NCBI GenBank assembly: GCA_021199655.1
Contig: JAJQHQ010000076.1
Location: 1 to 63,293, forward strand
DNA: 63,293 bases
Direction of reading: 5' to 3'
Origin: Lachnospiraceae bacterium
GTDB taxonomy: Bacteria; Bacillota; Clostridia; Lachnospirales; Lachnospiraceae
Shown: piece after piece, positions 1-63,293 of the stretch
Layout: the number at the start of each line of letters is the position of its first letter
Numbering within the stretch: position 1 is the stretch's first letter
The notes under the pieces: generated by a model
Seen by the model: the letters and a program-made list of their open reading frames with translations, nothing else
Told to the model about the DNA's origin: nothing
Database searches by the model: none
Made by a program: the position numbers and the translations under genes

Positions 1-125
1 TGATCATCATGTTCGTGGTCATGATCGTGTCCGCAACCACATTCGTCGTGATCCTCGTGATCGTGACCATGATCGTGTCCGCAGCCACAGGTGTCTTCTT
101 CATGGAGAAGTTCTTCATTGCTCAT
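1..125 (-). CDS. His/Cys-rich protein, N-terminal part only
   Basis: Reading leftwards from the ATG at 125-123 gives an open frame that leaves the window at base 1, so only about 41 residues are visible. They are dominated by His, Asp, Glu and two Cys-Gly-Cys-Gly motifs (for example CGCGHDHGHDHEDH), a pattern typical of metal-binding or metal-storage tails. The gene is divergent from the cobalamin-riboswitch operon, which fits a link to cobalt or nickel handling. His-rich starts of this kind occur in clostridial DUF1292 proteins and in some metallochaperones, but the family-defining part lies outside the window, so no function is assigned. Confidence 0.6.
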   Translation of the reverse strand, partial: MSNEELLHEEDTCGCGHDHGHDHEDHDECGCGHDHDHEHDD

Positions 126-469
126 AAATGACGCTCCTTTTTTCTGTGTGGTATTTGATTTCATTTGATTTTCACTTGATTCAGAACAGCAGGCCACTGC
201 ACGTAGCGCCTGTTTTTCCATTTCGCTGCTGTTCTGGACTGTTACACGAAAATAAATCATCGCAGACCGCGATGACCGCTTAGACATTCTAAAATGAAAT
301 TAGATTCGATGGATGGATTTACAGGCATTATAAAGGGAAATGGCGAAATATGTCAATCAGAATTTTTTGAATCCGACAGAATTTTGTCTTTTCCGGAAAA
401 TTATTTATATTTTTTTAATTTTTATGTAGACAAATAAAAATGAGAGTGCTAAACTGACAGAAGTTTAGG
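126..469. other. Intergenic region between divergent genes
   Basis: About 340 bases without a convincing gene between the leftward His-rich gene and the cobalamin riboswitch. The right half is very AT-rich and must hold the promoter of the riboswitch transcript. I could not single out a -35/-10 pair with confidence. Confidence 0.4.
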
Positions 470-710
470 TATTTTAAAACTGAATAGAGGATGCATGTTC
501 CCCCTAATCGGGGATTAAAAGAGAAACCGGTGAAAATCCGGTACGATCCCGTCACTGTGATAGGGAGTCTTCTATTAAAAATGCGGTGTCTTTGTTTGAA
601 AATAAGGAACCAAAGGTGCTGTGTGGTATGTCACTGCGAGGCGTTTGTCTGGTGGGAAGGCGATAGAGGGCGATGATCTTAAGTCAGGAGACCTGCTTGC
701 ATCTGAGGAT
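470..710 (+). ncRNA. Cobalamin (B12) riboswitch
   Basis: The conserved core is visible: GAAACCGGTGAAAATCCGGT followed by CCCGTCACTGTGATAGGGAG (534-567), and at the 3' end the B12 box AAGTCAGGAGACCTGC (681-696). In this class adenosylcobalamin or a related corrinoid binds the aptamer and lowers expression of downstream transport or biosynthesis genes. Here it precedes a terminator and an Opp/Nik-type ABC transporter. The exact 5' border is an estimate. Confidence 0.93.
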
Positions 711-778
711 TGGTTTCTTCTTACGGTGGATAGGAAAAGCTTTTACAGGTCTTATTTTTGTATAAAAAGAGTCTTTAG

Positions 779-808
779 ATGCGTCCCTGAAACGGGGCGC
801 ATTTTTTG
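779..808 (+). terminator. Riboswitch-associated intrinsic terminator
   Basis: A stem ATGCGTCCC / GGGGCGCAT (one G-T wobble) with a six-base loop is followed by TTTTTT. It lies 80 bases downstream of the B12 box and 70 bases before the first gene. This is the expected expression platform of a cobalamin-repressed transcription-attenuation switch. Confidence 0.85.
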
Positions 809-879
809 TTCTTTGTTTCTTATGCGGGCAGATGCAAAAGACTGCTCGGTCTGATCAATGATGAAAAGAGGGAAAAGCG

Positions 880-1914
880 ATGAGTAAAAAGCAGCTCGGC
901 GGACGACTCCTGCAGATTGTGATTGTGCTTGTAGGAATCAGTTTTCTGACATTTGCGCTGACGTATCTGGCGCCTGGAGACCCGGTGCGCTCGATGTACG
1001 CGGTCAACGGTACGATACCAAGTGAGGCGGTACTGGAGGCAACCAGAGAGGAGATGGGGCTGAATGACCCGCTTCTGGTACAATACTGGAACTGGCTGAC
1101 CGGATGCCTACACGGGGATTTTGGCACATCCTACTCGCTGAAGACGCCGGTGCTGACACTTCTTTCATCGAGACTTCTGCCGACGCTGAAGCTGGCGCTG
1201 CTCTCGTTGGTGATGATGCTGGTGATTGCGGTTCCGCTTGGTATGATCTCGGCGGTGTACAAAGGAAGTGTTTTTGACTATATCGTCCGCGGCTACACGT
1301 TTCTTGGCGTATCGATGCCGAACTTCTGGGTTGGCCTGCTGCTGGCCTACTACATAGGAATGGTGCTCGGCTGGCTGCCGGTCATTTCCATCGGCACGGG
1401 AATCAAACCGATGATCCTTCCGGCGCTGACGCTGGCGTTCCCGATGTCGTCGAAATATGCGCGGCAGGTGCGCACGGCGGTGTTGGAGGAGCTGAATCAG
1501 GATTACGTGACCGGAGCACGTGCCCGCGGAATTAAAGAAAGCAAAATTCTGTGGATGCATGTGTTCCCGAACTCTTTGCTTCCGCTGATCACGATGCTGG
1601 GACTGTCTCTCGGCTCCCTGCTCGGCGGCACAGCGGTGGTGGAAGTGATCTTCTCCTATCCGGGACTTGGTAGTCTGGCGGTGTCAGCGATCTCTTCCAT
1701 GGATTATCCGTTGATACAGGGCTATGTGCTTTGGATCGCGCTGATCTACATGGTCGTCAATCTGGTGGTTGACCTTTCATACAATCTGGTCGATCCGCGC
1801 ATGAGAAGCAATATGGCTGCGCCCCGTTCTTCAAAAAAAGAGACGCGCCAGACAAAGGCGGGCGCAAATCAGGCGGCCGCGGCATCCGGTACGTCGGGTT
1901 CACTGAAAGGCTGA
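880..1914 (+). CDS. ABC transporter permease, DppB/NikB type
   Basis: A 344-residue integral membrane permease of the peptide/nickel (Opp/Dpp/Nik) ABC family. The N-terminal helix (ISFLTFALTYLAPGDPV) and the C-terminal EAA-type loop (TGARARGIKESKILWMHVFPNSLLP, cut here to positions about 207-231) are characteristic. A hydrophilic tail rich in Ala, Lys and Ser follows the last membrane helix. It is the first gene after the cobalamin riboswitch and terminator, and its partner permease starts 15 bases downstream. The family moves peptides, nickel, cobalt and other small solutes; the substrate here is inferred only from the riboswitch. The start ATG at 880 is preceded by GAGGGAAAAGCG. Confidence 0.9.
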   Translation: MSKKQLGGRLLQIVIVLVGISFLTFALTYLAPGDPVRSMYAVNGTIPSEAVLEATREEMGLNDPLLVQYWNWLTGCLHGDFGTSYSLKTPVLTLLSSRLLPTLKLALLSLVMMLVIAVPLGMISAVYKGSVFDYIVRGYTFLGVSMPNFWVGLLLAYYIGMVLGWLPVISIGTGIKPMILPALTLAFPMSSKYARQVRTAVLEELNQDYVTGARARGIKESKILWMHVFPNSLLPLITMLGLSLGSLLGGTAVVEVIFSYPGLGSLAVSAISSMDYPLIQGYVLWIALIYMVVNLVVDLSYNLVDPRMRSNMAAPRSSKKETRQTKAGANQAAAASGTSGSLKG

Positions 1915-1929
1915 GGAAAGGGGCAGAGT

Positions 1930-2757
1930 ATGCAGAAGATATTAAGTTTTATCAAAAAACATAAGGCGTTTACGGTGTTCGCCATTCTGGCAGCCGTGCT
2001 CGCGCTGGTCGCGATATTCGCGGACTATATTGCTCCTTACGATCCCTATGAGGCTGTGCTGACCGATGCGTTGCAGGCGCCGAGCTCCACACACTGGTTC
2101 GGCACGGACAAGCTGGGGCGGGATCTCTTTTCCAGAGTGATTTTCGGAAGCCGCATTTCACTGTCATCGGCGCTGATTCTGGTAGCGTGCATTTTCGTAG
2201 TCGGCTCGGTACTGGGTATTCTGGCGGGATATTTCGGCGGCTGGGTGGATGCGGTGATCATGCGCATCGCGGATATGATGATCTCTTTCCCGGGTATGGT
2301 GCTGGCCATCGCTATCGCCGGTATTCTGGGAGCCAGCATTACCAACGCGGTGATCGCAATTACTGCTGTGAGCTGGACAAAATATGCCAGACTGGCGCGC
2401 TCACTGGTTCTGAAGATCAAGAACTGTGATTACATTGCGGCAGCGCGGGTGACCGGCTCGACCACGCCGCATATCTTAAGTGTTTACCTGTTTCCGAACG
2501 TCATGCCGACACTGCTGGTGACTGCGTTTACCGACATTGGAAGCATGATGCTGGAGCTGGCAGGGCTGTCCTTCCTCGGCTTTGGCGCGCAGGCGCCGAT
2601 GGCGGAATGGGGCCTGATGCTGAGTGAAGGCCGGAGCTATATGATGGCGGCGCCATGGATGATGCTGTATCCTGGCCTCGCGATTCTGGTAACTGTTGTG
2701 GTATTCAACCTCTTAGGAGACAGTCTGCGGGACGTCCTGGATCCCAGAGATGAATAA
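1930..2757 (+). CDS. ABC transporter permease, DppC/NikC type
   Basis: A 275-residue permease, second membrane subunit of the same Opp/Nik-type transporter. It has the usual DppC start (one N-terminal helix, then [20 protein letters not shown] with the conserved [13 protein letters not shown]) and a conserved EAA loop ([19 protein letters not shown]). Five further hydrophobic segments are visible. It forms the transmembrane channel with the product of 880-1914 and is powered by the ATPases encoded at 4548 and 5335. A ribosome binding site AGGAAAGGGGC lies just before the ATG. Confidence 0.9.
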
Positions 2758-2855
2758 TATGCGCACGGCCGCAAACGGAAATTATCGCTTTGCGACTGCG
2801 GCCGGCGCGGCGTAAGCGAAGAATCGCTTACGAATTTACATTTTATGGAGGAAAT
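2758..2855 (+). repeat. GC-rich intergenic repeat, copy A of the TATGCGCA family
   Basis: The spacer between the permease and binding-protein genes begins TATGCGCACGGCCGC directly after the stop codon. It contains inverted arms (CGGCCGC / GCGGCCG) and a second hairpin GTAAGCGA / TCGCTTAC before the next ribosome binding site. The opening and the GCGGCCGGCGCGG segment resemble the spacer at 31143-31233. The hairpins may also protect or pause the mRNA between the two genes. Confidence 0.5.
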
Positions 2856-2861
2856 AAGCAA

Positions 2862-4490
2862 ATGAAAAAGCTGAAAAAAGTACTGGCTGCCACGCTGGCG
2901 GCCGCAATGGTGGTAAGCGCCTCCCCGGTCGTCTCACAGGCGGCGTCGGATGATGTGCTGAACTTTGGATGTTATGTGTATTCGACCTCTTTTGATCCGG
3001 CTGCGTATCAGAACGCCGCATGGCAGGGCGTCCGTATGGGTGTCACGGAATGTCTGTTCAAATTCAATAATGACATGAGTGTAGAGCCCATGCTCTGCGA
3101 CACTTATGAGGTCTCCGACGACAAGATCACATGGACATTTCACATCCGCGACGGTGTGCTGTTTTCAAACGGCGACGCATGTGACGCGCAGGCAGTGGCG
3201 GATTCTCTGAACCGTTTGTATTATGTTTGCACGAACAGTGAGGATTATAGTTCCGCACCGGCCGGCTATATCGATATGGCGAGCATTGAAGCGGATACGG
3301 ACGCGAATACCGTGACGATCGTGCTGAATACGGCGATGGCGGATCTGACCTCGGCTTTGTGTTTCCCGTATTACTCGATTATTGATGTATATGGGGATAC
3401 GACAGACGCGGAGCATGAGGGCGGATACGCGACGACTGTGATTGCGACCGGTCCTTATGCGCTGTCCTCATTTGACACAACAACGAAGAGCGGGACTCTG
3501 GTTGCAAATGAGAACTACTGGAATGGCGAGGTTCCTTACGGGACGGTGAATTTTACATTCATTGAAGATGATACGACAAAAGCAATGTCTCTGATGAGCG
3601 GGCTGGTGGATCTGACGGAGAATGTGACGACATCCAGTGATCTGGCGACTCTGGAAGCTTCTGACGCTTATTATGTATCTCAGGCTTCCGGTGTGAGAAG
3701 CGGTTTTGCTTATATCAATATGGCCGGTGTCCTTGGAAATGATGCCCTTCGTCAGGCAGTCCGCATGGCCATCGACAGCGAGACGATGTGCAGCGTCACA
3801 GTGGGCGGCATGTATACCGCCGGCGTCGGCATCCTGCCTTCGTCTCTGATCTATGAGGATGAGAATCTGGACAATCCGTATGCATATGATGTGGACGCGG
3901 CAATCGCGCTGCTCGATGAGGCAGGCATTGTGGACACGGATGGAGACGGCATCCGCGAGCTGGACGGTGAAAATATTAATCTGAACTATGTCACCTACAA
4001 CAATCGCTGTCTGTCTGATTTTGCGCAGGCGATTCAGGTATCCCTTTCTGCAATCGGCATCGGCGTGAGTGTGAACAGCACCGACAGCGATACGGAGTGG
4101 ATGCTGATGCAGGCGGGTGAGTATGATCTCTGTGATTCGAACTGGATTACCGTAGGTACCGGCGACCCGACCGCATTTCTTCTGAACTGGTACGGCGGCG
4201 AGGACGGATCAAACTTCTACGGCGAGGACAACCAGAACGGTACAAACTACTGCAATTATGACAGTGATGAATTCGACGCCTTGTATGAGCAGTTTATTGC
4301 ATCTCTTGATACCGATGAGAGAAATGAACTGGTGGTCGAGATGGAGCAGGTGCTGGTCAATGACTGCGCGGTTCTGCTGCACGGCTATTACAATTCGACG
4401 ATGATCAGCAACGCGTCCAAGGTGACCGGAGCAGAGATTTCGACATTTGATTACTACTGGCTGAGCACGGACATCAAACCGGCGGAATGA
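2862..4490 (+). CDS. Extracellular solute-binding protein family 5
   Basis: A 542-residue binding protein of the peptide/nickel family (SBP_bac_5). A Sec signal peptide (MKKLKKVLAATLAAAMVVSA, cleaved near SQA-AS) starts the protein. No lipobox cysteine is visible, so membrane anchoring is unclear. The typical 'FLFKFNNDMSVEPMLCDTYE'-like region, the DKITWTFHIRDGVLFSNGD motif and the C-terminal GDPTAFLLNWY segment support the family. It would capture the substrate and deliver it to the two upstream permeases. The ATG at 2862 follows TATGGAGGAAATAAGCAA. The protein is acidic and Asp-rich, which fits an exported protein; the metal or corrinoid ligand is an inference from the riboswitch. Confidence 0.88.
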   Translation: MKKLKKVLAATLAAAMVVSASPVVSQAASDDVLNFGCYVYSTSFDPAAYQNAAWQGVRMGVTECLFKFNNDMSVEPMLCDTYEVSDDKITWTFHIRDGVLFSNGDACDAQAVADSLNRLYYVCTNSEDYSSAPAGYIDMASIEADTDANTVTIVLNTAMADLTSALCFPYYSIIDVYGDTTDAEHEGGYATTVIATGPYALSSFDTTTKSGTLVANENYWNGEVPYGTVNFTFIEDDTTKAMSLMSGLVDLTENVTTSSDLATLEASDAYYVSQASGVRSGFAYINMAGVLGNDALRQAVRMAIDSETMCSVTVGGMYTAGVGILPSSLIYEDENLDNPYAYDVDAAIALLDEAGIVDTDGDGIRELDGENINLNYVTYNNRCLSDFAQAIQVSLSAIGIGVSVNSTDSDTEWMLMQAGEYDLCDSNWITVGTGDPTAFLLNWYGGEDGSNFYGEDNQNGTNYCNYDSDEFDALYEQFIASLDTDERNELVVEMEQVLVNDCAVLLHGYYNSTMISNASKVTGAEISTFDYYWLSTDIKPAE

Positions 4491-4494
4491 GAAA

Positions 4495-4519
4495 TTGCGT
4501 CCTCGATTAGCTGACGCAA
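4495..4519 (+). other. Small intercistronic hairpin
   Basis: TTGCGTC (4495-4501) and GACGCAA (4513-4519) form a 7-bp perfect stem between the binding-protein gene and the first ATPase gene. There is no T-run, so it is more likely to affect mRNA stability or stoichiometry than to terminate. Confidence 0.4.
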
Positions 4520-4547
4520 ATCGGGACATATATTAGGAGGATTGGTT

Positions 4548-5345
4548 ATGGATTTGCTGAACATACAGGATATATCCGTGAAATACGGAAAAAATCCTAA
4601 ACCGACGATCGAACATTTTAACCTCGATATGAAAGAGGGCGAAGTGGTCAGCGTCGTCGGAGAGAGCGGAAGCGGCAAGACGACCGTCATCCGTGCCGTG
4701 CTGGGACTGCTCCCCGGCGGCGGACAGGTGACCGATGGAGATATCCTGTTTGAAGGGCGCTCCCTTTTGAAGCTTTCCAAAAACGAGTGGCGCGACTTAA
4801 GAGGATCCAAGGTCTCCATGATCTTTCAGGACTCCGGAGCCATGATCAATCCGATCCGCAAGATCGGGGCGCAGTATGTGGAATACATACGCACCCACGA
4901 GAAGATATCGAAAAAGGACGCCTTTGATAAAGGCGTAGAAATGCTGGAGCGGATGCGTCTGCCGGACGGCCGGAATATCATGAACAGCTATCCGTTCCAG
5001 CTCTCCGGCGGAATGCGGCAGAGGGTCGGCATTGCCATGGCGATGACTTTTTCTCCGAAGCTGCTGCTGGCGGACGAGCCCACGAGTGCGCTGGACGTAA
5101 CGACGCAGGCGCAGATCGTGCGGCAGATCATGGAGCTGCGTGATCAGTTCGGCACCTCTGTCATCATCGTTACGCATAACATCGGCGTGGCGGCCTATAT
5201 GGCGGATCAGCTGGTCGTCATGCAGTACGGCAAGGTCGTAGACCGCGGGACACGAGATGATGTGATGAAGCATCCGACAAATGATTACACAAAGAATCTG
5301 CTGGCCGCTGTGCCGGAAATGGAGGGAAAACGCTATGTCTCCTGA
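4548..5345 (+). CDS. ABC transporter ATP-binding protein, DppD/NikD type
   Basis: A 265-residue ATPase of the Opp/Nik transporter. Walker A is GESGSGKTT, the signature is LSGGMRQRVGIAMAM, Walker B is LLLADEPTSALD and the H-loop histidine is in IIVTHN. It pairs with the second ATPase encoded directly downstream (10-base overlap), as is usual for this family with two different nucleotide-binding subunits. The start is placed at the ATG at 4548, seven bases after AGGAGG; a TTG six bases earlier is an unlikely alternative. Confidence 0.92.
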   Translation: MDLLNIQDISVKYGKNPKPTIEHFNLDMKEGEVVSVVGESGSGKTTVIRAVLGLLPGGGQVTDGDILFEGRSLLKLSKNEWRDLRGSKVSMIFQDSGAMINPIRKIGAQYVEYIRTHEKISKKDAFDKGVEMLERMRLPDGRNIMNSYPFQLSGGMRQRVGIAMAMTFSPKLLLADEPTSALDVTTQAQIVRQIMELRDQFGTSVIIVTHNIGVAAYMADQLVVMQYGKVVDRGTRDDVMKHPTNDYTKNLLAAVPEMEGKRYVS

Positions 5346-6369
5346 GAAAAATGAGAAAGCGGCAGTGAACCCGATGCCGGAAGGCAGCGCGGGCGCAGAT
5401 CATATGTCGGAGAAAGAGACCGGACACGAAGCGATTTTGACGGCAAGCCATGTCACAAAGCAGTTTCCGGCGTCCGGCGGGCGGACCCTCAAAGCCTGCA
5501 ATGATATCAACCTGACCGTCTACCGCGGGCGGACGCTCGGAATCGTCGGCGAGAGCGGCTGCGGCAAATCGACCTTTGTAAAAATGATCGTCCAGATGTT
5601 CCAGCCGACAGAAGGACAGATCCTCTTTGACGGAAAAGATATCACGAAGCTGAAGGGCGAGGAGCTGCGTCAGAGCAGGAAAAAGATTCAGATGGTGTTT
5701 CAGGATCCGGCCGCCGCGTTCAGCCCGAAGATGAAGATTATCGACATTGTCACCGAGCCGCTGATGAATTTTAAGCTGATCAAACGCTCGGAGCGCGAGG
5801 CAAAAGCAAAGGAACTGCTTCGCATGGTCGAACTTCCGGAGGATTTCATTTACCGCTATCCGCACAACATGAGCGGAGGTCAGCGGCAGAGAGTCGGTAT
5901 CGCGCGGGCACTGGCTCTGGAGCCGGAAATCATCGTCTGCGACGAGGCAACCTCGGCGCTGGACGTTTCCGTGCAGGACCGCATCATTGAGCTGCTGGTA
6001 AAGCTGCAGAAAGAAAAAGGAATTTCCTTCGTGTTCATCTGCCACGATATGGCGCTGGTGCAGTCCTTTGCACATCAGGTGGCGGTCATGTACCTTGGAA
6101 ACATCGTAGAAACGCTTCCGGGCAATGAGGTGGCGACGAACGCGCAGCACCCATATACACAGGCCATGCTCGGTGCGATTTTTTCCACAAAGATGGATTT
6201 TACCAAAAAGATTGAAAGTATCGAGAGCGAAGCTCCGAGCCCGGTGGACACACCTCCCGGATGTCCGTTCCAGAACCGCTGTGACCGGTGCATGGACATC
6301 TGCAGGAAAGAAAAGCCGTCGCTGAAAACAATCGGAAAAGGGCATGAGGTGGCGTGCCATTTGTTTTGA
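5335..6369 (+). CDS. ABC transporter ATP-binding protein, DppF/NikE type
   Basis: A 344-residue second ATPase of the Opp/Nik-type transporter. About 45 poorly conserved N-terminal residues precede the ATPase domain. Walker A is GESGCGKST, the signature MSGGQRQRVGIARAL and Walker B IIVCDEATSALD. The C-terminal oligopeptide-transporter domain with a Cys cluster (GCPFQNRCDRCMDIC) is typical of DppF and OppF, which often carry an Fe-S or metal site there. The ATG at 5335 has GGAGGG upstream and overlaps the end of the previous gene, implying translational coupling. ATP hydrolysis by this heterodimer drives import. Confidence 0.92.
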   Translation: MSPEKNEKAAVNPMPEGSAGADHMSEKETGHEAILTASHVTKQFPASGGRTLKACNDINLTVYRGRTLGIVGESGCGKSTFVKMIVQMFQPTEGQILFDGKDITKLKGEELRQSRKKIQMVFQDPAAAFSPKMKIIDIVTEPLMNFKLIKRSEREAKAKELLRMVELPEDFIYRYPHNMSGGQRQRVGIARALALEPEIIVCDEATSALDVSVQDRIIELLVKLQKEKGISFVFICHDMALVQSFAHQVAVMYLGNIVETLPGNEVATNAQHPYTQAMLGAIFSTKMDFTKKIESIESEAPSPVDTPPGCPFQNRCDRCMDICRKEKPSLKTIGKGHEVACHLF

Positions 6370-6409
6370 GATTATGAAGTAGTTACATTGTTACGAGAAA
6401 GGATTCGAC

Positions 6410-7696
6410 ATGAGAAGATCAGCTGCGATATTTTTGCTTGGACTGCTGTTTGGCATAAGTACATTTGCCGGAATGCCGGTGGAAGGAAGCAGGGCTTTGG
6501 CAGCGGAAGACAGCATTGAAACGGAAGAGGACGCATCCGCAGGTTCTGCTGAAGTCACAGAGGAGACCATGTCCGCAGAGGAGGAGATGGCCGCGGGTTA
6601 CACCATCGGCGTGTCCGTTTACGATCCGGAGGACTGGGAGGCAATCGCTTTCCGGGATTATTTTGAAGATTACCTTGGCACCGCGTTTAACACGACCTTC
6701 TATTATAATGCGGAGCGGATTGACACGGCCGAGGATGAGATTGCGTTTGTGGAAGAACTGCACGAAGCAGGTGTAAAAGGCATCATCTCCTTCCTTTCGA
6801 CTTATATAGAGGATGTGCTTCCGGTGTGTGAAGAGTACGGGATGTATTACGTGCTCGGATCCGGTACGATTTCCGATGAAGTATATGAAAACGTTAAGGA
6901 CAATCCGTATTTTCTCGGAACCATCGGCCCGACCACGGAGGATGAGCAGACAGCGGGAGAGACGCTGGCGGAAAATCTGGCGGCGCTCGATGAGAGCGGC
7001 AACGCAAGCTATCTGGTCGTGACCGGCGGCAGCGGCATCGGCAACGAAATGCACCATTTAAGGACCATCGGCATCCTGACAAAGCTGCAGGAAATTTATG
7101 GCCTGACCTATGATCAGTCTGTGGAGGAACTTGCCGCAATCACCGAAACGACGGAAATCGAGACCGGCACAGACGTCCGCATTACGATTTTCCCTGGCTA
7201 TCTGGTGGACGGCAGCGAAGTGGGCGAAGCCGTGACCGGCGGTGAATATACCATGGTGATCTCGGCCATGACCATTGCCAATGCGATCACTAACATCTGC
7301 AATGCAGAAGCGGAAAATGGCTATGACATCAAGGTTGGCATGGTCGACTGCTTCACAGACCAGAATTACGCCTTTTTCAACGAGACAGACGCAAACGGCG
7401 ACTCAAGGCTGAATTGTCTAGTCGGAAAATACGGCGCGATCGTCGGCCCGTCGTTTGTCGCAATGTGCAACGCCTATGCAGGATACGCGGACGATTTCCG
7501 CGATGAGGACGGTTGCGCGTTCCGCCTGTATCAGACCTACTGGTATGCGGCAGATACCGAAGAATTCAACGAGCTGTATGCGCAGTCCATCAGCACCTAT
7601 GAGAACACTTACAGCGCTACCGACATGATGCAGGTGCTGAAGCTTTACAACGCAGACGCGGACTACGCGGCATTTCAGGAGTTTGCGGAGAAATAA
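6410..7696 (+). CDS. Type-1 periplasmic binding protein-like exported protein
   Basis: A 428-residue exported protein with an N-terminal signal peptide (FLLGLLFGISTFAG region) and a long acidic linker rich in Glu and Ala. A periplasmic-binding-protein type 1 fold follows: it opens with YTIGVSVYDPEDWEAIAF, and the alternating strand pattern continues (GIISFLSTYIEDVLPV, YLVVTGGSG). This is the sugar/BMP-like class, not the family-5 class of the 2862 gene. It sits 40 bases after the ATPase gene with its own ribosome binding site (GAAAGGATT), so it probably belongs to the riboswitch operon. What it binds is unknown; it may be an accessory substrate scavenger or a sensor. No lipobox cysteine is visible. 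Confidence 0.7.
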   Translation: MRRSAAIFLLGLLFGISTFAGMPVEGSRALAAEDSIETEEDASAGSAEVTEETMSAEEEMAAGYTIGVSVYDPEDWEAIAFRDYFEDYLGTAFNTTFYYNAERIDTAEDEIAFVEELHEAGVKGIISFLSTYIEDVLPVCEEYGMYYVLGSGTISDEVYENVKDNPYFLGTIGPTTEDEQTAGETLAENLAALDESGNASYLVVTGGSGIGNEMHHLRTIGILTKLQEIYGLTYDQSVEELAAITETTEIETGTDVRITIFPGYLVDGSEVGEAVTGGEYTMVISAMTIANAITNICNAEAENGYDIKVGMVDCFTDQNYAFFNETDANGDSRLNCLVGKYGAIVGPSFVAMCNAYAGYADDFRDEDGCAFRLYQTYWYAADTEEFNELYAQSISTYENTYSATDMMQVLKLYNADADYAAFQEFAEK

Positions 7697-7847
7697 GAAC
7701 GGCAGAAAAGCCAGCCTGCTTTCATTTGATAGTGTAAGTGCCTTATGACATTTCTTATGAAAAGGTCTGTGAGGCGACAGAAGGATAATAAAGCAGACAA
7801 AGAATATATATACATCAGTATTTGAACATTTTATCGGACAGAAAAAT

Positions 7848-7898
7848 CAGGCAGAAGATCAGAGGGTGAGAGTGCCAGCTGAGAGTCTGCCTGTTTTT
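7848..7898 (+). terminator. Possible intrinsic terminator after the transport operon
   Basis: CAGGCAGA (7848-7855) and TCTGCCTG (7886-7893) form a perfect 8-bp stem closed by a 30-base loop, followed by TTTTT. The long loop lowers confidence, but the position between the binding-protein gene and the PfkB gene is sensible. If it works, the kinase is only partly under the riboswitch. Confidence 0.5.
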
Positions 7899-7988
7899 AC
7901 TTTCCAGAAATATGAGACAAGGTTACGAAAATGTGGTAGAATATGGAAAAGAAGGATGAAAAAACGTGAGGGCTGGAGGATACAAAAG

Positions 7989-8924
7989 ATGGGTATTGTA
8001 GTAATCGGAGCAGTTTTTGTAGATATCAAGGGATTTCCAATTGACAATTATATCCCGAACGGGCGGAATGCCGGGACGGTCGAGTACATACATGGCGGAG
8101 TGAGCCGCAATGTTGTGGAAAACATTGCAAATATCGAGCTGCGGCCGACCTTTGTCAGTCTGCTTGATGAGAGTGCCATGGGCGCGGAGGTTGCGCACAA
8201 GCTTCGCAATCATAAGGTAAATATCGATTACGTCCGGACCGTGCCGGACGGGATGGGTACCTGGCTTGCGGTGTTCGACAGCTCGGGAGATGTGGCGGGT
8301 TCGATTTCCAAACGTCCGGATCTGATGCCGATCCTGAACGTGCTGGAGGAGCATGGCGATGAGATTTTCCGCGACGCGGATTCCATCGTGGTCGAAATCG
8401 ACATCAATAAAGAGATCATCAAGAAAGTATTCGATCTGGCGGAAAAATACGGGAAAAGGGTTTACGCAGTGGTTTCCAATATGAGCATTGCGCTGAAACG
8501 GCGTGACTTTATCAAACGACTTGACTGTTTTGTCTGTAACCAGCAGGAAGCCGGAATCCTTTTTGCAGCCGATTACTCGCAGCTGGAACCGGAAGAGATG
8601 ATGAATGTGCTCGCAGAGCAGATTCAGAATGCACAGTATCGGGCCATGGTCGTTACCATGGGCGGAAAAGGCAGCGTTTACGCGGACGCAGACGGTCATA
8701 AAGGCTGCTGCCCTGCCATGAGCGTGCAGGTGAAGGACACGACCGGAGCAGGCGACGCATTCTGTTCGGGACTGGTCGTAGGTCTTACCTATGGCAAAAC
8801 GCTCGAAGAATCCTGCGAGATCGGCACGAGACTTTCTGCTGCCGTGATCGTCTCCAATGAAAATGTCTGCCCGAGGTTCCTCCCGCGGGAACTGGGGATC
8901 GAGATTGATGTGGAGGAAGAGTAG
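7989..8924 (+). CDS. PfkB-family carbohydrate/nucleoside kinase
   Basis: A 311-residue ribokinase-like (PfkB) kinase. The N-terminal start MGIVVIGAVFVDIKGFP, the HGGVSRNVVENIANI substrate-binding region and the C-terminal DTTGAGDAFCSGL signature (anion hole plus catalytic Asp) are all present. Members phosphorylate sugars, nucleosides or pseudouridine. The ATG at 7989 is preferred because GGAGG lies nine bases upstream and the encoded start matches the family; an in-frame upstream ATG would add 41 residues that look non-coding. It follows the riboswitch-controlled transport operon but a terminator may intervene. The substrate cannot be read from the sequence. Confidence 0.85.
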   Translation: MGIVVIGAVFVDIKGFPIDNYIPNGRNAGTVEYIHGGVSRNVVENIANIELRPTFVSLLDESAMGAEVAHKLRNHKVNIDYVRTVPDGMGTWLAVFDSSGDVAGSISKRPDLMPILNVLEEHGDEIFRDADSIVVEIDINKEIIKKVFDLAEKYGKRVYAVVSNMSIALKRRDFIKRLDCFVCNQQEAGILFAADYSQLEPEEMMNVLAEQIQNAQYRAMVVTMGGKGSVYADADGHKGCCPAMSVQVKDTTGAGDAFCSGLVVGLTYGKTLEESCEIGTRLSAAVIVSNENVCPRFLPRELGIEIDVEEE

Positions 8925-9160
8925 CGGCAGAACTATAGTTATTTCGTTCATGCATGCCAAAGGGTATTTATGGATGGAGATCGGCGTAGGGGGAGGCGTA
9001 GCTGCAAAACGAATGTGGCTGTAGAAAAAGTGCGGCTATATAGAAAATGCAACTGTGGGAAGCAATGCAATCGAAGAATACATGAAATTGCGAAGCAGAT
9101 ACAACTCAGAACAGATGTAACATATAAAATAGATGCCGGGGAACCGGCGGAGAGGTTTTT

Positions 9161-9775
9161 ATGTCAGATTATAAAAGAATCACGCATCCATTTGGACCGC
9201 TCTTTGATGAGAACAGCCGGATTTTGATCCTGGGGAGTTTTCCATCCGTGAAGTCGCGGGAACAGCAGTTTTTCTACGGCCATCCGCAGAACCGCTTCTG
9301 GAAAGTGCTCTCGGGCGTTCTGATGGATGAGGATATGCGGGCTTTGCCATCTGAAACAGAGTCGGGCCAGCAGTGTTGCGGGAATTATGAGGAAACAGAA
9401 TCAAATGCCTCGGGTTCGTGTGTCTCGGGTGCAGCCTGGGTGCCGCAGACAGTCGAGGAGAAAAAAGCTTTTTTACATCGGAATCACATCGCTCTCTGGG
9501 ACGTGATCTACGAATGTGATATCGTAGGCTCCAGCGACAGCAGCATCCGCAACGTGGTGCCGACTGATCTGCGGTACATCTTGGAACAGGCTCCGATCCG
9601 TCAGATTTACACCAACGGCGGCACCGCCACGAAGCTGTTTCAAAAATACCAGAAGCCGATCCTCGGACGGGATTCCATTGGCCTGCCGTCTACCAGCCCT
9701 GCCAATGCGGCCTGGTCAGTGGAAAGGCTGACGGAAGCGTGGCGGGCGGCAATACGGAAGAGTTCATTGTATTAG
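9161..9775 (+). CDS. DNA-deoxyinosine (hypoxanthine) glycosylase, UDG superfamily
   Basis: A 204-residue glycosylase of the uracil-DNA glycosylase superfamily, family 6 (HDG) type. It has the GSFPSVKSREQQFFYGHPQN region with the NRFWKVL continuation and the ALWDVIYECDIVGSSDS segment, which form the base-recognition pocket. It would remove hypoxanthine arising from adenine deamination and start base-excision repair. Compared with the usual protein it carries an extra, low-complexity stretch of about 35 residues (around residues 60-100, Ser/Glu/Gly/Cys-rich) between two conserved blocks. The start ATG has GAGAGGTTTTT upstream. Confidence 0.85.
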   Translation: MSDYKRITHPFGPLFDENSRILILGSFPSVKSREQQFFYGHPQNRFWKVLSGVLMDEDMRALPSETESGQQCCGNYEETESNASGSCVSGAAWVPQTVEEKKAFLHRNHIALWDVIYECDIVGSSDSSIRNVVPTDLRYILEQAPIRQIYTNGGTATKLFQKYQKPILGRDSIGLPSTSPANAAWSVERLTEAWRAAIRKSSLY

Positions 9776-9866
9776 TTCGGAGGCAGGTCAATGCTGCCGC
9801 GCAGAAATGCTTTGTGCTTGAGTTAATGTATATTTCAGAGTATCGAAATTGTTCAACAGTTATCAG

Positions 9867-11297
9867 CTACAGGTTTTCATACGCGAAATTCTGCAGCAGC
9901 CGGTACATCTTGGGGAATCCAATCCCGTTCTCTGTGGCAAGGCGGCTGACACTGTCATTTTCCGGGAAGTATTTTGCATCCGTTTCGTAATCACAGCATT
10001 TGATGTCTGCCTGCCCCCAAGGCGTTTGTACCGAGATAATTTTGCGGCTCAGCTTTGTGCGCTGCATGGTCTGCCTGCGAATGCCGATGGTCGTCGTATT
10101 TTCAAAAATGATCGCTTCAAGAACCTCCCGATCCTCCGGATTGCAGATTGCTTTCAGGAGATAAGCCGGGCGGTTCTTTTTCATGTAAATCGGAATGCAA
10201 AATGTGTCAAGCGCTCCTGCCTCCAGAAGCCGTTGCATCGTGAACGCGAGCGCCTCCCCGGTGCAGTCGTCGATGTTCGTCTCGAGGACGAGGATGGCAT
10301 CGCTGCCAATCGGAGCGGTGACCGGAACCGGCATTGCATTAAGTGATACATCGGGAACGACATTAGTTGGGGTACCAGATATTGCATCAAAGGGCGCATC
10401 GTGTGCTTTATCAGTTGTTGCAGTACGGATGGAAATTTTGTTCGTCTCACCCACCAGCCACATAGCACGCAGCACGCCTGGTGTTTCGTACTCACGTTTG
10501 CCTGCCCCAAGACCGCTCTTTTTTATCAGAAATTGTTCCGGCAGTTTGTTAAGCGTGCGAATGGCGGCTGCGATTGCCGCGCCGGTCGGCGTCACCAGCT
10601 CGCCCTGAATATCAGTAAGCCGAAGCATCAGCTGTTCCTGTTCAGCAATGGCAGTGACCGCGGGCACCGGAACCGGAATCAGGCCGTGCTGACAACGAAT
10701 TTGCCCGCAGCCTTCCGTGAGCGCAGACACGACCACCTGATCCGGATGCAGGTTATCCAGACAGACCGCCGCCGCTACAATATCGACAATCGAATCGATG
10801 GCGCCCACCTCATGAAAATGCACCTCATTGATACCCTTACCATGTACCTTGGCTTCCGCTTTTGCCAGAATCTCAAAAATCCGAATTGCAAGATCCGCAG
10901 CCGAAGCGGTCAAATTCCCTGCGCGGATGATTGAAATGATGTCCTGCAGGTTGCGGGCGGAGTGCTCGTGTGAATGCTCATGTTCATGATCGGAGTGCTC
11001 GTGTGAGTGCGCATGCTCATGACTGAAGTGCATATGTTCGGAATGCTCGTGTCCGTGCAGATAATCCATGTCATGGTCATGATTTTCATACTCCGCGTCC
11101 AGAATTACATTAAAATCGCAGGCGCGGATTCCCGACTTATACACATCTTTTATCTCAACCGAATATCCGGATAGCGGCAGGCTGTTCAGCGCGTCAAGCA
11201 GCACCTGACGATCCGCTCCAAGATCCAGAAGTGCGGCTACTGTCATATCGCCGCTGATGCCCGAACTGCAGTCCAGATATAAAATGTTTTCACTCAT
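9867..11297 (-). CDS. larC: Nickel-pincer cofactor biosynthesis protein LarC
   Basis: A 476-residue LarC homologue, the CTP-dependent nickel insertase that completes the nickel-pincer nucleotide cofactor of lactate racemase and relatives. The start (LYLDCSSGISGDMTVAALLD) and the C-terminal LETNIDDCTGEALAF motif are diagnostic. A His/Glu-rich metal-binding stretch lies at about residues 80-115. In some bacteria larC is made as two parts joined by programmed frameshifting; here both halves are one continuous frame. An unusual linker of about 45 residues separates the LarC1 and LarC2 regions. The start at 11297 follows AAAGGAATCTG; larB, larE and larA are not in the window. Confidence 0.92.
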   Translation of the reverse strand: MSENILYLDCSSGISGDMTVAALLDLGADRQVLLDALNSLPLSGYSVEIKDVYKSGIRACDFNVILDAEYENHDHDMDYLHGHEHSEHMHFSHEHAHSHEHSDHEHEHSHEHSARNLQDIISIIRAGNLTASAADLAIRIFEILAKAEAKVHGKGINEVHFHEVGAIDSIVDIVAAAVCLDNLHPDQVVVSALTEGCGQIRCQHGLIPVPVPAVTAIAEQEQLMLRLTDIQGELVTPTGAAIAAAIRTLNKLPEQFLIKKSGLGAGKREYETPGVLRAMWLVGETNKISIRTATTDKAHDAPFDAISGTPTNVVPDVSLNAMPVPVTAPIGSDAILVLETNIDDCTGEALAFTMQRLLEAGALDTFCIPIYMKKNRPAYLLKAICNPEDREVLEAIIFENTTTIGIRRQTMQRTKLSRKIISVQTPWGQADIKCCDYETDAKYFPENDSVSRLATENGIGFPKMYRLLQNFAYENL

Positions 11298-11680
11298 GAA
11301 TACAGATTCCTTTCGCAAATATTTCATAGATTAGATTCTTCGTACGAAACTGTGATAGAGGTATCACTCGCTCTTCGCAGGCGGTTGAGGATAGTAGTGC
11401 CGCGTCTGCCGAAAAAGGCTGTATGCGGCAGCCCTGCGTGCGGTAGTTTTCAAATAAAGGCTGCTGATTTATAAGGCAGTACTGCCCTTAACAGCCATGA
11501 AATGGAAAGATTGAAAAAGGTGCTATCATTATAAAACAGAAGTGGAGAATTTTCTATACCGAGATTAGGAAAAGCGCCTTGTAATTCTGTCACGTTTCCT
11601 GTAAGATAAAGACGGTGCCTGAATAAAAATCTGGCATAGCGGAAATACTTTTACGAAATATATAGAAAGGACAGCCGGAT
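11298..11680. other. Intergenic region larC-trxA
   Basis: About 380 bases without a supported gene between divergent larC and trxA. A candidate promoter for trxA is TTGTAA at 11579 with TAAGAT 17 bases further on. The central part can form weak GC-rich hairpins, but no known riboswitch was recognised. Confidence 0.35.
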
Positions 11681-12001
11681 ATGATTATAATAAATACGCA
11701 GGAGCAGTTTGAACTGGAAGTGCTCAAAGCGGACAAGCCGGTGCTGGTGGATTTTTACGCCGACTGGTGCGGCCCGTGCAAGGCGCTCGCGCCTTTGATC
11801 GAAGAACTGGATCAGGAGGCGGAAGATTACCTTGTGGCAAAAGTAAACGTCGACGATTTCACAGAAATCGCACAGCAGTATCGCGTGGCTTCCATTCCCA
11901 CGGTCCTCATTTTCCGCGGCGGGGCGTGTGTGGAGAGAAACGTCGGACTTACCAGTAAAGACGAACTGCTCAAACTGGTTCATGGGGAAGCAACCGTGTG
12001 A
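11681..12001 (+). CDS. trxA: Thioredoxin
   Basis: A 106-residue thioredoxin with the active site WCGPCKALAP at about residues 28-37 and the conserved cis-proline motif SIPTVLIF. It reduces protein disulfides in the cytoplasm. The length is exactly that of a canonical bacterial thioredoxin. It stands alone, without a visible thioredoxin reductase gene nearby, and is preceded by GAAAGGACAGCC. Confidence 0.96.
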   Translation: MIIINTQEQFELEVLKADKPVLVDFYADWCGPCKALAPLIEELDQEAEDYLVAKVNVDDFTEIAQQYRVASIPTVLIFRGGACVERNVGLTSKDELLKLVHGEATV

Positions 12002-12079
12002 TCTGTGTGAACAGCTTATATTTTGAATGATACTTTTTGAACTGCGTTTTAACGACAGGGTATAAATCAGAAAACAAAG

Positions 12080-12221
12080 CTCCAAAGGAGCAAAAACAAG
12101 GCAGTAAACGAAATAGAAAACAAAAAGCAAAACAAAAAGCAAAACAGAAAACAAAACAGAAAACATAACAGAAAACAAAAACAGAAAGCAAAACAAAGGA
12201 CAATCAGAAAACAAGACAGAA
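12080..12221 (+). repeat. A-rich low-complexity leader of guaA
   Basis: The spacer before guaA consists of short imperfect repeats of the form AAAACAGAAAACA / AAAACAAAAAGC, almost free of T on the top strand. The mRNA leader would be long, unstructured and purine-rich. No purine riboswitch motif is present. Confidence 0.75.
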
Positions 12222-12233
12222 ATGGAGAGGCAA

Positions 12234-13778
12234 ATGAAAAGAGAGACAGTCGTAGTTCTGGATTTTGGCGGACAGTACAATCAGTTGATCGCAAGACGTG
12301 TGCGCGAGTGCGGCGTGTACTGCGAGATTTATTCCTATAAGACAGATATCGAAAAAATCAAAGCCCTGCAGCCCAAAGGCATCATCTTTACCGGCGGCCC
12401 GAACAGCTGCTACGAGCCGGGAGCACCCACTTACACAACAGAAATCTTTGACCTCGGCGCGCCAATCCTGGGAATCTGCTACGGTTCCCAACTCATGATG
12501 CACCTGCTTGGCGGGACAATCGGCAAAGCTCCGGTCCGCGAATACGGAAAGATTGAAGTGACCGTAGATCAGAGCTCGAAGCTCTTTACCGATGTATCTG
12601 AAAAGACCGTCTGCTGGATGAGCCACAACGACTACGTAGCCGAGATGGCGCCGGGCTTTAAGGCCATCGCCCATTCCGACAACTGCCCCTACGCCGCGAT
12701 GGAAAATACAGAAAGAAGCCTTTACGCGACCCAGTTCCATCCGGAAGTGCTGCACACCAAAGAGGGGCAGAAAATGCTCTCAAACTTCGTCTACAACATC
12801 TGCGGCTGCGCCGGAGACTGGCGCATGGATTCCTTTGTAGAGCAGTCCATCGCAGCCATCCGCGAAAAAGTCGGAGACGGCAAAGTGCTCTGCGCCCTTT
12901 CCGGCGGCGTAGATTCCTCCGTAGCTGCCGTCCTGCTCTCCAAAGCAGTCGGCGAACAGCTTACCTGCGTCTTCGTCGACCACGGCCTTCTGCGCAAAAA
13001 CGAAGGCGACGAGGTCGAAGCCGTATTCGGCCCGGACGGCCCCTATAAGCTTAATTTCATCCGCGTCAACGCGCAGGAACGCTTTTACTCCAAACTTGCC
13101 GGAGTCACTGAGCCCGAGCGCAAGCGCAAAATTATCGGTGAAGAATTCATCCGTGTTTTCGAGGAAGAAGCCAAAAAGATTGGCGCAGTCGACTTCCTTG
13201 TTCAGGGCACCATCTATCCGGACGTGGTAGAGAGCGGCGTCGGCGGCGAATCTACCGTCATCAAATCCCACCACAACGTCGGGGGCCTGCCCGACTATGT
13301 CGATTTCAAAGAAATCATCGAGCCCCTGCGCGACCTCTTCAAAGACGAAGTCCGCCGCGCCGGCCTCGAACTCGGCATTCCGGACTATCTGGTCTATCGC
13401 CAGCCGTTCCCGGGCCCCGGCCTCGGCATCCGCATCATCGGCGACGTGACCGCCGAAAAGGTAGCCATGGTACAGGACGCAGACGCCATCTGGCGTGAAG
13501 AAATCGCCAACGCCGGTCTCGACAAGACCATCAGCCAGTATTTCGCCGCCCTCACCAACATGCGTTCCGTCGGCGTCATGGGCGACGAGCGTACATACGA
13601 TTACGCCATTGCGCTCCGCGCCGTCACTACCACCGACTTCATGACCGCTGAGAGCGCTCAGGTGCCGTGGGAAGTCATCGAGAAAACAACCAGCCGGATC
13701 GTCAATGAGGTGAAACATATCAATCGTGTATTCTATGATTGTACGGGGAAACCACCGGCGACGATAGAACTGGAATAG
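12234..13778 (+). CDS. guaA: GMP synthase (glutamine-hydrolysing)
   Basis: A 514-residue GMP synthase that converts XMP, glutamine and ATP to GMP. The N-terminal amidotransferase domain has the nucleophile in GICYGSQLM and the His/Glu pair in FHPEV. The ATP-pyrophosphatase domain has the P-loop [12 protein letters not shown], and the C-terminal dimerisation domain ends in [11 protein letters not shown], the normal terminus. The start is placed at the ATG at 12234, since GGAGAGG lies just upstream; an ATG 12 bases earlier overlaps that site. A strong terminator follows. Confidence 0.96.
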
Positions 13779-13851
13779 ATTTGTAAATTATAAGTATATG
13801 AAAATAATATAAAAGTCGGTAAAATGATTAAATTTTATTGCAAAACGGCAC

Positions 13852-13888
13852 AAATACCGGGAGACTATAGTTTCTCCCGGTATTTTAT
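13852..13888 (+). terminator. Intrinsic terminator after guaA
   Basis: ATACCGGGAGA and TCTCCCGGTAT form an 11-bp perfect stem with a short loop, followed by a T-rich tail (TTTATT). It separates guaA from the AT-rich defense island. Confidence 0.85.
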
Positions 13889-13980
13889 TACAAAAAAGAT
13901 TTATATTAAAGTTGAAAATTCCTATTTGATTTATAGACATAATTTATTATATGTGTTATACTTCGAAAAAGAGAAAGGAG

Positions 13981-14727
13981 ATGAGTGCTATAAAATTACA
14001 ACCGGAAAACTTTAAATTGGAAGACACCACCATATGGTCATTTCCAGATCGTGGAAGTTGGGCCACACATTCCGGCAAATATCGCGGAAACTGGTCGCCA
14101 TATGTACCACGAAATCTTATTTTACGATACACCAGAAGAAATGATTGGGTATTAGATCAGTTCTTAGGAAGCGGGACAACATTGATCGAGGCAAAGTTGC
14201 TTGGCAGAAATGCAATCGGCGTCGATGTGAATCCGAATTCTATCAAGCTATCTAATTCAAATCTTCACTTTACTTATCAGGAAACTTCTAAAATATTCAC
14301 TAAACAGGGCAACGCAAGACAATTATCATTCATCAAAGATCAAAGTATAGACTTGGTCTGCACTCATCCTCCATATGCGGATATTATCCATTACAGCCAG
14401 GATATACCGGAAGATATATCACATTTGGCGTATGAGGATTTTCTGCAGGCGATGGAGGATGTAGCAAGAGAATCCTATCGCGTTTTGAAAGAAGGTGGAA
14501 TCTGTGCATTTATGGTTGGCGATATTCGCAGAAAGGGATATGTATTACCTCTTGGAATGAATACCATGCAAAAATTCACAGATGTGGGGTTTATTCTAAA
14601 GGAGATTATTATCAAGGAACAACATAACTGCCGGTCTGCCGATTATTGGGATGGGCGTGAAAAGACATTCCTGATGCTGGCTCACGAATATATTTTTGTG
14701 TTAGAAAAACGGAGTGATGAAAATTAA
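13981..14727 (+). CDS. DNA methyltransferase (N4/N6 amino type)
   Basis: A 248-residue S-adenosylmethionine-dependent DNA amino-methyltransferase. The cofactor motif FLGSGTTLIEAKLLGRNAIG lies in the N-terminal half, and the catalytic motif is THPPY (a DPPY variant with His) at about residue 127. The start (TTIWSFPDRGSWATHSGKYR) matches a widespread phage/defense-island methyltransferase type. It may protect DNA on its own or work with the restriction cassette 430 bases downstream. The start is uncertain: AGGAG touches the ATG at 13981 with no spacer, and an in-frame ATG at 13951 has no ribosome site. This is the left edge of an AT-rich region. Confidence 0.82.
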   Translation: MSAIKLQPENFKLEDTTIWSFPDRGSWATHSGKYRGNWSPYVPRNLILRYTRRNDWVLDQFLGSGTTLIEAKLLGRNAIGVDVNPNSIKLSNSNLHFTYQETSKIFTKQGNARQLSFIKDQSIDLVCTHPPYADIIHYSQDIPEDISHLAYEDFLQAMEDVARESYRVLKEGGICAFMVGDIRRKGYVLPLGMNTMQKFTDVGFILKEIIIKEQHNCRSADYWDGREKTFLMLAHEYIFVLEKRSDEN

Positions 14728-14924
14728 GGTAGACATGAAATAGCTGTTAGACGGTGGTTAGCGGTGTGTTGGCAGCCCATGTCTGCCCATGAGACGGTAG
14801 CGCTGATGATAGACCTTGAAAAATCAGCGAACGCTGAATTGAGTGTTGCGTAAAGTGAATTCCTATGATATACTGGCAGTAGAAAACGAAAGTATGTTCG
14901 ACATGAATAGTTAGGTGAATAGAT

Positions 14925-15137
14925 ATGGCTGTCAGTTATAAAAAGTTATGGAAGTTGCTGATTGATCGGGACATGAAGAAAAAGGACTTGTGTGCATCGG
15001 CTGGGATCAGTCATGCATCCATGGCAAAGCTAGGAAAGAATGAAAATGTTACGACTGATGTACTCGTCAAAATATGTACTGCTTTGAAATGTGACATCAG
15101 TGATATCATGGAGATAACGGAAGAAGTTGAACAGTAG
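14925..15137 (+). CDS. XRE-family transcriptional regulator (possible restriction controller)
   Basis: A 70-residue Cro/CI-type helix-turn-helix protein: MKKKDLCASAGISHASMAKL is the HTH, followed by the typical CTALKCDISDIMEI end. It lies 17 bases upstream of the endonuclease gene. Small proteins of this kind in that position act as controller (C) proteins that delay restriction until methylation is complete. A candidate -10 (TATGATATACT near 14860) lies about 65 bases upstream. Its role as controller is inferred from position. Confidence 0.85.
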   Translation: MAVSYKKLWKLLIDRDMKKKDLCASAGISHASMAKLGKNENVTTDVLVKICTALKCDISDIMEITEEVEQ

Positions 15138-15154
15138 GAGGTAATAGATAAGGA

Positions 15155-15844
15155 ATGAATTTTAATGAATACATAAACGATGAACTTTTAGGCAAATTTG
15201 ATTTTTATAATTATGGACATGCATTGGAAATATTATATGATGCTTTTCCGGAGGAATGGGGAGAATTACAGGATTGCTTAAAGCAGTTACGTCTTACGCT
15301 TACAGATATAAAAAAAGCAGGCGGAAATGAATCTCCTATACCCAAAAAGTTTGATGATGTTTTATATCCTTATGGTTGGAGAGAGATTCGAATCAGCGGT
15401 GATCTAATAGTAAAAAAATATCCGCGTCAAACAGCTCAACGAAGAGGACGTTTTGCTGATGAACCATATGAAGTAGAAACAATAGCGGGATACATAGATG
15501 GACACAATATTGATTTCTTGAAAAATCGTGTTGCGTTTGACTTGGAGTGGAACAGCAAAGATCAAACCTTTGATAGAGACTTGTTGGCAATGAGGACATA
15601 TTTTGATTGTGGACTGATTGATGTTGGGGTTATTGTTACGAGAGCTGAAGAACTTAATGATATTTTTAAGCAAGAAAAAGATGATAATGGTCAATTCTTA
15701 ATGAAGAAATACGGTGCCAGTACTACATGGATGGGAAAGTTGATTTATCGTCTTGAATCGCGGCGTAATGGTGGGTGTCCAATCTTAGCGATAGGTATAG
15801 GAAAGGAATGTGTTGAAGGATATGGCAGACTTGATGAGCACTAA
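15155..15844 (+). CDS. BglII/BstYI-family type II restriction endonuclease
   Basis: A 229-residue protein of the BglII/BstYI endonuclease family. The block GHALEILYDAFPEEWGEL, the IKKAGGNESPIPKKFDD segment and the core around D120, D129 and E131 (HNID...FDLEW) followed by NSKDQTFDRDL are diagnostic. The D-x8-D-x-E spacing fits a PD-(D/E)XK-type metal site. Known family members cut AGATCT or RGATCY, so a GATC-centred site is the best guess. The gene is flanked by a small regulator and an MT-A70 methyltransferase whose start overlaps its end by 35 bases, a classic compact type II cassette. Confidence 0.88.
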   Translation: MNFNEYINDELLGKFDFYNYGHALEILYDAFPEEWGELQDCLKQLRLTLTDIKKAGGNESPIPKKFDDVLYPYGWREIRISGDLIVKKYPRQTAQRRGRFADEPYEVETIAGYIDGHNIDFLKNRVAFDLEWNSKDQTFDRDLLAMRTYFDCGLIDVGVIVTRAEELNDIFKQEKDDNGQFLMKKYGASTTWMGKLIYRLESRRNGGCPILAIGIGKECVEGYGRLDEH

Positions 15845-16466
15845 AAAGAATCTGCAGGAGTTTACTGCAGGTAAAAAGTACAATACAATTTATGCAGATC
15901 CGCCTTGGCAATTTCAAAATAGAACTGGAAAAGTTGCGCCGGAGCATAAGAGATTAAATCGCTATGAGACTATGTCCGTAAACGATATTAAAGCCTTACC
16001 TGTTTCTGATATTACCGGAGACAAGGCACATCTTTATTTATGGATTCCGAATGCGTTGTTGCCGGACGGATTGGCAGTTATGGATGCCTGGGGGTTTGAA
16101 TATAAAGGAAACATTGTCTGGGAGAAAATTCGTAAAGATGGTGGACCAGATGGACGCGGAGTAGGTTTTTATTTTAGAAACGTAACGGAGTTGCTTTTGT
16201 TTGGAATAAAGAAAAAAAGTGCACCTAATCGGACATTGCAACCGGCGCGATCTCAGGTTAATTTGATTAGAACTATGAAGCGCGAACATAGTCGTAAACC
16301 GGATGAAATTATCCCTATAATTGAATCGTGCAGTCAAGGCCCTCGAATTGAACTTTTTGCCAGAGGCGTTCGTGAAGGTTGGGATATGTGGGGGGATCAG
16401 GCGAATGAAGACTATGAACCAACCTGGAATACATATTCAAATCATACCGTCGCACAAGCAAAATAG
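15810..16466 (+). CDS. MT-A70-family adenine N6 DNA methyltransferase
   Basis: A 218-residue MT-A70 methyltransferase with the catalytic DPPW at about residues 30-33 and the C-terminal KPDEIIPIIESCSQGPRIEL region with FARGVREGW. It should methylate adenine at N6 and protect the site cut by the upstream endonuclease. The frame opens with GTG at 15810 (AGGAAAGGA upstream), overlapping the endonuclease gene; an ATG at 15822 is an alternative. Known BglII-group methyltransferases include cytosine-N4 enzymes, so pairing with an MT-A70 enzyme is a noteworthy exchange of partner. Confidence 0.88.
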   Translation: MLKDMADLMSTKKNLQEFTAGKKYNTIYADPPWQFQNRTGKVAPEHKRLNRYETMSVNDIKALPVSDITGDKAHLYLWIPNALLPDGLAVMDAWGFEYKGNIVWEKIRKDGGPDGRGVGFYFRNVTELLLFGIKKKSAPNRTLQPARSQVNLIRTMKREHSRKPDEIIPIIESCSQGPRIELFARGVREGWDMWGDQANEDYEPTWNTYSNHTVAQAK

Positions 16467-16515
16467 TCTGGTAAACTAGGGAACATACGAAAAATGTAAA
16501 AATGGAGGACAACAA

Positions 16516-17619
16516 GTGGAAACGTCTAAGCCAATAGTGTTTGTCATTACACCTTTTAATGAGGACTTTTTGGCATTGTTTGAAGAATTTAAGCAAAAAT
16601 TTGGGACTTTATATGAATTTACAAATGCAGGAGATTTGGATAACCAACAAAATATTTTGAAGGATATTGTTGAGGGGGTTGCTACTGCGGATGTTATTAT
16701 TGCAGATCTGACAGGACTGAATGCAAATGTGTTTTATGAATTAGGCTTAGCACATGCAATGGGTAAGAAGGTAATTATTATTACGCAGGATATTGATGAA
16801 TTACCTTTTGATATTAAATCATATAGAGCTAATCAATATAGTTTACAGTTTAATAAATTGCCGGATTTAATAACGGAACTTAATAAATTGCTTAATGGAG
16901 CAATTGATGGAAGTATTAAATATGGAAATCCGGTTATGGATTATGCTCCCAATTTTAAAAATCCGCAGATTGAAAGAACTGTGGGTCCTGTAGCAAGCAC
17001 TGAGAAAACAGCGGATACTGTTGATGAAACTGAAGACGAAAACGATGGAGGATATTTAGATTATATTGCTGACGTTAACGAAAATGGGAAAATGATGGTT
17101 GACGAATTAGGACTAGTATGTTCAGAAATGACAGAGATGTCTCGTTCTATCACAAAAGCTACAGAGGACATTAATAAAGTAAAGGGTAAGTCTGGAAATG
17201 TTGATCCTATATTCGTTAGGAATGTTTGCCGGAAGTTATCGGAACCAGTAGATAGTTATGCTGAAAAGTTAAAGACTCATATTGAAAAAATTACCGAATA
17301 TTGGAATAAAATTGAAAACAGTTATCTCGAACTTTTGGATAATCCATTTATTAGAAAGACTCAAAATATAGAAGAATTAAAACGGTCTATAACTGCTTTG
17401 GATAAAATGCAAACGGCAATTGATGCTTCTAATAATCAAATTGAAAACCTTATTATTAGCGCACAAGGAACTGTCGGAATAGAGAGAAGACTCACAAAGG
17501 CAGTTAAAAATCTAATATCTGTTTTGCAAGCTTATCTCACAATGACTAATACAATTTCTTCATCTGGTGATCGTATAAATAGCAAAAGTGAAATCATAAT
17601 TAGTGAAATATCTGATTGA
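16516..17619 (+). CDS. Nucleoside deoxyribosyltransferase/TIR-like domain protein
   Basis: A 367-residue protein. Residues 1-125 look like the nucleoside 2-deoxyribosyltransferase fold related to TIR: IVFVITPFNEDFLALFEEF, then ADVIIADLTGLNANVFYELG with the likely catalytic Glu75, and AHAMGKKVIIIT. An acidic linker (about 150-180) follows, then about 190 residues of predicted long helices rich in Lys, Glu and Asn. The domain could bind or cleave a nucleotide such as NAD or deoxynucleosides and the helical part could sense or oligomerise; this is inference. It opens with GTG after GGAGGACAACAA and lies between a restriction cassette and a HEPN gene, suggesting a defense role. Confidence 0.7.
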   Translation: METSKPIVFVITPFNEDFLALFEEFKQKFGTLYEFTNAGDLDNQQNILKDIVEGVATADVIIADLTGLNANVFYELGLAHAMGKKVIIITQDIDELPFDIKSYRANQYSLQFNKLPDLITELNKLLNGAIDGSIKYGNPVMDYAPNFKNPQIERTVGPVASTEKTADTVDETEDENDGGYLDYIADVNENGKMMVDELGLVCSEMTEMSRSITKATEDINKVKGKSGNVDPIFVRNVCRKLSEPVDSYAEKLKTHIEKITEYWNKIENSYLELLDNPFIRKTQNIEELKRSITALDKMQTAIDASNNQIENLIISAQGTVGIERRLTKAVKNLISVLQAYLTMTNTISSSGDRINSKSEIIISEISD

Positions 17620-17742
17620 TACAGAATGGTGTATTTTATCATTGTAGATAATACGGGTTTATCTGTAAATGGGAATACTCTAAATATAAATTGCAAGCCA
17701 TTGGCGACAACTCCAAATAAAATATGAAAGAAGAGAATCTTT

Positions 17743-19230
17743 ATGAGCGAAGAATCAGATATGACTTTTTCAGAGGTTGCAGCAGAAATGGATCGGCTGA
17801 TTCTATCTAAGAATTATACGGATTTAAAATTATATTTGGAACAATTAAAAAATGGATTACATTTATATACTCAATCAGAATGTTTTCCCCTTTATTATTA
17901 TATGGGGACGGGATATGGTGCGTTGGCTGATCATTACAGAGATATAAGTGAAGATAAGGATGTTGCGCTTGAATTCAGAAAATGGTCATTCTTTTATTTG
18001 AGAGAAGTAATAGAGCATTACGAACAAGAAGACAGTAATTCTATACTTTTGATGTGCGCATATACAAATTACGCTAATGGCTTAGATTCTTGTGGACGAG
18101 TGATTGAGGCTCTTAGAATTTATCGGAAAGCACTTACCCTAAATCCACAATTTGGTATGGCCTTAGGTAATTATGGAAGAGCTTTAAAATTTTATGCAAA
18201 TATGGTCAATGATCCAGGCCATTATAGAGATTTACATAGTTTTGCATATCACGCATTAAAGGATGCAGTAAAAATAAAAGATCCAAATTTTCATGAAGAT
18301 GCAATACAGAATTTTCAGAAAAACATAGGTGAGTATGAGGAGTTATTGCCAAAAGCTGTTTTAGAAGAAGCAATAGTATATAAGGAATATGATCTTGGTG
18401 AGTTGGATGAAAGACAATACAGAATATGGTGTTTGAAGAACCACCTTTTTCTAAATCCTTTAAATGATTTATTGGAAGAAGAATCTGCCTTTGCTCATGA
18501 TCCGTTGACAATTACTGTGTTGACAGAAAATGTTTTAGAAAAAAATATAGAAAATAGGAGTAGTGGAGCACCACCTAAATGGTTTGCAATGCTTAACCAG
18601 TTAAAGGAAGAATATATTTTTTCCAGATGGATGTGTTATGAGGGAATTACTAAAGAGAGGCAAGTACATTACGCGGATCGAGAAGTAAAACTGTCTCTCG
18701 CAAGTTATGATTATGCAAATTATTCGATCAGATTAGAACAGCTTAAGGCAGCATTTAAAGGCGTTTTTTCCATATTTGATAAAACAAGTTTTGTTATAAA
18801 TTTATTTTGGAATTTGGGTTTTCCCGAGAGAAAAGCAGATGCAGCACACGTTTTTAAATCTTCTGACTATCCTTCAAACAACGTAGCTTTAACAGCGTTA
18901 AGATGGAGCTATTTTGAATTTGAGGAAAAATATGGTAATGCAGATAGGGCTTCAGAGAGAGCGTTAAAGATATTACGTAATGCATTGGAACATAAATTCA
19001 TTAAAATACATGAATATTCGTATGGAGGGAAACTTCAAATCGAAGAAGATTATTTTTATCATATTAGCGAAAATGATTTGAAAATACAAACTATTCGATT
19101 ATTAGAGATCGCACGTGAGTGGCTTATGGAACTTGTTTATGCTATCGGTATTGAAGAGGGTAAAAATAATCGTGCAGATAATGCGGTGCAATTGAATGTG
19201 GCTGACTTTGATGATCGGTGGAAAGTTTAA
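17743..19230 (+). CDS. TPR-HEPN protein, LA2681-like predicted RNase
   Basis: A 495-residue protein. The N-terminal half has TPR-like helical repeats (for example LRIYRKALTLNPQFGMALGN near residues 120-140). The C-terminal half resembles the LA2681-type HEPN domain, with the R-x4-H nuclease motif RNALEH at R412-H417 followed by KFIKIHEY. HEPN domains of this type are metal-independent RNases used as toxins and in abortive defense. It lies 123 bases after the NDT-like gene in the same orientation. The pair may form one system: a nucleotide-processing or sensing protein and an RNA-cutting effector. The family assignment is from memory of motifs; no search was possible. Confidence 0.75.
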   Translation: MSEESDMTFSEVAAEMDRLILSKNYTDLKLYLEQLKNGLHLYTQSECFPLYYYMGTGYGALADHYRDISEDKDVALEFRKWSFFYLREVIEHYEQEDSNSILLMCAYTNYANGLDSCGRVIEALRIYRKALTLNPQFGMALGNYGRALKFYANMVNDPGHYRDLHSFAYHALKDAVKIKDPNFHEDAIQNFQKNIGEYEELLPKAVLEEAIVYKEYDLGELDERQYRIWCLKNHLFLNPLNDLLEEESAFAHDPLTITVLTENVLEKNIENRSSGAPPKWFAMLNQLKEEYIFSRWMCYEGITKERQVHYADREVKLSLASYDYANYSIRLEQLKAAFKGVFSIFDKTSFVINLFWNLGFPERKADAAHVFKSSDYPSNNVALTALRWSYFEFEEKYGNADRASERALKILRNALEHKFIKIHEYSYGGKLQIEEDYFYHISENDLKIQTIRLLEIAREWLMELVYAIGIEEGKNNRADNAVQLNVADFDDRWKV

Positions 19231-19264
19231 ATATTTATGATGTAAGAACATTACTAATCTAAAA

Positions 19265-19306
19265 GCCACCGGTCTTAGCTCCAAATGAGTTCCGAAAACC
19301 AGTGGC
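19265..19306 (+). other. Hairpin after the HEPN gene
   Basis: GCCACCGGT (19265-19273) and ACCAGTGGC (19298-19306) form a 9-bp stem with one mismatch. No T-run follows on the top strand. It may be a transcription or mRNA end structure for the HEPN gene. Confidence 0.4.
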
Positions 19307-19490
19307 CTGCCTGACAGATATACGAGATGAATTAAAATATGTGGCTACATTTTGGCTACAAAAATTATGTGGACGAACCGGAATGCCCGAATAAATCATC
19401 ATAATCCGGACAAAATGCGCACTGATAATGCGCTTTATAACCTTTCGAACGATTGTAAAAGACGAGTTCGAGTGAAAATACGTTGTTAAA

Positions 19491-19685
19491 TTAAAAATTA
19501 AGGAGTTGCTCGAAGAAAGAAATATAATACAAAAAAATTAGCTCAAATGACTGGAATTAGAGAATCTACAATAAGTGATGTCGTCAGGGGGCACGCGCAC
19601 GGTTATTAATTTTGAGCATCTGTCTAAAATTGCGGAGGCGTTAGAGATTTCTGAAATTTCACAAATCATAGATTTTGAAAAGTGA
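19491..19685 (+). pseudogene. XRE-family regulator, broken by frameshifts
   Basis: Pieces of a small Cro/CI-type regulator are readable in three successive frames: IKELLEERN, then KKLAQMTGIRESTISDVVRG (the helix-turn-helix), then INFEHLSKIAEALEISEISQ ending at TGA (19685). Two frame changes separate them, one in the AT-rich stretch near 19525 and one near 19595. The intact relative would be about 65 residues and would resemble the regulator at 14925. The rest of the 614-base spacer between the HEPN gene and 19845 shows no other gene. Confidence 0.75.
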
Positions 19686-19844
19686 CACATGAGTATATTA
19701 TTAAACAAAGCTGTAAAAATCTTGCGTTTAAAATAAAAGAGAGTTATTAAACAACACAGCCTGAAAATCACGCAGAATACTCAGCAGCCGAAATATTATG
19801 TAATTGATGCGATTGATAGATGCAAAAGAGAAAGGATAAAAGGA

Positions 19845-21826
19845 ATGAAACCGTTGGAACAAAAATTGCTAAAACTACTATCGAATAATGATGTAACTTT
19901 TTTCATTCCACCGTATCAGAGAAATTATGAGTGGACAGAAGAACAGTGTAATATATTTTTTGAAGATGTAGTAAAGACTCATGACAAGAACGTGTCTGGT
20001 AATTTAGCTGAACACTTTTTTGGGACAATTACATATTTTCAGACCGAAACTGTATTTGGGCAACCTAACAAATTGATTTTAATTGATGGGCAGCAACGTA
20101 TTACTACTACGATGTTGTTTCTCACTGCATTACGTGATTTGTTGCCGGACCAAAGCCTGAAGAAATTTATTAATACCAAGTATTTGAAAAATGATAATGT
20201 AGATGGCGATTCTGAATATAAAATCAAGTTGAAACAGGTAGAAACGGATTGGAGTGCATATAAGAAAATTATTCTTGGTGAAGAATTGAGTGGAACAGAG
20301 AAAACATCCAGGGTTAGTAGCAATTATAACTTATTCAAAGTGCTATTGACTGAATACAGCAATGACGGAAATCAGATTGAACCTTTGATTAATAATGGAA
20401 TTGATAAGTTTAGTGTTATTACGATTGAATTAGAGCCAGACAGAAATCCGTGGGAAAATCCACAAGAAATATTTGAATCAATGAATTCACTTGGAAAGCC
20501 ACTTTCGCTGGCGGATCTTGTGCGAAATTACCTTCTTTTGGGGCTTAATGCTGATACGCAAGAGAAATATTATCGTAAATATTGGCTACATATTGAAAGA
20601 ATTTTGCCTGGACAGGTATCAAATTATATAAGAGATTTTATGCAATGGCGCACTGAGGGATCTTTCAAACAGGCTACGGAAACAAATTATAAAGAGTTGT
20701 ATGCTCTCTTTAAAAATCAAAATTATTATGGTAATAATGCAGAAGATATACTCAAGGATTTGTATACTCATGCGGAATTGTATAGTTGCATTATTTCGGA
20801 TAGATCAACAGGAAATACGAAGGTAGATAATATACTAGCTGATATTAGGTATCTTCGTGTTACAACCGCGTATTCATTCTTATTAGCGTTACTTTCCGAA
20901 TGGAAAGAAGGAATAATCAATGGCAGTGGTACAGAAGAAATACTCGATGCGTTTCGTATATATTGTATGAGACGACGCTTAATTGGACTGACGGCTGCAG
21001 AAAACAAAGCCTTTCCAGTGTTGGTAAAGCAAATAAGTAAACTTGAGTGCGCAGATGATAAACGTCAAGAAACTTTTAATATCTTATCGAAGCAAGAAAG
21101 TAACCTTCGGCTTCCGAATGATGTTGAAATAATTAATACATTAAATGGGGCAAATTTTTTAATTATAAGTACTGTAAATTCTTCTTGGCTTTAGTTGAAG
21201 AAAAAATAACTAGAAGTCGTCCGGATTTATCAGATAAGAGGCTGCAAATAGAACATATTATGCCACAGACATTGAATGATATTTGGCGGCAGGAGCTGGG
21301 AGATGATTGTGAATCCGTACATCAGGAATATGTACATAATATAGGAAATTTAACTTTGATTCGTCATAATCAAGAGCTTGGACAGAAGTCTTTTGTAGAA
21401 AAGAAAGACACCTATCAGAATAAAGCGGGACTTCAAATAGCAAAGACAAACATCGTTGATCAGGACCATTGGGATAAAAATACGATAATTGCCAGGTGTT
21501 TTTGGATTGTGAATTATATTGTGAAGGAGGTTTTACCTATTCCAGAATCAATGAGGAAAACTAATAATTTTTCCTTAAAGGAGAAAAGAGGCTTGTCATT
21601 TATTGAATTACAAATTGTTGGGGAATATATTCAATTCCACAAAGAACCATCTATATCCGCAAAAGTGGTTTCAGATAAGGAGGTTGAGTTTGAAGGGGAA
21701 AAATGGCGACTATCTAAAATTACTAAAGAACTTCAAAAACGCAGAGGTGAACTTTCTGCCTCAGGAGCCTATAACGGAGCACAATATTGGGATTATGATG
21801 GAATGAGGTTGTCAGATATTATGTAA
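19845..21826 (+). pseudogene. GmrSD-like DUF262/DUF1524 nuclease, frameshifted
   Basis: Two adjacent frames make one about 660-residue protein of the GmrSD type. The first (19845-21194) carries DUF262: FFIPPYQRNYEWTEEQ and LIDGQQRITTTMLFLTAL, the NTP-binding DGQQR motif. The second (to 21826) carries the DUF1524 HNH nuclease: LQIEHIMPQTL and HNIGNLTLIRH. They are separated by one lost base in the T6 run at 21155-21160; adding one T restores a continuous reading through the expected NYKYCKFFLALVEEK junction. GmrSD-like enzymes cut DNA with modified cytosines. The lesion may be inactivating, a sequencing error or a phase-variable switch. Confidence 0.85.
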
Positions 21827-21902
21827 TTTTGTTATAGTAATATTTATATACCATCGGTGATGGCTCTCCAGTGAGTTAATATATTAGAAAGGATTTGCAC
21901 TT

Positions 21903-23443
21903 ATGGAACTGGAAATTGGGATTGAGGATTTGCTGCGAAAATCCAGAGTAGAGTCCTCACGCATTGAATTTAAGGCTGGTTGGAATCCGGATGATATTTA
22001 TCACAGTATTTGTGCCTACGCCATGATTGCAATAACGAAGGCGGCGGATATATTCTGGTGGGTGTTGAGAAGAAAAATGGAGTAACAGTGCGACCGGTAA
22101 AGGGACTTCCAGAATATATGCTGGATGACATCCAAAAAGAAATGGTTGGATATAATAATGTCATCTCACCGGCATATTTTCCGCGACTCGTTCCTTTGGA
22201 AGTGGATGGCAGATGGATACTGGTAATTGTTGTCCGAACCGGGCAGCAGAGACCATATAAGGTACCGGATTATGTCACTGGTAAAAAGGACAAAAAGTAT
22301 TATTATTACATTCGTTATGGCACGAGTTCCGTTTGAGCAAATTCGGAGCAGGAACGGGAACTGATTGCCATGACAGATCAGACGCCGTTTGACTGTAAAG
22401 CAAATCATAAGGCGACATTTGCTGATATTTCGCCGGTTCTTTTGGAGGACCATTTGCGGAAGACCGGAAGCAAATTGGCAAAGCAGGTAAGAGAACGAGG
22501 AGTAGAGGCGATCTTAGAAGAAATGCAACTGCTTGAGGGGCCGCCAGAGCTCCGCTATATCCAGAATGTAGCGCTGATGATGTTTTGTGAACATCCTGAG
22601 AAATTTTTCCGCTATACCTATGTGCAGATGACTATATTTCCGGAAGGAAGCATTAAAAATCCGAGCCTGAGTGAGGATTATCCGAACATCACCGGTTCTG
22701 TTCCGCAGATGATACAGGCGACGATGGAACGCTTTCGCAATCTTTTTATCCGAGAAAAGGTCATCAAGGTGCCGAATCAGATGGAGTCGCTTCGGATTAT
22801 GAATTATCCGTATCAGGCTATCGAGGAGGCTGTTGTAAATGCATTTTATCACCGAGATTATATGACCAATGAACCAGTGACGATTGAAATTGAGCCAGAT
22901 TGTATCAATATTATGAATTTTCCGGGAATAGACCGGTCGATTTCAAGTGCTACGATTGCGGAGGGACGTAGATTTGTATCACGGTATTATCGAAATCGGC
23001 GTCTGGGAGAGTTTTTAAAAGAACTGGATTTGTCAGAAGGCCATTCATCGGGGATTCCTACCATACAGGATGAACTTGAGAAAAATGGTTCTCCAAGAGC
23101 GGAATTCTTTACAGATGATGACAGGCGGGCAATGCGGATTCGTATACCGATTCATCCGGCGTTCCTGAAATCCAATGATTTAGAAGAAGGAAATGATAAC
23201 TATGTTCAAAATGAAAATAGTTTGAAAGAAGTTTTGAAAGAAGTTTTGAAAAAAGCAGATTTTAATAAAGTGGTTTCTATTATTGAAATAATTGATAGAG
23301 ATGGTGAAATTACGCCGATGAAAGCAAAAGAAGTCTGCGGAAAATCAGAAACAACAACGTGGAGATATTTACAGATATTAACGTCAACAGGATTTGTTGT
23401 AAAAACAGGAAATACCAATACCTCGGTCTATAAAAAGAAGTAG
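21903..23443 (+). pseudogene. AlbA_2 / RecG-like ATPase-domain regulator, broken
   Basis: A gene of the AlbA_2 (schlafen-like) plus GHKL-type ATPase family, otherwise about 510 residues. The start [20 protein letters not shown] is intact. One A is missing at about 22023 (the frame changes before [14 protein letters not shown]), and a CGA-to-TGA-like in-frame stop sits at 22334-22336. The ATPase-like part (YPYQAIEEAVVNAFYHRDY) and a C-terminal winged-helix region continue in frame to 23443. Such proteins are usually DNA-binding regulators or helicase-like accessory proteins. The two independent lesions argue for true decay. Confidence 0.85.
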
Positions 23444-23486
23444 ATGATGGGGAATAATGGATATATTGTAAGAAATGGGGGGATGT

Positions 23487-23693
23487 ATGTCCCAAAAAAG
23501 ATTAAATAATACAATATTTTTGATGTTTCTTGTAACCAGTAATTATTGTAAAGCACACAATATTACTGCAAGAGAGTTTTTGGATCTCGATAAAAAATAT
23601 GTTATATTGAACTATGTTTCAGAGTGTCCTGATATATTTGACAGTATGACAAATCGTGAAATGGTAGAGGAGGTTGATCAATATGTTTCGTAA
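23487..23693 (+). CDS. DUF3791-like small protein
   Basis: A 68-residue protein (MSQKRLNNTIFLMFLVTSNY start). It resembles DUF3791 proteins that in Lachnospiraceae lie directly before DUF3990 genes, in what looks like a two-gene stress or toxin-antitoxin unit. It overlaps the next gene by 11 bases. The ATG at 23487 is chosen because GGGGG lies five bases upstream; an in-frame ATG at 23475 would add four residues. Unlike its neighbour it is intact. The function is not established. Confidence 0.7.
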   Translation: MSQKRLNNTIFLMFLVTSNYCKAHNITAREFLDLDKKYVILNYVSECPDIFDSMTNREMVEEVDQYVS

Positions 23694-23887
23694 TATAAAG
23701 ACAACGCTTTATCATGGCACAATTTCCGAAATAGTGACAGTAGATGTAAATGCCGGATAGTGATCAGGCGAAGAACATTTTGCTGAATAATCTGGAAGTT
23801 GAAAACCTTGGTATCCAGTATTATATTGGAAAGCAGGAAGTCGCGGATGCGGTCATTAAAAGTATTCGAGAAATTGATTGGCGGTAA
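23683..23887 (+). pseudogene. DUF3990-like gene with internal deletion
   Basis: The frame from ATG 23683 reads MFRNIKTTLYHGTISEIVTV and stops at TAG 23758-23760. That is the start of DUF3990 proteins, which look like ADP-ribosyltransferase-fold toxins (LYHGT motif). Immediately after, in another frame, AKNILLNNLEVENLGIQYYI and the end REIDWR read as the C-terminus of the same family, to TAA at 23887. Some 100 or more central residues are gone. The gene is therefore an internally deleted remnant. Confidence 0.75.
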
Positions 23888-23893
23888 TGATGT

Positions 23894-24142
23894 ATGACGG
23901 AGAAAAAGGCGCAGGTCGCGGTGGGACTTTCGGTTGTGGCGATAACAAAATATTTGATGGAATATTTTTCTATCTCACATGAAGATGCCTATAAAAAACT
24001 TGTGAATACAGATTTTTTTGAACGGCTGAATGACTATGAGACAGGTTTGTATTTGGAACCGGATCGGTATTTATGCAAAGCTTGTATTCTTGAATTAGAA
24101 CAGGGTAAAACAGCAATGTATGAATTCATCAATGCAGAATAA
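23894..24142 (+). CDS. Small conserved protein next to the DUF3990 remnant
   Basis: An 82-residue, mostly helical protein (start MTEKKAQVAVGLSVVAITKY, then MEYFSISHEDAYKKL). It starts six bases after the DUF3990 remnant and looks like the usual third member of that group, probably distantly related to DUF3791. No catalytic motif is visible, and no function is assigned. Confidence 0.6.
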   Translation: MTEKKAQVAVGLSVVAITKYLMEYFSISHEDAYKKLVNTDFFERLNDYETGLYLEPDRYLCKACILELEQGKTAMYEFINAE

Positions 24143-24172
24143 ATTGACCTGTTCCGAGAAAGAGACGGTAAT

Positions 24173-24589
24173 ATGAAAATAGATCAGCTGAAAAATGTAC
24201 TGGAGCAAATAGACTGGGGGCTGTTTTTGAAGCAAAAGGAATGGTTGTATTCTCAACAATGCCATCTGGAAAGATGGTATGGTACCAGGGCAGCTGTTTT
24301 TCCGGAAGGAATTCTGAATCTGATGGATGGCTTACAGGATGCATGGGAAGGAAGCCTGGAAGGCTTCCAATTCTCTGAAAAACAGGACGATGTGGGAAAC
24401 TCATACTGGTATAAAGAAGTTTGGACTGACGAGGATATTAAGATTGCATTGGAGAATGCAGAGATAGAAGTTACAGAAGAAAATGTGAAGAAGCTGAAAC
24501 AAGAATGCCTGCACATTTTCGATGATAAATCAGAACGAAATGAGATGCTGGCTAACAGGGCAAGAAGCACTTTTGTATGGAAAGCGTAA
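24173..24589 (+). CDS. Hypothetical protein, 138 residues
   Basis: An unrecognised soluble protein. It is rich in Trp near the N-terminus (IDWGLFLKQKEWLYSQQ and a later WYGTRAA) and acidic, with a helical C-terminal half (NAEIEVTEENVKKLKQECLH). Its ribosome binding site is weak. It is co-directional with small genes on both sides, in a part of the island made of short orphan genes. The size, composition and position fit an immunity or antitoxin-like role, but nothing in the sequence proves that. Confidence 0.55.
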   Translation: MKIDQLKNVLEQIDWGLFLKQKEWLYSQQCHLERWYGTRAAVFPEGILNLMDGLQDAWEGSLEGFQFSEKQDDVGNSYWYKEVWTDEDIKIALENAEIEVTEENVKKLKQECLHIFDDKSERNEMLANRARSTFVWKA

Positions 24590-24636
24590 TATGAACGGTC
24601 AGGTAAAAATTATGTCCAGAAAGAGGAACAGTTTTT

Positions 24637-24882
24637 ATGGATAGAGAGACACGATTAGCAAAAGTGCGTTCTTTCATAGAAGAACGCGGCTGGAATTATA
24701 ATTATTCGGAAGAAGACGGCTGCGGAAGTATAGATTTTGAATACCGCGGTCTTGCCTATCATATCTGGGAATTTGCTGATGGTGAGCGCGGTGTAGAAAC
24801 AAATCTGCGGCATGGCGGTCGGAACGAGGATATTTTCGGAGACTACGAGACTGAAATACTGGAGATTATGAAAAACTGGTAA
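24637..24882 (+). CDS. Hypothetical protein, 81 residues
   Basis: A short protein with a good ribosome binding site (AAAGAGGAACAG). It starts MDRETRLAKVRSFIEERGWN and contains GCGSIDFEYRGLAYHIWEF followed by GVETNLRHGG. The pattern suggests a small alpha/beta fold. I do not recognise the family. It is the last gene of the AT-rich island; a T-less hairpin lies 50 bases downstream. Confidence 0.6.
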   Translation: MDRETRLAKVRSFIEERGWNYNYSEEDGCGSIDFEYRGLAYHIWEFADGERGVETNLRHGGRNEDIFGDYETEILEIMKNW

Positions 24883-25204
24883 TAAGCAGGGGCGTCACAT
24901 TCCAAAGTGGATTCTTCCAGAAAAAAGGAGGGCCGAGGTCATGTCCTGTGACCCCGGCGAGTATGAAAAAGAAAGATTTATTTTAAGCACTTGCTGTTTG
25001 CTTCTGAAATAGAGAATATTATGGTTCTGTGAAGAAAAGATGATTGACTTGTGGAAAAACCGTAAACAGAGTATGTCGGTTTTGTGTTTTGGTGAATGCT
25101 GATCCCAGACTTTATATGAGATATAAAAAGTTTTTCGTGTCCTATATCCTGTTTCCGAAGCGGTATAAAGAGCAGGAGAATTCAGGAACTTGATTCCGTT
25201 CTTA
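24883..25204. other. Intergenic region at the right edge of the island
   Basis: About 320 bases without a supported gene. A GC-rich hairpin GCCGAGGTCA / TGACCCCGGC lies at about 24932-24955 without a T-run. The rest is AT-rich and shows no recognisable element before the MarR promoter. Confidence 0.4.
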
Positions 25205-25232
25205 TTGACAAACAGGAATATGCGCGTATAAT
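25205..25232 (+). promoter_or_regulatory. Promoter of the marR-MATE operon
   Basis: TTGACA (25205-25210), a 16-base spacer and TATAAT (25227-25232) make a near-consensus housekeeping promoter. The start of transcription should fall inside the palindrome that follows. Confidence 0.88.
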
Positions 25233-25237
25233 AGTTG

Positions 25238-25258
25238 GTATGCAAACGGTTTGCATAC
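25238..25258. promoter_or_regulatory. Palindromic operator, probable MarR site
   Basis: Arms GTATGCAAAC (25238-25247) and GTTTGCATAC (25249-25258) are perfect inverted repeats around a single central G. They sit five bases after the -10 box, at the expected transcription start. A MarR-family gene is the first gene of the operon, so this is the expected autorepression site. Confidence 0.85.
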
Positions 25259-25361
25259 AAATTAAATATGTGAGGAGCCGTACGTAGAATAAAAAACAAA
25301 CAAATCAATCAAACGGAAAACCATGCGGAATTCCAGATGGAAAAGGAAAGGAGAGAAGAGA

Positions 25362-25796
25362 ATGGACAGCCTGCATGTTCGGATCGCCCTGACGAAAGGG
25401 CAGTTCAGCAAATACATTTTACGTAAGGCCAGAGAGATCGGACTGCTGCGGGGACAGCCGCACATTCTGGAGTATCTTGCGACGAATGACGGCTGTTCGC
25501 AGACAGAGGTCTGTGAAGCCTGGGACCTGGACAAATCCACGGTTTCCGGCCTGATCGAACGGATGGAACGCGATAGCCTGATCCGTGTTGAAAGGGAAGA
25601 GGACGACCGGCGGAAAAAGAAGCTGTTTCTTACATCGAAAGGCACCGAACTTGGGGAAAAAATGGATGTGTATATGAAACAGCTGGATGAGACAGCATTT
25701 GCGGGAATATCAGAAGAAGAGCGAGAGCAGTTTATGAGCGTGCTTTCGCGCATTTATCAGAATTTAAAAGGAGCAGAAGAAAATGGGAAAGAGTAA
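25362..25796 (+). CDS. MarR-family transcriptional regulator
   Basis: A 144-residue winged-helix repressor. The HTH (GCSQTEVCEAWDLDKSTVSG), the wing (REEDDRRKKKLFLTSKG) and the dimerising helices are all typical. It is cotranscribed with the MATE pump whose start codon lies inside its last codons (14-base overlap). A perfect palindrome at the promoter suggests that it represses the operon until a ligand, often a phenolic or cationic compound, releases it. The ATG at 25362 follows AGGAGAGAAGAGA. Confidence 0.92.
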   Translation: MDSLHVRIALTKGQFSKYILRKAREIGLLRGQPHILEYLATNDGCSQTEVCEAWDLDKSTVSGLIERMERDSLIRVEREEDDRRKKKLFLTSKGTELGEKMDVYMKQLDETAFAGISEEEREQFMSVLSRIYQNLKGAEENGKE

Positions 25797-27231
25797 AACG
25801 AAACAGGCAGGACAAAATGTATCCGCAGGAGCGGGAAAAGGTGCAGATGGCGGACAGAATGCGGGTGGAAATAATGCGCATGGCGCGGGCGGATCACAGA
25901 ATAAAATGGCAGTCATGCCGATGAACACACTGCTGCTGTCAATGTCGGTGCCGCTGATGCTTTCTTTGCTGGTACAGTCCCTTTATAATATCGTGGACAG
26001 TATTTTTGTATCGAGATATTCGGAGCAGGCGCTGACCGCCACCTCGCTCGTGTATGCGGTGCAGTTCCTGATGATCGCGGTCGGCGTCGGTACCAATGTC
26101 GGTCTGAATTCACTTTTGTCCAGATATGTCGGCGCGAAGAAAGATGAGGATGCCTGCCGCGCAGCCACCACGGGCCTGATTCTGAATATTGCGTCAGCCC
26201 TGGTTTTCTCTCTGGTCGGGATCTTTTTCTCAAAGCCGATCGCGTCGATGATGACCAGTGATCCGGAACTCCGAGAGCTTTGCATTCAGTACATGCAGGT
26301 CTGCGTGGTCTTCTGCTATGGTACGTTTATCCAGACCTACGGACAGCGGCTTTTACAGGCGGTCGGCGATACGGTTCTGAGCATGGTTTCCCTGATCTCG
26401 GGCGCAATCATCAATATCATCCTGGACCCGATCATGATTTTCGGCCTGCTTGGCTGCCCGGAAATGGGCATTCGCGGCGCTGCAATCGCTACTGTCATCG
26501 GACAGTGTACAGGCGCGGTGGTGGCCCTGGTGCTGAACAAGACGAAGAACCCGGTGATCCACGTACATTTCAAAGGCTATCATTTCAACCTGGACGACGT
26601 GAAGGCAATCTACCGCGTCGGCATGCCGACCATCGTCATGCAGGCGATCGGCAGCGTGATGACATTTGCTGTGAACGCGGTCCTGATGTCTGTGTCTACA
26701 ACAGCGGTTGCTTTCTTCGGCGTCTACTACAAGCTGCAGAACTTCCTGATGATGCCGATGAACGGACTTGGCCAGGCGACGATCCCGATTGTCGGGTTCA
26801 ACTTTGGTTCCGGTAATAAAGACCGGATCAAACAGGCGTGGAAATGCGTTGTCCCGGCCGGTATTGTGATGGCACTGATTGGCACGGTGATCTTTCTGGC
26901 ATTCCCGAAGCAGCTGCTCGGTCTTTTCGCGGCGAGTGAGGAGATGCTCGCAATCGGCGTACCGGCACTGCGGATCATTTCCGTGACGTTTGTTTTCGCG
27001 ACTATGACGATCATCTTCGGCTATTTCGCGTCCGGCCTCGGCAACGGCGTGATCAACATGGTCGGCGGTGCGATCCGTCAGCTGGTGGTGTTGGTGCCGC
27101 TCGTATGGGTGTTTACGAACTTTCTCGGGATTTCCTATACCTGGTACGCGATGTGGATCTCGGAAGTGCTGGCGTTTATCTACAGTTTCTGGAGCATCCG
27201 GAAAGAGACGAAGAAAAAAGCAGGGTTCTGA
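25783..27231 (+). CDS. MATE-family efflux transporter (MarR-linked)
   Basis: A 482-residue multidrug/toxin efflux protein with about 12 membrane helices. An unusual N-terminal extension of about 40 residues, rich in Gly, Ala, Asn and Gln, precedes the first helix (MNTLLLSMSVPLMLSLLVQS). The paired QSLYNIVDSIFV motif marks the first bundle of the family. MATE pumps export cationic or aromatic compounds using a Na+ or H+ gradient. Translational coupling to the MarR repressor indicates substrate-induced expression. The ATG at 25783 follows AAAGGAGCAGAAGAAA. Confidence 0.93.
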   Translation: MGKSKTKQAGQNVSAGAGKGADGGQNAGGNNAHGAGGSQNKMAVMPMNTLLLSMSVPLMLSLLVQSLYNIVDSIFVSRYSEQALTATSLVYAVQFLMIAVGVGTNVGLNSLLSRYVGAKKDEDACRAATTGLILNIASALVFSLVGIFFSKPIASMMTSDPELRELCIQYMQVCVVFCYGTFIQTYGQRLLQAVGDTVLSMVSLISGAIINIILDPIMIFGLLGCPEMGIRGAAIATVIGQCTGAVVALVLNKTKNPVIHVHFKGYHFNLDDVKAIYRVGMPTIVMQAIGSVMTFAVNAVLMSVSTTAVAFFGVYYKLQNFLMMPMNGLGQATIPIVGFNFGSGNKDRIKQAWKCVVPAGIVMALIGTVIFLAFPKQLLGLFAASEEMLAIGVPALRIISVTFVFATMTIIFGYFASGLGNGVINMVGGAIRQLVVLVPLVWVFTNFLGISYTWYAMWISEVLAFIYSFWSIRKETKKKAGF

Positions 27232-27389
27232 TACGGAATCCGGCAGACTGAATGTTCATTAATCTTATAATCCGGTGTCTGCTGCAGTTTGGGAATTGTT
27301 GCCGGACATGATCAAAACAATAGTTGTATTATAGTTCAGATTGTGTTATTTTGCATATAAAATAAAGCAGTAGAGGAAGACAATACTAT

Positions 27390-28646
27390 ATGGGCAATCA
27401 AACGAATCATACGCTGGTTATTTTAAAAAAGGGTGAGGGACGCACGGTCAAATCCGGCGGCCTCTGGATCTATGATAACGAAATCGAAAGCATAACCGGA
27501 ACGTTTCATAACGGAGACATGGTAACCGTGCATGATCATGATGGATATCCGCTGGGACGGGGATATATCAACCAGAACTCCAAAATCCGCATTCGTCTCA
27601 TGACGCGGAATGCCGGACAGGAGATTGATGAGGCATTTCTGCGGATGCGCCTGCAGGATGCCTGGGATTACAGGAAGAAAACGATGGGGCTTATCTGCGA
27701 TGCTGATTGTGATAATGAAAAGAGCATACACAATTGCAGCTGCCGTCTGGTATTCGGTGATGCGGATTTTCTGCCGGGCCTGGTCATTGACAAGTATGCG
27801 GATGTTCTGGTGGTGCAGTCGCTGGCGCTTGGTATCGACCGGTTTAAAGAGCAGATCGTAACGATCCTGAAGGAAATCCTGGCGGCAGACGGCCTTGTGA
27901 TCCGGGGAGTCTATGAACGCAGTGATTCCAAAGAACGTGAGAAAGAAGGCATGGAGCGCACAAAGGGATTTCTGGGAGCAGAATTTGATACGAAAGTCCC
28001 GATTACAGAGAATGGCGTGAAGTATATTGTTGATGTGCAGGATGGACAGAAGACCGGATTTTTTCTGGATCAGAAATACAATCGTCTGGCCATTCAGAAG
28101 CTGTGCCGGGGCGCGAAGGTGCTGGACTGCTTTACACACACGGGTTCGTTTGCGCTGAATGCGGGGATCGCGGGGGCGGCGGATGTGCTGGGAGTGGACG
28201 CGTCGGAGCTGGCGGTGGCACAGGCGCGGGAGAATGCCAGCCTGAACGGACTGCAGGATACCGTGCGGTTCGAATGCCATGATGTGTTTGAACTGCTGCC
28301 AGAGCTGGAACGCAGGGGAGAGCGGTACGATGTGGTGATCCTTGATCCGCCTGCTTTTGCAAAATCCCGCAGTTCGGTTAAGAATGCTGCGAAGGGTTAC
28401 CGGGAAATTAATCTGCGGGGCATGAAGCTCGTAAAAAACGGCGGTTATCTGGCGACCTGCTCCTGTTCGCATTTCATGGATTATGAGACTTTTACAAAAG
28501 TGATTGGCCAGGCAGCGCGGAGTGCGCATAAGCGTCTGCGTCAGGTCGAATTTCGTACCCAGGCGCCGGATCATCCGATCCTCTGGGCAGCGGATGAGAG
28601 TTATTATCTGAAATTTTACATTTTTCAGATTGTAGATGAGAAATAA
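27390..28646 (+). CDS. Class I SAM-dependent rRNA methyltransferase (RlmI-like)
   Basis: A 418-residue protein with an N-terminal PUA-type RNA-binding domain (LKKGEGRTVKSGGLWIYDNE). A central EEHVD-like segment and a C-terminal Rossmann methyltransferase follow: motif I is VLDCFTHTGSFALNA, and the catalytic motif is DVVILDPPAFAKSR. Family members methylate cytosine-5 in 23S rRNA (E. coli m5C1962). The domain order and length are standard. It is a single-gene unit with a terminator downstream. Its exact target nucleotide cannot be read here. Confidence 0.88.
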   Translation: MGNQTNHTLVILKKGEGRTVKSGGLWIYDNEIESITGTFHNGDMVTVHDHDGYPLGRGYINQNSKIRIRLMTRNAGQEIDEAFLRMRLQDAWDYRKKTMGLICDADCDNEKSIHNCSCRLVFGDADFLPGLVIDKYADVLVVQSLALGIDRFKEQIVTILKEILAADGLVIRGVYERSDSKEREKEGMERTKGFLGAEFDTKVPITENGVKYIVDVQDGQKTGFFLDQKYNRLAIQKLCRGAKVLDCFTHTGSFALNAGIAGAADVLGVDASELAVAQARENASLNGLQDTVRFECHDVFELLPELERRGERYDVVILDPPAFAKSRSSVKNAAKGYREINLRGMKLVKNGGYLATCSCSHFMDYETFTKVIGQAARSAHKRLRQVEFRTQAPDHPILWAADESYYLKFYIFQIVDEK

Positions 28647-28653
28647 AAGTTGA

Positions 28654-28687
28654 GAAGCATCAGTCATGGCTGCTGGTGCTTTTTTGA
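28654..28687 (+). terminator. Intrinsic terminator
   Basis: AGCATCAG and CTGCTGGTGCT pair imperfectly around a short loop and are followed by TTTTTT. The position directly after the rRNA methyltransferase stop codon supports the call. ATGCGCAGGG, the mark of the repeat family described elsewhere, follows the T-run. Confidence 0.75.
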
Positions 28688-28735
28688 TGCGCAGGGGCTG
28701 GCAAGTATGTTTTTAAATTTGTTGGTACTCACCTC

Positions 28736-28764
28736 TTGACATGGCTAGCAACGAGCGTTATAAC
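28736..28764 (+). promoter_or_regulatory. Promoter before the GT8 gene
   Basis: TTGACA (28736-28741), a 17-base spacer and TATAAC (28759-28764) give a strong housekeeping promoter about 180 bases ahead of the glycosyltransferase gene. The leader between them contains no recognised riboswitch. Confidence 0.8.
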
Positions 28765-28947
28765 ACGTTTATAAAAGAATCTGTATTCCTGTACCTGAAA
28801 GACGATCATAATTTTAAAAAGATGGAAAAATGACAGAATTGAATGGATGCAGGAATATACTGCTGTTATGGAAGAGTTGAAATGAAAAGAGAATGCAAAC
28901 GTTGTTTCATACAGTGTTACAGCGAACATTGTTGCGAGGAGGTACCA

Positions 28948-29916
28948 ATGGAACAGAGTGTAATACCCATTTTTTTTACAACTGACGAGAGTTATGCTCC
29001 CTGGCTGGACTGTGCCATCCGTTCAATGGAGGAGCACACATCCGAAGCGTATCGGTATCAGATTATTATCCTGCATCAGGATTTAACAAAAGAAAGTCAG
29101 GATAAGATTGCCTCCGGTGTGCACACACCGTTTGAAATCCGGTTTGTTCCCATGGAAAGGGAGCTGGCAGGCATTACTGACCGGACCGAAAACCGGCTGC
29201 GGTGTGATTATTTTACATTGACCATTTATTTCAGGCTGTTTATCGCTGACCGTTTTCCTGAGTATGATAAGGGAATTTATCTTGACAGTGACATTGTGGT
29301 GCCCGGTGATATTTCTGAACTGTACCGTGTGGAATTAGGAGACAATATCATCGGAGCCTGTGCGGATCGTTCGATCATGCCGGTTCCTGAACTGGTGGAG
29401 TATGTAGAAAACGCAGTCGGTGTACCGATTGACCGGTATATCAATTCCGGTATTCTGCTGATGAACCTGAAAAAGATGCGGGAAGTGGGATTTTGTGACC
29501 ATTTCCTCCGGCTGCTGCATACATTTCACTTTGATTGTCTTGCTCCCGATCAGGATTACATTAATGCAATGTGCAACGGTAAAGTCGTCTATCTGGATGA
29601 GACGTGGGACGCCATGCCGCCGATGGGAGAAAAAGAAAACGAGGTGCTTCGGGAACCCAGGCTGATTCATTACAATCTGTTTCAGAAGCCCTGGTGCTAT
29701 GACAATATCCCATATGAGAAATATTTCTGGAACTGTGCAAAAAAATCTCCGTTTTATCCGGACATTCTGCGTTTTAAGGAAAATTACTCGGAGGAACAGA
29801 AGAAATCGGATCAAACCTGCCTTGAAAACATGATCGCTAAGGGCCCCGGAGTGTGTGATCAGAAAGTTACTTTCCGCAAAATGTTTGAAAAAGGGGAAAG
29901 CATACGCGTATGCTAA
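28948..29916 (+). CDS. Glycosyltransferase family 8 protein
   Basis: A 322-residue GT8-type retaining glycosyltransferase with a GT-A fold. IPIFFTTDESYAPWLDCAIR opens the fold, and GIYLDSDIVVPGDISELY contains the metal-binding D-x-D. YINSGILLMNLKKMRE and LIHYNLFQKPWCYD are also family marks. It would transfer a sugar from UDP-sugar to a lipopolysaccharide, teichoic-type polymer or protein. The ATG at 28948 is chosen because GAGGAGG lies six bases upstream. It is followed by an acyltransferase gene, which suggests a joint role in cell-surface glycolipid synthesis. Confidence 0.88.
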   Translation: MEQSVIPIFFTTDESYAPWLDCAIRSMEEHTSEAYRYQIIILHQDLTKESQDKIASGVHTPFEIRFVPMERELAGITDRTENRLRCDYFTLTIYFRLFIADRFPEYDKGIYLDSDIVVPGDISELYRVELGDNIIGACADRSIMPVPELVEYVENAVGVPIDRYINSGILLMNLKKMREVGFCDHFLRLLHTFHFDCLAPDQDYINAMCNGKVVYLDETWDAMPPMGEKENEVLREPRLIHYNLFQKPWCYDNIPYEKYFWNCAKKSPFYPDILRFKENYSEEQKKSDQTCLENMIAKGPGVCDQKVTFRKMFEKGESIRVC

Positions 29917-29976
29917 AACATGATAAAGATAAAATCTATGTATGGAAATCGGTGAAAAAAGAGGAGAACTTCGCAT

Positions 29977-30936
29977 ATGCTGATCGGCGGAAATAAAGAA
30001 CAGGTCATTGCCAATATGAAATCGGCTGCAGAGAGGGGAGATCTGAACTGTAAGATGGAGACGGACGATCCGGTTTTATCGCAGGAAGAGCGGGAAAAGA
30101 TCATTCGGCATTTCCTGGAATGTTACTCGCAGCAAAAGCAGCAGCTCGTTAACTTACGAAGTTCGCTCCCGCAAGCGCGGCGAACTTCTTGTAAGTTAAA
30201 TTATAAGGCTTTCGGATATCGGTTTTGCAACGTCTGTGCGCGGGCACTGACCGATACGGCCACCAGATGGCTGAACCGGGATACCAGGATTGAGGGGCTG
30301 GAGAATATAAAAGAGATTCATGGCGGTGCAATCGTTACCAGCAATCATTTCAGCCCTCTGGATAATACGGCGGTGCGGAAAGCGATGAATCGGGCAGGCT
30401 ATCGGCGGCTTTTCATTGTCAGTCAGGAGACGAATCTTGCCATGAAGGGATGGATAGGTTTTCTGATGAATCATGAGGACATCATTCCACTGGTGAATAA
30501 TTCTGAATATCTGCGTAAATATTTCGGCCCTATGATCCGGGAACGATTAAAACACGGTGATGCAATTCTGATCTATCCGGAGCAGGAGATGTGGTTTCAC
30601 TACCGAAAGCCCCGCCCGCCGAAACGGGGTGCGTATTATTATGCGGCTGTCAACCATGTTCCGGTTATTTCCTGTTTTGTGGAAATCCGGGATCTGCCGG
30701 GGAAAGAAAATGAAGAATTCCACAAAACCCGTTATGTGATGCATATTCTCAAACCCATTTACCCGGACCCGGATAAAAACGCCAGAGAGAACAGTCAGGA
30801 AATGATGCGGCAGGACTATCGGCAGAAGGCAGCGGCCTATGAACAGGCGTATGGAAAAACGCTTACATACGATTTTAAGACCGATGATATTGCAGGATGG
30901 ATTCCGCCTGAAGAGAATACTGAAGATAATTCCTGA
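29977..30936 (+). CDS. 1-acyl-glycerol-3-phosphate-type acyltransferase
   Basis: A 319-residue PlsC-like acyltransferase. Motif I is NHFSPLD (the N-H-x4-D dyad) and the later region IYPEQEMWFHYRKPRPPKRG fits the glycerol-phosphate binding motif. It would acylate a lysophospholipid or a glycolipid at the membrane. Residues about 57-75 (LVNLRSSLPQARRTSCKLN) are encoded by an 18-20 bp-arm palindrome inserted in frame, which does not look like normal family sequence. The gene follows the GT8 gene by 60 bases in the same direction. Confidence 0.85.
   Translation: MLIGGNKEQVIANMKSAAERGDLNCKMETDDPVLSQEEREKIIRHFLECYSQQKQQLVNLRSSLPQARRTSCKLNYKAFGYRFCNVCARALTDTATRWLNRDTRIEGLENIKEIHGGAIVTSNHFSPLDNTAVRKAMNRAGYRRLFIVSQETNLAMKGWIGFLMNHEDIIPLVNNSEYLRKYFGPMIRERLKHGDAILIYPEQEMWFHYRKPRPPKRGAYYYAAVNHVPVISCFVEIRDLPGKENEEFHKTRYVMHILKPIYPDPDKNARENSQEMMRQDYRQKAAAYEQAYGKTLTYDFKTDDIAGWIPPEENTEDNS
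30149..30199. repeat. Palindromic element inside a coding region
   Basis: TTAACTTAC + GAAGTTCGC (30149-30166) is repeated inverted as GCGAACTTC + TT + GTAAGTTAA (30180-30199), with a two-base bulge and a 13-base loop. It lies wholly inside the acyltransferase gene and keeps the frame open. This has the look of a small palindromic repeat inserted without disrupting the protein. Confidence 0.75.
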
Positions 30937-31054
30937 GAACGGCGGCGGGGAGCTTTTGCTAACCGATAAAAAAGGATGCGGTATAGCGGGGCATGAAGGA
31001 AAAAGGAACAAATAATCCGGCGGTTTTTTGAAAAATTTCTACTTTCAAGGAACC

Positions 31055-31082
31055 TTGACTTTACCTCAAAAAGATTTATAAT
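31055..31082 (+). promoter_or_regulatory. Strong promoter before the second MATE gene
   Basis: TTGACT (31055-31060), a 16-base spacer and TATAAT (31077-31082). Transcription would begin about 31089 and meet a terminator within 50 bases. Confidence 0.85.
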
Positions 31083-31107
31083 AATAACATACCGCGTGGC
31101 AGTGAAA

Positions 31108-31143
31108 GGCGTAAATCCAGGAAATTGGATTTACGTCTTTTTT
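31108..31143 (+). terminator. Leader terminator / attenuator upstream of MATE
   Basis: GTAAATCCA (31111-31119) and TGGATTTAC (31126-31134), extended by three further pairs to about 12 bp, are followed by TTTTTT. The promoter, about 20 nt of leader and this terminator precede the MATE gene by 150 bases. It could be an attenuator for the pump or the end of a short RNA. Confidence 0.75.
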
Positions 31144-31233
31144 ATGCGCACAGCCGCAGGAGGTGACTAGTGGCTTTGCCACTCGCGGCTGGCGCGGGCG
31201 AGCAGGAGCCGACAAGCCGCCTCCTGCCCGATT
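31143..31233 (+). repeat. Intergenic repeat, copy B of the TATGCGCA family
   Basis: It starts TATGCGCACAGCCGC right after a terminator T-run and ends CGATT. Inside, GCAGGAG / CTCCTGC and CGGGC / GCCCG make long stems, and it shares CGACAAGCCGCCTCCTGC with the copy at 52011. It shares the opening and the GCGGCTGGCGCGG segment with 2758. Confidence 0.6.
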
Positions 31234-31290
31234 GCAGGGCTGCACAGCTGCACACGCAAAGAAGATTCAGAAGGAAAAGGAGTATTTTTT

Positions 31291-32724
31291 ATGTCTGAGA
31301 ACAAAACGAAGGAGCTTGATTTAAGCACGGCTCCGATTGGGAAAACGATGCTGAATTACGCGATTCCGTGTATCATTTCGCTGCTGGTAGCAGCGCTTTA
31401 TAACATCGTGGACCAGATCTTTATCGGCTGGGGTGTCGGAGCGGAGGGCAACGGCGCGACGAATATTGTATTTCCGCTGACGACGCTGGCGCTGGCAATC
31501 GCCACGATGATTGGCGACGGCGCATGCTCGTTTGTGAGCATCAGTCTGGGAAGCCGCGACAGCGACAAGGCGCACCGTACGGTCGGCAATGCTGTGCTTC
31601 TTGCGATTATCTGCGGTATCGTTCTGATGGCGATTTACCTGATCTTTCAGGCGCCGATTCTTCGACTGTTCGGCGCGACGGACGATGTCTCTGAACTGAC
31701 AAGAACCTACGCGAAGCGATATTTCACCTGGATTGCGGTCGGCGTTCCGTTCTATATGTTCGGGCAGGCGATGAACCCGATCATCCGTTCAGACGGCAGC
31801 CCGAGAGTGGCGATGGTCGCGACATTGGCCGGTGCGATCGCGAATATCATTCTTGACCCAATCGCCATCTTTATCCTGAAGTGGGATGTGATGGGCGCGG
31901 CGGTTGCGACTGTAGCAGGACAGGTGATCACGGCAGTCATTTCGCTGGTATATGTGAGCAGAATGAAACAGGTGAAACTTTCAAAGGACAGCTTTGTGCT
32001 TCGCACATCGCTGATCACCAAATTTATCCCGCTTGGCTTTACCAGTTTTTTAAGCCAGTTCTCACTCGTGCTTTCGATGGCTGTTATGAACAATATGATC
32101 GCGAAGTATGGTGCGCTTTCCGCATTTGGCGAGGGAGGCACCGGCGATACGCCGATGGCAGTAGTTGGTATTGTCATGAAGTTTTTCCAGATTATGATTT
32201 CGGTGGTTGTCGGTATGGCAGCGGGATGCATCCCGATCGTCGGCTTCAACTATGGTGCGCATCGCTTTGACCGCTGTCGGGAAATTATGAAGCGGCTGCT
32301 GACCTATGAGTTCTGCGTTGGCCTGGTGTCGCTGCTGATCTTTGAATTGTTCCCGACGCAGCTGATCAGCCTGTTTGGTACCGGTTATTCGGATACGTAC
32401 TACGCGTTTGCGCGGGTGGCGTTCCGCATTTATCTGTGTGCGGTTCCTCTGGACTGTGTCTGCAAGGCTTCCTTTATTTTCCTGCAGTCCCTTGGAAAAC
32501 CGGTGCAGTCGACCGTGCTTTCCCTGATCCGTGAGGTAGTGCTTGCGGTGCCGCTCGCAGCGATCCTGCCGTGGGTGTTCAGCCATCTGTTTGGTTCGGA
32601 GAACGGTATTTACGGCATTCTGCTTTCCATGCCGGTGGCTGTGGTGATTACGTTCATCATTGCGATTGTCATCGATCTGAATATGTACCGTCAGCTGAAA
32701 AAGCAGGAGGAAGCGGAGAAGTAA
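31291..32724 (+). CDS. MATE-family efflux transporter (second)
   Basis: A 477-residue MATE-family protein with about 12 helices. The start TAPIGKTMLNYAIPCIISLL and ALYNIVDQIFIGWGVG are the classic first-helix signature. The long loop between helices 7 and 8 contains a Gly-rich segment (YGALSAFGEGGTGDTPMAV). It would export cationic or lipophilic compounds by Na+ or H+ antiport. It has its own promoter-terminator leader. The ribosome site (AAGGAAAAGGAG) is strong. It is not closely similar to the MATE proteins encoded at 25783 or 52241. Confidence 0.93.
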   Translation: MSENKTKELDLSTAPIGKTMLNYAIPCIISLLVAALYNIVDQIFIGWGVGAEGNGATNIVFPLTTLALAIATMIGDGACSFVSISLGSRDSDKAHRTVGNAVLLAIICGIVLMAIYLIFQAPILRLFGATDDVSELTRTYAKRYFTWIAVGVPFYMFGQAMNPIIRSDGSPRVAMVATLAGAIANIILDPIAIFILKWDVMGAAVATVAGQVITAVISLVYVSRMKQVKLSKDSFVLRTSLITKFIPLGFTSFLSQFSLVLSMAVMNNMIAKYGALSAFGEGGTGDTPMAVVGIVMKFFQIMISVVVGMAAGCIPIVGFNYGAHRFDRCREIMKRLLTYEFCVGLVSLLIFELFPTQLISLFGTGYSDTYYAFARVAFRIYLCAVPLDCVCKASFIFLQSLGKPVQSTVLSLIREVVLAVPLAAILPWVFSHLFGSENGIYGILLSMPVAVVITFIIAIVIDLNMYRQLKKQEEAEK

Positions 32725-32883
32725 CTGCTCTGAACTGTTGCCAATAATGCATAAAGAATCCGCGGAAAACATCCATAAAAACGCTGAAAATGTGCTTTTG
32801 TCCGAAAAAATACTTACGTAAACCACTTTTTTCTGGTAAAATGTAACCAGTTGTATTGTGTCAAAATGAAAGAGGTGGAAATG

Positions 32884-33387
32884 ATGTATTCGGTAGGAGA
32901 TTATGTAGTGAAAGCCAACAATGGCGTATGCCGGGTAGAGGATATCGTGCATCTGGATGTTTCCGGTGCGAGCAAGGATAAGCAGTATTATCTGCTGATC
33001 CCGCAGGCGGACAAAAGCGCGAAGCTGTATGTTCCGGTGGATACGACCAGCACGTCGATCCGCAGCGTCATGAGCGAAGAGGGCGCGTGGAACATCATTG
33101 AAAAGATTCCTGACATTGATGAAGCCTGGATTGCCAATGACAAGCTTCGTGAGCAGGAATACAGGGAAGCGCTGAAGAGCTGTGATCCGGAGCTGTTGGT
33201 TGGCATTATCAAGAATATTTACCTGCGGAAGAAAAAGCGTCTTTCTGAAGGCAAAAAGAGTACATCAGTGGATGACCGGTATTTCCGTCTGGCTGAGCAG
33301 GCGCTGTATTCAGAGCTTGCGTTTGCAATTGGCAGAGATCCGGAGGAGATTGACCAGATCATTCAGGATAAGATCAATAAGCGCTGA
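32884..33387 (+). CDS. CarD-family transcriptional regulator
   Basis: A 167-residue CarD/CdnL-type protein. The N-terminal RNA-polymerase-interacting Tudor-like domain starts MYSVGDYVVKANNGVCRVED with the YYLLIPQ strand. The C-terminal helical domain ends in FAIGRDPEEIDQIIQDKI. Such proteins bind the RNA polymerase beta subunit and tune promoter opening. Two adjacent ATG codons (32881, 32884) follow AGAGGTGG, and the second gives the better spacing. A terminator lies about 55 bases downstream. Confidence 0.85.
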   Translation: MYSVGDYVVKANNGVCRVEDIVHLDVSGASKDKQYYLLIPQADKSAKLYVPVDTTSTSIRSVMSEEGAWNIIEKIPDIDEAWIANDKLREQEYREALKSCDPELLVGIIKNIYLRKKKRLSEGKKSTSVDDRYFRLAEQALYSELAFAIGRDPEEIDQIIQDKINKR

Positions 33388-33444
33388 AACGATAGTAAGA
33401 AAAGTGACTGTGAAAGTGCATAACGGTTAGAGAAAATAGTTAAC

Positions 33445-33478
33445 AGGGTGCAGACGAAAACGTTTGCATCCTGTTTTT
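33445..33478 (+). terminator. Intrinsic terminator after the CarD-like gene
   Basis: ACAGGGTGCA and TGCATCCTGT form a 10-bp stem (one G-T wobble) around a 14-base loop and are followed by TTTTTT. Confidence 0.85.
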
Positions 33479-33532
33479 TGTGATTTGTAAAAGGTCTGTA
33501 AAAGTATTGAGCAGGAAATATGGATGTTCGTC

Positions 33533-33561
33533 TTGTTTGTAGTGAGAGGAACTGATATAAT
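33533..33561 (+). promoter_or_regulatory. Promoter of the mntA-hepT pair
   Basis: TTGTTT (33533-33538), a 17-base spacer and TATAAT (33556-33561), 54 bases before the GTG start of mntA. Confidence 0.75.
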
Positions 33562-33614
33562 GGGGCATTGGAGAAAAGAAACGGGTTGGCATCGGAAGTG
33601 AGGAGGCGGGGATA

Positions 33615-33905
33615 GTGGAAGGATATTTGCCGAAAGCGGTAATGCAAGATATTGCCGAATTTGCCAGGAAAAACAATATTAAAAAAGTAACGCTTTTCGG
33701 ATCCAGAGCGAGAGGAACGAATACTAAGAGAAGTGACATAGACCTGGCTGTTAACGGTGGAGATGCGTTCGCATTTTATCTGGATCTCGAGGAATTTGCC
33801 CACACGCTTCTGACGTTTGATGTGGTTGACCTGAACAGGGAGATCAGTACAGAATTGAAAAACGAAATTGAGCGGGAAGGAGTCGTATTATATGAAAAAA
33901 TATGA
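33615..33905 (+). CDS. mntA: MntA-like nucleotidyltransferase antitoxin
   Basis: A 96-residue minimal nucleotidyltransferase. The catalytic motif runs GSRARGTNTKRSDIDL (G29-S30 to D41 and D43). In MntA-HepT systems this protein transfers AMP groups onto a tyrosine of the HepT toxin and so inactivates it. The GTG start at 33615 has AGGAGG eight bases upstream. Its end overlaps the start of hepT by 14 bases. The conserved active-site residues suggest it is functional. Confidence 0.85.
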   Translation: MEGYLPKAVMQDIAEFARKNNIKKVTLFGSRARGTNTKRSDIDLAVNGGDAFAFYLDLEEFAHTLLTFDVVDLNREISTELKNEIEREGVVLYEKI

Positions 33906-34290
33906 AAATTTCTGCAAGGCACTTGCAAACCTGCAGGTGGGACTTGAACTGGAGGAACCGTTCAGTATCGTAGAACAGACAGGAATTGTGGGACTGTTTG
34001 AAATCTGCTTTGAACAGTCATGGAAGCTGATGAAGGAACTTCTGGAAGAGCATGGAAGATTTGAAAACAAAATAGGCTCTCCCAGGGCGATTATTAAGAT
34101 AGCTTATCAGTGTGACATGATCGGTGACGAGGAACTTTGGCTGGATCTGCTCGAAGCGAGGAACGTGCTTGCTCATACCTATAGTGATGGTCAGGCATTA
34201 TCGGTGATTCGGGAGCTGAAATCGGACTATGTCCGTGCGTTCGAAGAATTGAAAAATGAAGTTGAGGAGCGCTGGATCGAGGAGGCATGA
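33892..34290 (+). CDS. hepT: HepT-like HEPN toxin (HI0074 family)
   Basis: A 132-residue HEPN-domain protein of the HI0074/HepT group. It carries RNVLAHTY, that is R90-x4-H95-x-Y97. The R-x4-H pair is the RNase active site, and Tyr97 is the residue that MntA modifies in characterised systems. The protein would cleave RNA when free and is kept silent by the cotranscribed nucleotidyltransferase. The ATG at 33892 has AGGAG ten bases upstream. The remnant of a GntR gene follows. Confidence 0.87.
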   Translation: MKKYENFCKALANLQVGLELEEPFSIVEQTGIVGLFEICFEQSWKLMKELLEEHGRFENKIGSPRAIIKIAYQCDMIGDEELWLDLLEARNVLAHTYSDGQALSVIRELKSDYVRAFEELKNEVEERWIEEA

Positions 34291-34336
34291 TTTCCGTGGC
34301 AATATAATAGAGGAATTCTTAAATTTTCCCGGTTTC

Positions 34337-34480
34337 CGCAGGACTTTACGAATCATGTGGTGCAGATGCGGGAGGACATGGCGCAGGGGCTCGTGCAGGA
34401 GTTTCTGGCGGGGATGCGGCAGCTGGGTATTTCGGAGGAGGAAGCGAAGAAACTGATGGATGAATGCAGGAAAAGATAGA
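34337..34480 (+). pseudogene. C-terminal remnant of a GntR (YtrA-type) regulator
   Basis: An open stretch without a start codon reads FTNHVVQMREDMAQGLVQEF, then LAGMRQLGISEEEAKKLMDE and stops at TAG 34478. This is the usual C-terminal tail of small GntR-family repressors of the YtrA type, which normally precede an ABC ATPase/permease pair, exactly as here. The DNA-binding N-terminal domain is absent, so the MntA-HepT pair may have replaced it. Confidence 0.7.
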
Positions 34481-34530
34481 CTGCAGTGTATGGAATAGAA
34501 CAAAAGGGAGAAAGAGAAGGGGAAAAGCAG

Positions 34531-35232
34531 ATGTTAGAGTGTAACGAGATTACAAAGACATACGGCAGAAAAACGGCCGTAGATCATGTTTCCATGAAGC
34601 TGGAGCCGGGGCATATTTACGCGATGCTCGGGCCGAACGGCAGCGGCAAGACAACGATAATGAAAATGATGGTGGGGCTTGTGAAGCCGAATTCCGGCAG
34701 CATTCTTTACCGCGGAGTTCCGGTGAATAAGGAGAGCCGCCGTGAGATCGCGTATATGTCGACGGAGCCGTATTTTTACAGCTGGATGACGGCCGCGGAT
34801 GTGGGAAAATATTACGATGATTTTTTTGAGGATTTTTCGATGGAGCGTTATCTGTATCTGCTGGAGCGGATGGAGCTGACACCGGATATGAAGACAAAGA
34901 CGCTTTCTTCCGGTATGATGGCGAAGCTGAAGATTGCAGTTACCATGGCGCGGAAAGCGAAGGTGTATCTTCTGGATGAACCGCTCAACGGCATCGATCT
35001 TCTGGCGCGGGATGTGATCATTCGAACGGTGATCGAGGAGTGCGGACCTGACGTTGCGCTGGTCATTTCCAGCCATCTGGTCGATGAACTGGAACGGGTG
35101 GTGGACTCAGCAATCTTTATGAAAGAAGGCCGTCTGGTGCTGATGGGGGAGGTTGAGGAGCTGCGCATACAGCAGGGCAAATCAGTCGTTGATCTGTATC
35201 GGGAGATCTATGGACACGGAGGAGAAGCGTGA
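34531..35232 (+). CDS. ABC transporter ATP-binding protein (YtrB/BcrA type)
   Basis: A 233-residue ATPase of the exporter type. Walker A is GPNGSGKTT, the signature is LSSGMMAKLKIAV, Walker B is VYLLDEPLNGIDLLA and the H-loop His is in SSHLVDELE. It partners with the membrane protein encoded next to it, overlapping by one base (TGATG). A GntR-regulator remnant lies just upstream, as in YtrA-YtrB-type operons that respond to cell-wall antibiotics; that link is inference. The ATG at 34531 follows AAGGGGAAAAGCAG. Confidence 0.9.
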   Translation: MLECNEITKTYGRKTAVDHVSMKLEPGHIYAMLGPNGSGKTTIMKMMVGLVKPNSGSILYRGVPVNKESRREIAYMSTEPYFYSWMTAADVGKYYDDFFEDFSMERYLYLLERMELTPDMKTKTLSSGMMAKLKIAVTMARKAKVYLLDEPLNGIDLLARDVIIRTVIEECGPDVALVISSHLVDELERVVDSAIFMKEGRLVLMGEVEELRIQQGKSVVDLYREIYGHGGEA

Positions 35233-35975
35233 TGGGAAAGCTGATGAAATATGAATTTCGCAAGACGATGTTTTCGAAAATCGTCCTTCTGGTGATCACG
35301 GGTGTTCTGGAAATTGTGTTTCTGGCAGGCGTGTTCCTGAACTGGGACAACGGACTTGGATTGGGAACTATCGGGCTGACCCTTTGCGCGATTATTGGGA
35401 TTTTTTATATTGGAATAGAAAGCCTGATGGTATTCCATCGGGATCTGAACACGAAGCAGAGCTATATGCTGTTTCTCACTCCATACAACAGTTATCAGAT
35501 CCTGGGCGCGAAGGTGCTGGAAAACGGCATTTCTATTTTTCTGGCGGGCTGCTTTTATGCGGCGCTGGCTGCATTGGATCTCGCTATTGCGATTGGATAT
35601 CTGGGGGGATTAAAGGAACTGCTGGAAATGATACAGATATTTTTGGAACAGCTCGAAATTACGATCACTTTTACCACAGTGGACTCTTTACTGTTTGTTT
35701 TTGAGATTTTGGCTTCTTGGCTGATGACCGTTGTTACCGGCATTCTGGCAGTTGTGTTAAGCGCCACAGTGCTTGCCGGGAAACGCTTCAGCGGTTTGGT
35801 AAGCTTTCTGCTGTTCTTTCTGATCGCCTGGGGCTGCAGCGCGCTGATGAACCGGATTCCGGATACGCTGGCGGTCACGACATTCTATCTTCTGAGTATT
35901 CTGGCGGCACTGGCTTGCACCGCGGTGATGTACCTGATCTCAGGCTGGATCATGGAGCGGAAGCTGAGCGTGTAA
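35232..35975 (+). CDS. ABC transporter permease
   Basis: A 247-residue membrane protein with six predicted helices (for example VLLVITGVLEIVFLAGVFL and LLSILAALACTAVMYLISGW). It has the MKYEFRKT start seen in clostridial ABC-2-like permeases and forms the membrane part of the exporter whose ATPase is encoded directly upstream. It starts at the ATG (35232) that overlaps the ATPase stop codon, so the two are translationally coupled. The cargo is unknown. Confidence 0.85.
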   Translation: MGKLMKYEFRKTMFSKIVLLVITGVLEIVFLAGVFLNWDNGLGLGTIGLTLCAIIGIFYIGIESLMVFHRDLNTKQSYMLFLTPYNSYQILGAKVLENGISIFLAGCFYAALAALDLAIAIGYLGGLKELLEMIQIFLEQLEITITFTTVDSLLFVFEILASWLMTVVTGILAVVLSATVLAGKRFSGLVSFLLFFLIAWGCSALMNRIPDTLAVTTFYLLSILAALACTAVMYLISGWIMERKLSV

Positions 35976-35981
35976 AAACCA

Positions 35982-36001
35982 GACAAAATTGCAATTTTGT
36001 C
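35982..36001. promoter_or_regulatory. Perfect 20-bp palindrome
   Basis: GACAAAATTG and CAATTTTGTC are perfect inverted halves with no spacer, six bases after the permease stop codon. With no T-run beyond the palindrome and no loop, a protein-binding operator is as likely as a hairpin. Confidence 0.6.
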
Positions 36002-36124
36002 GGTAGCCGGAAAAACAAAGGCGTGATATACTCTGCCTGTATGGAAAGGGAAGCAAAACCTCAGTCACGGGCGGGCAGGAAGACATGGCTCCTGCCCGGC
36101 TGAAAAAGGAAAGAAGGGCGTGTT

Positions 36125-36724
36125 ATGGAACTTTTTAAGAAGATACGTGTGAACCTGACAGTGAATGCGATTCTGACGATTCTGGTTGGTGTTTTATTTG
36201 TCTTGAATCCCACCGGGACGGGCGGGACGATCGCGCTGATTGCCGGGATTGCGATTCTGATTTCCGGCATTACGGATATCATCCGTTACGTCAGCGACCG
36301 GGAATATGGATTTCTGATGAGCGGCAGCCTGTTCGGAGGCGTGCTCAAATGCATTCTCGGGCTGTTTGCGGTGACGCACACTGGTACGATCATTACGCTG
36401 TTGTCCTATATTTTAAGTGTCTTTGTCATCATCGGCGGCGTGAACTGTCTGGAGAATGCCACGCAGTTGAAACGGGCGGAGGTCTCCGGCTGGGCGGTGA
36501 ATATGGCGCTGTCCGTGGCAATCCTCATAGCGGGAATTTTCATGCTGTTCTTCCCGTTTGACGCGGCCTCTACGGCAATCACGATCGTCGGGATCATTTT
36601 GATCGCGGATGGCCTGAACGAGCTGTTTACAGCACATCGGATGAAGAAGATCAATGGCGACTTCAAAAAGGTGATGAAAGACATCCGTGATGAGTTTGAT
36701 GACAATATTATAGATATGCCGTGA
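36125..36724 (+). CDS. DUF308 (HdeD-like) membrane protein
   Basis: A 199-residue membrane protein with six hydrophobic segments in two similar halves (TILVGVLFVLNPTGTGGTIA and IAGIFMLFFPFDAASTAITI), the pattern of the DUF308/HdeD family. Its C-terminus is hydrophilic. HdeD-like proteins are linked to acid resistance in enterobacteria, but their molecular role is not known. A GC hairpin (GGGCAGGA / TCCTGCCC) precedes the ribosome binding site, AAGGAAAGAAGG. It stands just before the trp leader. Confidence 0.85.
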   Translation: MELFKKIRVNLTVNAILTILVGVLFVLNPTGTGGTIALIAGIAILISGITDIIRYVSDREYGFLMSGSLFGGVLKCILGLFAVTHTGTIITLLSYILSVFVIIGGVNCLENATQLKRAEVSGWAVNMALSVAILIAGIFMLFFPFDAASTAITIVGIILIADGLNELFTAHRMKKINGDFKKVMKDIRDEFDDNIIDMP

Positions 36725-36736
36725 GAAAAATACCCA

Positions 36737-36765
36737 TTGACAAACCGAAAATGATGGTGTAGACT
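36737..36765 (+). promoter_or_regulatory. trp leader: Promoter of the trp operon leader
   Basis: TTGACA (36737-36742), 17-base spacer, TAGACT (36760-36765). Transcription would start near 36772, at the 5' end of the T-box leader. Confidence 0.8.
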
Positions 36766-36789
36766 GGACACAGTTCACAAAACAGACTG

Positions 36790-37158
36790 TTATTTTTCAG
36801 ACAGTCACGAATAAAGCAAACCGTTGAAGCGGAGATAAAGGCAGTAGATGCGCCCACAGAGAGTCCGGGTGCGGCATGTAAAAGAAAAAGTTCTGATTTC
36901 AGAATCGGAGGCTTTTTTCAAAGAACACAGGCAGCCGCACACAGCTGAGAACCGGATGGAGATGCAGATTGTCAAATGGACCGCTGAGGGCGCAGTCAAA
37001 AGCAATGAGCTGAGTATTCTGCGACGTGAAGGCATACGTCAGTTGCCGGAGATATGCTGGTATCTCGTAAGCGCACGGGGGATTCCCGTGAATCAGGGTG
37101 GCACCGCGGAAGTATATTCGTCCCTGACAGATTGATGAAATCTGTCAGGGATTTTTTA
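36790..37158 (+). ncRNA. T-box leader, tryptophan specific
   Basis: The T-box sequence AGGGTGGCACCGCG (37095-37108) is diagnostic. It is followed by the terminator GTCCCTGACAGATT / AATCTGTCAGGGAT and TTTTT. Stem I carries AGAGAGTCCGGGTGCGGC. A TGG triplet in AAATGGACCGC (36974-36976) fits the specifier position and the trp genes downstream. Uncharged tRNA-Trp would bind stem I and the T-box and allow antitermination. Confidence 0.93.
37122..37158 (+). terminator. T-box terminator
   Basis: TCCCTGACAGATT (from about 37122) and AATCTGTCAGGGA form a 13-bp stem with a short loop and a run of six T. It is the off-state of the tryptophan T-box. Confidence 0.9.
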
Positions 37159-37275
37159 TGCGCAGGGCTGCATAAGGAGTTTTCCGGCTGACGCAGGGCG
37201 CAAGAGGAATTTTTGCAACTTTGCTCCCCGCACCCTGCGCGCGGATAGGGGAGAAAGGCGTTCCCCTATCCGATT
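37157..37275 (+). repeat. Intergenic repeat, copy C of the TATGCGCA family
   Basis: It starts TATGCGCAGGGCTGC right after the terminator T-run and ends CGATT, directly before the trpE ribosome binding site. It contains an 11-bp perfect hairpin CGGATAGGGGA (37242-37252) / TCCCCTATCCG (37262-37272) and GCGCAGGG / CCCTGCGC arms. It adds structured RNA between the T-box and trpE. Confidence 0.6.
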
Positions 37276-37294
37276 GAAAGAACAGGAGGTCAAT

Positions 37295-38785
37295 ATGTAT
37301 CCATCATTGGAGGAAGCAAAACAAATCGCCGCATCCGGGGAATATCGTCGGATTCCGGTGTGCCGGGAAATGCTCTCGGATCGTTTTACCCCGATCGAGG
37401 TGATGCGGACGCTGCGCGCGGCCAGCAGGCATTGCTATATGCTGGAGAGTGCGGAGGCGCATCAGCAGTGGGGGCGGTATACATTTTTAGGGTACGCCCC
37501 GACGCTGGAGCTCACCTGTGCGGACGGAGTTGTGAAGCTTCGTACGGGAGCGGACGTTTCCGGAGGCCAGGTGAAAGAGACGGAGCGCACGGAAAGTCCG
37601 CAGAGCGTGATCCGGGAGATTCTGGAGGCGTACAAAAGCCCGAAAATGAAGGGGATGCCTTCTTTTACAGGCGGCCTGGTCGGTTATTTTTCTTATGATT
37701 ATATCTGCTACAGCGAGCCGACACTGAAATTCACCGGGGAGGATGAGGAAAATTTTCAGGATGTTGACCTGATGCTGTTTGATCGGGTGATCGCGTTTGA
37801 TAATTACCGGCAGAAGCTGATCCTGATCTGCGGCGTGGAGACGGCCAGACTGGAGGAGTCCTATCGGGAGGCGGAAGCGAAGCTGGGGGAGATTGAACAT
37901 CTGCTCAAAAGCGGCGTGAAAGCATATTTTGCTCCGCTTCGCCTGAAAGAGGAGATCGCGCCGTGCTTTTCACGGGAACGGTATAAAGATATGGTGGAGA
38001 AGGCAAAACACTACATCCACGAGGGCGATATCTTTCAGGTCGTGCTCTCGAACCCGATGCAGGCGGACGCGGAAGGCAGCCTGTTTGATACGTACCGGGT
38101 GCTCCGGACATCGAATCCATCCCCCTATATGTTTTATTTTTCCAGCGACGACATCGAGCTGGTCGGTGCTTCGCCGGAGACGCTGGTGAAGCTGGAGGAT
38201 GGCACGCTGCATACCTTCCCGCTCGCCGGCACCCACCCGAGGGGAGCGACAGATGAGGAGGATCAGCGTCTGGAGAAGGAACTGCTCGCGGATGAAAAAG
38301 AGCTCTCCGAGCACAATATGCTTGTCGATCTGGGACGCAACGATATCGGTAAGATCAGCGAGATCGGAACAGTGCGTGTGGAAAAATATCTCTCGATTGA
38401 ACGTTATTCCCACGTCATGCATATTGGTTCTACGGTGGCCGGACAGATCCGCAAGGACTGCGATGCGGTGGACGCGGTAGATTCCATTCTTCCGGCGGGG
38501 ACGCTTTCCGGAGCGCCAAAGCTTCGGGCCTGCCAGATCATTGATGAATTGGAGGGACGCAAACGCGGCGTGTACGGCGGCGCGATCGGATATCTGGATT
38601 TTACCGGCAATCTTGACACCTGTATCGCCATCCGGCTGGCTTTTAAGAAAAACGGACGTATTACGATCCGTTCCGGCGCGGGAATTGTCGCGGACAGCGT
38701 GCCGGATAAGGAATTTGAGGAATGCTGCAACAAGGCGCGCGCCGTGGTCAACGCGGTACAGGAATCTGAGGGAGGTGTGGAATAA
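37295..38785 (+). CDS. trpE: Anthranilate synthase component I
   Basis: A 496-residue anthranilate synthase large subunit that makes anthranilate from chorismate with ammonia supplied by TrpG. The N-terminal tryptophan-binding region (LESAEAHQQWGRYTFLG) and the catalytic C-terminal half with GASPETLVKL, PLAGTHPRG and GTLSGAPKLRACQIIDEL are all present. The ATG at 37295 follows AGGAGGTCAAT. It is the first gene of trpEGDCFBA under T-box control and is translationally coupled to trpG (TAATG). Confidence 0.97.
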   Translation: MYPSLEEAKQIAASGEYRRIPVCREMLSDRFTPIEVMRTLRAASRHCYMLESAEAHQQWGRYTFLGYAPTLELTCADGVVKLRTGADVSGGQVKETERTESPQSVIREILEAYKSPKMKGMPSFTGGLVGYFSYDYICYSEPTLKFTGEDEENFQDVDLMLFDRVIAFDNYRQKLILICGVETARLEESYREAEAKLGEIEHLLKSGVKAYFAPLRLKEEIAPCFSRERYKDMVEKAKHYIHEGDIFQVVLSNPMQADAEGSLFDTYRVLRTSNPSPYMFYFSSDDIELVGASPETLVKLEDGTLHTFPLAGTHPRGATDEEDQRLEKELLADEKELSEHNMLVDLGRNDIGKISEIGTVRVEKYLSIERYSHVMHIGSTVAGQIRKDCDAVDAVDSILPAGTLSGAPKLRACQIIDELEGRKRGVYGGAIGYLDFTGNLDTCIAIRLAFKKNGRITIRSGAGIVADSVPDKEFEECCNKARAVVNAVQESEGGVE

Positions 38786-39441
38786 TGGTACTTCTGATTG
38801 ATAATTACGACAGCTTTTCCTACAACCTGTATCAGCTGATCGGCGCGATACGGCCGGATATTCAGGTGATCCGCAACGATGTCTGCACGGTAGAAGAAAT
38901 TGCGGCGATGAAGCCGGAAGCAATCTTCATCTCGCCGGGGCCGGGACGGCCGGAGGACGCGGGCATCTGCGTGGAGATGATTCGAAAGCTGAGCGGATTT
39001 CAGACAGACACTGCAGCAAATGGCGGTTCTGAAAATATGAATGGAGACAGAGATCGAAACAGAAAAGCCGGTATTCCCATGTTCGGCGTCTGCCTCGGAC
39101 ATCAGGCCATCTGTCAGGCGCTCGGCGCGACCGTGACCTACGCAAAAGAACTGATGCACGGCAAAAAAACGGAGCTGATCATTGAACCGGACTCTGTATT
39201 GTTTCAGGGCCTGCAAACAGGCATGACTGCAGCAAGATACCATTCCCTTTCCGTGAAAGAAGACACCTTGCCTGCTGCGCTCCGCGTGACCGCGCGGACG
39301 GCGGATGGGGAAGTGATGGCAGTAGAGCACCGGGACTATCCGGTGTACGGGGTGCAGTTTCATCCTGAATCCGTGATGACGCCGAATGGACTGCAGGTAG
39401 TCCGAAACTTTGTAAACCAGTTCCAAACAGCAGCAAAATGA
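38785..39441 (+). CDS. trpG: Anthranilate synthase component II (glutamine amidotransferase)
   Basis: A 218-residue class I glutamine amidotransferase that supplies ammonia to TrpE. The start LLIDNYDSFSYNLYQL, the oxyanion PGPGRPEDAG, the nucleophile GVCLGHQA and the triad end VQFHPES are present. It carries an extra hydrophilic loop of about 25 residues (rich in Asn, Gly, Asp and Arg) just before the nucleophile strand, not found in the usual 190-residue protein. It overlaps trpE by one base. A structured spacer follows before trpD. Confidence 0.95.
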   Translation: MVLLIDNYDSFSYNLYQLIGAIRPDIQVIRNDVCTVEEIAAMKPEAIFISPGPGRPEDAGICVEMIRKLSGFQTDTAANGGSENMNGDRDRNRKAGIPMFGVCLGHQAICQALGATVTYAKELMHGKKTELIIEPDSVLFQGLQTGMTAARYHSLSVKEDTLPAALRVTARTADGEVMAVEHRDYPVYGVQFHPESVMTPNGLQVVRNFVNQFQTAAK

Positions 39442-39610
39442 TATGATACAAGGGACAAAAGGTCAGGAATGGAACGCTTGCGTTCCTATTCATGACCTTG
39501 GGGACCGCAAAAACATGAGGAAGTAGCCATTTTTCAAAGAAAAATGAGCGGATTCCGAATGTTTTTAGGATTTCGAGAGTGCGAAGCACGGAGAAATCCG
39601 TAGTATCATA
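39442..39610 (+). repeat. Structured 169-nt element between trpG and trpD
   Basis: Outer arms TATGATAC (39442-39449) and GTATCATA (39603-39610) enclose three stems. The largest, 39459-39476 / 39481-39499 (AAGGTCAGGAATGGAACG and its near-complement), has a 4-base loop. CATTTTTC / GAAAAATG is at 39528-39546. GGATTTC / GAAATCC (39568-39599) carries an inner GTGC-GAA-GCAC. The terminal inverted repeat and stacked stems suggest a small mobile repeat or a structured RNA. Confidence 0.7.
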
Positions 39611-39654
39611 GTAGATAATAAGATAATAATAAATAAAGAAAGGTGGCAACAATT

Positions 39655-40665
39655 ATGATCAAAGAAGCAATTATCAAACTCTCAAACAAGCAGGATCTGA
39701 CTTATGAGGAGGCAGAAGCGGTCATGCTCGAAATCATGAGCGGCGAGACGACCGACGTGCAGATTTCCTCTTATCTGACTGCGCTCGCGATGAAAGGCGA
39801 GACGATCGACGAGATCACGGCGTCCGCAGCAGGTATGCGTGCAAAAGGTATCCATCTTCTGCACGAGATGGATGTTCTGGAAATCGTCGGAACAGGAGGA
39901 GACAAGGCCAACTCCTTTAATATTTCCACGACCTCTTCCATGGTTATTGCGGCAGGCGGCGTTCCGGTCGCAAAGCACGGCAACCGTGCGGCGTCCTCGA
40001 AGTGCGGCGCGGCGGATGTGCTGGAAGCGCTCGGTGTGAAGATTTCCCTTTCTCCGGAAAAGTGCCTTGAGCTGCTTAAATCCATCAATATCTGTTTCCT
40101 GTTTGCGCAGACCTATCACACCGCGATGCGGTTCGTTGGTCCGGTGCGCAAGGAACTCGGCATCCGCACGATTTTCAATATCCTCGGGCCGCTTTCCAAC
40201 CCGGCAGGCGCGAATATGGAACTGATGGGCGTTTATGATGAGGCGATTGTGGAGCCGCTGGCGCGGGTGCTTAATAACCTTGGCGTAACGAGCGGCCTGG
40301 TGGTGTACGGTATGGATAAGCTGGATGAGATTTCCATGAGCGCACCGACAAAGGTGTGCGAGATCCGTGGCGGCGAATATAAGACCTATATGCTGACTCC
40401 GGAACAGTTTGGCTATGAGCGCTGCGCAAAGGAAGAATTGCTCGGCGGGACGCCGGAGGAAAATGCGGCGATCACACGCGCCATCCTGAACGGTACGGAC
40501 CGCGGACCGAAGCGCCAGGCAGTCTGCCTGAATGCGGGCGGCGCCCTTTACATCGCGGGCAAGGCGGACACCATCGAGGACGGCGTACGTATGGCGGAAA
40601 AACTGATCGACGACGGTTCGGCGAACCGTGTGCTGGATGCGTTTATTGAGCAGAGCAACCAGTGA
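39655..40665 (+). CDS. trpD: Anthranilate phosphoribosyltransferase
   Basis: A 336-residue enzyme that joins anthranilate to phosphoribosyl pyrophosphate. The glycine-rich [17 protein letters not shown] motif binds the pyrophosphate. [20 protein letters not shown] and [13 protein letters not shown] are further family signatures. The ATG at 39655 is eight bases after AAAGGTGG; a GTG at 39643 lies inside that site and is unlikely. It is the third gene of the trp operon. Confidence 0.97.
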
Positions 40666-40684
40666 GTTTAGGAGGCGGACAGCC

Positions 40685-41506
40685 ATGAATATTTTAGATG
40701 AAATCGCCGGACGCACCAGAGAACGTGTAGCTGACGCACGGAAAACGGTTCCGCTGGAAGAAATCCGTGCGCAGGCGGAGGCGGCGCATCGCAGGGCAAC
40801 GGCATTTGCGGACGGAGGTCCGAAACAGGAAGCTTTTGCATTTGAAAAAGCGCTGCGGTCTGCCGAAACGATCGCGTTTATCTGTGAGGTAAAAAAAGCG
40901 TCCCCTTCCAAGGGACTGATCGCGCCGGATTTTCCGTTCCTGCAGATTGCGATGGATTATGAGAAAGCGGGTGCGGCGGCGATCTCCTGCCTGACAGAAC
41001 CGTATTATTTCCTGGGGCAGGACGCGTATCTGCGTGAAATCGTACAGAATGTAAGCATACCGGTGCTGCGCAAGGATTTCACAGTGGATGAGTATATGAT
41101 CTACCAGGCGCGGGCGTTTGGCGCGGGAGCAGTGCTTCTGATCTGCTCGATCCTGGACGATGCGCAGCTGAAAGCGTATGGGCAGCTCGCACACGAGCTG
41201 GGGCTTTCCGCTCTTGTAGAGGCGCATACAGAGGAAGAAGTCACGCGCGCGATGCGTGCGGACGCGAGAATCCTCGGCGTGAACAACCGCGATCTGAAGA
41301 CCTTTCAGGTGGATCTGGGCACCAGTGCCAGATACCGGAAGATGGTGCCGCCGGAGACGATTTTCGTCTCGGAGAGCGGTGTGCGGGATGCGGATGATAT
41401 CCGTAAGCTGGTCGAAAACGGGACGAATGCGGTGCTGATCGGCGAGACCCTGATGCGCGCACCGGATAAGGCCGCGATGCTGAACGAACTGCGCAGCAGA
41501 CTGTAG
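40685..41506 (+). CDS. trpC: Indole-3-glycerol phosphate synthase
   Basis: A 273-residue TIM-barrel enzyme that closes the indole ring. IAFICEVKKASPSKGLIAPD holds the catalytic Lys and the substrate-binding region. VLRKDFTVDEYMIYQARAFG, LGVNNRDLKTFQ and VSESGVRDADDI are further family motifs. The ATG at 40685 follows TAGGAGGCGGACAGCC; the frame extends upstream inside trpD but is not needed. It is followed by a 130-base spacer and trpF. Confidence 0.96.
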   Translation: MNILDEIAGRTRERVADARKTVPLEEIRAQAEAAHRRATAFADGGPKQEAFAFEKALRSAETIAFICEVKKASPSKGLIAPDFPFLQIAMDYEKAGAAAISCLTEPYYFLGQDAYLREIVQNVSIPVLRKDFTVDEYMIYQARAFGAGAVLLICSILDDAQLKAYGQLAHELGLSALVEAHTEEEVTRAMRADARILGVNNRDLKTFQVDLGTSARYRKMVPPETIFVSESGVRDADDIRKLVENGTNAVLIGETLMRAPDKAAMLNELRSRL

Positions 41507-41636
41507 AGGCAAAATGCATGCATCGGCTGCTGCCAGTGTCAGATGACTGGAATCAGCCGACCGCAAGTCCAGTGTCTTCTGATGGTGGATAATTCACAGC
41601 AGATTCAGTAATATGGTGCTCGGGGGAATAAGAAAA

Positions 41637-42344
41637 ATGGAAAATAACTTAGTAAAAATCAAACTCTGCGGTCTGTCACGCCCGGTGGATATCGATTACG
41701 TCAACGAGGCGAAGCCGGATTACTGCGGATTTATCATCAACGTGCCAAAGAGCATCCGCAACACCACGCCGGATCAGGTGCGCGCTTTGCGGGAAAAGCT
41801 TTCCCCGGATATCATTCCGGTCGGCGTGTTCCGCAATGAGCCGGTCGAGACGGTGGCGGGACTCCTTCTGGACGGTACGATCAGCGTGGCGCAGCTGCAT
41901 GGCAGCGAGGATGAGGCCTATATTCAGCAGCTTCGCAGCTTTGGAGATTTTACAATATTCAAGGCATTCCGTGCACTGGCAGTAGAGCAGCGCGCCGATA
42001 GCGGCGAAAACGCTGTGTCTTCTGCGAACACAGCAGGCGAACACGGGAATTCGGACGTGCTTGCTGCCTGGGCAGACATGGTGAATAAGAGCTCCGCGGA
42101 CATGGTGCTTCTGGATAACGGAGGCGGCGGCACGGGAAAAACGTTTGAGTGGGCGCTGACGGATCTGATAACGCGGCCGTTCCTGCTGGCTGGCGGAATC
42201 GGCCCGGACAATATCACGGAAGCTCTTGACCGCCTGCATCCATGGGGCGTTGATATGAGCAGCAGCGTGGAGACGGACGGAAAAAAGGATCGGGAGAAGA
42301 TGCTGCAGGCGGTCGCAAAGGTGCGGGAAAGGAAGGAAACATAA
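41637..42344 (+). CDS. trpF: Phosphoribosylanthranilate isomerase
   Basis: A 235-residue TIM-barrel isomerase (Amadori rearrangement in tryptophan synthesis). The start [20 protein letters not shown] holds the catalytic Cys, then [13 protein letters not shown], and the C-terminal [15 protein letters not shown] and [13 protein letters not shown] follow. It includes an unusual linker of about 25 residues near residues 122-146 (Ser/Asn/Glu/Gly-rich), where most homologues have a short loop. The ATG at 41637 follows GGGGGAATAAG. Its stop is one base before trpB. Confidence 0.94.
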
Positions 42345-42345
42345 C

Positions 42346-43527
42346 ATGAACGGAAGATTTGGAATACACGGCGGTCAGTATATCCCGGAGACGCTGATGA
42401 ATGCCGTGATCGAGCTGGAAGAGGCTTACAATCACTACAAGGACGATCCGGAGTTCAACCGGGAGCTCACCGATCTGTTCAATAATTATGCGGGCAGACC
42501 GTCGCGCCTGTATTATGCGGAGCGCATGACGAAGGATCTCGGCGGCGCGAAGATTTATCTGAAGCGCGAGGATCTGAATCATACCGGCGCCCATAAGATC
42601 AACAACGTGCTCGGTCAGGCGCTTCTGGCGAAAAAGATGGGAAAGACCCGCCTGATCGCGGAGACCGGCGCCGGACAGCACGGCGTGGCGACTGCGACTG
42701 CGGCGGCGCTGCTGGATATGGAGTGCGAGGTCTACATGGGCGAGGAAGATACGAAACGCCAGGCGCTCAATGTTTACCGCATGAAGCTTCTCGGCTCTCA
42801 GGTGCATCCGGTGACGACCGGAACAGCGACGCTGAAGGACGCGGTCTCCGAGGCAATGCGCGAATGGACCAGGCGGATTGACGATACGCATTACTGTCTC
42901 GGCTCTGTTATGGGACCGCATCCGTTTCCGACGATCGTGCGTGATTTCCAGAGCGTGATTTCCAAAGAGATCAAACAGCAGCTGATGGAAAAGGAAGGAC
43001 GTCTTCCAGACGCGGTGCTCGCCTGCGTTGGCGGCGGTTCGAATGCGATCGGAACCTTTTATCATTTTATCGAGGATGAGAGCGTCCGCCTGATCGGCTG
43101 TGAGGCAGCCGGAAGGGGTGTCAATACGGCAGAGACCGCGGCGACGATTGCGACCGGAAAACTCGGCATTTTCCACGGCATGAAGTCTTACTTCTGTCAG
43201 GACGAATACGGTCAGATCGCGCCGGTGTATTCCATTTCCGCCGGTCTGGATTATCCGGGCATTGGCCCGGAGCATGCGGACCTTTACGACAAAGGCCGCG
43301 CGGAATATGTGGCAATTACGGATGATGAGGCGGTCGACGCATTTGAATATCTGTCCCGCTTAGAGGGCATTATCCCGGCCATCGAGAGTGCGCATGCGGT
43401 GGCTTATGCGAGAAAGCTTGCTCCGACCATGGATAAGGACCAGATCATTGTCATCACGATTTCCGGCCGCGGCGACAAGGACTGCGCGGCAATCGCGCGT
43501 TACAGAGGGGAGGATATTTATGAGTAA
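42346..43527 (+). CDS. trpB: Tryptophan synthase beta chain
   Basis: A 393-residue PLP enzyme that condenses indole and serine. The PLP lysine lies in [16 protein letters not shown], the phosphate-binding loop in [12 protein letters not shown] and the C-terminus in [14 protein letters not shown]. It should form an alpha2-beta2 complex with TrpA, whose gene overlaps the 3' end by eight bases. The length and motifs are fully standard for the TrpB1 type. Confidence 0.97.
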
Positions 43528-44296
43528 GATACAGGATGCGTTCGCGCATGGAAAAGCCTTTATTCCTTTTATTACCTGCGGCGACCCGTCGCTGGAGACG
43601 ACGGAGCAGCTGGTCTACGCGATGGAACAGGCAGGAGCGGATCTGATCGAGCTGGGTATCCCGTTTTCCGACCCGACTGCGGAAGGTCCGGTGATCCAGG
43701 AGGCCAACAACCGCGCCCTGTCCGGCGGCGTGACGACAGACAAGATCTTCGATATGGTGAAAAAAATCCGCGCCAACACGCAGATCCCGATGGTATTTAT
43801 GACCTACGCAAACGTGGTTTTCTCCTATGGTATCGAGCGTTTTACAAAGACGGCGGCAGAGGTCGGGATGAACGGCATCATCCTTCCCGATGTTCCTTTT
43901 GAGGAAAAGGAAGAGTTCGCGGATGCGTGCCGCAGAAACGGACTGGCGCTGGTATCTCTGATCGCGCCGACAAGCCACGAACGGATTTCTCAGATTGCCT
44001 CGGCGGCGGAGGGCTTTATCTACTGTGTTTCCTCGCTGGGCGTGACCGGCGTCCGCAGTGAGATTACAACTGACATCGGCGAAATGGTGCGTCTGGTGCG
44101 CGCAGCGTCCGATATTCCCTGCGCGATCGGGTTCGGCATCTCCACGCAGGAGCAGGCCGCGAAGATGGCAAAAGACGCGGACGGCGTTATCGTCGGCTCG
44201 GCGATTGTGAAAATCTGCAAGGAATACGGCACGGACTGCGTGCCGAAGGTTGCGGAGTACGTAAAGAGCATGAAGGACGCAATCAGAGATTTATAA
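43520..44296 (+). CDS. trpA: Tryptophan synthase alpha chain
   Basis: A 258-residue alpha subunit that cleaves indole-3-glycerol phosphate. [19 protein letters not shown] and [19 protein letters not shown] hold the catalytic Glu and Asp (the latter in a Pro-Thr-Ala-Glu-Gly variant of the usual DPxADGP). [13 protein letters not shown] and [12 protein letters not shown] are standard. The ATG at 43520 follows GGGGAGGATATTT and overlaps the end of trpB. It is the last gene of the operon; no strong terminator follows. Confidence 0.96.
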
Positions 44297-44386
44297 GACT
44301 TATAAGGTTTATAAACTTATAAAAAATATTTGTCGGCAATGGAATGCTGCGTGAATGTAATTGTAAAGGGACAGAACAGTTACGCG

Positions 44387-44416
44387 TGAATATTTTTCTA
44401 CAGGCAGGTCATACTC
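44387..44416 (+). promoter_or_regulatory. Sigma-G/F-like promoter of the spore protein gene
   Basis: TGAATA (44387-44392), a 17-base spacer and CATACTC (44410-44416) match the forespore sigma pattern (TGAATA ... CATACTA). The gene downstream encodes a spore protein of the SASP type, which is a known sigma-G target. The -10 overlaps the left arm of an inverted repeat. Confidence 0.75.
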
Positions 44417-44479
44417 CAGAAAGAAACGCCCATTATTTACAGTTTGGAACGGATGGGCGCAGGAAAGGAGTATGACCTG
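44405..44479. repeat. 13-bp inverted repeat around the SASP leader
   Basis: CAGGTCATACTCC (44405-44417) and GGAGTATGACCTG (44467-44479) are perfect inverted arms, with an inner CGCCCAT / ATGGGCG (44427-44433 / 44453-44459). The left arm covers the -10 box; the right arm contains GGAG, the ribosome site of the SASP gene. Only read-through RNA from upstream would form the full stem and hide the ribosome site. Confidence 0.75.
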
Positions 44480-44482
44480 TTT

Positions 44483-44665
44483 ATGTCTGAAAAGAAGATT
44501 GACTGGAATAACCTCAGCCCGGATGACAAGCTGAAATATGAGATTGCCGAGGAGCTTGGACTTCTGGAGAAGGTAAAAACGTTGGGATGGAAATCTTTGA
44601 CCGCAAAGGAGACCGGCCGCATCGGCGGGCTGATGACAAGGAAGAAAAGAGAAATGAGGGAATGA
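44483..44665 (+). CDS. Small acid-soluble spore protein, alpha/beta (SspF-like) type
   Basis: A 60-residue protein with KYEIAEELGLLEKVKTLGWK followed by LTAKETGRIGGLMTRKK. KYEIAEELG fits the germination-protease cleavage motif (E-I-A-x-E) and the Gly-Gly-Leu-Met-Thr segment fits the DNA-binding end of alpha/beta SASPs. Such proteins coat spore DNA in the forespore. The ATG at 44483 is 12 bases from GGAG. A sigma-G-like promoter and a terminator frame the gene, which indicates that the host makes spores. Confidence 0.88.
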   Translation: MSEKKIDWNNLSPDDKLKYEIAEELGLLEKVKTLGWKSLTAKETGRIGGLMTRKKREMRE

Positions 44666-44678
44666 GGATAACAGGGGG

Positions 44679-44714
44679 CTGCCGGAATATGAAAATCCGG
44701 CAGCTTTTTTTTCT
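44679..44714 (+). terminator. Intrinsic terminator after the SASP gene
   Basis: GCTGCCGGA and TCCGGCAGC form a 9-bp perfect stem with a 9-base loop and TTTTTTTT beyond. Confidence 0.92.
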
Positions 44715-44867
44715 TTATTTAATAGGAAACTTTGTTCCTATAAAGAAAAAACTCCGCGAGGATGCGCATTTTTTTATTCAGCAGTTATATGAAAAAGAGA
44801 TAACCAGCTATCGGGAAATGGAATTTGACAAGATAAAAAAACAAGAGTATAATCACCCCATAAAACA

Positions 44868-44891
44868 TAGTATTCATACTAAAATACTATG
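44868..44891. promoter_or_regulatory. Inverted repeat, possible operator of the ABC/GST cluster
   Basis: CATAGTAT and ATACTATG form an 8-bp perfect inverted repeat with an 8-base spacer, 160 bases before the binding-protein gene. The spacing and symmetry suit a dimeric regulator. The surrounding 380-base spacer (44666-45049) contains this, a tiny reading frame and no other recognised element. Confidence 0.55.
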
Positions 44892-44906
44892 AAAAGGAGC
44901 GGACTT

Positions 44907-44981
44907 ATGAAAAGGTTTTTTTATCGGCAGGGGGACTTAGAGACTGTTGAAGATGACGGAGCGATATCTGTTTTCCGGTGA
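44907..44981 (+). CDS. Possible 24-residue leader peptide
   Basis: An ATG with AAAAGGAGC seven bases upstream opens a frame of 24 residues: MKRFFYRQGDLETVEDDGAI and four more, then TGA. The ribosome site is good and the frame ends 68 bases before the binding-protein gene. It could be a leader peptide or a small protein. With no homologues checked, this is tentative. Confidence 0.4.
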   Translation: MKRFFYRQGDLETVEDDGAISVFR

Positions 44982-45049
44982 TTTCCGGAGCAAACATACG
45001 GTTTTGAAGGTACAGAAAACTTCTGAAAAAAGAAAAGGAGAAGAACATC

Positions 45050-45961
45050 ATGACAAAGTGGAAAAATATTAAAAGAAACATTTATTTATTCGCAGGAGCT
45101 GCGCTTTTAACAGCAGCTCTGGCAGAAACCGGCCTGCAGGATACGCTCATTGTGTCAGCGGAAGAAGCAGCGTCTGAAACAGATGAGGAGATCGAGGTTA
45201 CCACTATTATTGCGGCGACTAAGGGCAGTCCTACTCCTTATATGACGATCGATGAAAACAATGAAGTGCAGGGAAGCGATATTGATATTATCAGAGCGGT
45301 GTTTGACAGGTTGCCGCAGTATGAACTGGAAATCATAGTGGCTGATGACCCCCTGACTGGTCTGACGAGCGGTCTTTATGACATCGCGGTCAATAACTAT
45401 GGATGGAGAGAGGAACGAGGGGAGACCTATTATTACAGCTATCCTTATAAGGTAAACTATGACGTGTATATCCAGAGGATCGACGATGAGCCATTGACCG
45501 GGCTTCAGGATCTGGCTGACAGAGGATATAAGATCGAAGTCGGCGCCGGTACATTGAAAGCAAGTGCGCTTGAAGCATGGAATGAGGAGAATCCGGATCA
45601 TCAGATTAATATTGTCTACTCCGAAGGAAACTTCCAGACAAAATTCCAGAACATCATTGACGGAAAGACAGATGTAGCGATTGACGACGGCCCGATTCTG
45701 GATACTCTGATCACTCAGTTCGGTATGGAGAACGATATCGTAGGCAACCCTATCGACGAAGATACCCAGAGCTTTATCAGTCCGTACAACGGAAACTACT
45801 TCCTGTTTGCAAAGGATGAGAACGGCGCGGCTCTTCGCGAAGAAGTAAATGAAGTGCTTAAGGAGCTGAAAGAAGACGGGACTCTGGCCGAGATTACAAC
45901 CGAGTATTTCGGACAGGATACCAGCCCTGATGAAGAAAATTATGAAACTACATTGAACTGA
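45050..45961 (+). CDS. Amino-acid ABC transporter binding protein (family 3)
   Basis: A 303-residue exported binding protein (SBP_bac_3), with a signal peptide (YLFAGAALLTAALAETG) and no obvious lipobox. The start TTIIAATKGSPTPYMTIDEN, GSDIDIIRAVFDRL and the later IIDGKTDVAIDDGPILDTLI match cystine/polar amino-acid binders. It delivers substrate to the permease encoded at 47312 and the ATPase encoded at 48058. An amidohydrolase gene separates it from them. The neighbours suggest that the ligand is a modified amino acid. Confidence 0.88.
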   Translation: MTKWKNIKRNIYLFAGAALLTAALAETGLQDTLIVSAEEAASETDEEIEVTTIIAATKGSPTPYMTIDENNEVQGSDIDIIRAVFDRLPQYELEIIVADDPLTGLTSGLYDIAVNNYGWREERGETYYYSYPYKVNYDVYIQRIDDEPLTGLQDLADRGYKIEVGAGTLKASALEAWNEENPDHQINIVYSEGNFQTKFQNIIDGKTDVAIDDGPILDTLITQFGMENDIVGNPIDEDTQSFISPYNGNYFLFAKDENGAALREEVNEVLKELKEDGTLAEITTEYFGQDTSPDEENYETTLN

Positions 45962-46035
45962 CTTGCAGTCAGTGTAACTGTGCGGCTGCCAAACAGTTAC
46001 CGGCCGGAGGATAATAGCGCGGAGGCACATGAGAG

Positions 46036-47319
46036 ATGAAGACCATAATTAAAAATGTAGCGGTTTTTGACGGAGAATCCCCCCGGATTCAGGAAGCGCA
46101 GAATCTTGTGATTACGGATAATCTGGTGACGGAAATCTTTTCGGGGGATTTTTCAGAGGAAAATTTTGATCAGATTATAGACGGACAGGGCCAATACGCA
46201 ATTCCGGGACTGGCAGACGCACATGTTCATCTGGGAAAGGTACATACCGATGATTCCAATCCGAGATACGACGCGATCATTGGTTCTGTAGTAGCGCAAA
46301 AACTGCTCGACCACGGGATCACTTCTGTACGCGACGCGGGCAGCATGACAGATGGACTAAAGCGGGCAATCGATGAGGGGACCATATGGGGTCCCCGAAT
46401 CTACCCGAGTATGGGCTATCTGTCTCAGACGTGCGGACACGGAGACAGTGATCAGGCGCATCAGAACAGAGACATTCAGTATCGTGCTCCGGCGGGAGTT
46501 GCGCTGTGCGACGGGATTGCCCAGTGCCGCCGGGCGGCAAGGGAACAGTTTTATCTGGGGGCCTCCCAGATCAAGATTATGGCAGGCGGCGGCATGAGCT
46601 CTACGTGCGATCCGGTGGAGACACTGCAGTTTTCCGAGGAAGAGATGAGGGCGATCGTAGAGACGGCATCCGACTACGGGAGCTATGTGATGGCGCATCT
46701 TTATACACCGAAATGTATGCAGCGGGCGATCCGCGCCGGGGTCAGGAGTCTGGAACATGGTCACTGGCTGGATGAGGAGACCGCGAAGATGATTCGCGAT
46801 ACGGATACGTTTCTGAATCCATGCCCGCAGTTTACACCTTTGGAAGCAAAATGGAATCACATGGGAAAATATGCGGATCAGGCTTACCCAAAACGCAGAA
46901 AAAGAAAACCGGGCGGAGATCTGGTCAAATCCCATATGCCGGAGACGACAGAACTGATCAATAAATATGACCTGAAGATTCTGTTTGGGACGGATCTGAT
47001 GATCACATACAATGAGTATGAGCCTCGGGAGAGCCTGGATTTTATGGAATATAAAAAGCGTTTTGGCTCTTATAAGGGGCTGCTGGCGGCTACTGGCAGA
47101 TTTCACGAATTGACAAAGCTTACAACGTATCAGAATCCGTATCCGGATGGGGATACGGGCGTGCTGCATATCAATTCCTATGCGGATATCGTTATTTTGA
47201 ATGGAAATCCCGTGGAGGATCTGGATGTTCTCGGTGACACAGAGAATATTCTTCTCGTCATGAAAGACGGGAAACTTTACAGGAACAGACTGGGAAAGGA
47301 TAAAAATACCAATGGCTAA
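46036..47319 (+). CDS. Amidohydrolase-superfamily metal-dependent hydrolase
   Basis: A 427-residue enzyme of the imidazolonepropionase/prolidase-like amidohydrolase group. The first metal site is ADAHVHLG (His-x-His), MAHLYTPKCMQRAI and LEHGHWLDEET supply further histidines, and GTDLMITYNEYEP the final Asp. The C-terminal beta domain ends in NPVEDLDVLGDTENILLVMK. It probably hydrolyses an amide or N-acyl bond of the imported compound. Its gene lies between the binding-protein and permease genes and overlaps the permease by eight bases, tying it to the transport pathway. Confidence 0.85.
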   Translation: MKTIIKNVAVFDGESPRIQEAQNLVITDNLVTEIFSGDFSEENFDQIIDGQGQYAIPGLADAHVHLGKVHTDDSNPRYDAIIGSVVAQKLLDHGITSVRDAGSMTDGLKRAIDEGTIWGPRIYPSMGYLSQTCGHGDSDQAHQNRDIQYRAPAGVALCDGIAQCRRAAREQFYLGASQIKIMAGGGMSSTCDPVETLQFSEEEMRAIVETASDYGSYVMAHLYTPKCMQRAIRAGVRSLEHGHWLDEETAKMIRDTDTFLNPCPQFTPLEAKWNHMGKYADQAYPKRRKRKPGGDLVKSHMPETTELINKYDLKILFGTDLMITYNEYEPRESLDFMEYKKRFGSYKGLLAATGRFHELTKLTTYQNPYPDGDTGVLHINSYADIVILNGNPVEDLDVLGDTENILLVMKDGKLYRNRLGKDKNTNG

Positions 47320-48061
47320 GTTATTTGATTTCAGGCAGGTATTCCAGAATATCCCGGAGCTGCTGACGTACCTTCCGATCACGCTGGAGCTGGCACTTCT
47401 CTCCATGCTTATGGGGCTGCTCCTCGGACTTGTCCTGGCGATTATCAAAATGAAAGAAGTGCCGGTTTTAAAACAGATTGCCGGATTTTTTGTTTCCCTG
47501 ATTCGTGGAACACCGGTACTGGTTCAGCTGTATATTGTGTATTTTGGAATACCGATGTTTTTTAAATATCTGAACCAGACGTATGGTACAAATTTTGCGG
47601 TGGCCAAAATCCCCGGCTTTGTGTATGCAGTGTTGGCTCTTGGACTGAACAACTCTGCCTTCAGCTCGGAGATGATACGATCCGCACTGATCAGTGTGGG
47701 GAATGGACAAATTGAGGCGGCTTATGCTCTGGGAATGAACTACTGGCAGGCTCTGAAGCGGATCATTTTACCGGAAGCGATCACGGTTGCGCTGCCAACA
47801 ATCGGGAATTCCCTGATCTCATCTGTAAAGGGGACGTCACTTGCGTTTACCTGCGCAGTGGTGGAAATGACCGCTCAGGGAAAGATCATAGGCGGAAGAA
47901 ATTATCGATATTTTGAGGTCTACTGTTCTCTGGCGATTATTTACTGGCTGGTAACGATTATCATTGAACGGGTGATAGGGCTGGCAGAGCAGAAGCTGGC
48001 AATTCCGGATCAGGTGGAGAATTTTATTCCTGAAAAGACAGAAAGTGGGAACCGCTCATGA
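47312..48061 (+). CDS. Amino-acid ABC transporter permease
   Basis: A 249-residue permease of the His/Glu/Gln/Arg (HisM/GlnP) type. The start PITLELALLSMLMGLLLGLV, the family motif FFVSLIRGTPVLVQL and the EAA-like loop AAYALGMNYWQALKRIILPE are typical. It should act as a homodimer with the ATPase encoded directly after it (four-base overlap). Overlaps on both sides show tight translational coupling in this operon. Confidence 0.92.
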   Translation: MAKLFDFRQVFQNIPELLTYLPITLELALLSMLMGLLLGLVLAIIKMKEVPVLKQIAGFFVSLIRGTPVLVQLYIVYFGIPMFFKYLNQTYGTNFAVAKIPGFVYAVLALGLNNSAFSSEMIRSALISVGNGQIEAAYALGMNYWQALKRIILPEAITVALPTIGNSLISSVKGTSLAFTCAVVEMTAQGKIIGGRNYRYFEVYCSLAIIYWLVTIIIERVIGLAEQKLAIPDQVENFIPEKTESGNRS

Positions 48062-48828
48062 GCTTTATAGAGATTAAAAATCTGAAAAAGAAATTCAAGA
48101 ATAATGTCGTTCTGAACGGGATTGACCTCAATATTGAGAAAGGCGACGTGATCGGTATCATTGGTCCGTCAGGCACAGGCAAATCAACCCTGCTCCGCTG
48201 CCTGAACCAGCTTGAGATTCCGGAGCAGGGGACGATCAAAATCGACGGCAAAGAGATGGATCTGTCTTCAGAACGCAATAAGACAAACACGCAGGAACTC
48301 CGCAAAAGCTCCGGTATGGTGTTTCAGCAGTTTAATCTTTTTGAGAGGAAGACGGCGCTTGGGAATGTGGAGGAAGGCCTGATCGTTGTACAGAAAAAAT
48401 CAAAAGAAGAAGCCAGAAGGATAGCTCTGGAGGAACTGGAACGTGTCGGGATGACAGCATGGGCTCAGCATTATCCGAGGCATATGTCCGGCGGGCAGCA
48501 GCAGCGTGTTGCCATCGCCCGCGCACTTGCAATGAAACCGCGTCTTTTGCTTCTGGATGAGCCGACCTCTGCGTTGGATCCGGAGATGGTGGGAGAAGTG
48601 CTGGATGTGATCAGGGAGATTGCGAACGAAGGGTTTACGATGCTTCTGGTCTCCCATGAAATGGCTTTTGTGCGAAATGTATCGAACCGTGTGATGTTTA
48701 TGGACGGGGGAGTTATTGTCGAGGATGGGACGCCGGCCGAGGTGTTTACCCGTCCTAAGAATGAAAGAACAAAGGAATTTTTATCAAAAATGCATATGCT
48801 GGAGAACACACCGGAATATTATATCTGA
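48058..48828 (+). CDS. Amino-acid ABC transporter ATP-binding protein
   Basis: A 256-residue GlnQ/ArtP-type ATPase. Walker A is GPSGTGKSTLLRC, the Q-loop MVFQQFNLF, the signature MSGGQQQRVAIARALA and Walker B LLLLDEPTSALDPE. It powers the amino-acid importer of the cluster. The start overlaps the permease stop by four bases (ATGA). It is followed by the GST-like gene after 69 bases. Confidence 0.94.
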   Translation: MSFIEIKNLKKKFKNNVVLNGIDLNIEKGDVIGIIGPSGTGKSTLLRCLNQLEIPEQGTIKIDGKEMDLSSERNKTNTQELRKSSGMVFQQFNLFERKTALGNVEEGLIVVQKKSKEEARRIALEELERVGMTAWAQHYPRHMSGGQQQRVAIARALAMKPRLLLLDEPTSALDPEMVGEVLDVIREIANEGFTMLLVSHEMAFVRNVSNRVMFMDGGVIVEDGTPAEVFTRPKNERTKEFLSKMHMLENTPEYYI

Positions 48829-48897
48829 GAGAAATGTTCACGATTGTTTCAGATGCAGTTTCTTCAGAAAGGTGCAGAATAACAGGAGGATAAGGAT

Positions 48898-50196
48898 ATG
48901 GCATTTCAGGGATGCGGTTTGAACGCTCATCAGGAAGAGGAGCGGAGAGCAAAGGAAAATGAAGTGAAGGAGCTGACAAATCAGGAAGGAGCTGACCTCT
49001 ATACGGATGAGGAAGCGGAAACCCATGCGAGGGAGGTTGGCGTCTCGCCGAGACCGAGAGAGACCCGGGTTGAAATTGATGAGAGAGGGGCATTTGTCCG
49101 TCAGCCGAATGCGTTCAGTGTCGGATTTGGAGAAAAAGAAGGAGAATGGGAAGCCGAGAAAGGACGGTACCGCATATTTTGGGCAACCGGCTGCAACTGG
49201 TCGAATCGTCCGATCATTGCCCGGGATCTCCTCGGGCTGCAGGATGTCATCAGTGACCAGCTGGTCAGCCATTCTGGTCAATCGAACAAATACGGCTGGG
49301 GATTCCCGGATAAGCCTGGACACAAGGACCCAGCGACAGGGGCATATTTCCTTTCGGAATTTTACAAAAACGCGAATCCTGATTTTAAGGGCAGAGCGAC
49401 AACTCCTACTCTGGTTGATGTGGAAAAAAGGATTGCGGTCAATAATGACTATCACCGGCTGACGAATTATATTGAGGTACAGTTCCGCAAATTCCAGCCG
49501 GAGGATGCGCCGGATCTCTATCCAAAGGCGTACCGTCGGGAGATTGACCAGTTCAATGACTGGCTCTTCCCGCATATTAACAACGGGCATTACCGCATGG
49601 CATTCTGCCAGTCCTATGAGGCTTACCAGGAAGCGTTCGATGATTTTTATGATTCCATGGATAAACTGGATGAGAGACTCTCAAAGAATCGTTTTCTGTT
49701 TGGTGATTACATCACTGATCCGGATATCCGCTTTTATGTGACACTGGTTCGTTGGGATCTGGGGTATTACCGCAATATCGGCCCGACAAAGCATCGTATC
49801 GTCGATTATCCGAATATCTGGCCGTACGTAAGGGAACTTTACAGCATCCCTGCCTTCCATCAGGTAGGCTTCCTGGAAGATCAGGCGAATCGTTTCCATA
49901 AAGAGGGGGAGGATTCACGACCGTTCCGTGATTATATGTCAAGGATTGCGTGGCAGGCAGACTATGAGAAAATATGGGCGCCTGACCATGATTCTAGGAA
50001 AAAACTCTCGAATCATCCGGATGAGCTCTTCCTGCGTCATCCGGCAGGAGAAACTGCGGAGGACTATCAGAGCGAGATCAGTCCGTCTCCCTGGAATCGC
50101 CCGGCCGAGTCGGACCGTGATCCGTCGAATCCGGCCAATAGTCCGCTGGATGTCGATGCCTCTGTCAACCCGCTGAAAGGGAAGATTGACGCATAG
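48898..50196 (+). CDS. Glutathione S-transferase homologue (Xi class, ECM4/YqjG type)
   Basis: A 432-residue protein of the glutathionyl-hydroquinone reductase (Xi class GST) type. YRIFWATGCNWSNRPIIARD holds the presumed catalytic Cys (WATGCNWSNR, a variant of the usual CPWAHR), followed by the family's GWGFPDKPGHKDPATG and TTPTLVDVEKRIAVNND. The C-terminal helical domain has RFLFGDYITDPDIRFY. Such enzymes remove glutathione or another thiol from quinone conjugates. N- and C-terminal extensions are unusual. Many clostridia lack glutathione, so another thiol substrate is likely. It lies in a modified-amino-acid uptake operon. Confidence 0.82.
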   Translation: MAFQGCGLNAHQEEERRAKENEVKELTNQEGADLYTDEEAETHAREVGVSPRPRETRVEIDERGAFVRQPNAFSVGFGEKEGEWEAEKGRYRIFWATGCNWSNRPIIARDLLGLQDVISDQLVSHSGQSNKYGWGFPDKPGHKDPATGAYFLSEFYKNANPDFKGRATTPTLVDVEKRIAVNNDYHRLTNYIEVQFRKFQPEDAPDLYPKAYRREIDQFNDWLFPHINNGHYRMAFCQSYEAYQEAFDDFYDSMDKLDERLSKNRFLFGDYITDPDIRFYVTLVRWDLGYYRNIGPTKHRIVDYPNIWPYVRELYSIPAFHQVGFLEDQANRFHKEGEDSRPFRDYMSRIAWQADYEKIWAPDHDSRKKLSNHPDELFLRHPAGETAEDYQSEISPSPWNRPAESDRDPSNPANSPLDVDASVNPLKGKIDA

Positions 50197-50231
50197 GACG
50201 GAAGATGGAAACCTGCTTCTGTTAAATCTGA

Positions 50232-50286
50232 ATCATGCTCCGCTAAGGGAATCACTCTGCGTGCAGTACAAAGAGCGGAGCATGAT
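50232..50286 (+). other. 13-bp inverted repeat in the GST-GNAT spacer
   Basis: ATCATGCTCCGCT (50232-50244) and AGCGGAGCATGAT (50274-50286) are perfect inverted arms with a 29-base loop and no T-run. In RNA it would form a strong stem just upstream of the GNAT ribosome site and may tune expression or process the mRNA. Confidence 0.6.
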
Positions 50287-50303
50287 GAAAAGAGGAAAAT
50301 ACG

Positions 50304-50801
50304 ATGGAAATTTACAGAATCATTAAGGGACAGGCGACCCCGCCATGGCTTTATAAAGCCTATGATTATGCGAGGATGGATGCTTTTGTCTTTGGACAGA
50401 ATATCCCCGTTGAGAGCGAATATTCGCATGATGAGCCGGACGAAGAACTGGAGGCGATTGTGATCACGGATGATCATAAGCCCGTCGGCGGCTGCCGGAT
50501 CACGTATCCCAGACCTGGGATCGGCAAAATTGGCCGTGTCTGTGTGACCCGCGAACGTCAGCGGACCGGTATAGGAAGGATCCTGGTAAAGGAAGCAGAG
50601 AAATGGATAAAGGAAAATGGGTATACTCATATCGTGATCAACTCACAGGACAGAGCTGCCGGATTTTATCGGAAATGCGGATATGTGCTGGTGCCGGGGG
50701 CAGATCCGGGAATTTATGAGAACTATCAGCATCCAAAAGGGGAAGCACGCCCAAATCTCGGGTTTACCTGCGTCCTTGTTGAAAAATTTCTTGAAGAATA
50801 A
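50304..50801 (+). CDS. GNAT-family N-acetyltransferase
   Basis: A 165-residue GNAT protein. The acetyl-CoA binding motif A reads IGRVCVTRERQRTGIGRILV (R-x-x-G-x-G type) and VINSQDRAAGFYRKCGYVLV is the B motif. It should transfer an acetyl group to an amine. The position at the end of the transport/amidohydrolase/GST cluster recalls Bacillus clusters in which an imported S-modified cysteine is N-acetylated, cleaved and deacetylated. The gene has its own ribosome site and lies 107 bases after the GST gene. Confidence 0.87.
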   Translation: MEIYRIIKGQATPPWLYKAYDYARMDAFVFGQNIPVESEYSHDEPDEELEAIVITDDHKPVGGCRITYPRPGIGKIGRVCVTRERQRTGIGRILVKEAEKWIKENGYTHIVINSQDRAAGFYRKCGYVLVPGADPGIYENYQHPKGEARPNLGFTCVLVEKFLEE

Positions 50802-51000
50802 GGATCGCACTGCTGTCTTAATGAAAAATAAAACGGTAAGTTGCAGACTTTCAAATATGTTTTCACCTTTCATCCAGACCACCAATGTACTATAATCTGG
50901 ACGTTGTCTTTTTGCTAAAAATCTGATAAGATGATTTGAATTTGAGAAAAACGTGATAAGGAATTCAGCAGTTACGTTAGGACACAGAAAGGCACCAGAT

Positions 51001-51996
51001 ATGAAATCCCTGAATGAAGACATCAAAAACAAAAGCTTCCGCCCGGTCTATCTTTTGTATGGCGAGGAAGCCTATCTGAAAAACAGATATAAAAAGAGGC
51101 TTCATGACGCGATCCTGCCGGACGGGGATACGATGAATTTCAGTGCTTATATGGGCAAGGGGATTGATGTAAAAGGGGTGATCGATCAGGCGGAGACCAT
51201 GCCGTTTTTTGCGGAGCACCGCCTGATCCAGATTGAAGACAGTGGGTTTTTCAAAAACGCCTGTCCGGAGCTGGCGGAGTATCTGCCGCAGATGCCGCAG
51301 GAGACGATCTTCGTTTTTGTGGAGAGTGAGGTAGATAAGCGCGGGAAACTCTTTAAACGGGTGAAGGATGCCGGCCGCGTCGTCGAGATGGGACGGCAGG
51401 ATGCACGCACTCTGACGACCTGGGTGCTTGGTACCGTGAAAAAGGATGGGAAAAAGATCACGCAGGATGCTCTTTCCCGTTTTCTGGAGCTGACAGGCGA
51501 CGATATGGAGAACATTGATCATGAACTGGAAAAGCTGCTCTGTTATACACTGGACGGCGACGCGATCGCCCGGGAGGCTGTCGAGGCAGTCTGCACCGGG
51601 ACGACGGAGGATCAGATTTTTAAGATGATCGATGCCATGACACAGAAGCAGCAGCGTCTGGCGCTGGATCTGTATTATGATCTGCTGTCACTGAAGGTTC
51701 CGCCGATGCGGATCCTGTTTCTGATTGCCCGGCAGTTTAATCAGATGCTGCAGGTAAAGGACCTGCGGGATCAGGGACTGGACGACCGTGTGATTGCCTC
51801 TAAGGCGGGTATGGCTCCTTTCGTGGCAAAGCGGGTAGTCTCGCAGGCCGCGCATTTTTCAAAGGAAGCGCTGCGCCAGGGGGTGGAGGACTGCGTGGAA
51901 GCTGAGACATCAGTTAAGACCGGACGCCTGAATGACCAGTTGGCGGTGGAGATGCTGCTGGTGAAATTCAGTGAGCGGCCGGACCGTGGGCAGTGA
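51001..51996 (+). CDS. holA: DNA polymerase III subunit delta
   Basis: A 331-residue clamp-loader subunit. The start PVYLLYGEEAYLKNRYKKRL is the classical HolA signature, with later ETMPFFAEHRLIQIEDSGFF, and the helical C-terminal part (RILFLIARQFNQMLQVKDL) matches. It opens the beta clamp for DNA replication together with the tau/gamma and delta-prime subunits. The ATG at 51001 has AAAGG upstream. It is a single gene here. Confidence 0.94.
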   Translation: MKSLNEDIKNKSFRPVYLLYGEEAYLKNRYKKRLHDAILPDGDTMNFSAYMGKGIDVKGVIDQAETMPFFAEHRLIQIEDSGFFKNACPELAEYLPQMPQETIFVFVESEVDKRGKLFKRVKDAGRVVEMGRQDARTLTTWVLGTVKKDGKKITQDALSRFLELTGDDMENIDHELEKLLCYTLDGDAIAREAVEAVCTGTTEDQIFKMIDAMTQKQQRLALDLYYDLLSLKVPPMRILFLIARQFNQMLQVKDLRDQGLDDRVIASKAGMAPFVAKRVVSQAAHFSKEALRQGVEDCVEAETSVKTGRLNDQLAVEMLLVKFSERPDRGQ

Positions 51997-52010
51997 TCTG
52001 TGTCACTTTT

Positions 52011-52057
52011 TATGCGCAGGGTGCGTAAGGGGGCGACAAGCCGCCTCCTGCTCGATT
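52011..52057 (+). repeat. Intergenic repeat, copy D of the TATGCGCA family
   Basis: The short copy starts TATGCGCAGGGTGCG after a T-run, shares CGACAAGCCGCCTCCTGC with the copy at 31143 (there from 31209) and ends TCGATT. A GGGGGC / GCCGCC type stem lies within. Confidence 0.6.
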
Positions 52058-52125
52058 ATAGCATTTCGCAAAAGAATCTTAGATTTTCAACTCAATTTTC
52101 GGCGCTTTTTTTCGTCCATTTTTTC

Positions 52126-52153
52126 TTGATTTTTTATGCATTCGAGATACAAT
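52126..52153 (+). promoter_or_regulatory. Promoter before the third MATE gene
   Basis: TTGATT (52126-52131), 16-base spacer, TACAAT (52148-52153). A small hairpin GAAACGGC / GCCGTTTC (52181-52201) followed by TTTT lies in the leader about 30 bases downstream of the start of transcription. Confidence 0.7.
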
Positions 52154-52240
52154 AGACAGCGTTGCATATCGCATGAATCCGAAACGGCCCTGCGCCGTTT
52201 CTTTTGCGCAATTGTCGGTCGAATCATAAAGAGGGAGGAA

Positions 52241-53656
52241 ATGACAGAAATGGCGAAACAGCGTATCAGTGATATGACCGAAGGAAACGAGATGTCCCTG
52301 CTTTTGAAGTTTGCGTTTCCGATGCTGGTCGGGAACCTTTTCCAGCAGTTTTACAATATGGTGGACTCGATCGTGGTGGGAAATTATGTGGGAAAAAATG
52401 CGCTGGCGGCGGTGGGCGCGACTTCGTCGCTGCACTTTATGTTTTTTTCTCTGTGCGCCGGTTTTGCGAACGGAGCAGGCGTTCTGATCGCGCAGTATTT
52501 CGGATGCCGGGATGAAAAACGATTAAAGACGGTGATCGGGAATGCATGGTACCCGATTCTGGGAGTGAGTGTTTTGGTCAGCGTGTTGTCACTGCTTTTA
52601 TCGCGGCCAATCCTGCATCTTTTGAATACGCCGGAGGTAATTTTTGAGGATGCGCTCCTCTATATGCGGATTCTGTGCGGCGGTATTATTTTTACCGGCC
52701 TTTACAATGGAATCGCGGCCATGCTGCGGGCCCTCGGGGATTCGACCACGCCGCTGATTTTTCTGATCGTTGCGAGTGTACTGAATGTGATTGGCGATCT
52801 GGTGTTTGTGCTGGTGTTTGGACTGGGCGTTGCCGGCGTGGCGATCGCAACTCTTCTGGCACAGCTGATCGCGGCGGTCGGGTGCATGATCTACGCGGTG
52901 AAAAAGAATCCATACTTCCGGCTTACGAAAGAGGATTTCCTGCCGGATCCTTACCTGATAAAAAAGAGCCTGAAGCTGGGGATTCCCTTTGGGGCGCAGG
53001 GCTCCCTGATCGCGATTTCCTGTGTGATCCTGCAGGGCGTGATCAACCGTTTCGGCGAGGATGTGATCGCAGCGTTTACCGCGACATCGCGGATTGAAAC
53101 GCTCGTGCAGCAGCCGTTCAGCTCCCTCGGCACCGCAGTCGCGACCTTTACCGGGCAGAACCTGGGTGCGGGATACCGGGAACGGGTGAAAAAAGGCTTC
53201 TGGAGCAGCACTGTCCTCGTCCTGATATTCAGTGTGGCGATGCTGGCTCTGATGTATCTGTTCGGAAATGATTTTATCCGTCTGTTTGTGGACGACGAGA
53301 CAGTCGTTGGCATCGGGGGAAGGGCGGTGCGCATTACGGCGCTGTTTTATTTCCCACTCGGCATGATCTACATACCGCGAAGTCTGATGAACGGAGCGGG
53401 AGACTCTGTGTTTGCGTTCATCAGCGGACTCGTGGAGGTGATCGGCCGCGTCGGCTTTTCGCTGATCCTGTCTTCCTTTGCGCAGATCGGCTACTGGGCT
53501 GTCTGGTATACGACCGGCCTGACCTGGCTGATCACGGCGCTTGCCTGCATTGCGAGATACGTGCAGGGGAAATGGAAGTATATTTCGCTGGTGGAAAAGC
53601 CGGAAAAAGGGTCGGAAACCGGGGCAGTACAATCATTTTCGCCTTGCTCACATTGA
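52241..53656 (+). CDS. MATE-family efflux transporter (third)
   Basis: A 471-residue MATE protein with about 12 helices. The start EMSLLLKFAFPMLVGNLFQQ and FYNMVDSIVVGNYVGKNALA are family marks. It would export drugs or metabolites by antiport. The ATG at 52241 follows GAGGGAGGAA; a second ATG at 52250 is possible. The frame continues far upstream, but that part is leader sequence. Its last nine bases overlap the 3' end of the convergent AraC gene. Confidence 0.92.
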   Translation: MTEMAKQRISDMTEGNEMSLLLKFAFPMLVGNLFQQFYNMVDSIVVGNYVGKNALAAVGATSSLHFMFFSLCAGFANGAGVLIAQYFGCRDEKRLKTVIGNAWYPILGVSVLVSVLSLLLSRPILHLLNTPEVIFEDALLYMRILCGGIIFTGLYNGIAAMLRALGDSTTPLIFLIVASVLNVIGDLVFVLVFGLGVAGVAIATLLAQLIAAVGCMIYAVKKNPYFRLTKEDFLPDPYLIKKSLKLGIPFGAQGSLIAISCVILQGVINRFGEDVIAAFTATSRIETLVQQPFSSLGTAVATFTGQNLGAGYRERVKKGFWSSTVLVLIFSVAMLALMYLFGNDFIRLFVDDETVVGIGGRAVRITALFYFPLGMIYIPRSLMNGAGDSVFAFISGLVEVIGRVGFSLILSSFAQIGYWAVWYTTGLTWLITALACIARYVQGKWKYISLVEKPEKGSETGAVQSFSPCSH

Positions 53657-54918
53657 TCGTTTTCTACATTTTGAATTCAGCATCAGCTTGCGATACTGCA
53701 TCGGTGTCATATTCTGATGCCTTTTAAATGTTCTCGTAAAATAGTTACTGTCGCTGAAACCGCACTGCTCTGCAATATTTTGGATAGAGAGAGAAGTGGT
53801 ATTTAATAAAAAGGTACTTCGATGCACACGGATTTCATTGATGTAATCAGTTATCGTTTGGGCTGTTTCCTTTTTAAACACAGCAGAGAGATATGTTTTA
53901 CTGACTGCATTTTTTTTAGCGAGCACTTCCAGAGACAGATGTTCCATATAGTGAAAATCAATATAGTTCATGCAATTTCGAACTAATTCGGAATATTGCA
54001 CTCTGGAATAGGATTTTACCAGCAGGCAGTACTTTCGAATCATGGATGCACAAAGTGATTTGAGCCCTGTATAGGAATTACATTGTTTGATGGCAAGAGT
54101 TTCTTTACGATTTAAATCATCAATATAAAGAGGATGCACATAAACATCCTGTACGGCTTTTCGTAAAAATGTATTTACGGCAATGAGCATATCTTTCCCT
54201 TCCTGAACAGGATCATTGTCTGTTGGATCCAACGTAAATCCATAAAAGAGATTATTATAATAAAGTGCTTTTTTTACATCTCCTCTTTTAACCGCTTCAA
54301 TCAATTCCTGCTCCACTTCATAACGTGCTTCAATGGATGCAAAGGCAATCGTAGAATCAGAAACTGATTTTTCCTTAACAGCTGTGTCGTTTGTATTTCT
54401 TACGATATTCGCCGCAGCGTCAATCGTATGAATCTCTATTTTGTGCTGGAAGAAACGTGACATGATATTGGAAATAAGAATGTTCCATGTTGTCACATCG
54501 GATATGATCGTAATCCGATTATAAAAGGATATAATATCCCTTTGCAGATCAGGTAAAAAGGAATTCACTGACATGATTTCAAATACTTTTGCTGAAGAAT
54601 AGGACTCATATAAAAATGGGCCCATGATCAAATAGTGTGTATTGATATTACAAACATTGTCATCAAATTCATCTATAAAAATAAGATAATGAAGCCCGAG
54701 AGTATCAATATACTCTATTGGGCACTCTGCTGTTACCTGAGCCGTAAATTCTGTAAATAATGATTTGTAATCGTAGCTTTTGTAAATTTGCTGGCGAAAA
54801 TGATAGTCTATATCATGTAAGTTGCCAGAATCTATATTACATTCATGAAGCGGTATACGAAATGCAGATAAAATGTCCTGCCTAAAATAATCTTTAAAAT
54901 TTTTTTATCAATTGTCAT
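53648..54918 (-). pseudogene. AraC-family regulator with a frameshift in an A-run
   Basis: A regulator of about 423 residues with two HTH motifs at the C-terminus (LSLEVLAKKNAVSKTYLSAV and LSIQNIAEQCGFSDSNYFTR). Read from ATG 54918 (GAGGTAG upstream), the protein starts MTIDKK and then loses frame in an A7 run (T7 at 54900-54906 on the top strand). With one more A the frame continues through NFKDYFRQDILSAFRIPLHE into the long open frame. It would control the divergent sugar ABC transporter and glycosidase genes. The lesion may be inactivating, a sequencing error or a slippage switch. Confidence 0.85.
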
Positions 54919-54993
54919 TTTCTTAACTACCTCATTTTGATGTGAACTCTGCATAAAAGCTACATTAAAGCTCATGAGGGCGGCTTCCCACCC

Positions 54994-55245
54994 TTACATG
55001 CTGCCGAATGCTGCTTTCTGACCAGTATGCTTGTCCAGAAATAGCTTCATCTTGTTGTCATCTAAAAAGCCACTGATCTGTTCTTTGGTGACACTTTTCA
55101 GGAAACGGCTGATCTTCGAGTTACTGTGGATCCGCATCTTTTCTGAAAACAGTGGATGGTCAAAAGCAAAGTCAGGATAGTACTGTCCGACGTTTTCCTC
55201 TTCAACAATAAGGTAAGAGACCAGAATTAATGTTAAGTATAACAT
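54994..55245 (-). CDS. Short protein or gene fragment, 83 residues
   Basis: A minus-strand frame with sensible composition in its second half (SKISRFLKSVTKEQISGFLD) but a poorly supported start and no clear ribosome site. The C-terminal half looks like a fragment of a larger protein. I do not recognise it. It lies between the AraC gene and the sugar transporter, in AT-rich sequence (54919-55422) that otherwise contains only the promoter region of the transporter genes. Confidence 0.3.
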   Translation of the reverse strand: MLYLTLILVSYLIVEEENVGQYYPDFAFDHPLFSEKMRIHSNSKISRFLKSVTKEQISGFLDDNKMKLFLDKHTGQKAAFGSM

Positions 55246-55422
55246 AATCTATTCCCCAAAACAACACAAAAAATTTACAATTTTACAAATAAAACGAAAA
55301 AAAAATAAAATTGTGCTAATTCTAAATAAAATATCTATGGTTAGATTAAAAATCGAAAATTAAAATAATTATAAGAGATTTCGAAAAGCAAACATCAGAT
55401 GAAAGAAAGGTGAGCTAGAAGA

Positions 55423-56931
55423 ATGCCAAAGGAATTGATATTTGAAGCAAAAGGTATGCGAAAAGAATTTGGTCCAACTGTAGCCTTAAAAGATGTAGAT
55501 TTTTCTCTTTACAGAGGAGAAATCAGAGGATTGATCGGAGAGAATGGTTCAGGTAAATCGACGATTATGTCTATCGCTTCTGGAATGCAGCCTGCAACAA
55601 AAGGAACAATGGTATTTAAAGGAGCAGATTGGAATCCACATAATATGGTAGAAGCACAACTCCATGGAATATCTATGATTCTTCAGGAAGCAAATACAAT
55701 TCCAGGAGTAACTGTTGCACAGAATATTTTTGCCGGACATGAAGATGAATTTTCAAGATTTGGAGTCATCAATATGAAAAAAATGTATCAGGCGGCCGAT
55801 GAAGTTCTTGCCAGATTTGGAATGGATTGGATACATGGAAGAGATCTTATAGATCGATATACATTTGAAGATCGTAAGCTGGTTGAACTTGTCAGATGTG
55901 TGACTGAGGATACGGAGATTCTCGTTGTCGATGAGACAACAACGGCGCTTTCCCTGGAAGGGCGTGCCATCTTATATAAGTTAATTCATAAGATGACAGA
56001 GGAAGAGAACAAGGCAGTTGTTTTCGTGTCACATGATATGGATGAGATTCTTGAGCAGTGCACCGCTCTGACAGTACTTAGGGATGGAGAGATTAAAGGA
56101 AATCTCGACAGGGCAGCAATGGAGGCACCAGATGCGGTTAAGAATATCCGCTACATGATGGTTGGACGTGATATTGGGGAAAAATATTACCGTGAAGATT
56201 ATGATGCCTCTCATTTGGAGGAAGTTGCACTGGAACTGAAGAATATTACATTTGGTAACATTAAAAATTTCAGTTTAAAACTTCACAAAGGAGAAATTCT
56301 TGGATTAGGAGGTTTGTCCGGATGCGGAATGCATGATATCGGACATGCGGCATACGGTCTTGAAAAGCTTGATTCGGGCCGTGTGATAAGAAAGGGTACT
56401 GAAATCAGAAATCCGTTGGATGCAATCGAAAATGGTATTGGATATATTTCAAAAAATCGTGACTCAGAGGCATTGATTTTGGAGGGCTCCATTCAGGACA
56501 ACATTGTACTTCCATCTATTCCGGATCTGGAAAAAACAACTTTCATCAGACCTTTGGATGAGAAGAAAATGGCCAGTGCTGAAATTAAAAGATTTCGTAT
56601 TAAGTGCCGGAATGGCAGCCAGTATGTAAATACGCTTTCCGGTGGAAATAAGCAGAAGGTATCCTTTGCAAAATGGACTGCAAAAGGTTCTGATGTTATC
56701 ATTATGGACTGTCCAACTCGTGGTGTTGATATTGGCGTTAAGCAGGCGATGTACGGATTGATTGAGGAGATGAAAAAAGAAGGCAAGGCCATCCTGATGA
56801 TTTCTGAGGAACTGTCAGAGCTGATTGGTATGTGCGATAAGCTCATCATTATGAAGGATTTTAAGGTAACAAAAGAATTCACAAGAGCGGCGGATTTGAA
56901 ACAGACAGACATTATCGAGTATATGATCTAG
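55423..56931 (+). CDS. Sugar ABC transporter ATPase (RbsA/MglA type)
   Basis: A 502-residue tandem ATPase. The first half is complete: Walker A is GENGSGKSTIMS, the Walker B region ILVVDETTTALS (Thr replaces the usual Pro in DEPT) and the H-loop VFVSHDMDEI. In the second half the P-loop is degenerate (GLGGLSGCGMHDIGHA), as is common in this family, while the signature TLSGGNKQKVSFAKW and VIIMDCPTRGVDIG remain. It energises the two permeases that follow. The ATG at 55423 follows GAAAGGTGAGCTAGAAGA. Confidence 0.9.
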   Translation: MPKELIFEAKGMRKEFGPTVALKDVDFSLYRGEIRGLIGENGSGKSTIMSIASGMQPATKGTMVFKGADWNPHNMVEAQLHGISMILQEANTIPGVTVAQNIFAGHEDEFSRFGVINMKKMYQAADEVLARFGMDWIHGRDLIDRYTFEDRKLVELVRCVTEDTEILVVDETTTALSLEGRAILYKLIHKMTEEENKAVVFVSHDMDEILEQCTALTVLRDGEIKGNLDRAAMEAPDAVKNIRYMMVGRDIGEKYYREDYDASHLEEVALELKNITFGNIKNFSLKLHKGEILGLGGLSGCGMHDIGHAAYGLEKLDSGRVIRKGTEIRNPLDAIENGIGYISKNRDSEALILEGSIQDNIVLPSIPDLEKTTFIRPLDEKKMASAEIKRFRIKCRNGSQYVNTLSGGNKQKVSFAKWTAKGSDVIIMDCPTRGVDIGVKQAMYGLIEEMKKEGKAILMISEELSELIGMCDKLIIMKDFKVTKEFTRAADLKQTDIIEYMI

Positions 56932-56943
56932 GAGGAGATCAAA

Positions 56944-57930
56944 ATGGCAAATAATGAAAATCAAAAACCAGCTTTGGTGGACTGGGTCAAAGAACATGGG
57001 ACAGACTTGGCAGCATACGGTGGACTTTTATTTTGTATCATCTTTTTTACCATTACGACAAGCATGGCTGGATCAAGTATTTGGTCGCAGGCAAAAATTC
57101 GTACCCTGATGTCTGATGTCATTGTTACAGCTTTGATGTCCGTCGGAGCCGTATTTATTTACAGTCTTGGAAATATGGATATCAGTATTGGAAAACAGAT
57201 AGGGTTATATTCGACAATTATGGTACTGCTGGGAAACGCAACAGGAAGTTTGATACTTCCGGTTATCCTCTGCCTTGTGATTGCAGTGATCATTGGTGCG
57301 GTGAATGGCGCATCCGGAGAAGTTTTACATATGTATTCCGTCATATCATCCGTTGTGTTCATGATGATTTTATCCGGTGTCAGTACGATCATTTATTCTA
57401 CGATCGGAACGAGAAATATTGTGCTGCACACGGTAGATACGAGTATGTTGAAATCGCCGGTAATTATGGTAGCTGCCCTGGCGCTTGAAACGGCAATTAT
57501 TACTTACTTCTTTAATTTTACAAAATATGGTAAGTACGCAAAGGCAATCGGAGCGAATAAAACGGCCGCTGAACAGAGTGGTATCAATGTTGTAAAGTAT
57601 AAAGTAATTCCGTATATATTTCTCGCCTGTACACTGGTAGTGGCTTCTCTTTTTCAGATGGGATACACAGGTGCTGCTTCTGATTCTACAGGAACCGGGT
57701 TCGAAATGAACGTTATGGTAGCGCTTATCCTCGGAGGTATGCCGTTAAATGGAGGGATGAATTCGAAAGTGTCCTGCGCAGTCATTGGTGCATTTACCTT
57801 TGCACTTTTTGATGTGGGACTTCCGATCATTGGTGTTCCGACTAAAATGACATTTATGGTAAAGGCATGTATTTTTCTTGTGGTTGTGCTTATTACTTGC
57901 CGAAAGAAAAACGGCGTTTTGCCAAGATAA
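56944..57930 (+). CDS. Sugar ABC transporter permease (RbsC type)
   Basis: A 328-residue permease of the ribose/galactose type with eight or more helices. The conserved LGNMDISIGKQIGLYSTIM (usually DLSVG) and the KAIGANKTAAEQSGINVVKY cytoplasmic loop are characteristic. It forms the channel with the second permease encoded at 59226. The start is 12 bases after the ATPase stop with AGGAGGAGATCAAA upstream. Confidence 0.9.
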   Translation: MANNENQKPALVDWVKEHGTDLAAYGGLLFCIIFFTITTSMAGSSIWSQAKIRTLMSDVIVTALMSVGAVFIYSLGNMDISIGKQIGLYSTIMVLLGNATGSLILPVILCLVIAVIIGAVNGASGEVLHMYSVISSVVFMMILSGVSTIIYSTIGTRNIVLHTVDTSMLKSPVIMVAALALETAIITYFFNFTKYGKYAKAIGANKTAAEQSGINVVKYKVIPYIFLACTLVVASLFQMGYTGAASDSTGTGFEMNVMVALILGGMPLNGGMNSKVSCAVIGAFTFALFDVGLPIIGVPTKMTFMVKACIFLVVVLITCRKKNGVLPR

Positions 57931-58015
57931 AAAAGATCTTAACCCTAAGGGTTTTGATAAACGAGAAACGGATGCTTCAGGTCAGCATCCAGAACAAAAA
58001 ACAGGAGGTTTCATT

Positions 58016-59206
58016 ATGAAAGGAAAAAGCGTATTAAAGAAAGCAGCAACAATTCTTACAGCAGCGGCAATGGCAACCGGATCGTTAACCGTTTGTGGAA
58101 CTACCGTGGGAGCCGCTCCGGCGGATTCTGATGGAGGAAAGATCCTGTATCTTTCCAATATCAACAGTGGTGTTTACTATGACTACTATAAAGCATTTTA
58201 TGAGAGAATCTGCGCTGATCTGGGATATGATTTTGAGATTATTTATGGAGATCCCTATAATGATCCGAACGGAAATCTGACAGCAGTTCGCAATGCCTAT
58301 ACGGATGATGTAGTGGGATTGATTACAACTCAGGACGGCGGAATCGAAAGTATTATGGATGAATATCCGGATATGTATGTATCAGCTTTGGGAACGGATA
58401 TGGACAGCGTGTTTGATGAGGATGGAACAAACCATGGTGCTCTTGAAAAGGATCATTTTCTGGCAGTAAGCGGTGATATGTTTACCAGCGGAGAGGAACA
58501 GGGGCAATATTATGCGCAGCAGATTATTGACGGAGGATATAAGAAAGTGGCTACCGTACTGTTTCCGTCTTATGCATATCCAAGTACAGCAATAGCGGAT
58601 CAGGCATTTCGAGATGCGATTGAGGAATATAATCAGACTGCAGATGAGAAAATTGAGATTGTAGGAGAGACTACTGTTCTGGATTTTACGCCTCTGGACG
58701 CATCCTTCTTCCTTGAGGAGGGATATGGAGATCTCGATGCAATCGTAGGTCTTTGTGCCGGCATACAGTTCATTTATCCGACCATGGTAGTAGCTAAGGC
58801 CGATGGCACATGTGATCAGAAAACACAGCTTATTACGAATGGCTATGAGTATGATGCCGATATTCTTGCAGATTGCGGTGATGATAAAACGATTAAGTCT
58901 ACGACTATAACAAACCCGGAAGCAGCATTTTTACCGATCGCTCTGATTGATAATGCGATTCAGGGAAAACAGTATGCGGATTATCCGGGAGCAGAGAACG
59001 TTGAGCCAGGGATTATCACGGTAGATTCCACATCTGATTTTGAAGTGATTAAAGAAAAATTTACGGACGGACAGACATTGCTTGAAAATATTGCGGTCAG
59101 TGTAGAAGAACTCGAAATGCTGCTTATAAGAAACAATCCGGATGCTACCTATGCAGCGTTAGTTGAAGCTGCATCGACAGAAACAATGGAGTCTTATTTA
59201 GAGTAA
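58016..59206 (+). CDS. Sugar ABC transporter substrate-binding protein (type 1)
   Basis: A 396-residue periplasmic-binding-protein type 1 protein. A signal peptide (KKAATILTAAAMATGSLTVC) is followed by the first strand ILYLSNINSGVYYDYYKAFY and a typical two-domain fold. The Cys of LTVCG is near a lipobox, but Val at -1 makes lipidation uncertain. It binds the sugar for the RbsA/RbsC-like components on both sides. The ATG at 58016 follows ACAGGAGGTTTCATT. It resembles the orphan binding protein at 6410 in overall type. Confidence 0.86.
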   Translation: MKGKSVLKKAATILTAAAMATGSLTVCGTTVGAAPADSDGGKILYLSNINSGVYYDYYKAFYERICADLGYDFEIIYGDPYNDPNGNLTAVRNAYTDDVVGLITTQDGGIESIMDEYPDMYVSALGTDMDSVFDEDGTNHGALEKDHFLAVSGDMFTSGEEQGQYYAQQIIDGGYKKVATVLFPSYAYPSTAIADQAFRDAIEEYNQTADEKIEIVGETTVLDFTPLDASFFLEEGYGDLDAIVGLCAGIQFIYPTMVVAKADGTCDQKTQLITNGYEYDADILADCGDDKTIKSTTITNPEAAFLPIALIDNAIQGKQYADYPGAENVEPGIITVDSTSDFEVIKEKFTDGQTLLENIAVSVEELEMLLIRNNPDATYAALVEAASTETMESYLE

Positions 59207-59225
59207 AAGACGGAGGCAGATTCCT

Positions 59226-60233
59226 ATGAAAAAGGGAAGAGAACTAATGATAAAAATAGCGGGAACACTGGGACTTCCTGCTGCGATGTACATCATCATG
59301 ATGATTCTCTGCTTTGCAAATGGAAAAACATATTTCGGATCCCTGGCAATGTGGCGGTCTATTATCGTAAATATAGCAGTTTCCGTATCCTGTGCAATGG
59401 GAATCGGCTTGCAGTTCAAAAGTGGACGGTTCGACTTTTCTGGCGGTTCCATTATGCTGGTGGCGGCTATTGTCGCAGGAAATGCGGCAAAGAATCATGA
59501 TGGCAATTTAGTGTTGTTTGGTGTACTTTGTATAGGTGTTTGTGTGATCTTGAGCATTGGCGTTGCACTTGTATATGTATACGGAAGATTGCCGATTATG
59601 ATTTCCACGATTGGCATGGCGCTTTTATATGAGTCGATTACGCCCTTGATTTTTGGAGGAGGCGGTATCAACCTGGTCGGTAACATGTCGCTGAAGAAGT
59701 TTTCTGTTTATCCGGGGGTTTTATTTCCTTTCCTCGGGTCAGTAGCTGTATATGCTGTTTTTAGTTATCTGTCAAAGACGGGCAAGCAGTCGGTACTTCT
59801 TGCAAATAATCAGGGCGCGGCGGTGAATATTGGTATCAATGAGACAAAAAACGTTATTATTTCATATGTTTACAGTGGATTGATCTTTGGATTTGCAACT
59901 ATGATATATGCTTCTACGGCTATTCATAATGCATCCTATACATCACTTTCAACAGCAGGAGAGCTGTTCTCGAATATCCTTCCTGTTTTTGTAGGTCTTT
60001 ATATCGGTGTGTTCTGCGGAGATACCATCGGGATTATCATGGGATCAATTTCAATCTGCCTGATGACGTATGGGCTGCAGGCAATTCTCAAGGCAGAACT
60101 CGGTTCAGCTGTATCGACTGCTATGATGGGCATTTTCGTGTTACTGGTTAATCTGGCAGCCGGTCAGAGCGGAAATATTAAAAAAATATTTGCCAAAATG
60201 TTTGCAGTGCATAAAAAAAGTCGGGCAGCATAA
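59226..60233 (+). CDS. Sugar ABC transporter permease, second subunit
   Basis: A 335-residue RbsC-like permease. SGRFDFSGGSIMLVAAIVAG corresponds to the usual DLSVG-type conserved helix and IGINETKNVIISYVYSGLIF to the loop. It is clearly different in sequence from the permease at 56944, so the channel is probably a heterodimer. It lies 19 bases after the binding-protein gene. A strong terminator follows after the stop, suggesting that the transporter operon ends here. Confidence 0.88.
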   Translation: MKKGRELMIKIAGTLGLPAAMYIIMMILCFANGKTYFGSLAMWRSIIVNIAVSVSCAMGIGLQFKSGRFDFSGGSIMLVAAIVAGNAAKNHDGNLVLFGVLCIGVCVILSIGVALVYVYGRLPIMISTIGMALLYESITPLIFGGGGINLVGNMSLKKFSVYPGVLFPFLGSVAVYAVFSYLSKTGKQSVLLANNQGAAVNIGINETKNVIISYVYSGLIFGFATMIYASTAIHNASYTSLSTAGELFSNILPVFVGLYIGVFCGDTIGIIMGSISICLMTYGLQAILKAELGSAVSTAMMGIFVLLVNLAAGQSGNIKKIFAKMFAVHKKSRAA

Positions 60234-60317
60234 CAGTCAGGGAAAAAACCAGAAAAGAATCAGAAAAGAACCAGAATAGAACCAGATTCCAGGTCCTGAA
60301 AAAGAATGGGCAATAAG

Positions 60318-60375
60318 GAAGGAGTACCGCACAGGAACAAAATAATCATTGCTGTGGGACTCCTTCTTTATTATG
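60318..60375 (+). terminator. Intrinsic terminator after the sugar transporter
   Basis: GAAGGAGTACCGCACAG and CTGTGGGACTCCTTC pair along about 15 positions with small mismatches, around a loop of about 16 bases, and are followed by TTTATT. The stem-loop covers most of the spacer before the GH3 gene. Confidence 0.8.
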
Positions 60376-60434
60376 AATCAATATATGGAATATGCATGAA
60401 AGAAATATTATATTAAACTCAGGAGTACAGCAGG

Positions 60435-62135
60435 ATGATTAATTTAAAAGCAAATCCTTTTTTCCTCTCAGATGAAGATATCGCATGGGTGGAAGAAACA
60501 AAAAAGGAAATGACATTGGATGAGAAGTTGGGTCAACTATTTTTTCCCATTGGATATTCACCGAATGAGAAGTATCTTCAGTATGAGATTCTTGCAAAAC
60601 ATCCGGGCGGACTGATGTTTCGGACAGGTAAAACAGAAGAACTGTTTTCTGCTTACACATTTTTACAGAACAACAGTAAGATTCCAATGCTCTTGTCGGC
60701 CAATTTAGAGGCAGGGGGAGATGGTATTGTCGAGGAAGGAACTGCATTTGGCAAGCAGATGCAGATTGCTGCGACAGGTGATCCGGAACAGGCCTATCGG
60801 CTTGGAAAAGTTTCCTGTGCGGAAGCCCAGGCGGTCGGATGTAACTATGCCTTTGCTCCGGTTGTAGATATTGATATGGAATATCATAATCCGATTACCA
60901 ATGTTCGTACGTATGGCTCAAACCCAGAGATGGTTAAGAAATGTGGTTCTGCCTACATGCGTGGTGCAAAGGAGTGTGGAGTTGCCGTATCCATCAAGCA
61001 TTTTCCGGGAGATGGCGTAGATGAAGTGGATCAGCACATTCTGACAAGTGTCAATAGCTTATCGTGCGAGGAATGGGATAAGACCTACGGAGATATCTAT
61101 AAGACGTTGATTGAAGATGGCACTCTTTCTGTTATGGCAGGGCATATTGCGCTTCCGTCCTATCAGAAGAAATTTAATCCTGATTTTCCTAAGAAAATAA
61201 TTCCCGCAACACTTTCTCCTGAATTACTGCAGAACCTGCTTCGTGAACAGCTTGGCTTTAACGGAATGATTATTACAGATGCATCACCAATGGTTGGGTT
61301 CCTCTGTGCAATGGATCGAAGAAAATCTGTACCATACTGTATTGAAGCAGGATGTGATATGCTGCTTTTTAATAAAGACTATGGAGAAGATTTGATGTAT
61401 ATGAAGGAAGGCTATGAGAAGGGGATTCTTTCAGAGAAGCGTCTCGATGAAGCGGTAACCCGTATTCTTGCTATGAAGGCGGCGCTTCATCTTCATGAAA
61501 AAAAGGCGAATGGCACGCTGGCACCATCCAGAGAGAAGCTTGCTGTGATTGGATGTATGCAGCACAAAAAATGGGCAAGAGAATGTGCAGATAAGGCAAT
61601 TACGCTTGTGAAAGATACGCAGGAGCTTCTGCCGATCAGCCCCCAAAAGCATAAGAGGGTACTTTATGAAGTGCTTGGCAAGTCGCCTTCCGAACAGCGT
61701 GTGACAGACACTTTTGTTAAAAAAATGGAAGCAGAAGGATTCTGTATGATTCCATACGTAGAAGAGAAAATGGATTTCACAAAGCCTGTTCAGTTTGAGA
61801 CAGTCGAAGAATTCCGCAGTAAGTATGATTTGGTGCTTTACATTGGAAATGTAGAAAATTCTTCCAATAAGACAACGGCCCGACTGAACTGGCATACGCT
61901 CTTTGGGGCGGGAAATAACATTCCATGGTTTGTGGAAGTGGTACCGACGCTCTTTGTGTCACTCCAGATTCCATATCATCTCTTAGATGTACCGATGGTT
62001 AAAACGTATATCAATGCGTACTCAAATCATGATGCTGTGATTGAGAAAGTCGTTGAAAAAATTCTTGGAAGAAGCGAATTTAAAGGAATCAGTCCCGTGG
62101 ATCCATTCTGCGGTAAGGAGTATCTGGCCTATTAG
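60435..62135 (+). CDS. Glycoside hydrolase family 3 (NagZ-like)
   Basis: A 566-residue GH3 enzyme. The TIM-barrel domain starts EMTLDEKLGQLFFPIGYSPN and VSIKHFPGDG is the usual loop motif. The D199-x-H201 pair in VDEVDQH matches the catalytic dyad of NagZ-type enzymes, and the nucleophile Asp282 lies in GMIITDASP. A C-terminal alpha/beta domain is also present. It is probably an intracellular exo-beta-N-acetylhexosaminidase, acting on sugars taken in by the adjacent transporter. No signal peptide is visible. The ATG follows AGGAGTACAGCAGG. Confidence 0.88.
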   Translation: MINLKANPFFLSDEDIAWVEETKKEMTLDEKLGQLFFPIGYSPNEKYLQYEILAKHPGGLMFRTGKTEELFSAYTFLQNNSKIPMLLSANLEAGGDGIVEEGTAFGKQMQIAATGDPEQAYRLGKVSCAEAQAVGCNYAFAPVVDIDMEYHNPITNVRTYGSNPEMVKKCGSAYMRGAKECGVAVSIKHFPGDGVDEVDQHILTSVNSLSCEEWDKTYGDIYKTLIEDGTLSVMAGHIALPSYQKKFNPDFPKKIIPATLSPELLQNLLREQLGFNGMIITDASPMVGFLCAMDRRKSVPYCIEAGCDMLLFNKDYGEDLMYMKEGYEKGILSEKRLDEAVTRILAMKAALHLHEKKANGTLAPSREKLAVIGCMQHKKWARECADKAITLVKDTQELLPISPQKHKRVLYEVLGKSPSEQRVTDTFVKKMEAEGFCMIPYVEEKMDFTKPVQFETVEEFRSKYDLVLYIGNVENSSNKTTARLNWHTLFGAGNNIPWFVEVVPTLFVSLQIPYHLLDVPMVKTYINAYSNHDAVIEKVVEKILGRSEFKGISPVDPFCGKEYLAY

Positions 62136-62162
62136 AAATTAGTGTATATGAGGAGAAAAATT

Positions 62163-63293
62163 ATGTTAAGATTACCGGAAATTTTTCAGAGTAATATGGT
62201 GCTTCAGTATAACCACCCGGTGAAAGTATGGGGAATGTCGGATCCGGCAGAATCTGTGCAGATCGAAATACAATCACAATCGATCTCCGCTGTTTCAGAT
62301 GAGCAGGGAAACTGGCAGGTGTTATTAGAACCGCTGGAAATCTCATATGATGAATCTCTGACTGTCCGCACATCGAAAGAAGAATGGAGAGCGGAGCATG
62401 TGGCAGTAGGCGCTGTATGGATTGCCGGAGGGCAGTCTAATATGGAATTTTTTATGAAGTATGAGAAGCATTATGAAGAAGAACTGGAAAACTGTGAAAA
62501 TGCTTTACTTCGTTTTTTTGATGTTCCAAAGATTGCTTTTGATGGGCAAAGAGAGACGTTCGATTATTCGGAATATGCGGTTTGGAGAGACTGTAACAGA
62601 GAGAATCTTGGATACTTCAGCGCGGTAGGATATTATTTTCAGAAAATGATAGCCGAACGGCTGAAAATGCCGGTTGGAATTATTGGATGTAACTGGGGAG
62701 GAACAACTGCAAGCGTATGGATGTCGGAAGAAACGCTGGAAAGACTGGATAATGTGTGGTTTCATCAATATAGGGAGCGTACAAGAGAAATCGACTGGAC
62801 ACATTATTATGAGGAAGAGAAGAAAAATCCTGAAAATAATAAAGGAGCATTGTATCACGATGCGTTTAATGAGTTCTTCATGTCTCGTACTCCTGCAGCA
62901 GAAGAAGCGGAAGAATTTTTTAAAGATATGCCGCCGTATGATCTGAATCATATGCAGCCGCAGACCGTGCCGGGATGTTTGTTTGAGCATATGTTGAAAA
63001 GCATAGCTCCCTATACGGTAACTGGTGTTCTTTGGTATCAAGGTGAGAGTGATGATGAGGCAGTGGGACAGCAGGAAATTTATCAGGTTATGCTGAGAAG
63101 TATGATCGAGGACTGGAGAAAAGAACTTGACTGTCCGGATCTTCCGTTTTTGATTGTTCAACTTCCGGGATTTAAAAAATGGCTGTTTGTAGAAAATCAG
63201 GACTGGAGCAAGATACGAAAAGCGCAGGAAAGCGTGGCAGACGCAGATGAGAATGTCATGTTATGTTCGATTTCCGATGCAGGTGAAGAGTGG
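62163..63293 (+). CDS. Sialate O-acetylesterase family protein, N-terminal part
   Basis: The frame opens at ATG 62163 (GAGGAG upstream) and runs off the window after 377 residues. The start LPEIFQSNMVLQYNHPVKVW and the catalytic serine in GGQSNMEF (S92) are the signature of the sialate O-acetylesterase (SASA) family. GIIGCNWGGTTASVWMS and VLWYQGESD add further blocks. It would remove O-acetyl groups from sialic acids or related plant or host sugars. It follows the GH3 gene by 27 bases in the same direction, supporting a glycan-degrading operon. Confidence 0.85.
   Translation, partial: MLRLPEIFQSNMVLQYNHPVKVWGMSDPAESVQIEIQSQSISAVSDEQGNWQVLLEPLEISYDESLTVRTSKEEWRAEHVAVGAVWIAGGQSNMEFFMKYEKHYEEELENCENALLRFFDVPKIAFDGQRETFDYSEYAVWRDCNRENLGYFSAVGYYFQKMIAERLKMPVGIIGCNWGGTTASVWMSEETLERLDNVWFHQYRERTREIDWTHYYEEEKKNPENNKGALYHDAFNEFFMSRTPAAEEAEEFFKDMPPYDLNHMQPQTVPGCLFEHMLKSIAPYTVTGVLWYQGESDDEAVGQQEIYQVMLRSMIEDWRKELDCPDLPFLIVQLPGFKKWLFVENQDWSKIRKAQESVADADENVMLCSISDAGEEW

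Follow-up and report, generated by a model that had tools for sequence, protein, structure and literature searches.

The LA2681 family of HEPN domains (PF18733) was described by Anantharaman et al. (2013, PMC3710099), whose Table 1 gives it the entry 'Fused to TPR, and in operon with TPR'; its proteins combine an R-x4-H motif with an N-terminal TPR-like region (PMC3710099). A comparable single-protein arrangement is that of DS-11 (CBS-HEPN, DefensePredictor), for which control of the HEPN nuclease by a sensor domain has been proposed; its sensor is a CBS module and, in the description given there, its nuclease is not of the LA2681 family (PMC13092281). Among N-glycosidases of the PF05014 fold, such as MilB, DNPH1 and NDT, the position of MilB F17 and DNPH1 Y24 acts as a ribose/deoxyribose switch (PMC10603095), and the equivalent site of NADase TIR domains is usually occupied by Phe or Ala (PMC11204291). 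TIR and TIR-like enzymes are further found in SPARTA TIR-APAZ, in TIR-STING, in the DUF4062/Swarozyc proteins, which join a TIR-like NADase to an accessory domain (PMC13174449), and in Thoeris, in which a TIR protein (ThsB) signals to a second effector (ThsA) (PMC11204291).

We analyzed a locus within a 63,293-nucleotide stretch of Lachnospiraceae DNA (hereafter the window), in which a gene for a nucleoside deoxyribosyltransferase (NDT)/TIR-like protein (gene 1, 16516–17619) is followed, after 123 bases on the same plus strand, by a gene for a TPR-HEPN protein (gene 2, 17743–19230). The pair lies in an island beside the plus-strand open reading frame at 12222–13778, which we take to be guaA (GMP synthase), a core gene that borders the island in two other genomes, G013 (same genus as that of the window) and G032, as well and whose GC content is 55.9%, compared with 33–43% for the island genes. 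All genes of the island considered here are on the plus strand. The first is an N6/N4 DNA methyltransferase gene (13951–14727; PF01555, E 5e-28) with 93–94% DNA identity in G013 and G036; it is followed by a restriction cassette consisting of a BglII-type endonuclease (15155–15844; PF09195, E 7.3e-44) and an MT-A70 DNA methyltransferase (15810–16466; PF05063, E 5.2e-29). Downstream of gene 2 lie a GmrSD/HEC-06-like Type IV restriction gene (19845–21826; PF03235, PF07510; PADLOC Orf5/HEC-06) and an AlbA_2/HATPase_c_4 gene (22010–23443; PF04326, PF13749); the PADLOC results for GmrSD and for the N6/N4 methyltransferase comprise the best 25 families. Each of these two downstream genes is split into two frames in the window; the splits may be assembly errors and are absent from G013, where the genes form single frames of 660 amino acids and 513 codons, respectively.

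A tailed NDT/TIR-like protein and a TPR-HEPN protein

Gene 1 opens with a GTG codon preceded by GGAGGA and encodes 367 amino acids. Pfam places PF05014 (nucleoside 2-deoxyribosyltransferase, Nuc_deoxyrib_tr) at residues 40–107 with an E value of 5.2e-7 and a score of 30.3 bits, above the curated cut-off of 28.8, and a PADLOC TIR-effector model matches with an E value of 1.5e-9. In the structure model an alpha/beta domain spanning approximately residues 1–145 is connected through a linker modeled at low confidence (148–176) to a tail of four long helices (180–366). The best fold matches of the model are MilB, DNPH1 and NDT, TIR effectors fit nearly as well, and library matches are convincing over the N-terminal domain only. 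The predicted catalytic glutamate, Glu75 (codon 16738–16740, plus strand), aligns with the Glu of the DNPH1 YELG motif and is identical in 58/58 aligned sequences, the window's own included; gene 1 presents a TIR-type fold with its predicted catalytic Glu.

Equally invariant (58/58) is Phe9 (codon 16540–16542, plus strand), which falls at the position of DNPH1 Tyr24 and MilB Phe17 by a structural-alignment offset (residue 3 of gene 1 = residue 11 of MilB and 18 of DNPH1) that is fixed by the end residues only and would tolerate a local gap. By the same offset, the deoxy-specific tyrosine that in DNPH1 (Y24) hydrogen-bonds the catalytic Glu is absent from gene 1. Because Phe9 stands where deoxy-specific enzymes have Tyr, the protein is predicted to prefer ribo- over deoxy-substrates, and the replacement argues, as far as the alignment and model go, against 2'-deoxy substrates. 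The DNPH1 general acid, D80, falls in an ungapped alignment on Ile51 of gene 1, with an aspartate (Asp50) one residue earlier. We infer from sequence and model that gene 1 encodes a TIR-like (ribo)nucleotide or NAD glycohydrolase. Argonaute, STING and DUF4062 matches, characteristic of the SPARTA, TIR-STING and Swarozyc proteins, are absent from its Pfam results: DUF4062 is not among the 10 families listed at E ≤ 1, and a MedPIWI MID match (E 0.15) lies far below the cut-off. The nearest tested parallel that we found for gene 1 is the DUF4062/Swarozyc architecture of a TIR-like NADase with an accessory domain (PMC13174449).

Gene 2 starts with ATG and encodes 495 amino acids, with TPR-like helical repeats at approximately residues 3–207 and an LA2681-type HEPN domain at residues 276–471. 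The latter matches PF18733 (HEPN_LA2681) with an E value of 3.4e-44 over profile positions 6–204 of 204 and scores 151.1 bits against a curated cut-off of 27; the domain matches of both genes are far beyond chance. The R-x4-H motif (R412 to H417, RNALEH; 18976–18993, plus strand) is invariant: R412, E416, H417, H440, R458 and E459 are identical in all 56 aligned sequences, and R412 and H417 likewise in a second, 61-row alignment. A model built from the 56-row alignment (pLDDT 84.9, pTM 0.88) gives an N-terminal helical-repeat half whose fold matches TPR proteins over residues 2–209, and the Pfam TPR models, all of them below cut-off, fall on residues 106–149 (best TPR_2, E 1.6e-4). All matches from the fold searches were to TPR or other helical proteins, and the HEPN half was barely covered; this outcome does not speak against HEPN, the assignment of which is that of the Pfam profile. 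The sequence thus places gene 2 in the LA2681-type HEPN family with its TPR fusion, and we see no clear difference from that family except that the upstream neighbor is an NDT/TIR-like gene and not a TPR gene. DS-11 is the nearest tested parallel that we found for it, with CBS in the place of TPR as the sensor. A Pfam scan of gene 2 gave no nucleotide-sensing domain, and across both genes and seven neighbors Pfam gave no nucleotidyltransferase of the kind that partners HEPN in HEPN-MNT pairs.

What a first-pass annotation had described at this locus is therefore borne out in its parts: the two reading frames and the gap between them, the NDT/TIR-like N-terminal domain with Glu75 and a long helical tail, the TPR protein with its HEPN motif at R412/H417, and the setting between a restriction cassette and broken defense genes.

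Distribution of the two families and the edges of the cassette

Both families are rare in the genomes searched. With the window's own genome counted in each case, PF18733 is found in 3 of 144 relatives and in 4 of 398 genomes of the phylum, and the gene-1 profile in 4 of 392 genomes of the order and 2 of 391 of the class (both at E ≤ 1e-25) and in 2 of 398 of the phylum (E ≤ 1e-20). A single-protein query with gene 1 against the 144 relatives matched 8 genomes at E ≤ 1e-3, own included, the 7 others only within residues 4–176. Matches that extend into the tail come from four other genomes, G885, G519, G1093 and G1005, and a fifth genome, G074, matches over the N-terminal domain only; the tailed form is confined to G885 itself among 22 genomes of its order and to G519 itself among 20 of its family. 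The G885 copy is a fragment near a contig tip, and the other three have split frames. In a large protein database, by contrast, neither family is rare: it yielded 1081 matches to gene 1 and, among 7996 candidates scored, 187 to the HEPN protein. The closest relatives of both come from metagenome contigs, at 53–62% identity for HEPN (one fragment at 94%) and 53–69% for gene 1.

Side-by-side conservation across genomes had been set beforehand as a test of the pairing, and the counts, which cover genomes, plasmid records and phage records (n = 4 tailed gene-1 relatives in context) with the close metagenome relatives outside them, went against it. We found PF18733 in 0/9 other gene-1-positive genomes (the gene-1 match reaches the tail in two of them, G519 and G885, and is confined to the N-terminal part in the other seven) and gene 1 in 0/5 other HEPN genomes; both queries do match G000 in separate searches. 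Local profiles were built from 115 HEPN and 120 gene-1 proteins and run over 147 loci; that for HEPN matches 30 of them, and both match five, all of which are the window itself. Outside the window, 17 independent HEPN places were available, from six genomes, from 10 of the 18 plasmid records retrieved and from the single phage record, and at 0/17 did the flanks examined contain a relative of gene 1 (E ≤ 1e-4); 15 of these places hold a HEPN protein remote from that of the window (~23–32% identity). Their neighbors vary and include a type III restriction gene, an AbiEii-type gene, a helicase and transposases, among others. The closest HEPN relative whose start is in view (L003, 52% identity) is flanked by unrelated genes and, judged by eye, an integrase-like gene, again without gene 1. 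Conversely, gene 1 in G519 and G1093 has neighbors of metabolic or regulatory rather than defensive appearance, with no HEPN, and in G1005 it lies near CRISPR-Cas-looking genes (all by eye); no HEPN gene lies within the 16.0 and 9.0 kb searched around the G1093 and G1005 copies, respectively. On viral contigs neither the HEPN protein and profile nor the gene-1 protein found a relative; the gene-1 profile found 97, of which 80 were kept, all confined to residues 1–143 and none (0/80) with a HEPN match on the same contig. The text that we consulted in publications on HEPN, TPR, NDT and TIR defense does not describe the pair.

The sister genome G013 retains the methylase, HEPN and GmrSD genes of the island. 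Its contig C60 matches window positions 12001–15126 at 94% (the comparison started at 12001) and 17719–17891 at 90%, and contig C52 matches 17890–23458 at 98%. On C60, the stretch that separates the methylase from HEPN lacks the BglII cassette and gene 1; genes for a D12 methylase, an AlwI endonuclease and an AAA_15 ATPase, which PADLOC classes as OLD/AriA-like, stand there instead, and a search of the G013 genome did not find gene 1. The left edge of the shared HEPN segment is position 17719, 24 bases before the HEPN ATG. On the other side, DNA homology of the BglII cassette ends at 16467 in G011, 16454 in G008 and 16450 in G045, in each case within 16 bases of the methylase stop, and the single-protein search of 144 relatives did not find gene 1 in these three genomes. 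Because the BglII-cassette homology ends upstream of gene 1 and the G013 homology resumes before HEPN, gene 1 is, as read from these alignments, bounded on both sides by cassette edges. A further arrangement is seen in G032: the methylase, the D12 methylase and AlwI are present together with a GmrSD gene other than that of the window, and searches of this genome detected no gene 1 and no HEPN. The comparison with G013 is weakened because its HEPN copy looks broken, with a frameshift that divides it into two frames and with contig tips inside the gene whose non-homologous ends coincide in position, the pattern expected of an insertion. The loss of a partner in G013 could thus be secondary.

Weighing the readings of the gene pair

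We consider it probable that genes 1 and 2 are two independent single-gene candidate defense cassettes that stand side by side in a guaA-linked island of fast turnover, each with a mechanism of its own as set out below. The first-pass annotation had instead read them as one system in which gene 1 makes or removes a nucleotide signal and the TPR-HEPN protein is the effector that cuts RNA; the signal, which the TPR-HEPN protein would read, could for instance be of the ADP-ribose type. That reading draws on the invariant catalytic residues of both proteins, on two families rare in genomes and yet found together, and on the precedent of Thoeris (PMC11204291), whose scheme of a TIR signal and a second effector gene it would follow. 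It also draws on the gene order: a simple scan of low power, which counted 7 promoter-like sites in the scanned region versus 16.3 in shuffles, placed no plus-strand promoter-like or terminator-like site between the two genes. Because the genes are co-directional and close, with no such site between them, a shared transcript is possible; in GC content they hardly differ (32.9% and 33.6%). Against it stand the absence of the pair in both reciprocal searches and at the 17 other HEPN places, the G013 HEPN gene that follows other genes, and a gene 2 whose Pfam scan is devoid of a nucleotide-sensing domain. The likeness to Thoeris is also limited: the neighbors of gene 1 encode a TPR-HEPN protein and an MT-A70 methylase, for neither of which PADLOC lists ThsA, and no conserved pairing emerged. 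A new two-part immune system is therefore unlikely, and we hold the signaling scheme just described to be quite improbable; the domain calls and the defense-island setting of the earlier annotation stand, whereas its step from two neighbors to one system finds no support in the genomes and loci examined. A narrower version, in which the pair is recent or restricted to gut-lineage relatives known from metagenomes and a tailed TIR-like enzyme, on infection, turns NAD+ or another ribonucleotide into a small signal that the TPR region reads to switch on the RNase, is in our judgment very unlikely; if true, the pair would work through a nucleotide signal and bring a HEPN effector into such signaling outside CRISPR.

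That gene 1 is an ordinary salvage enzyme of nucleosides or nucleotides, a deoxyribosyltransferase or DNPH1-like sanitizer with no part in defense, would suit its named family and its top fold matches, but it sits poorly with the invariant Phe in place of the deoxy-specific Tyr, with the TIR effectors that match nearly as well and with the patchy distribution among genomes. The solved MilB, DNPH1 and NDT chains, moreover, comprise ~115–165 residues, from which gene 1 differs by its long linker, a helical tail of ~190 residues and its island setting, and relatives of its N-terminal domain turn up both in phage protein families and on individual phage records. We regard salvage as unlikely. The split GmrSD and AlbA_2/HATPase genes in the window, the broken HEPN gene of G013 and the split frames in three of the four other tailed gene-1 copies would each accord with a decaying island in which gene 1, gene 2 or both are non-functional remnants; yet both genes of the window are open over their full length with all invariant residues in place, and the neighboring splits are absent from G013 and may be errors of assembly, which leaves decay with little probability.

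Under the preferred reading of two independent cassettes, the helical tail of gene 1 would sense infection or oligomerize, upon which the N-terminal domain would use Glu75 to split a ribonucleotide at its N-glycosidic bond, the likeliest substrate being NAD+ or a nucleoside monophosphate. In gene 2, the TPR domain would keep the HEPN RNase of the same protein inactive; once a signal from the phage or the host is bound by the repeats, the R412/H417 site of a dimer would cut RNA and thereby stop the infected cell. Each gene would add one candidate to a known kind of defense enzyme, and the comparison with the sister genome illustrates how weakly proximity within a hotspot argues for a system.

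The helical tail of gene 1

The tailed NDT/TIR family of gene 1, full-length in the window and well conserved, is less explored than the family of gene 2. Several weak matches to the tail were ascribed to its helical or coiled-coil composition, namely PDC-S06 (E 7.4e-4) and LeoA (E 0.0025) in PADLOC, phrog_1499 (E 3.8e-4), an NCBIfam entry (E 0.0069) and chemotaxis receptors in the PDB (E 8e-4), and MakA (7p3r) was ruled out as a fold match by an rmsd of 37.7 Å. A search of viral structures with gene 1 gave matches of the N-terminal type or poor long ones only. Residues 178–367 as sole query retrieved eight proteins, among which no N-terminal domain other than PF05014 is joined to the tail: two have no Pfam domain listed, and all six with a precomputed Pfam domain carry PF05014.

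Variable cassettes in the low-GC island beyond guaA

Beyond the core gene that we recognize from its sequence as guaA (12222-13778, +), the window carries a low-GC island (13951-23443) whose cassette content varies among genomes of the genus and includes BglII, AlwI, AAA ATPase, HEPN and two kinds of GmrSD cassettes. The GmrSD and AlbA_2/HATPase genes (19845-23443) are split in the window, and each is a single open frame in the sister genome G013, at a DNA identity of ~98%. In a further genome, G011, a BglII-type restriction-modification pair (L137:5586-6915) is flanked on both sides by genes recognized by eye as ECF-transporter-like.

Downstream of the HEPN gene lies an element of ~210 bases (19263-19475), which is perhaps an island-end repeat; it is also found in G032 and G036 at 83-84%, over 129 bases in G040 at 95%, and over ~80-107 bases in G013 and G038 at 78-80%.

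Interrupted copies of gene 1 and the HEPN gene

Among the four other copies of the NDT/TIR-like gene 1 (16516-17619, +) that match into its helical tail, three have split frames (L146:7069-8252, L147:450-1516 and L124:8640-9500). In both G1093 and G1005 the frame splits within the linker region, the G1093 split coinciding with eight consecutive A. The G519 copy is interrupted in its N-terminal domain by a stop that is flanked by G and A runs, and its tail also ends early. These split frames may reflect phase variation, decay or assembly error.

The HEPN gene (17743-19230, +) is itself broken in G013, where two contig tips (L135:1-47 and L020:12117-12166) stop at the same place inside it and both bear unrelated sequence, a pattern such as an inserted element would leave.

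Genes overlapping LA2681-type HEPN genes elsewhere

In G434, a gene with SIR2-like motifs (L023:8838-9860) overlaps the start of an LA2681-type HEPN gene; library and structure searches returned no match for it. The gene overlapping an LA2681-type HEPN gene in G061 (L019:11475-12860), also without a match in the library search, ends in an R-x4-H-like motif (RGAVAH) and is possibly, judging from its sequence, a second HEPN gene.
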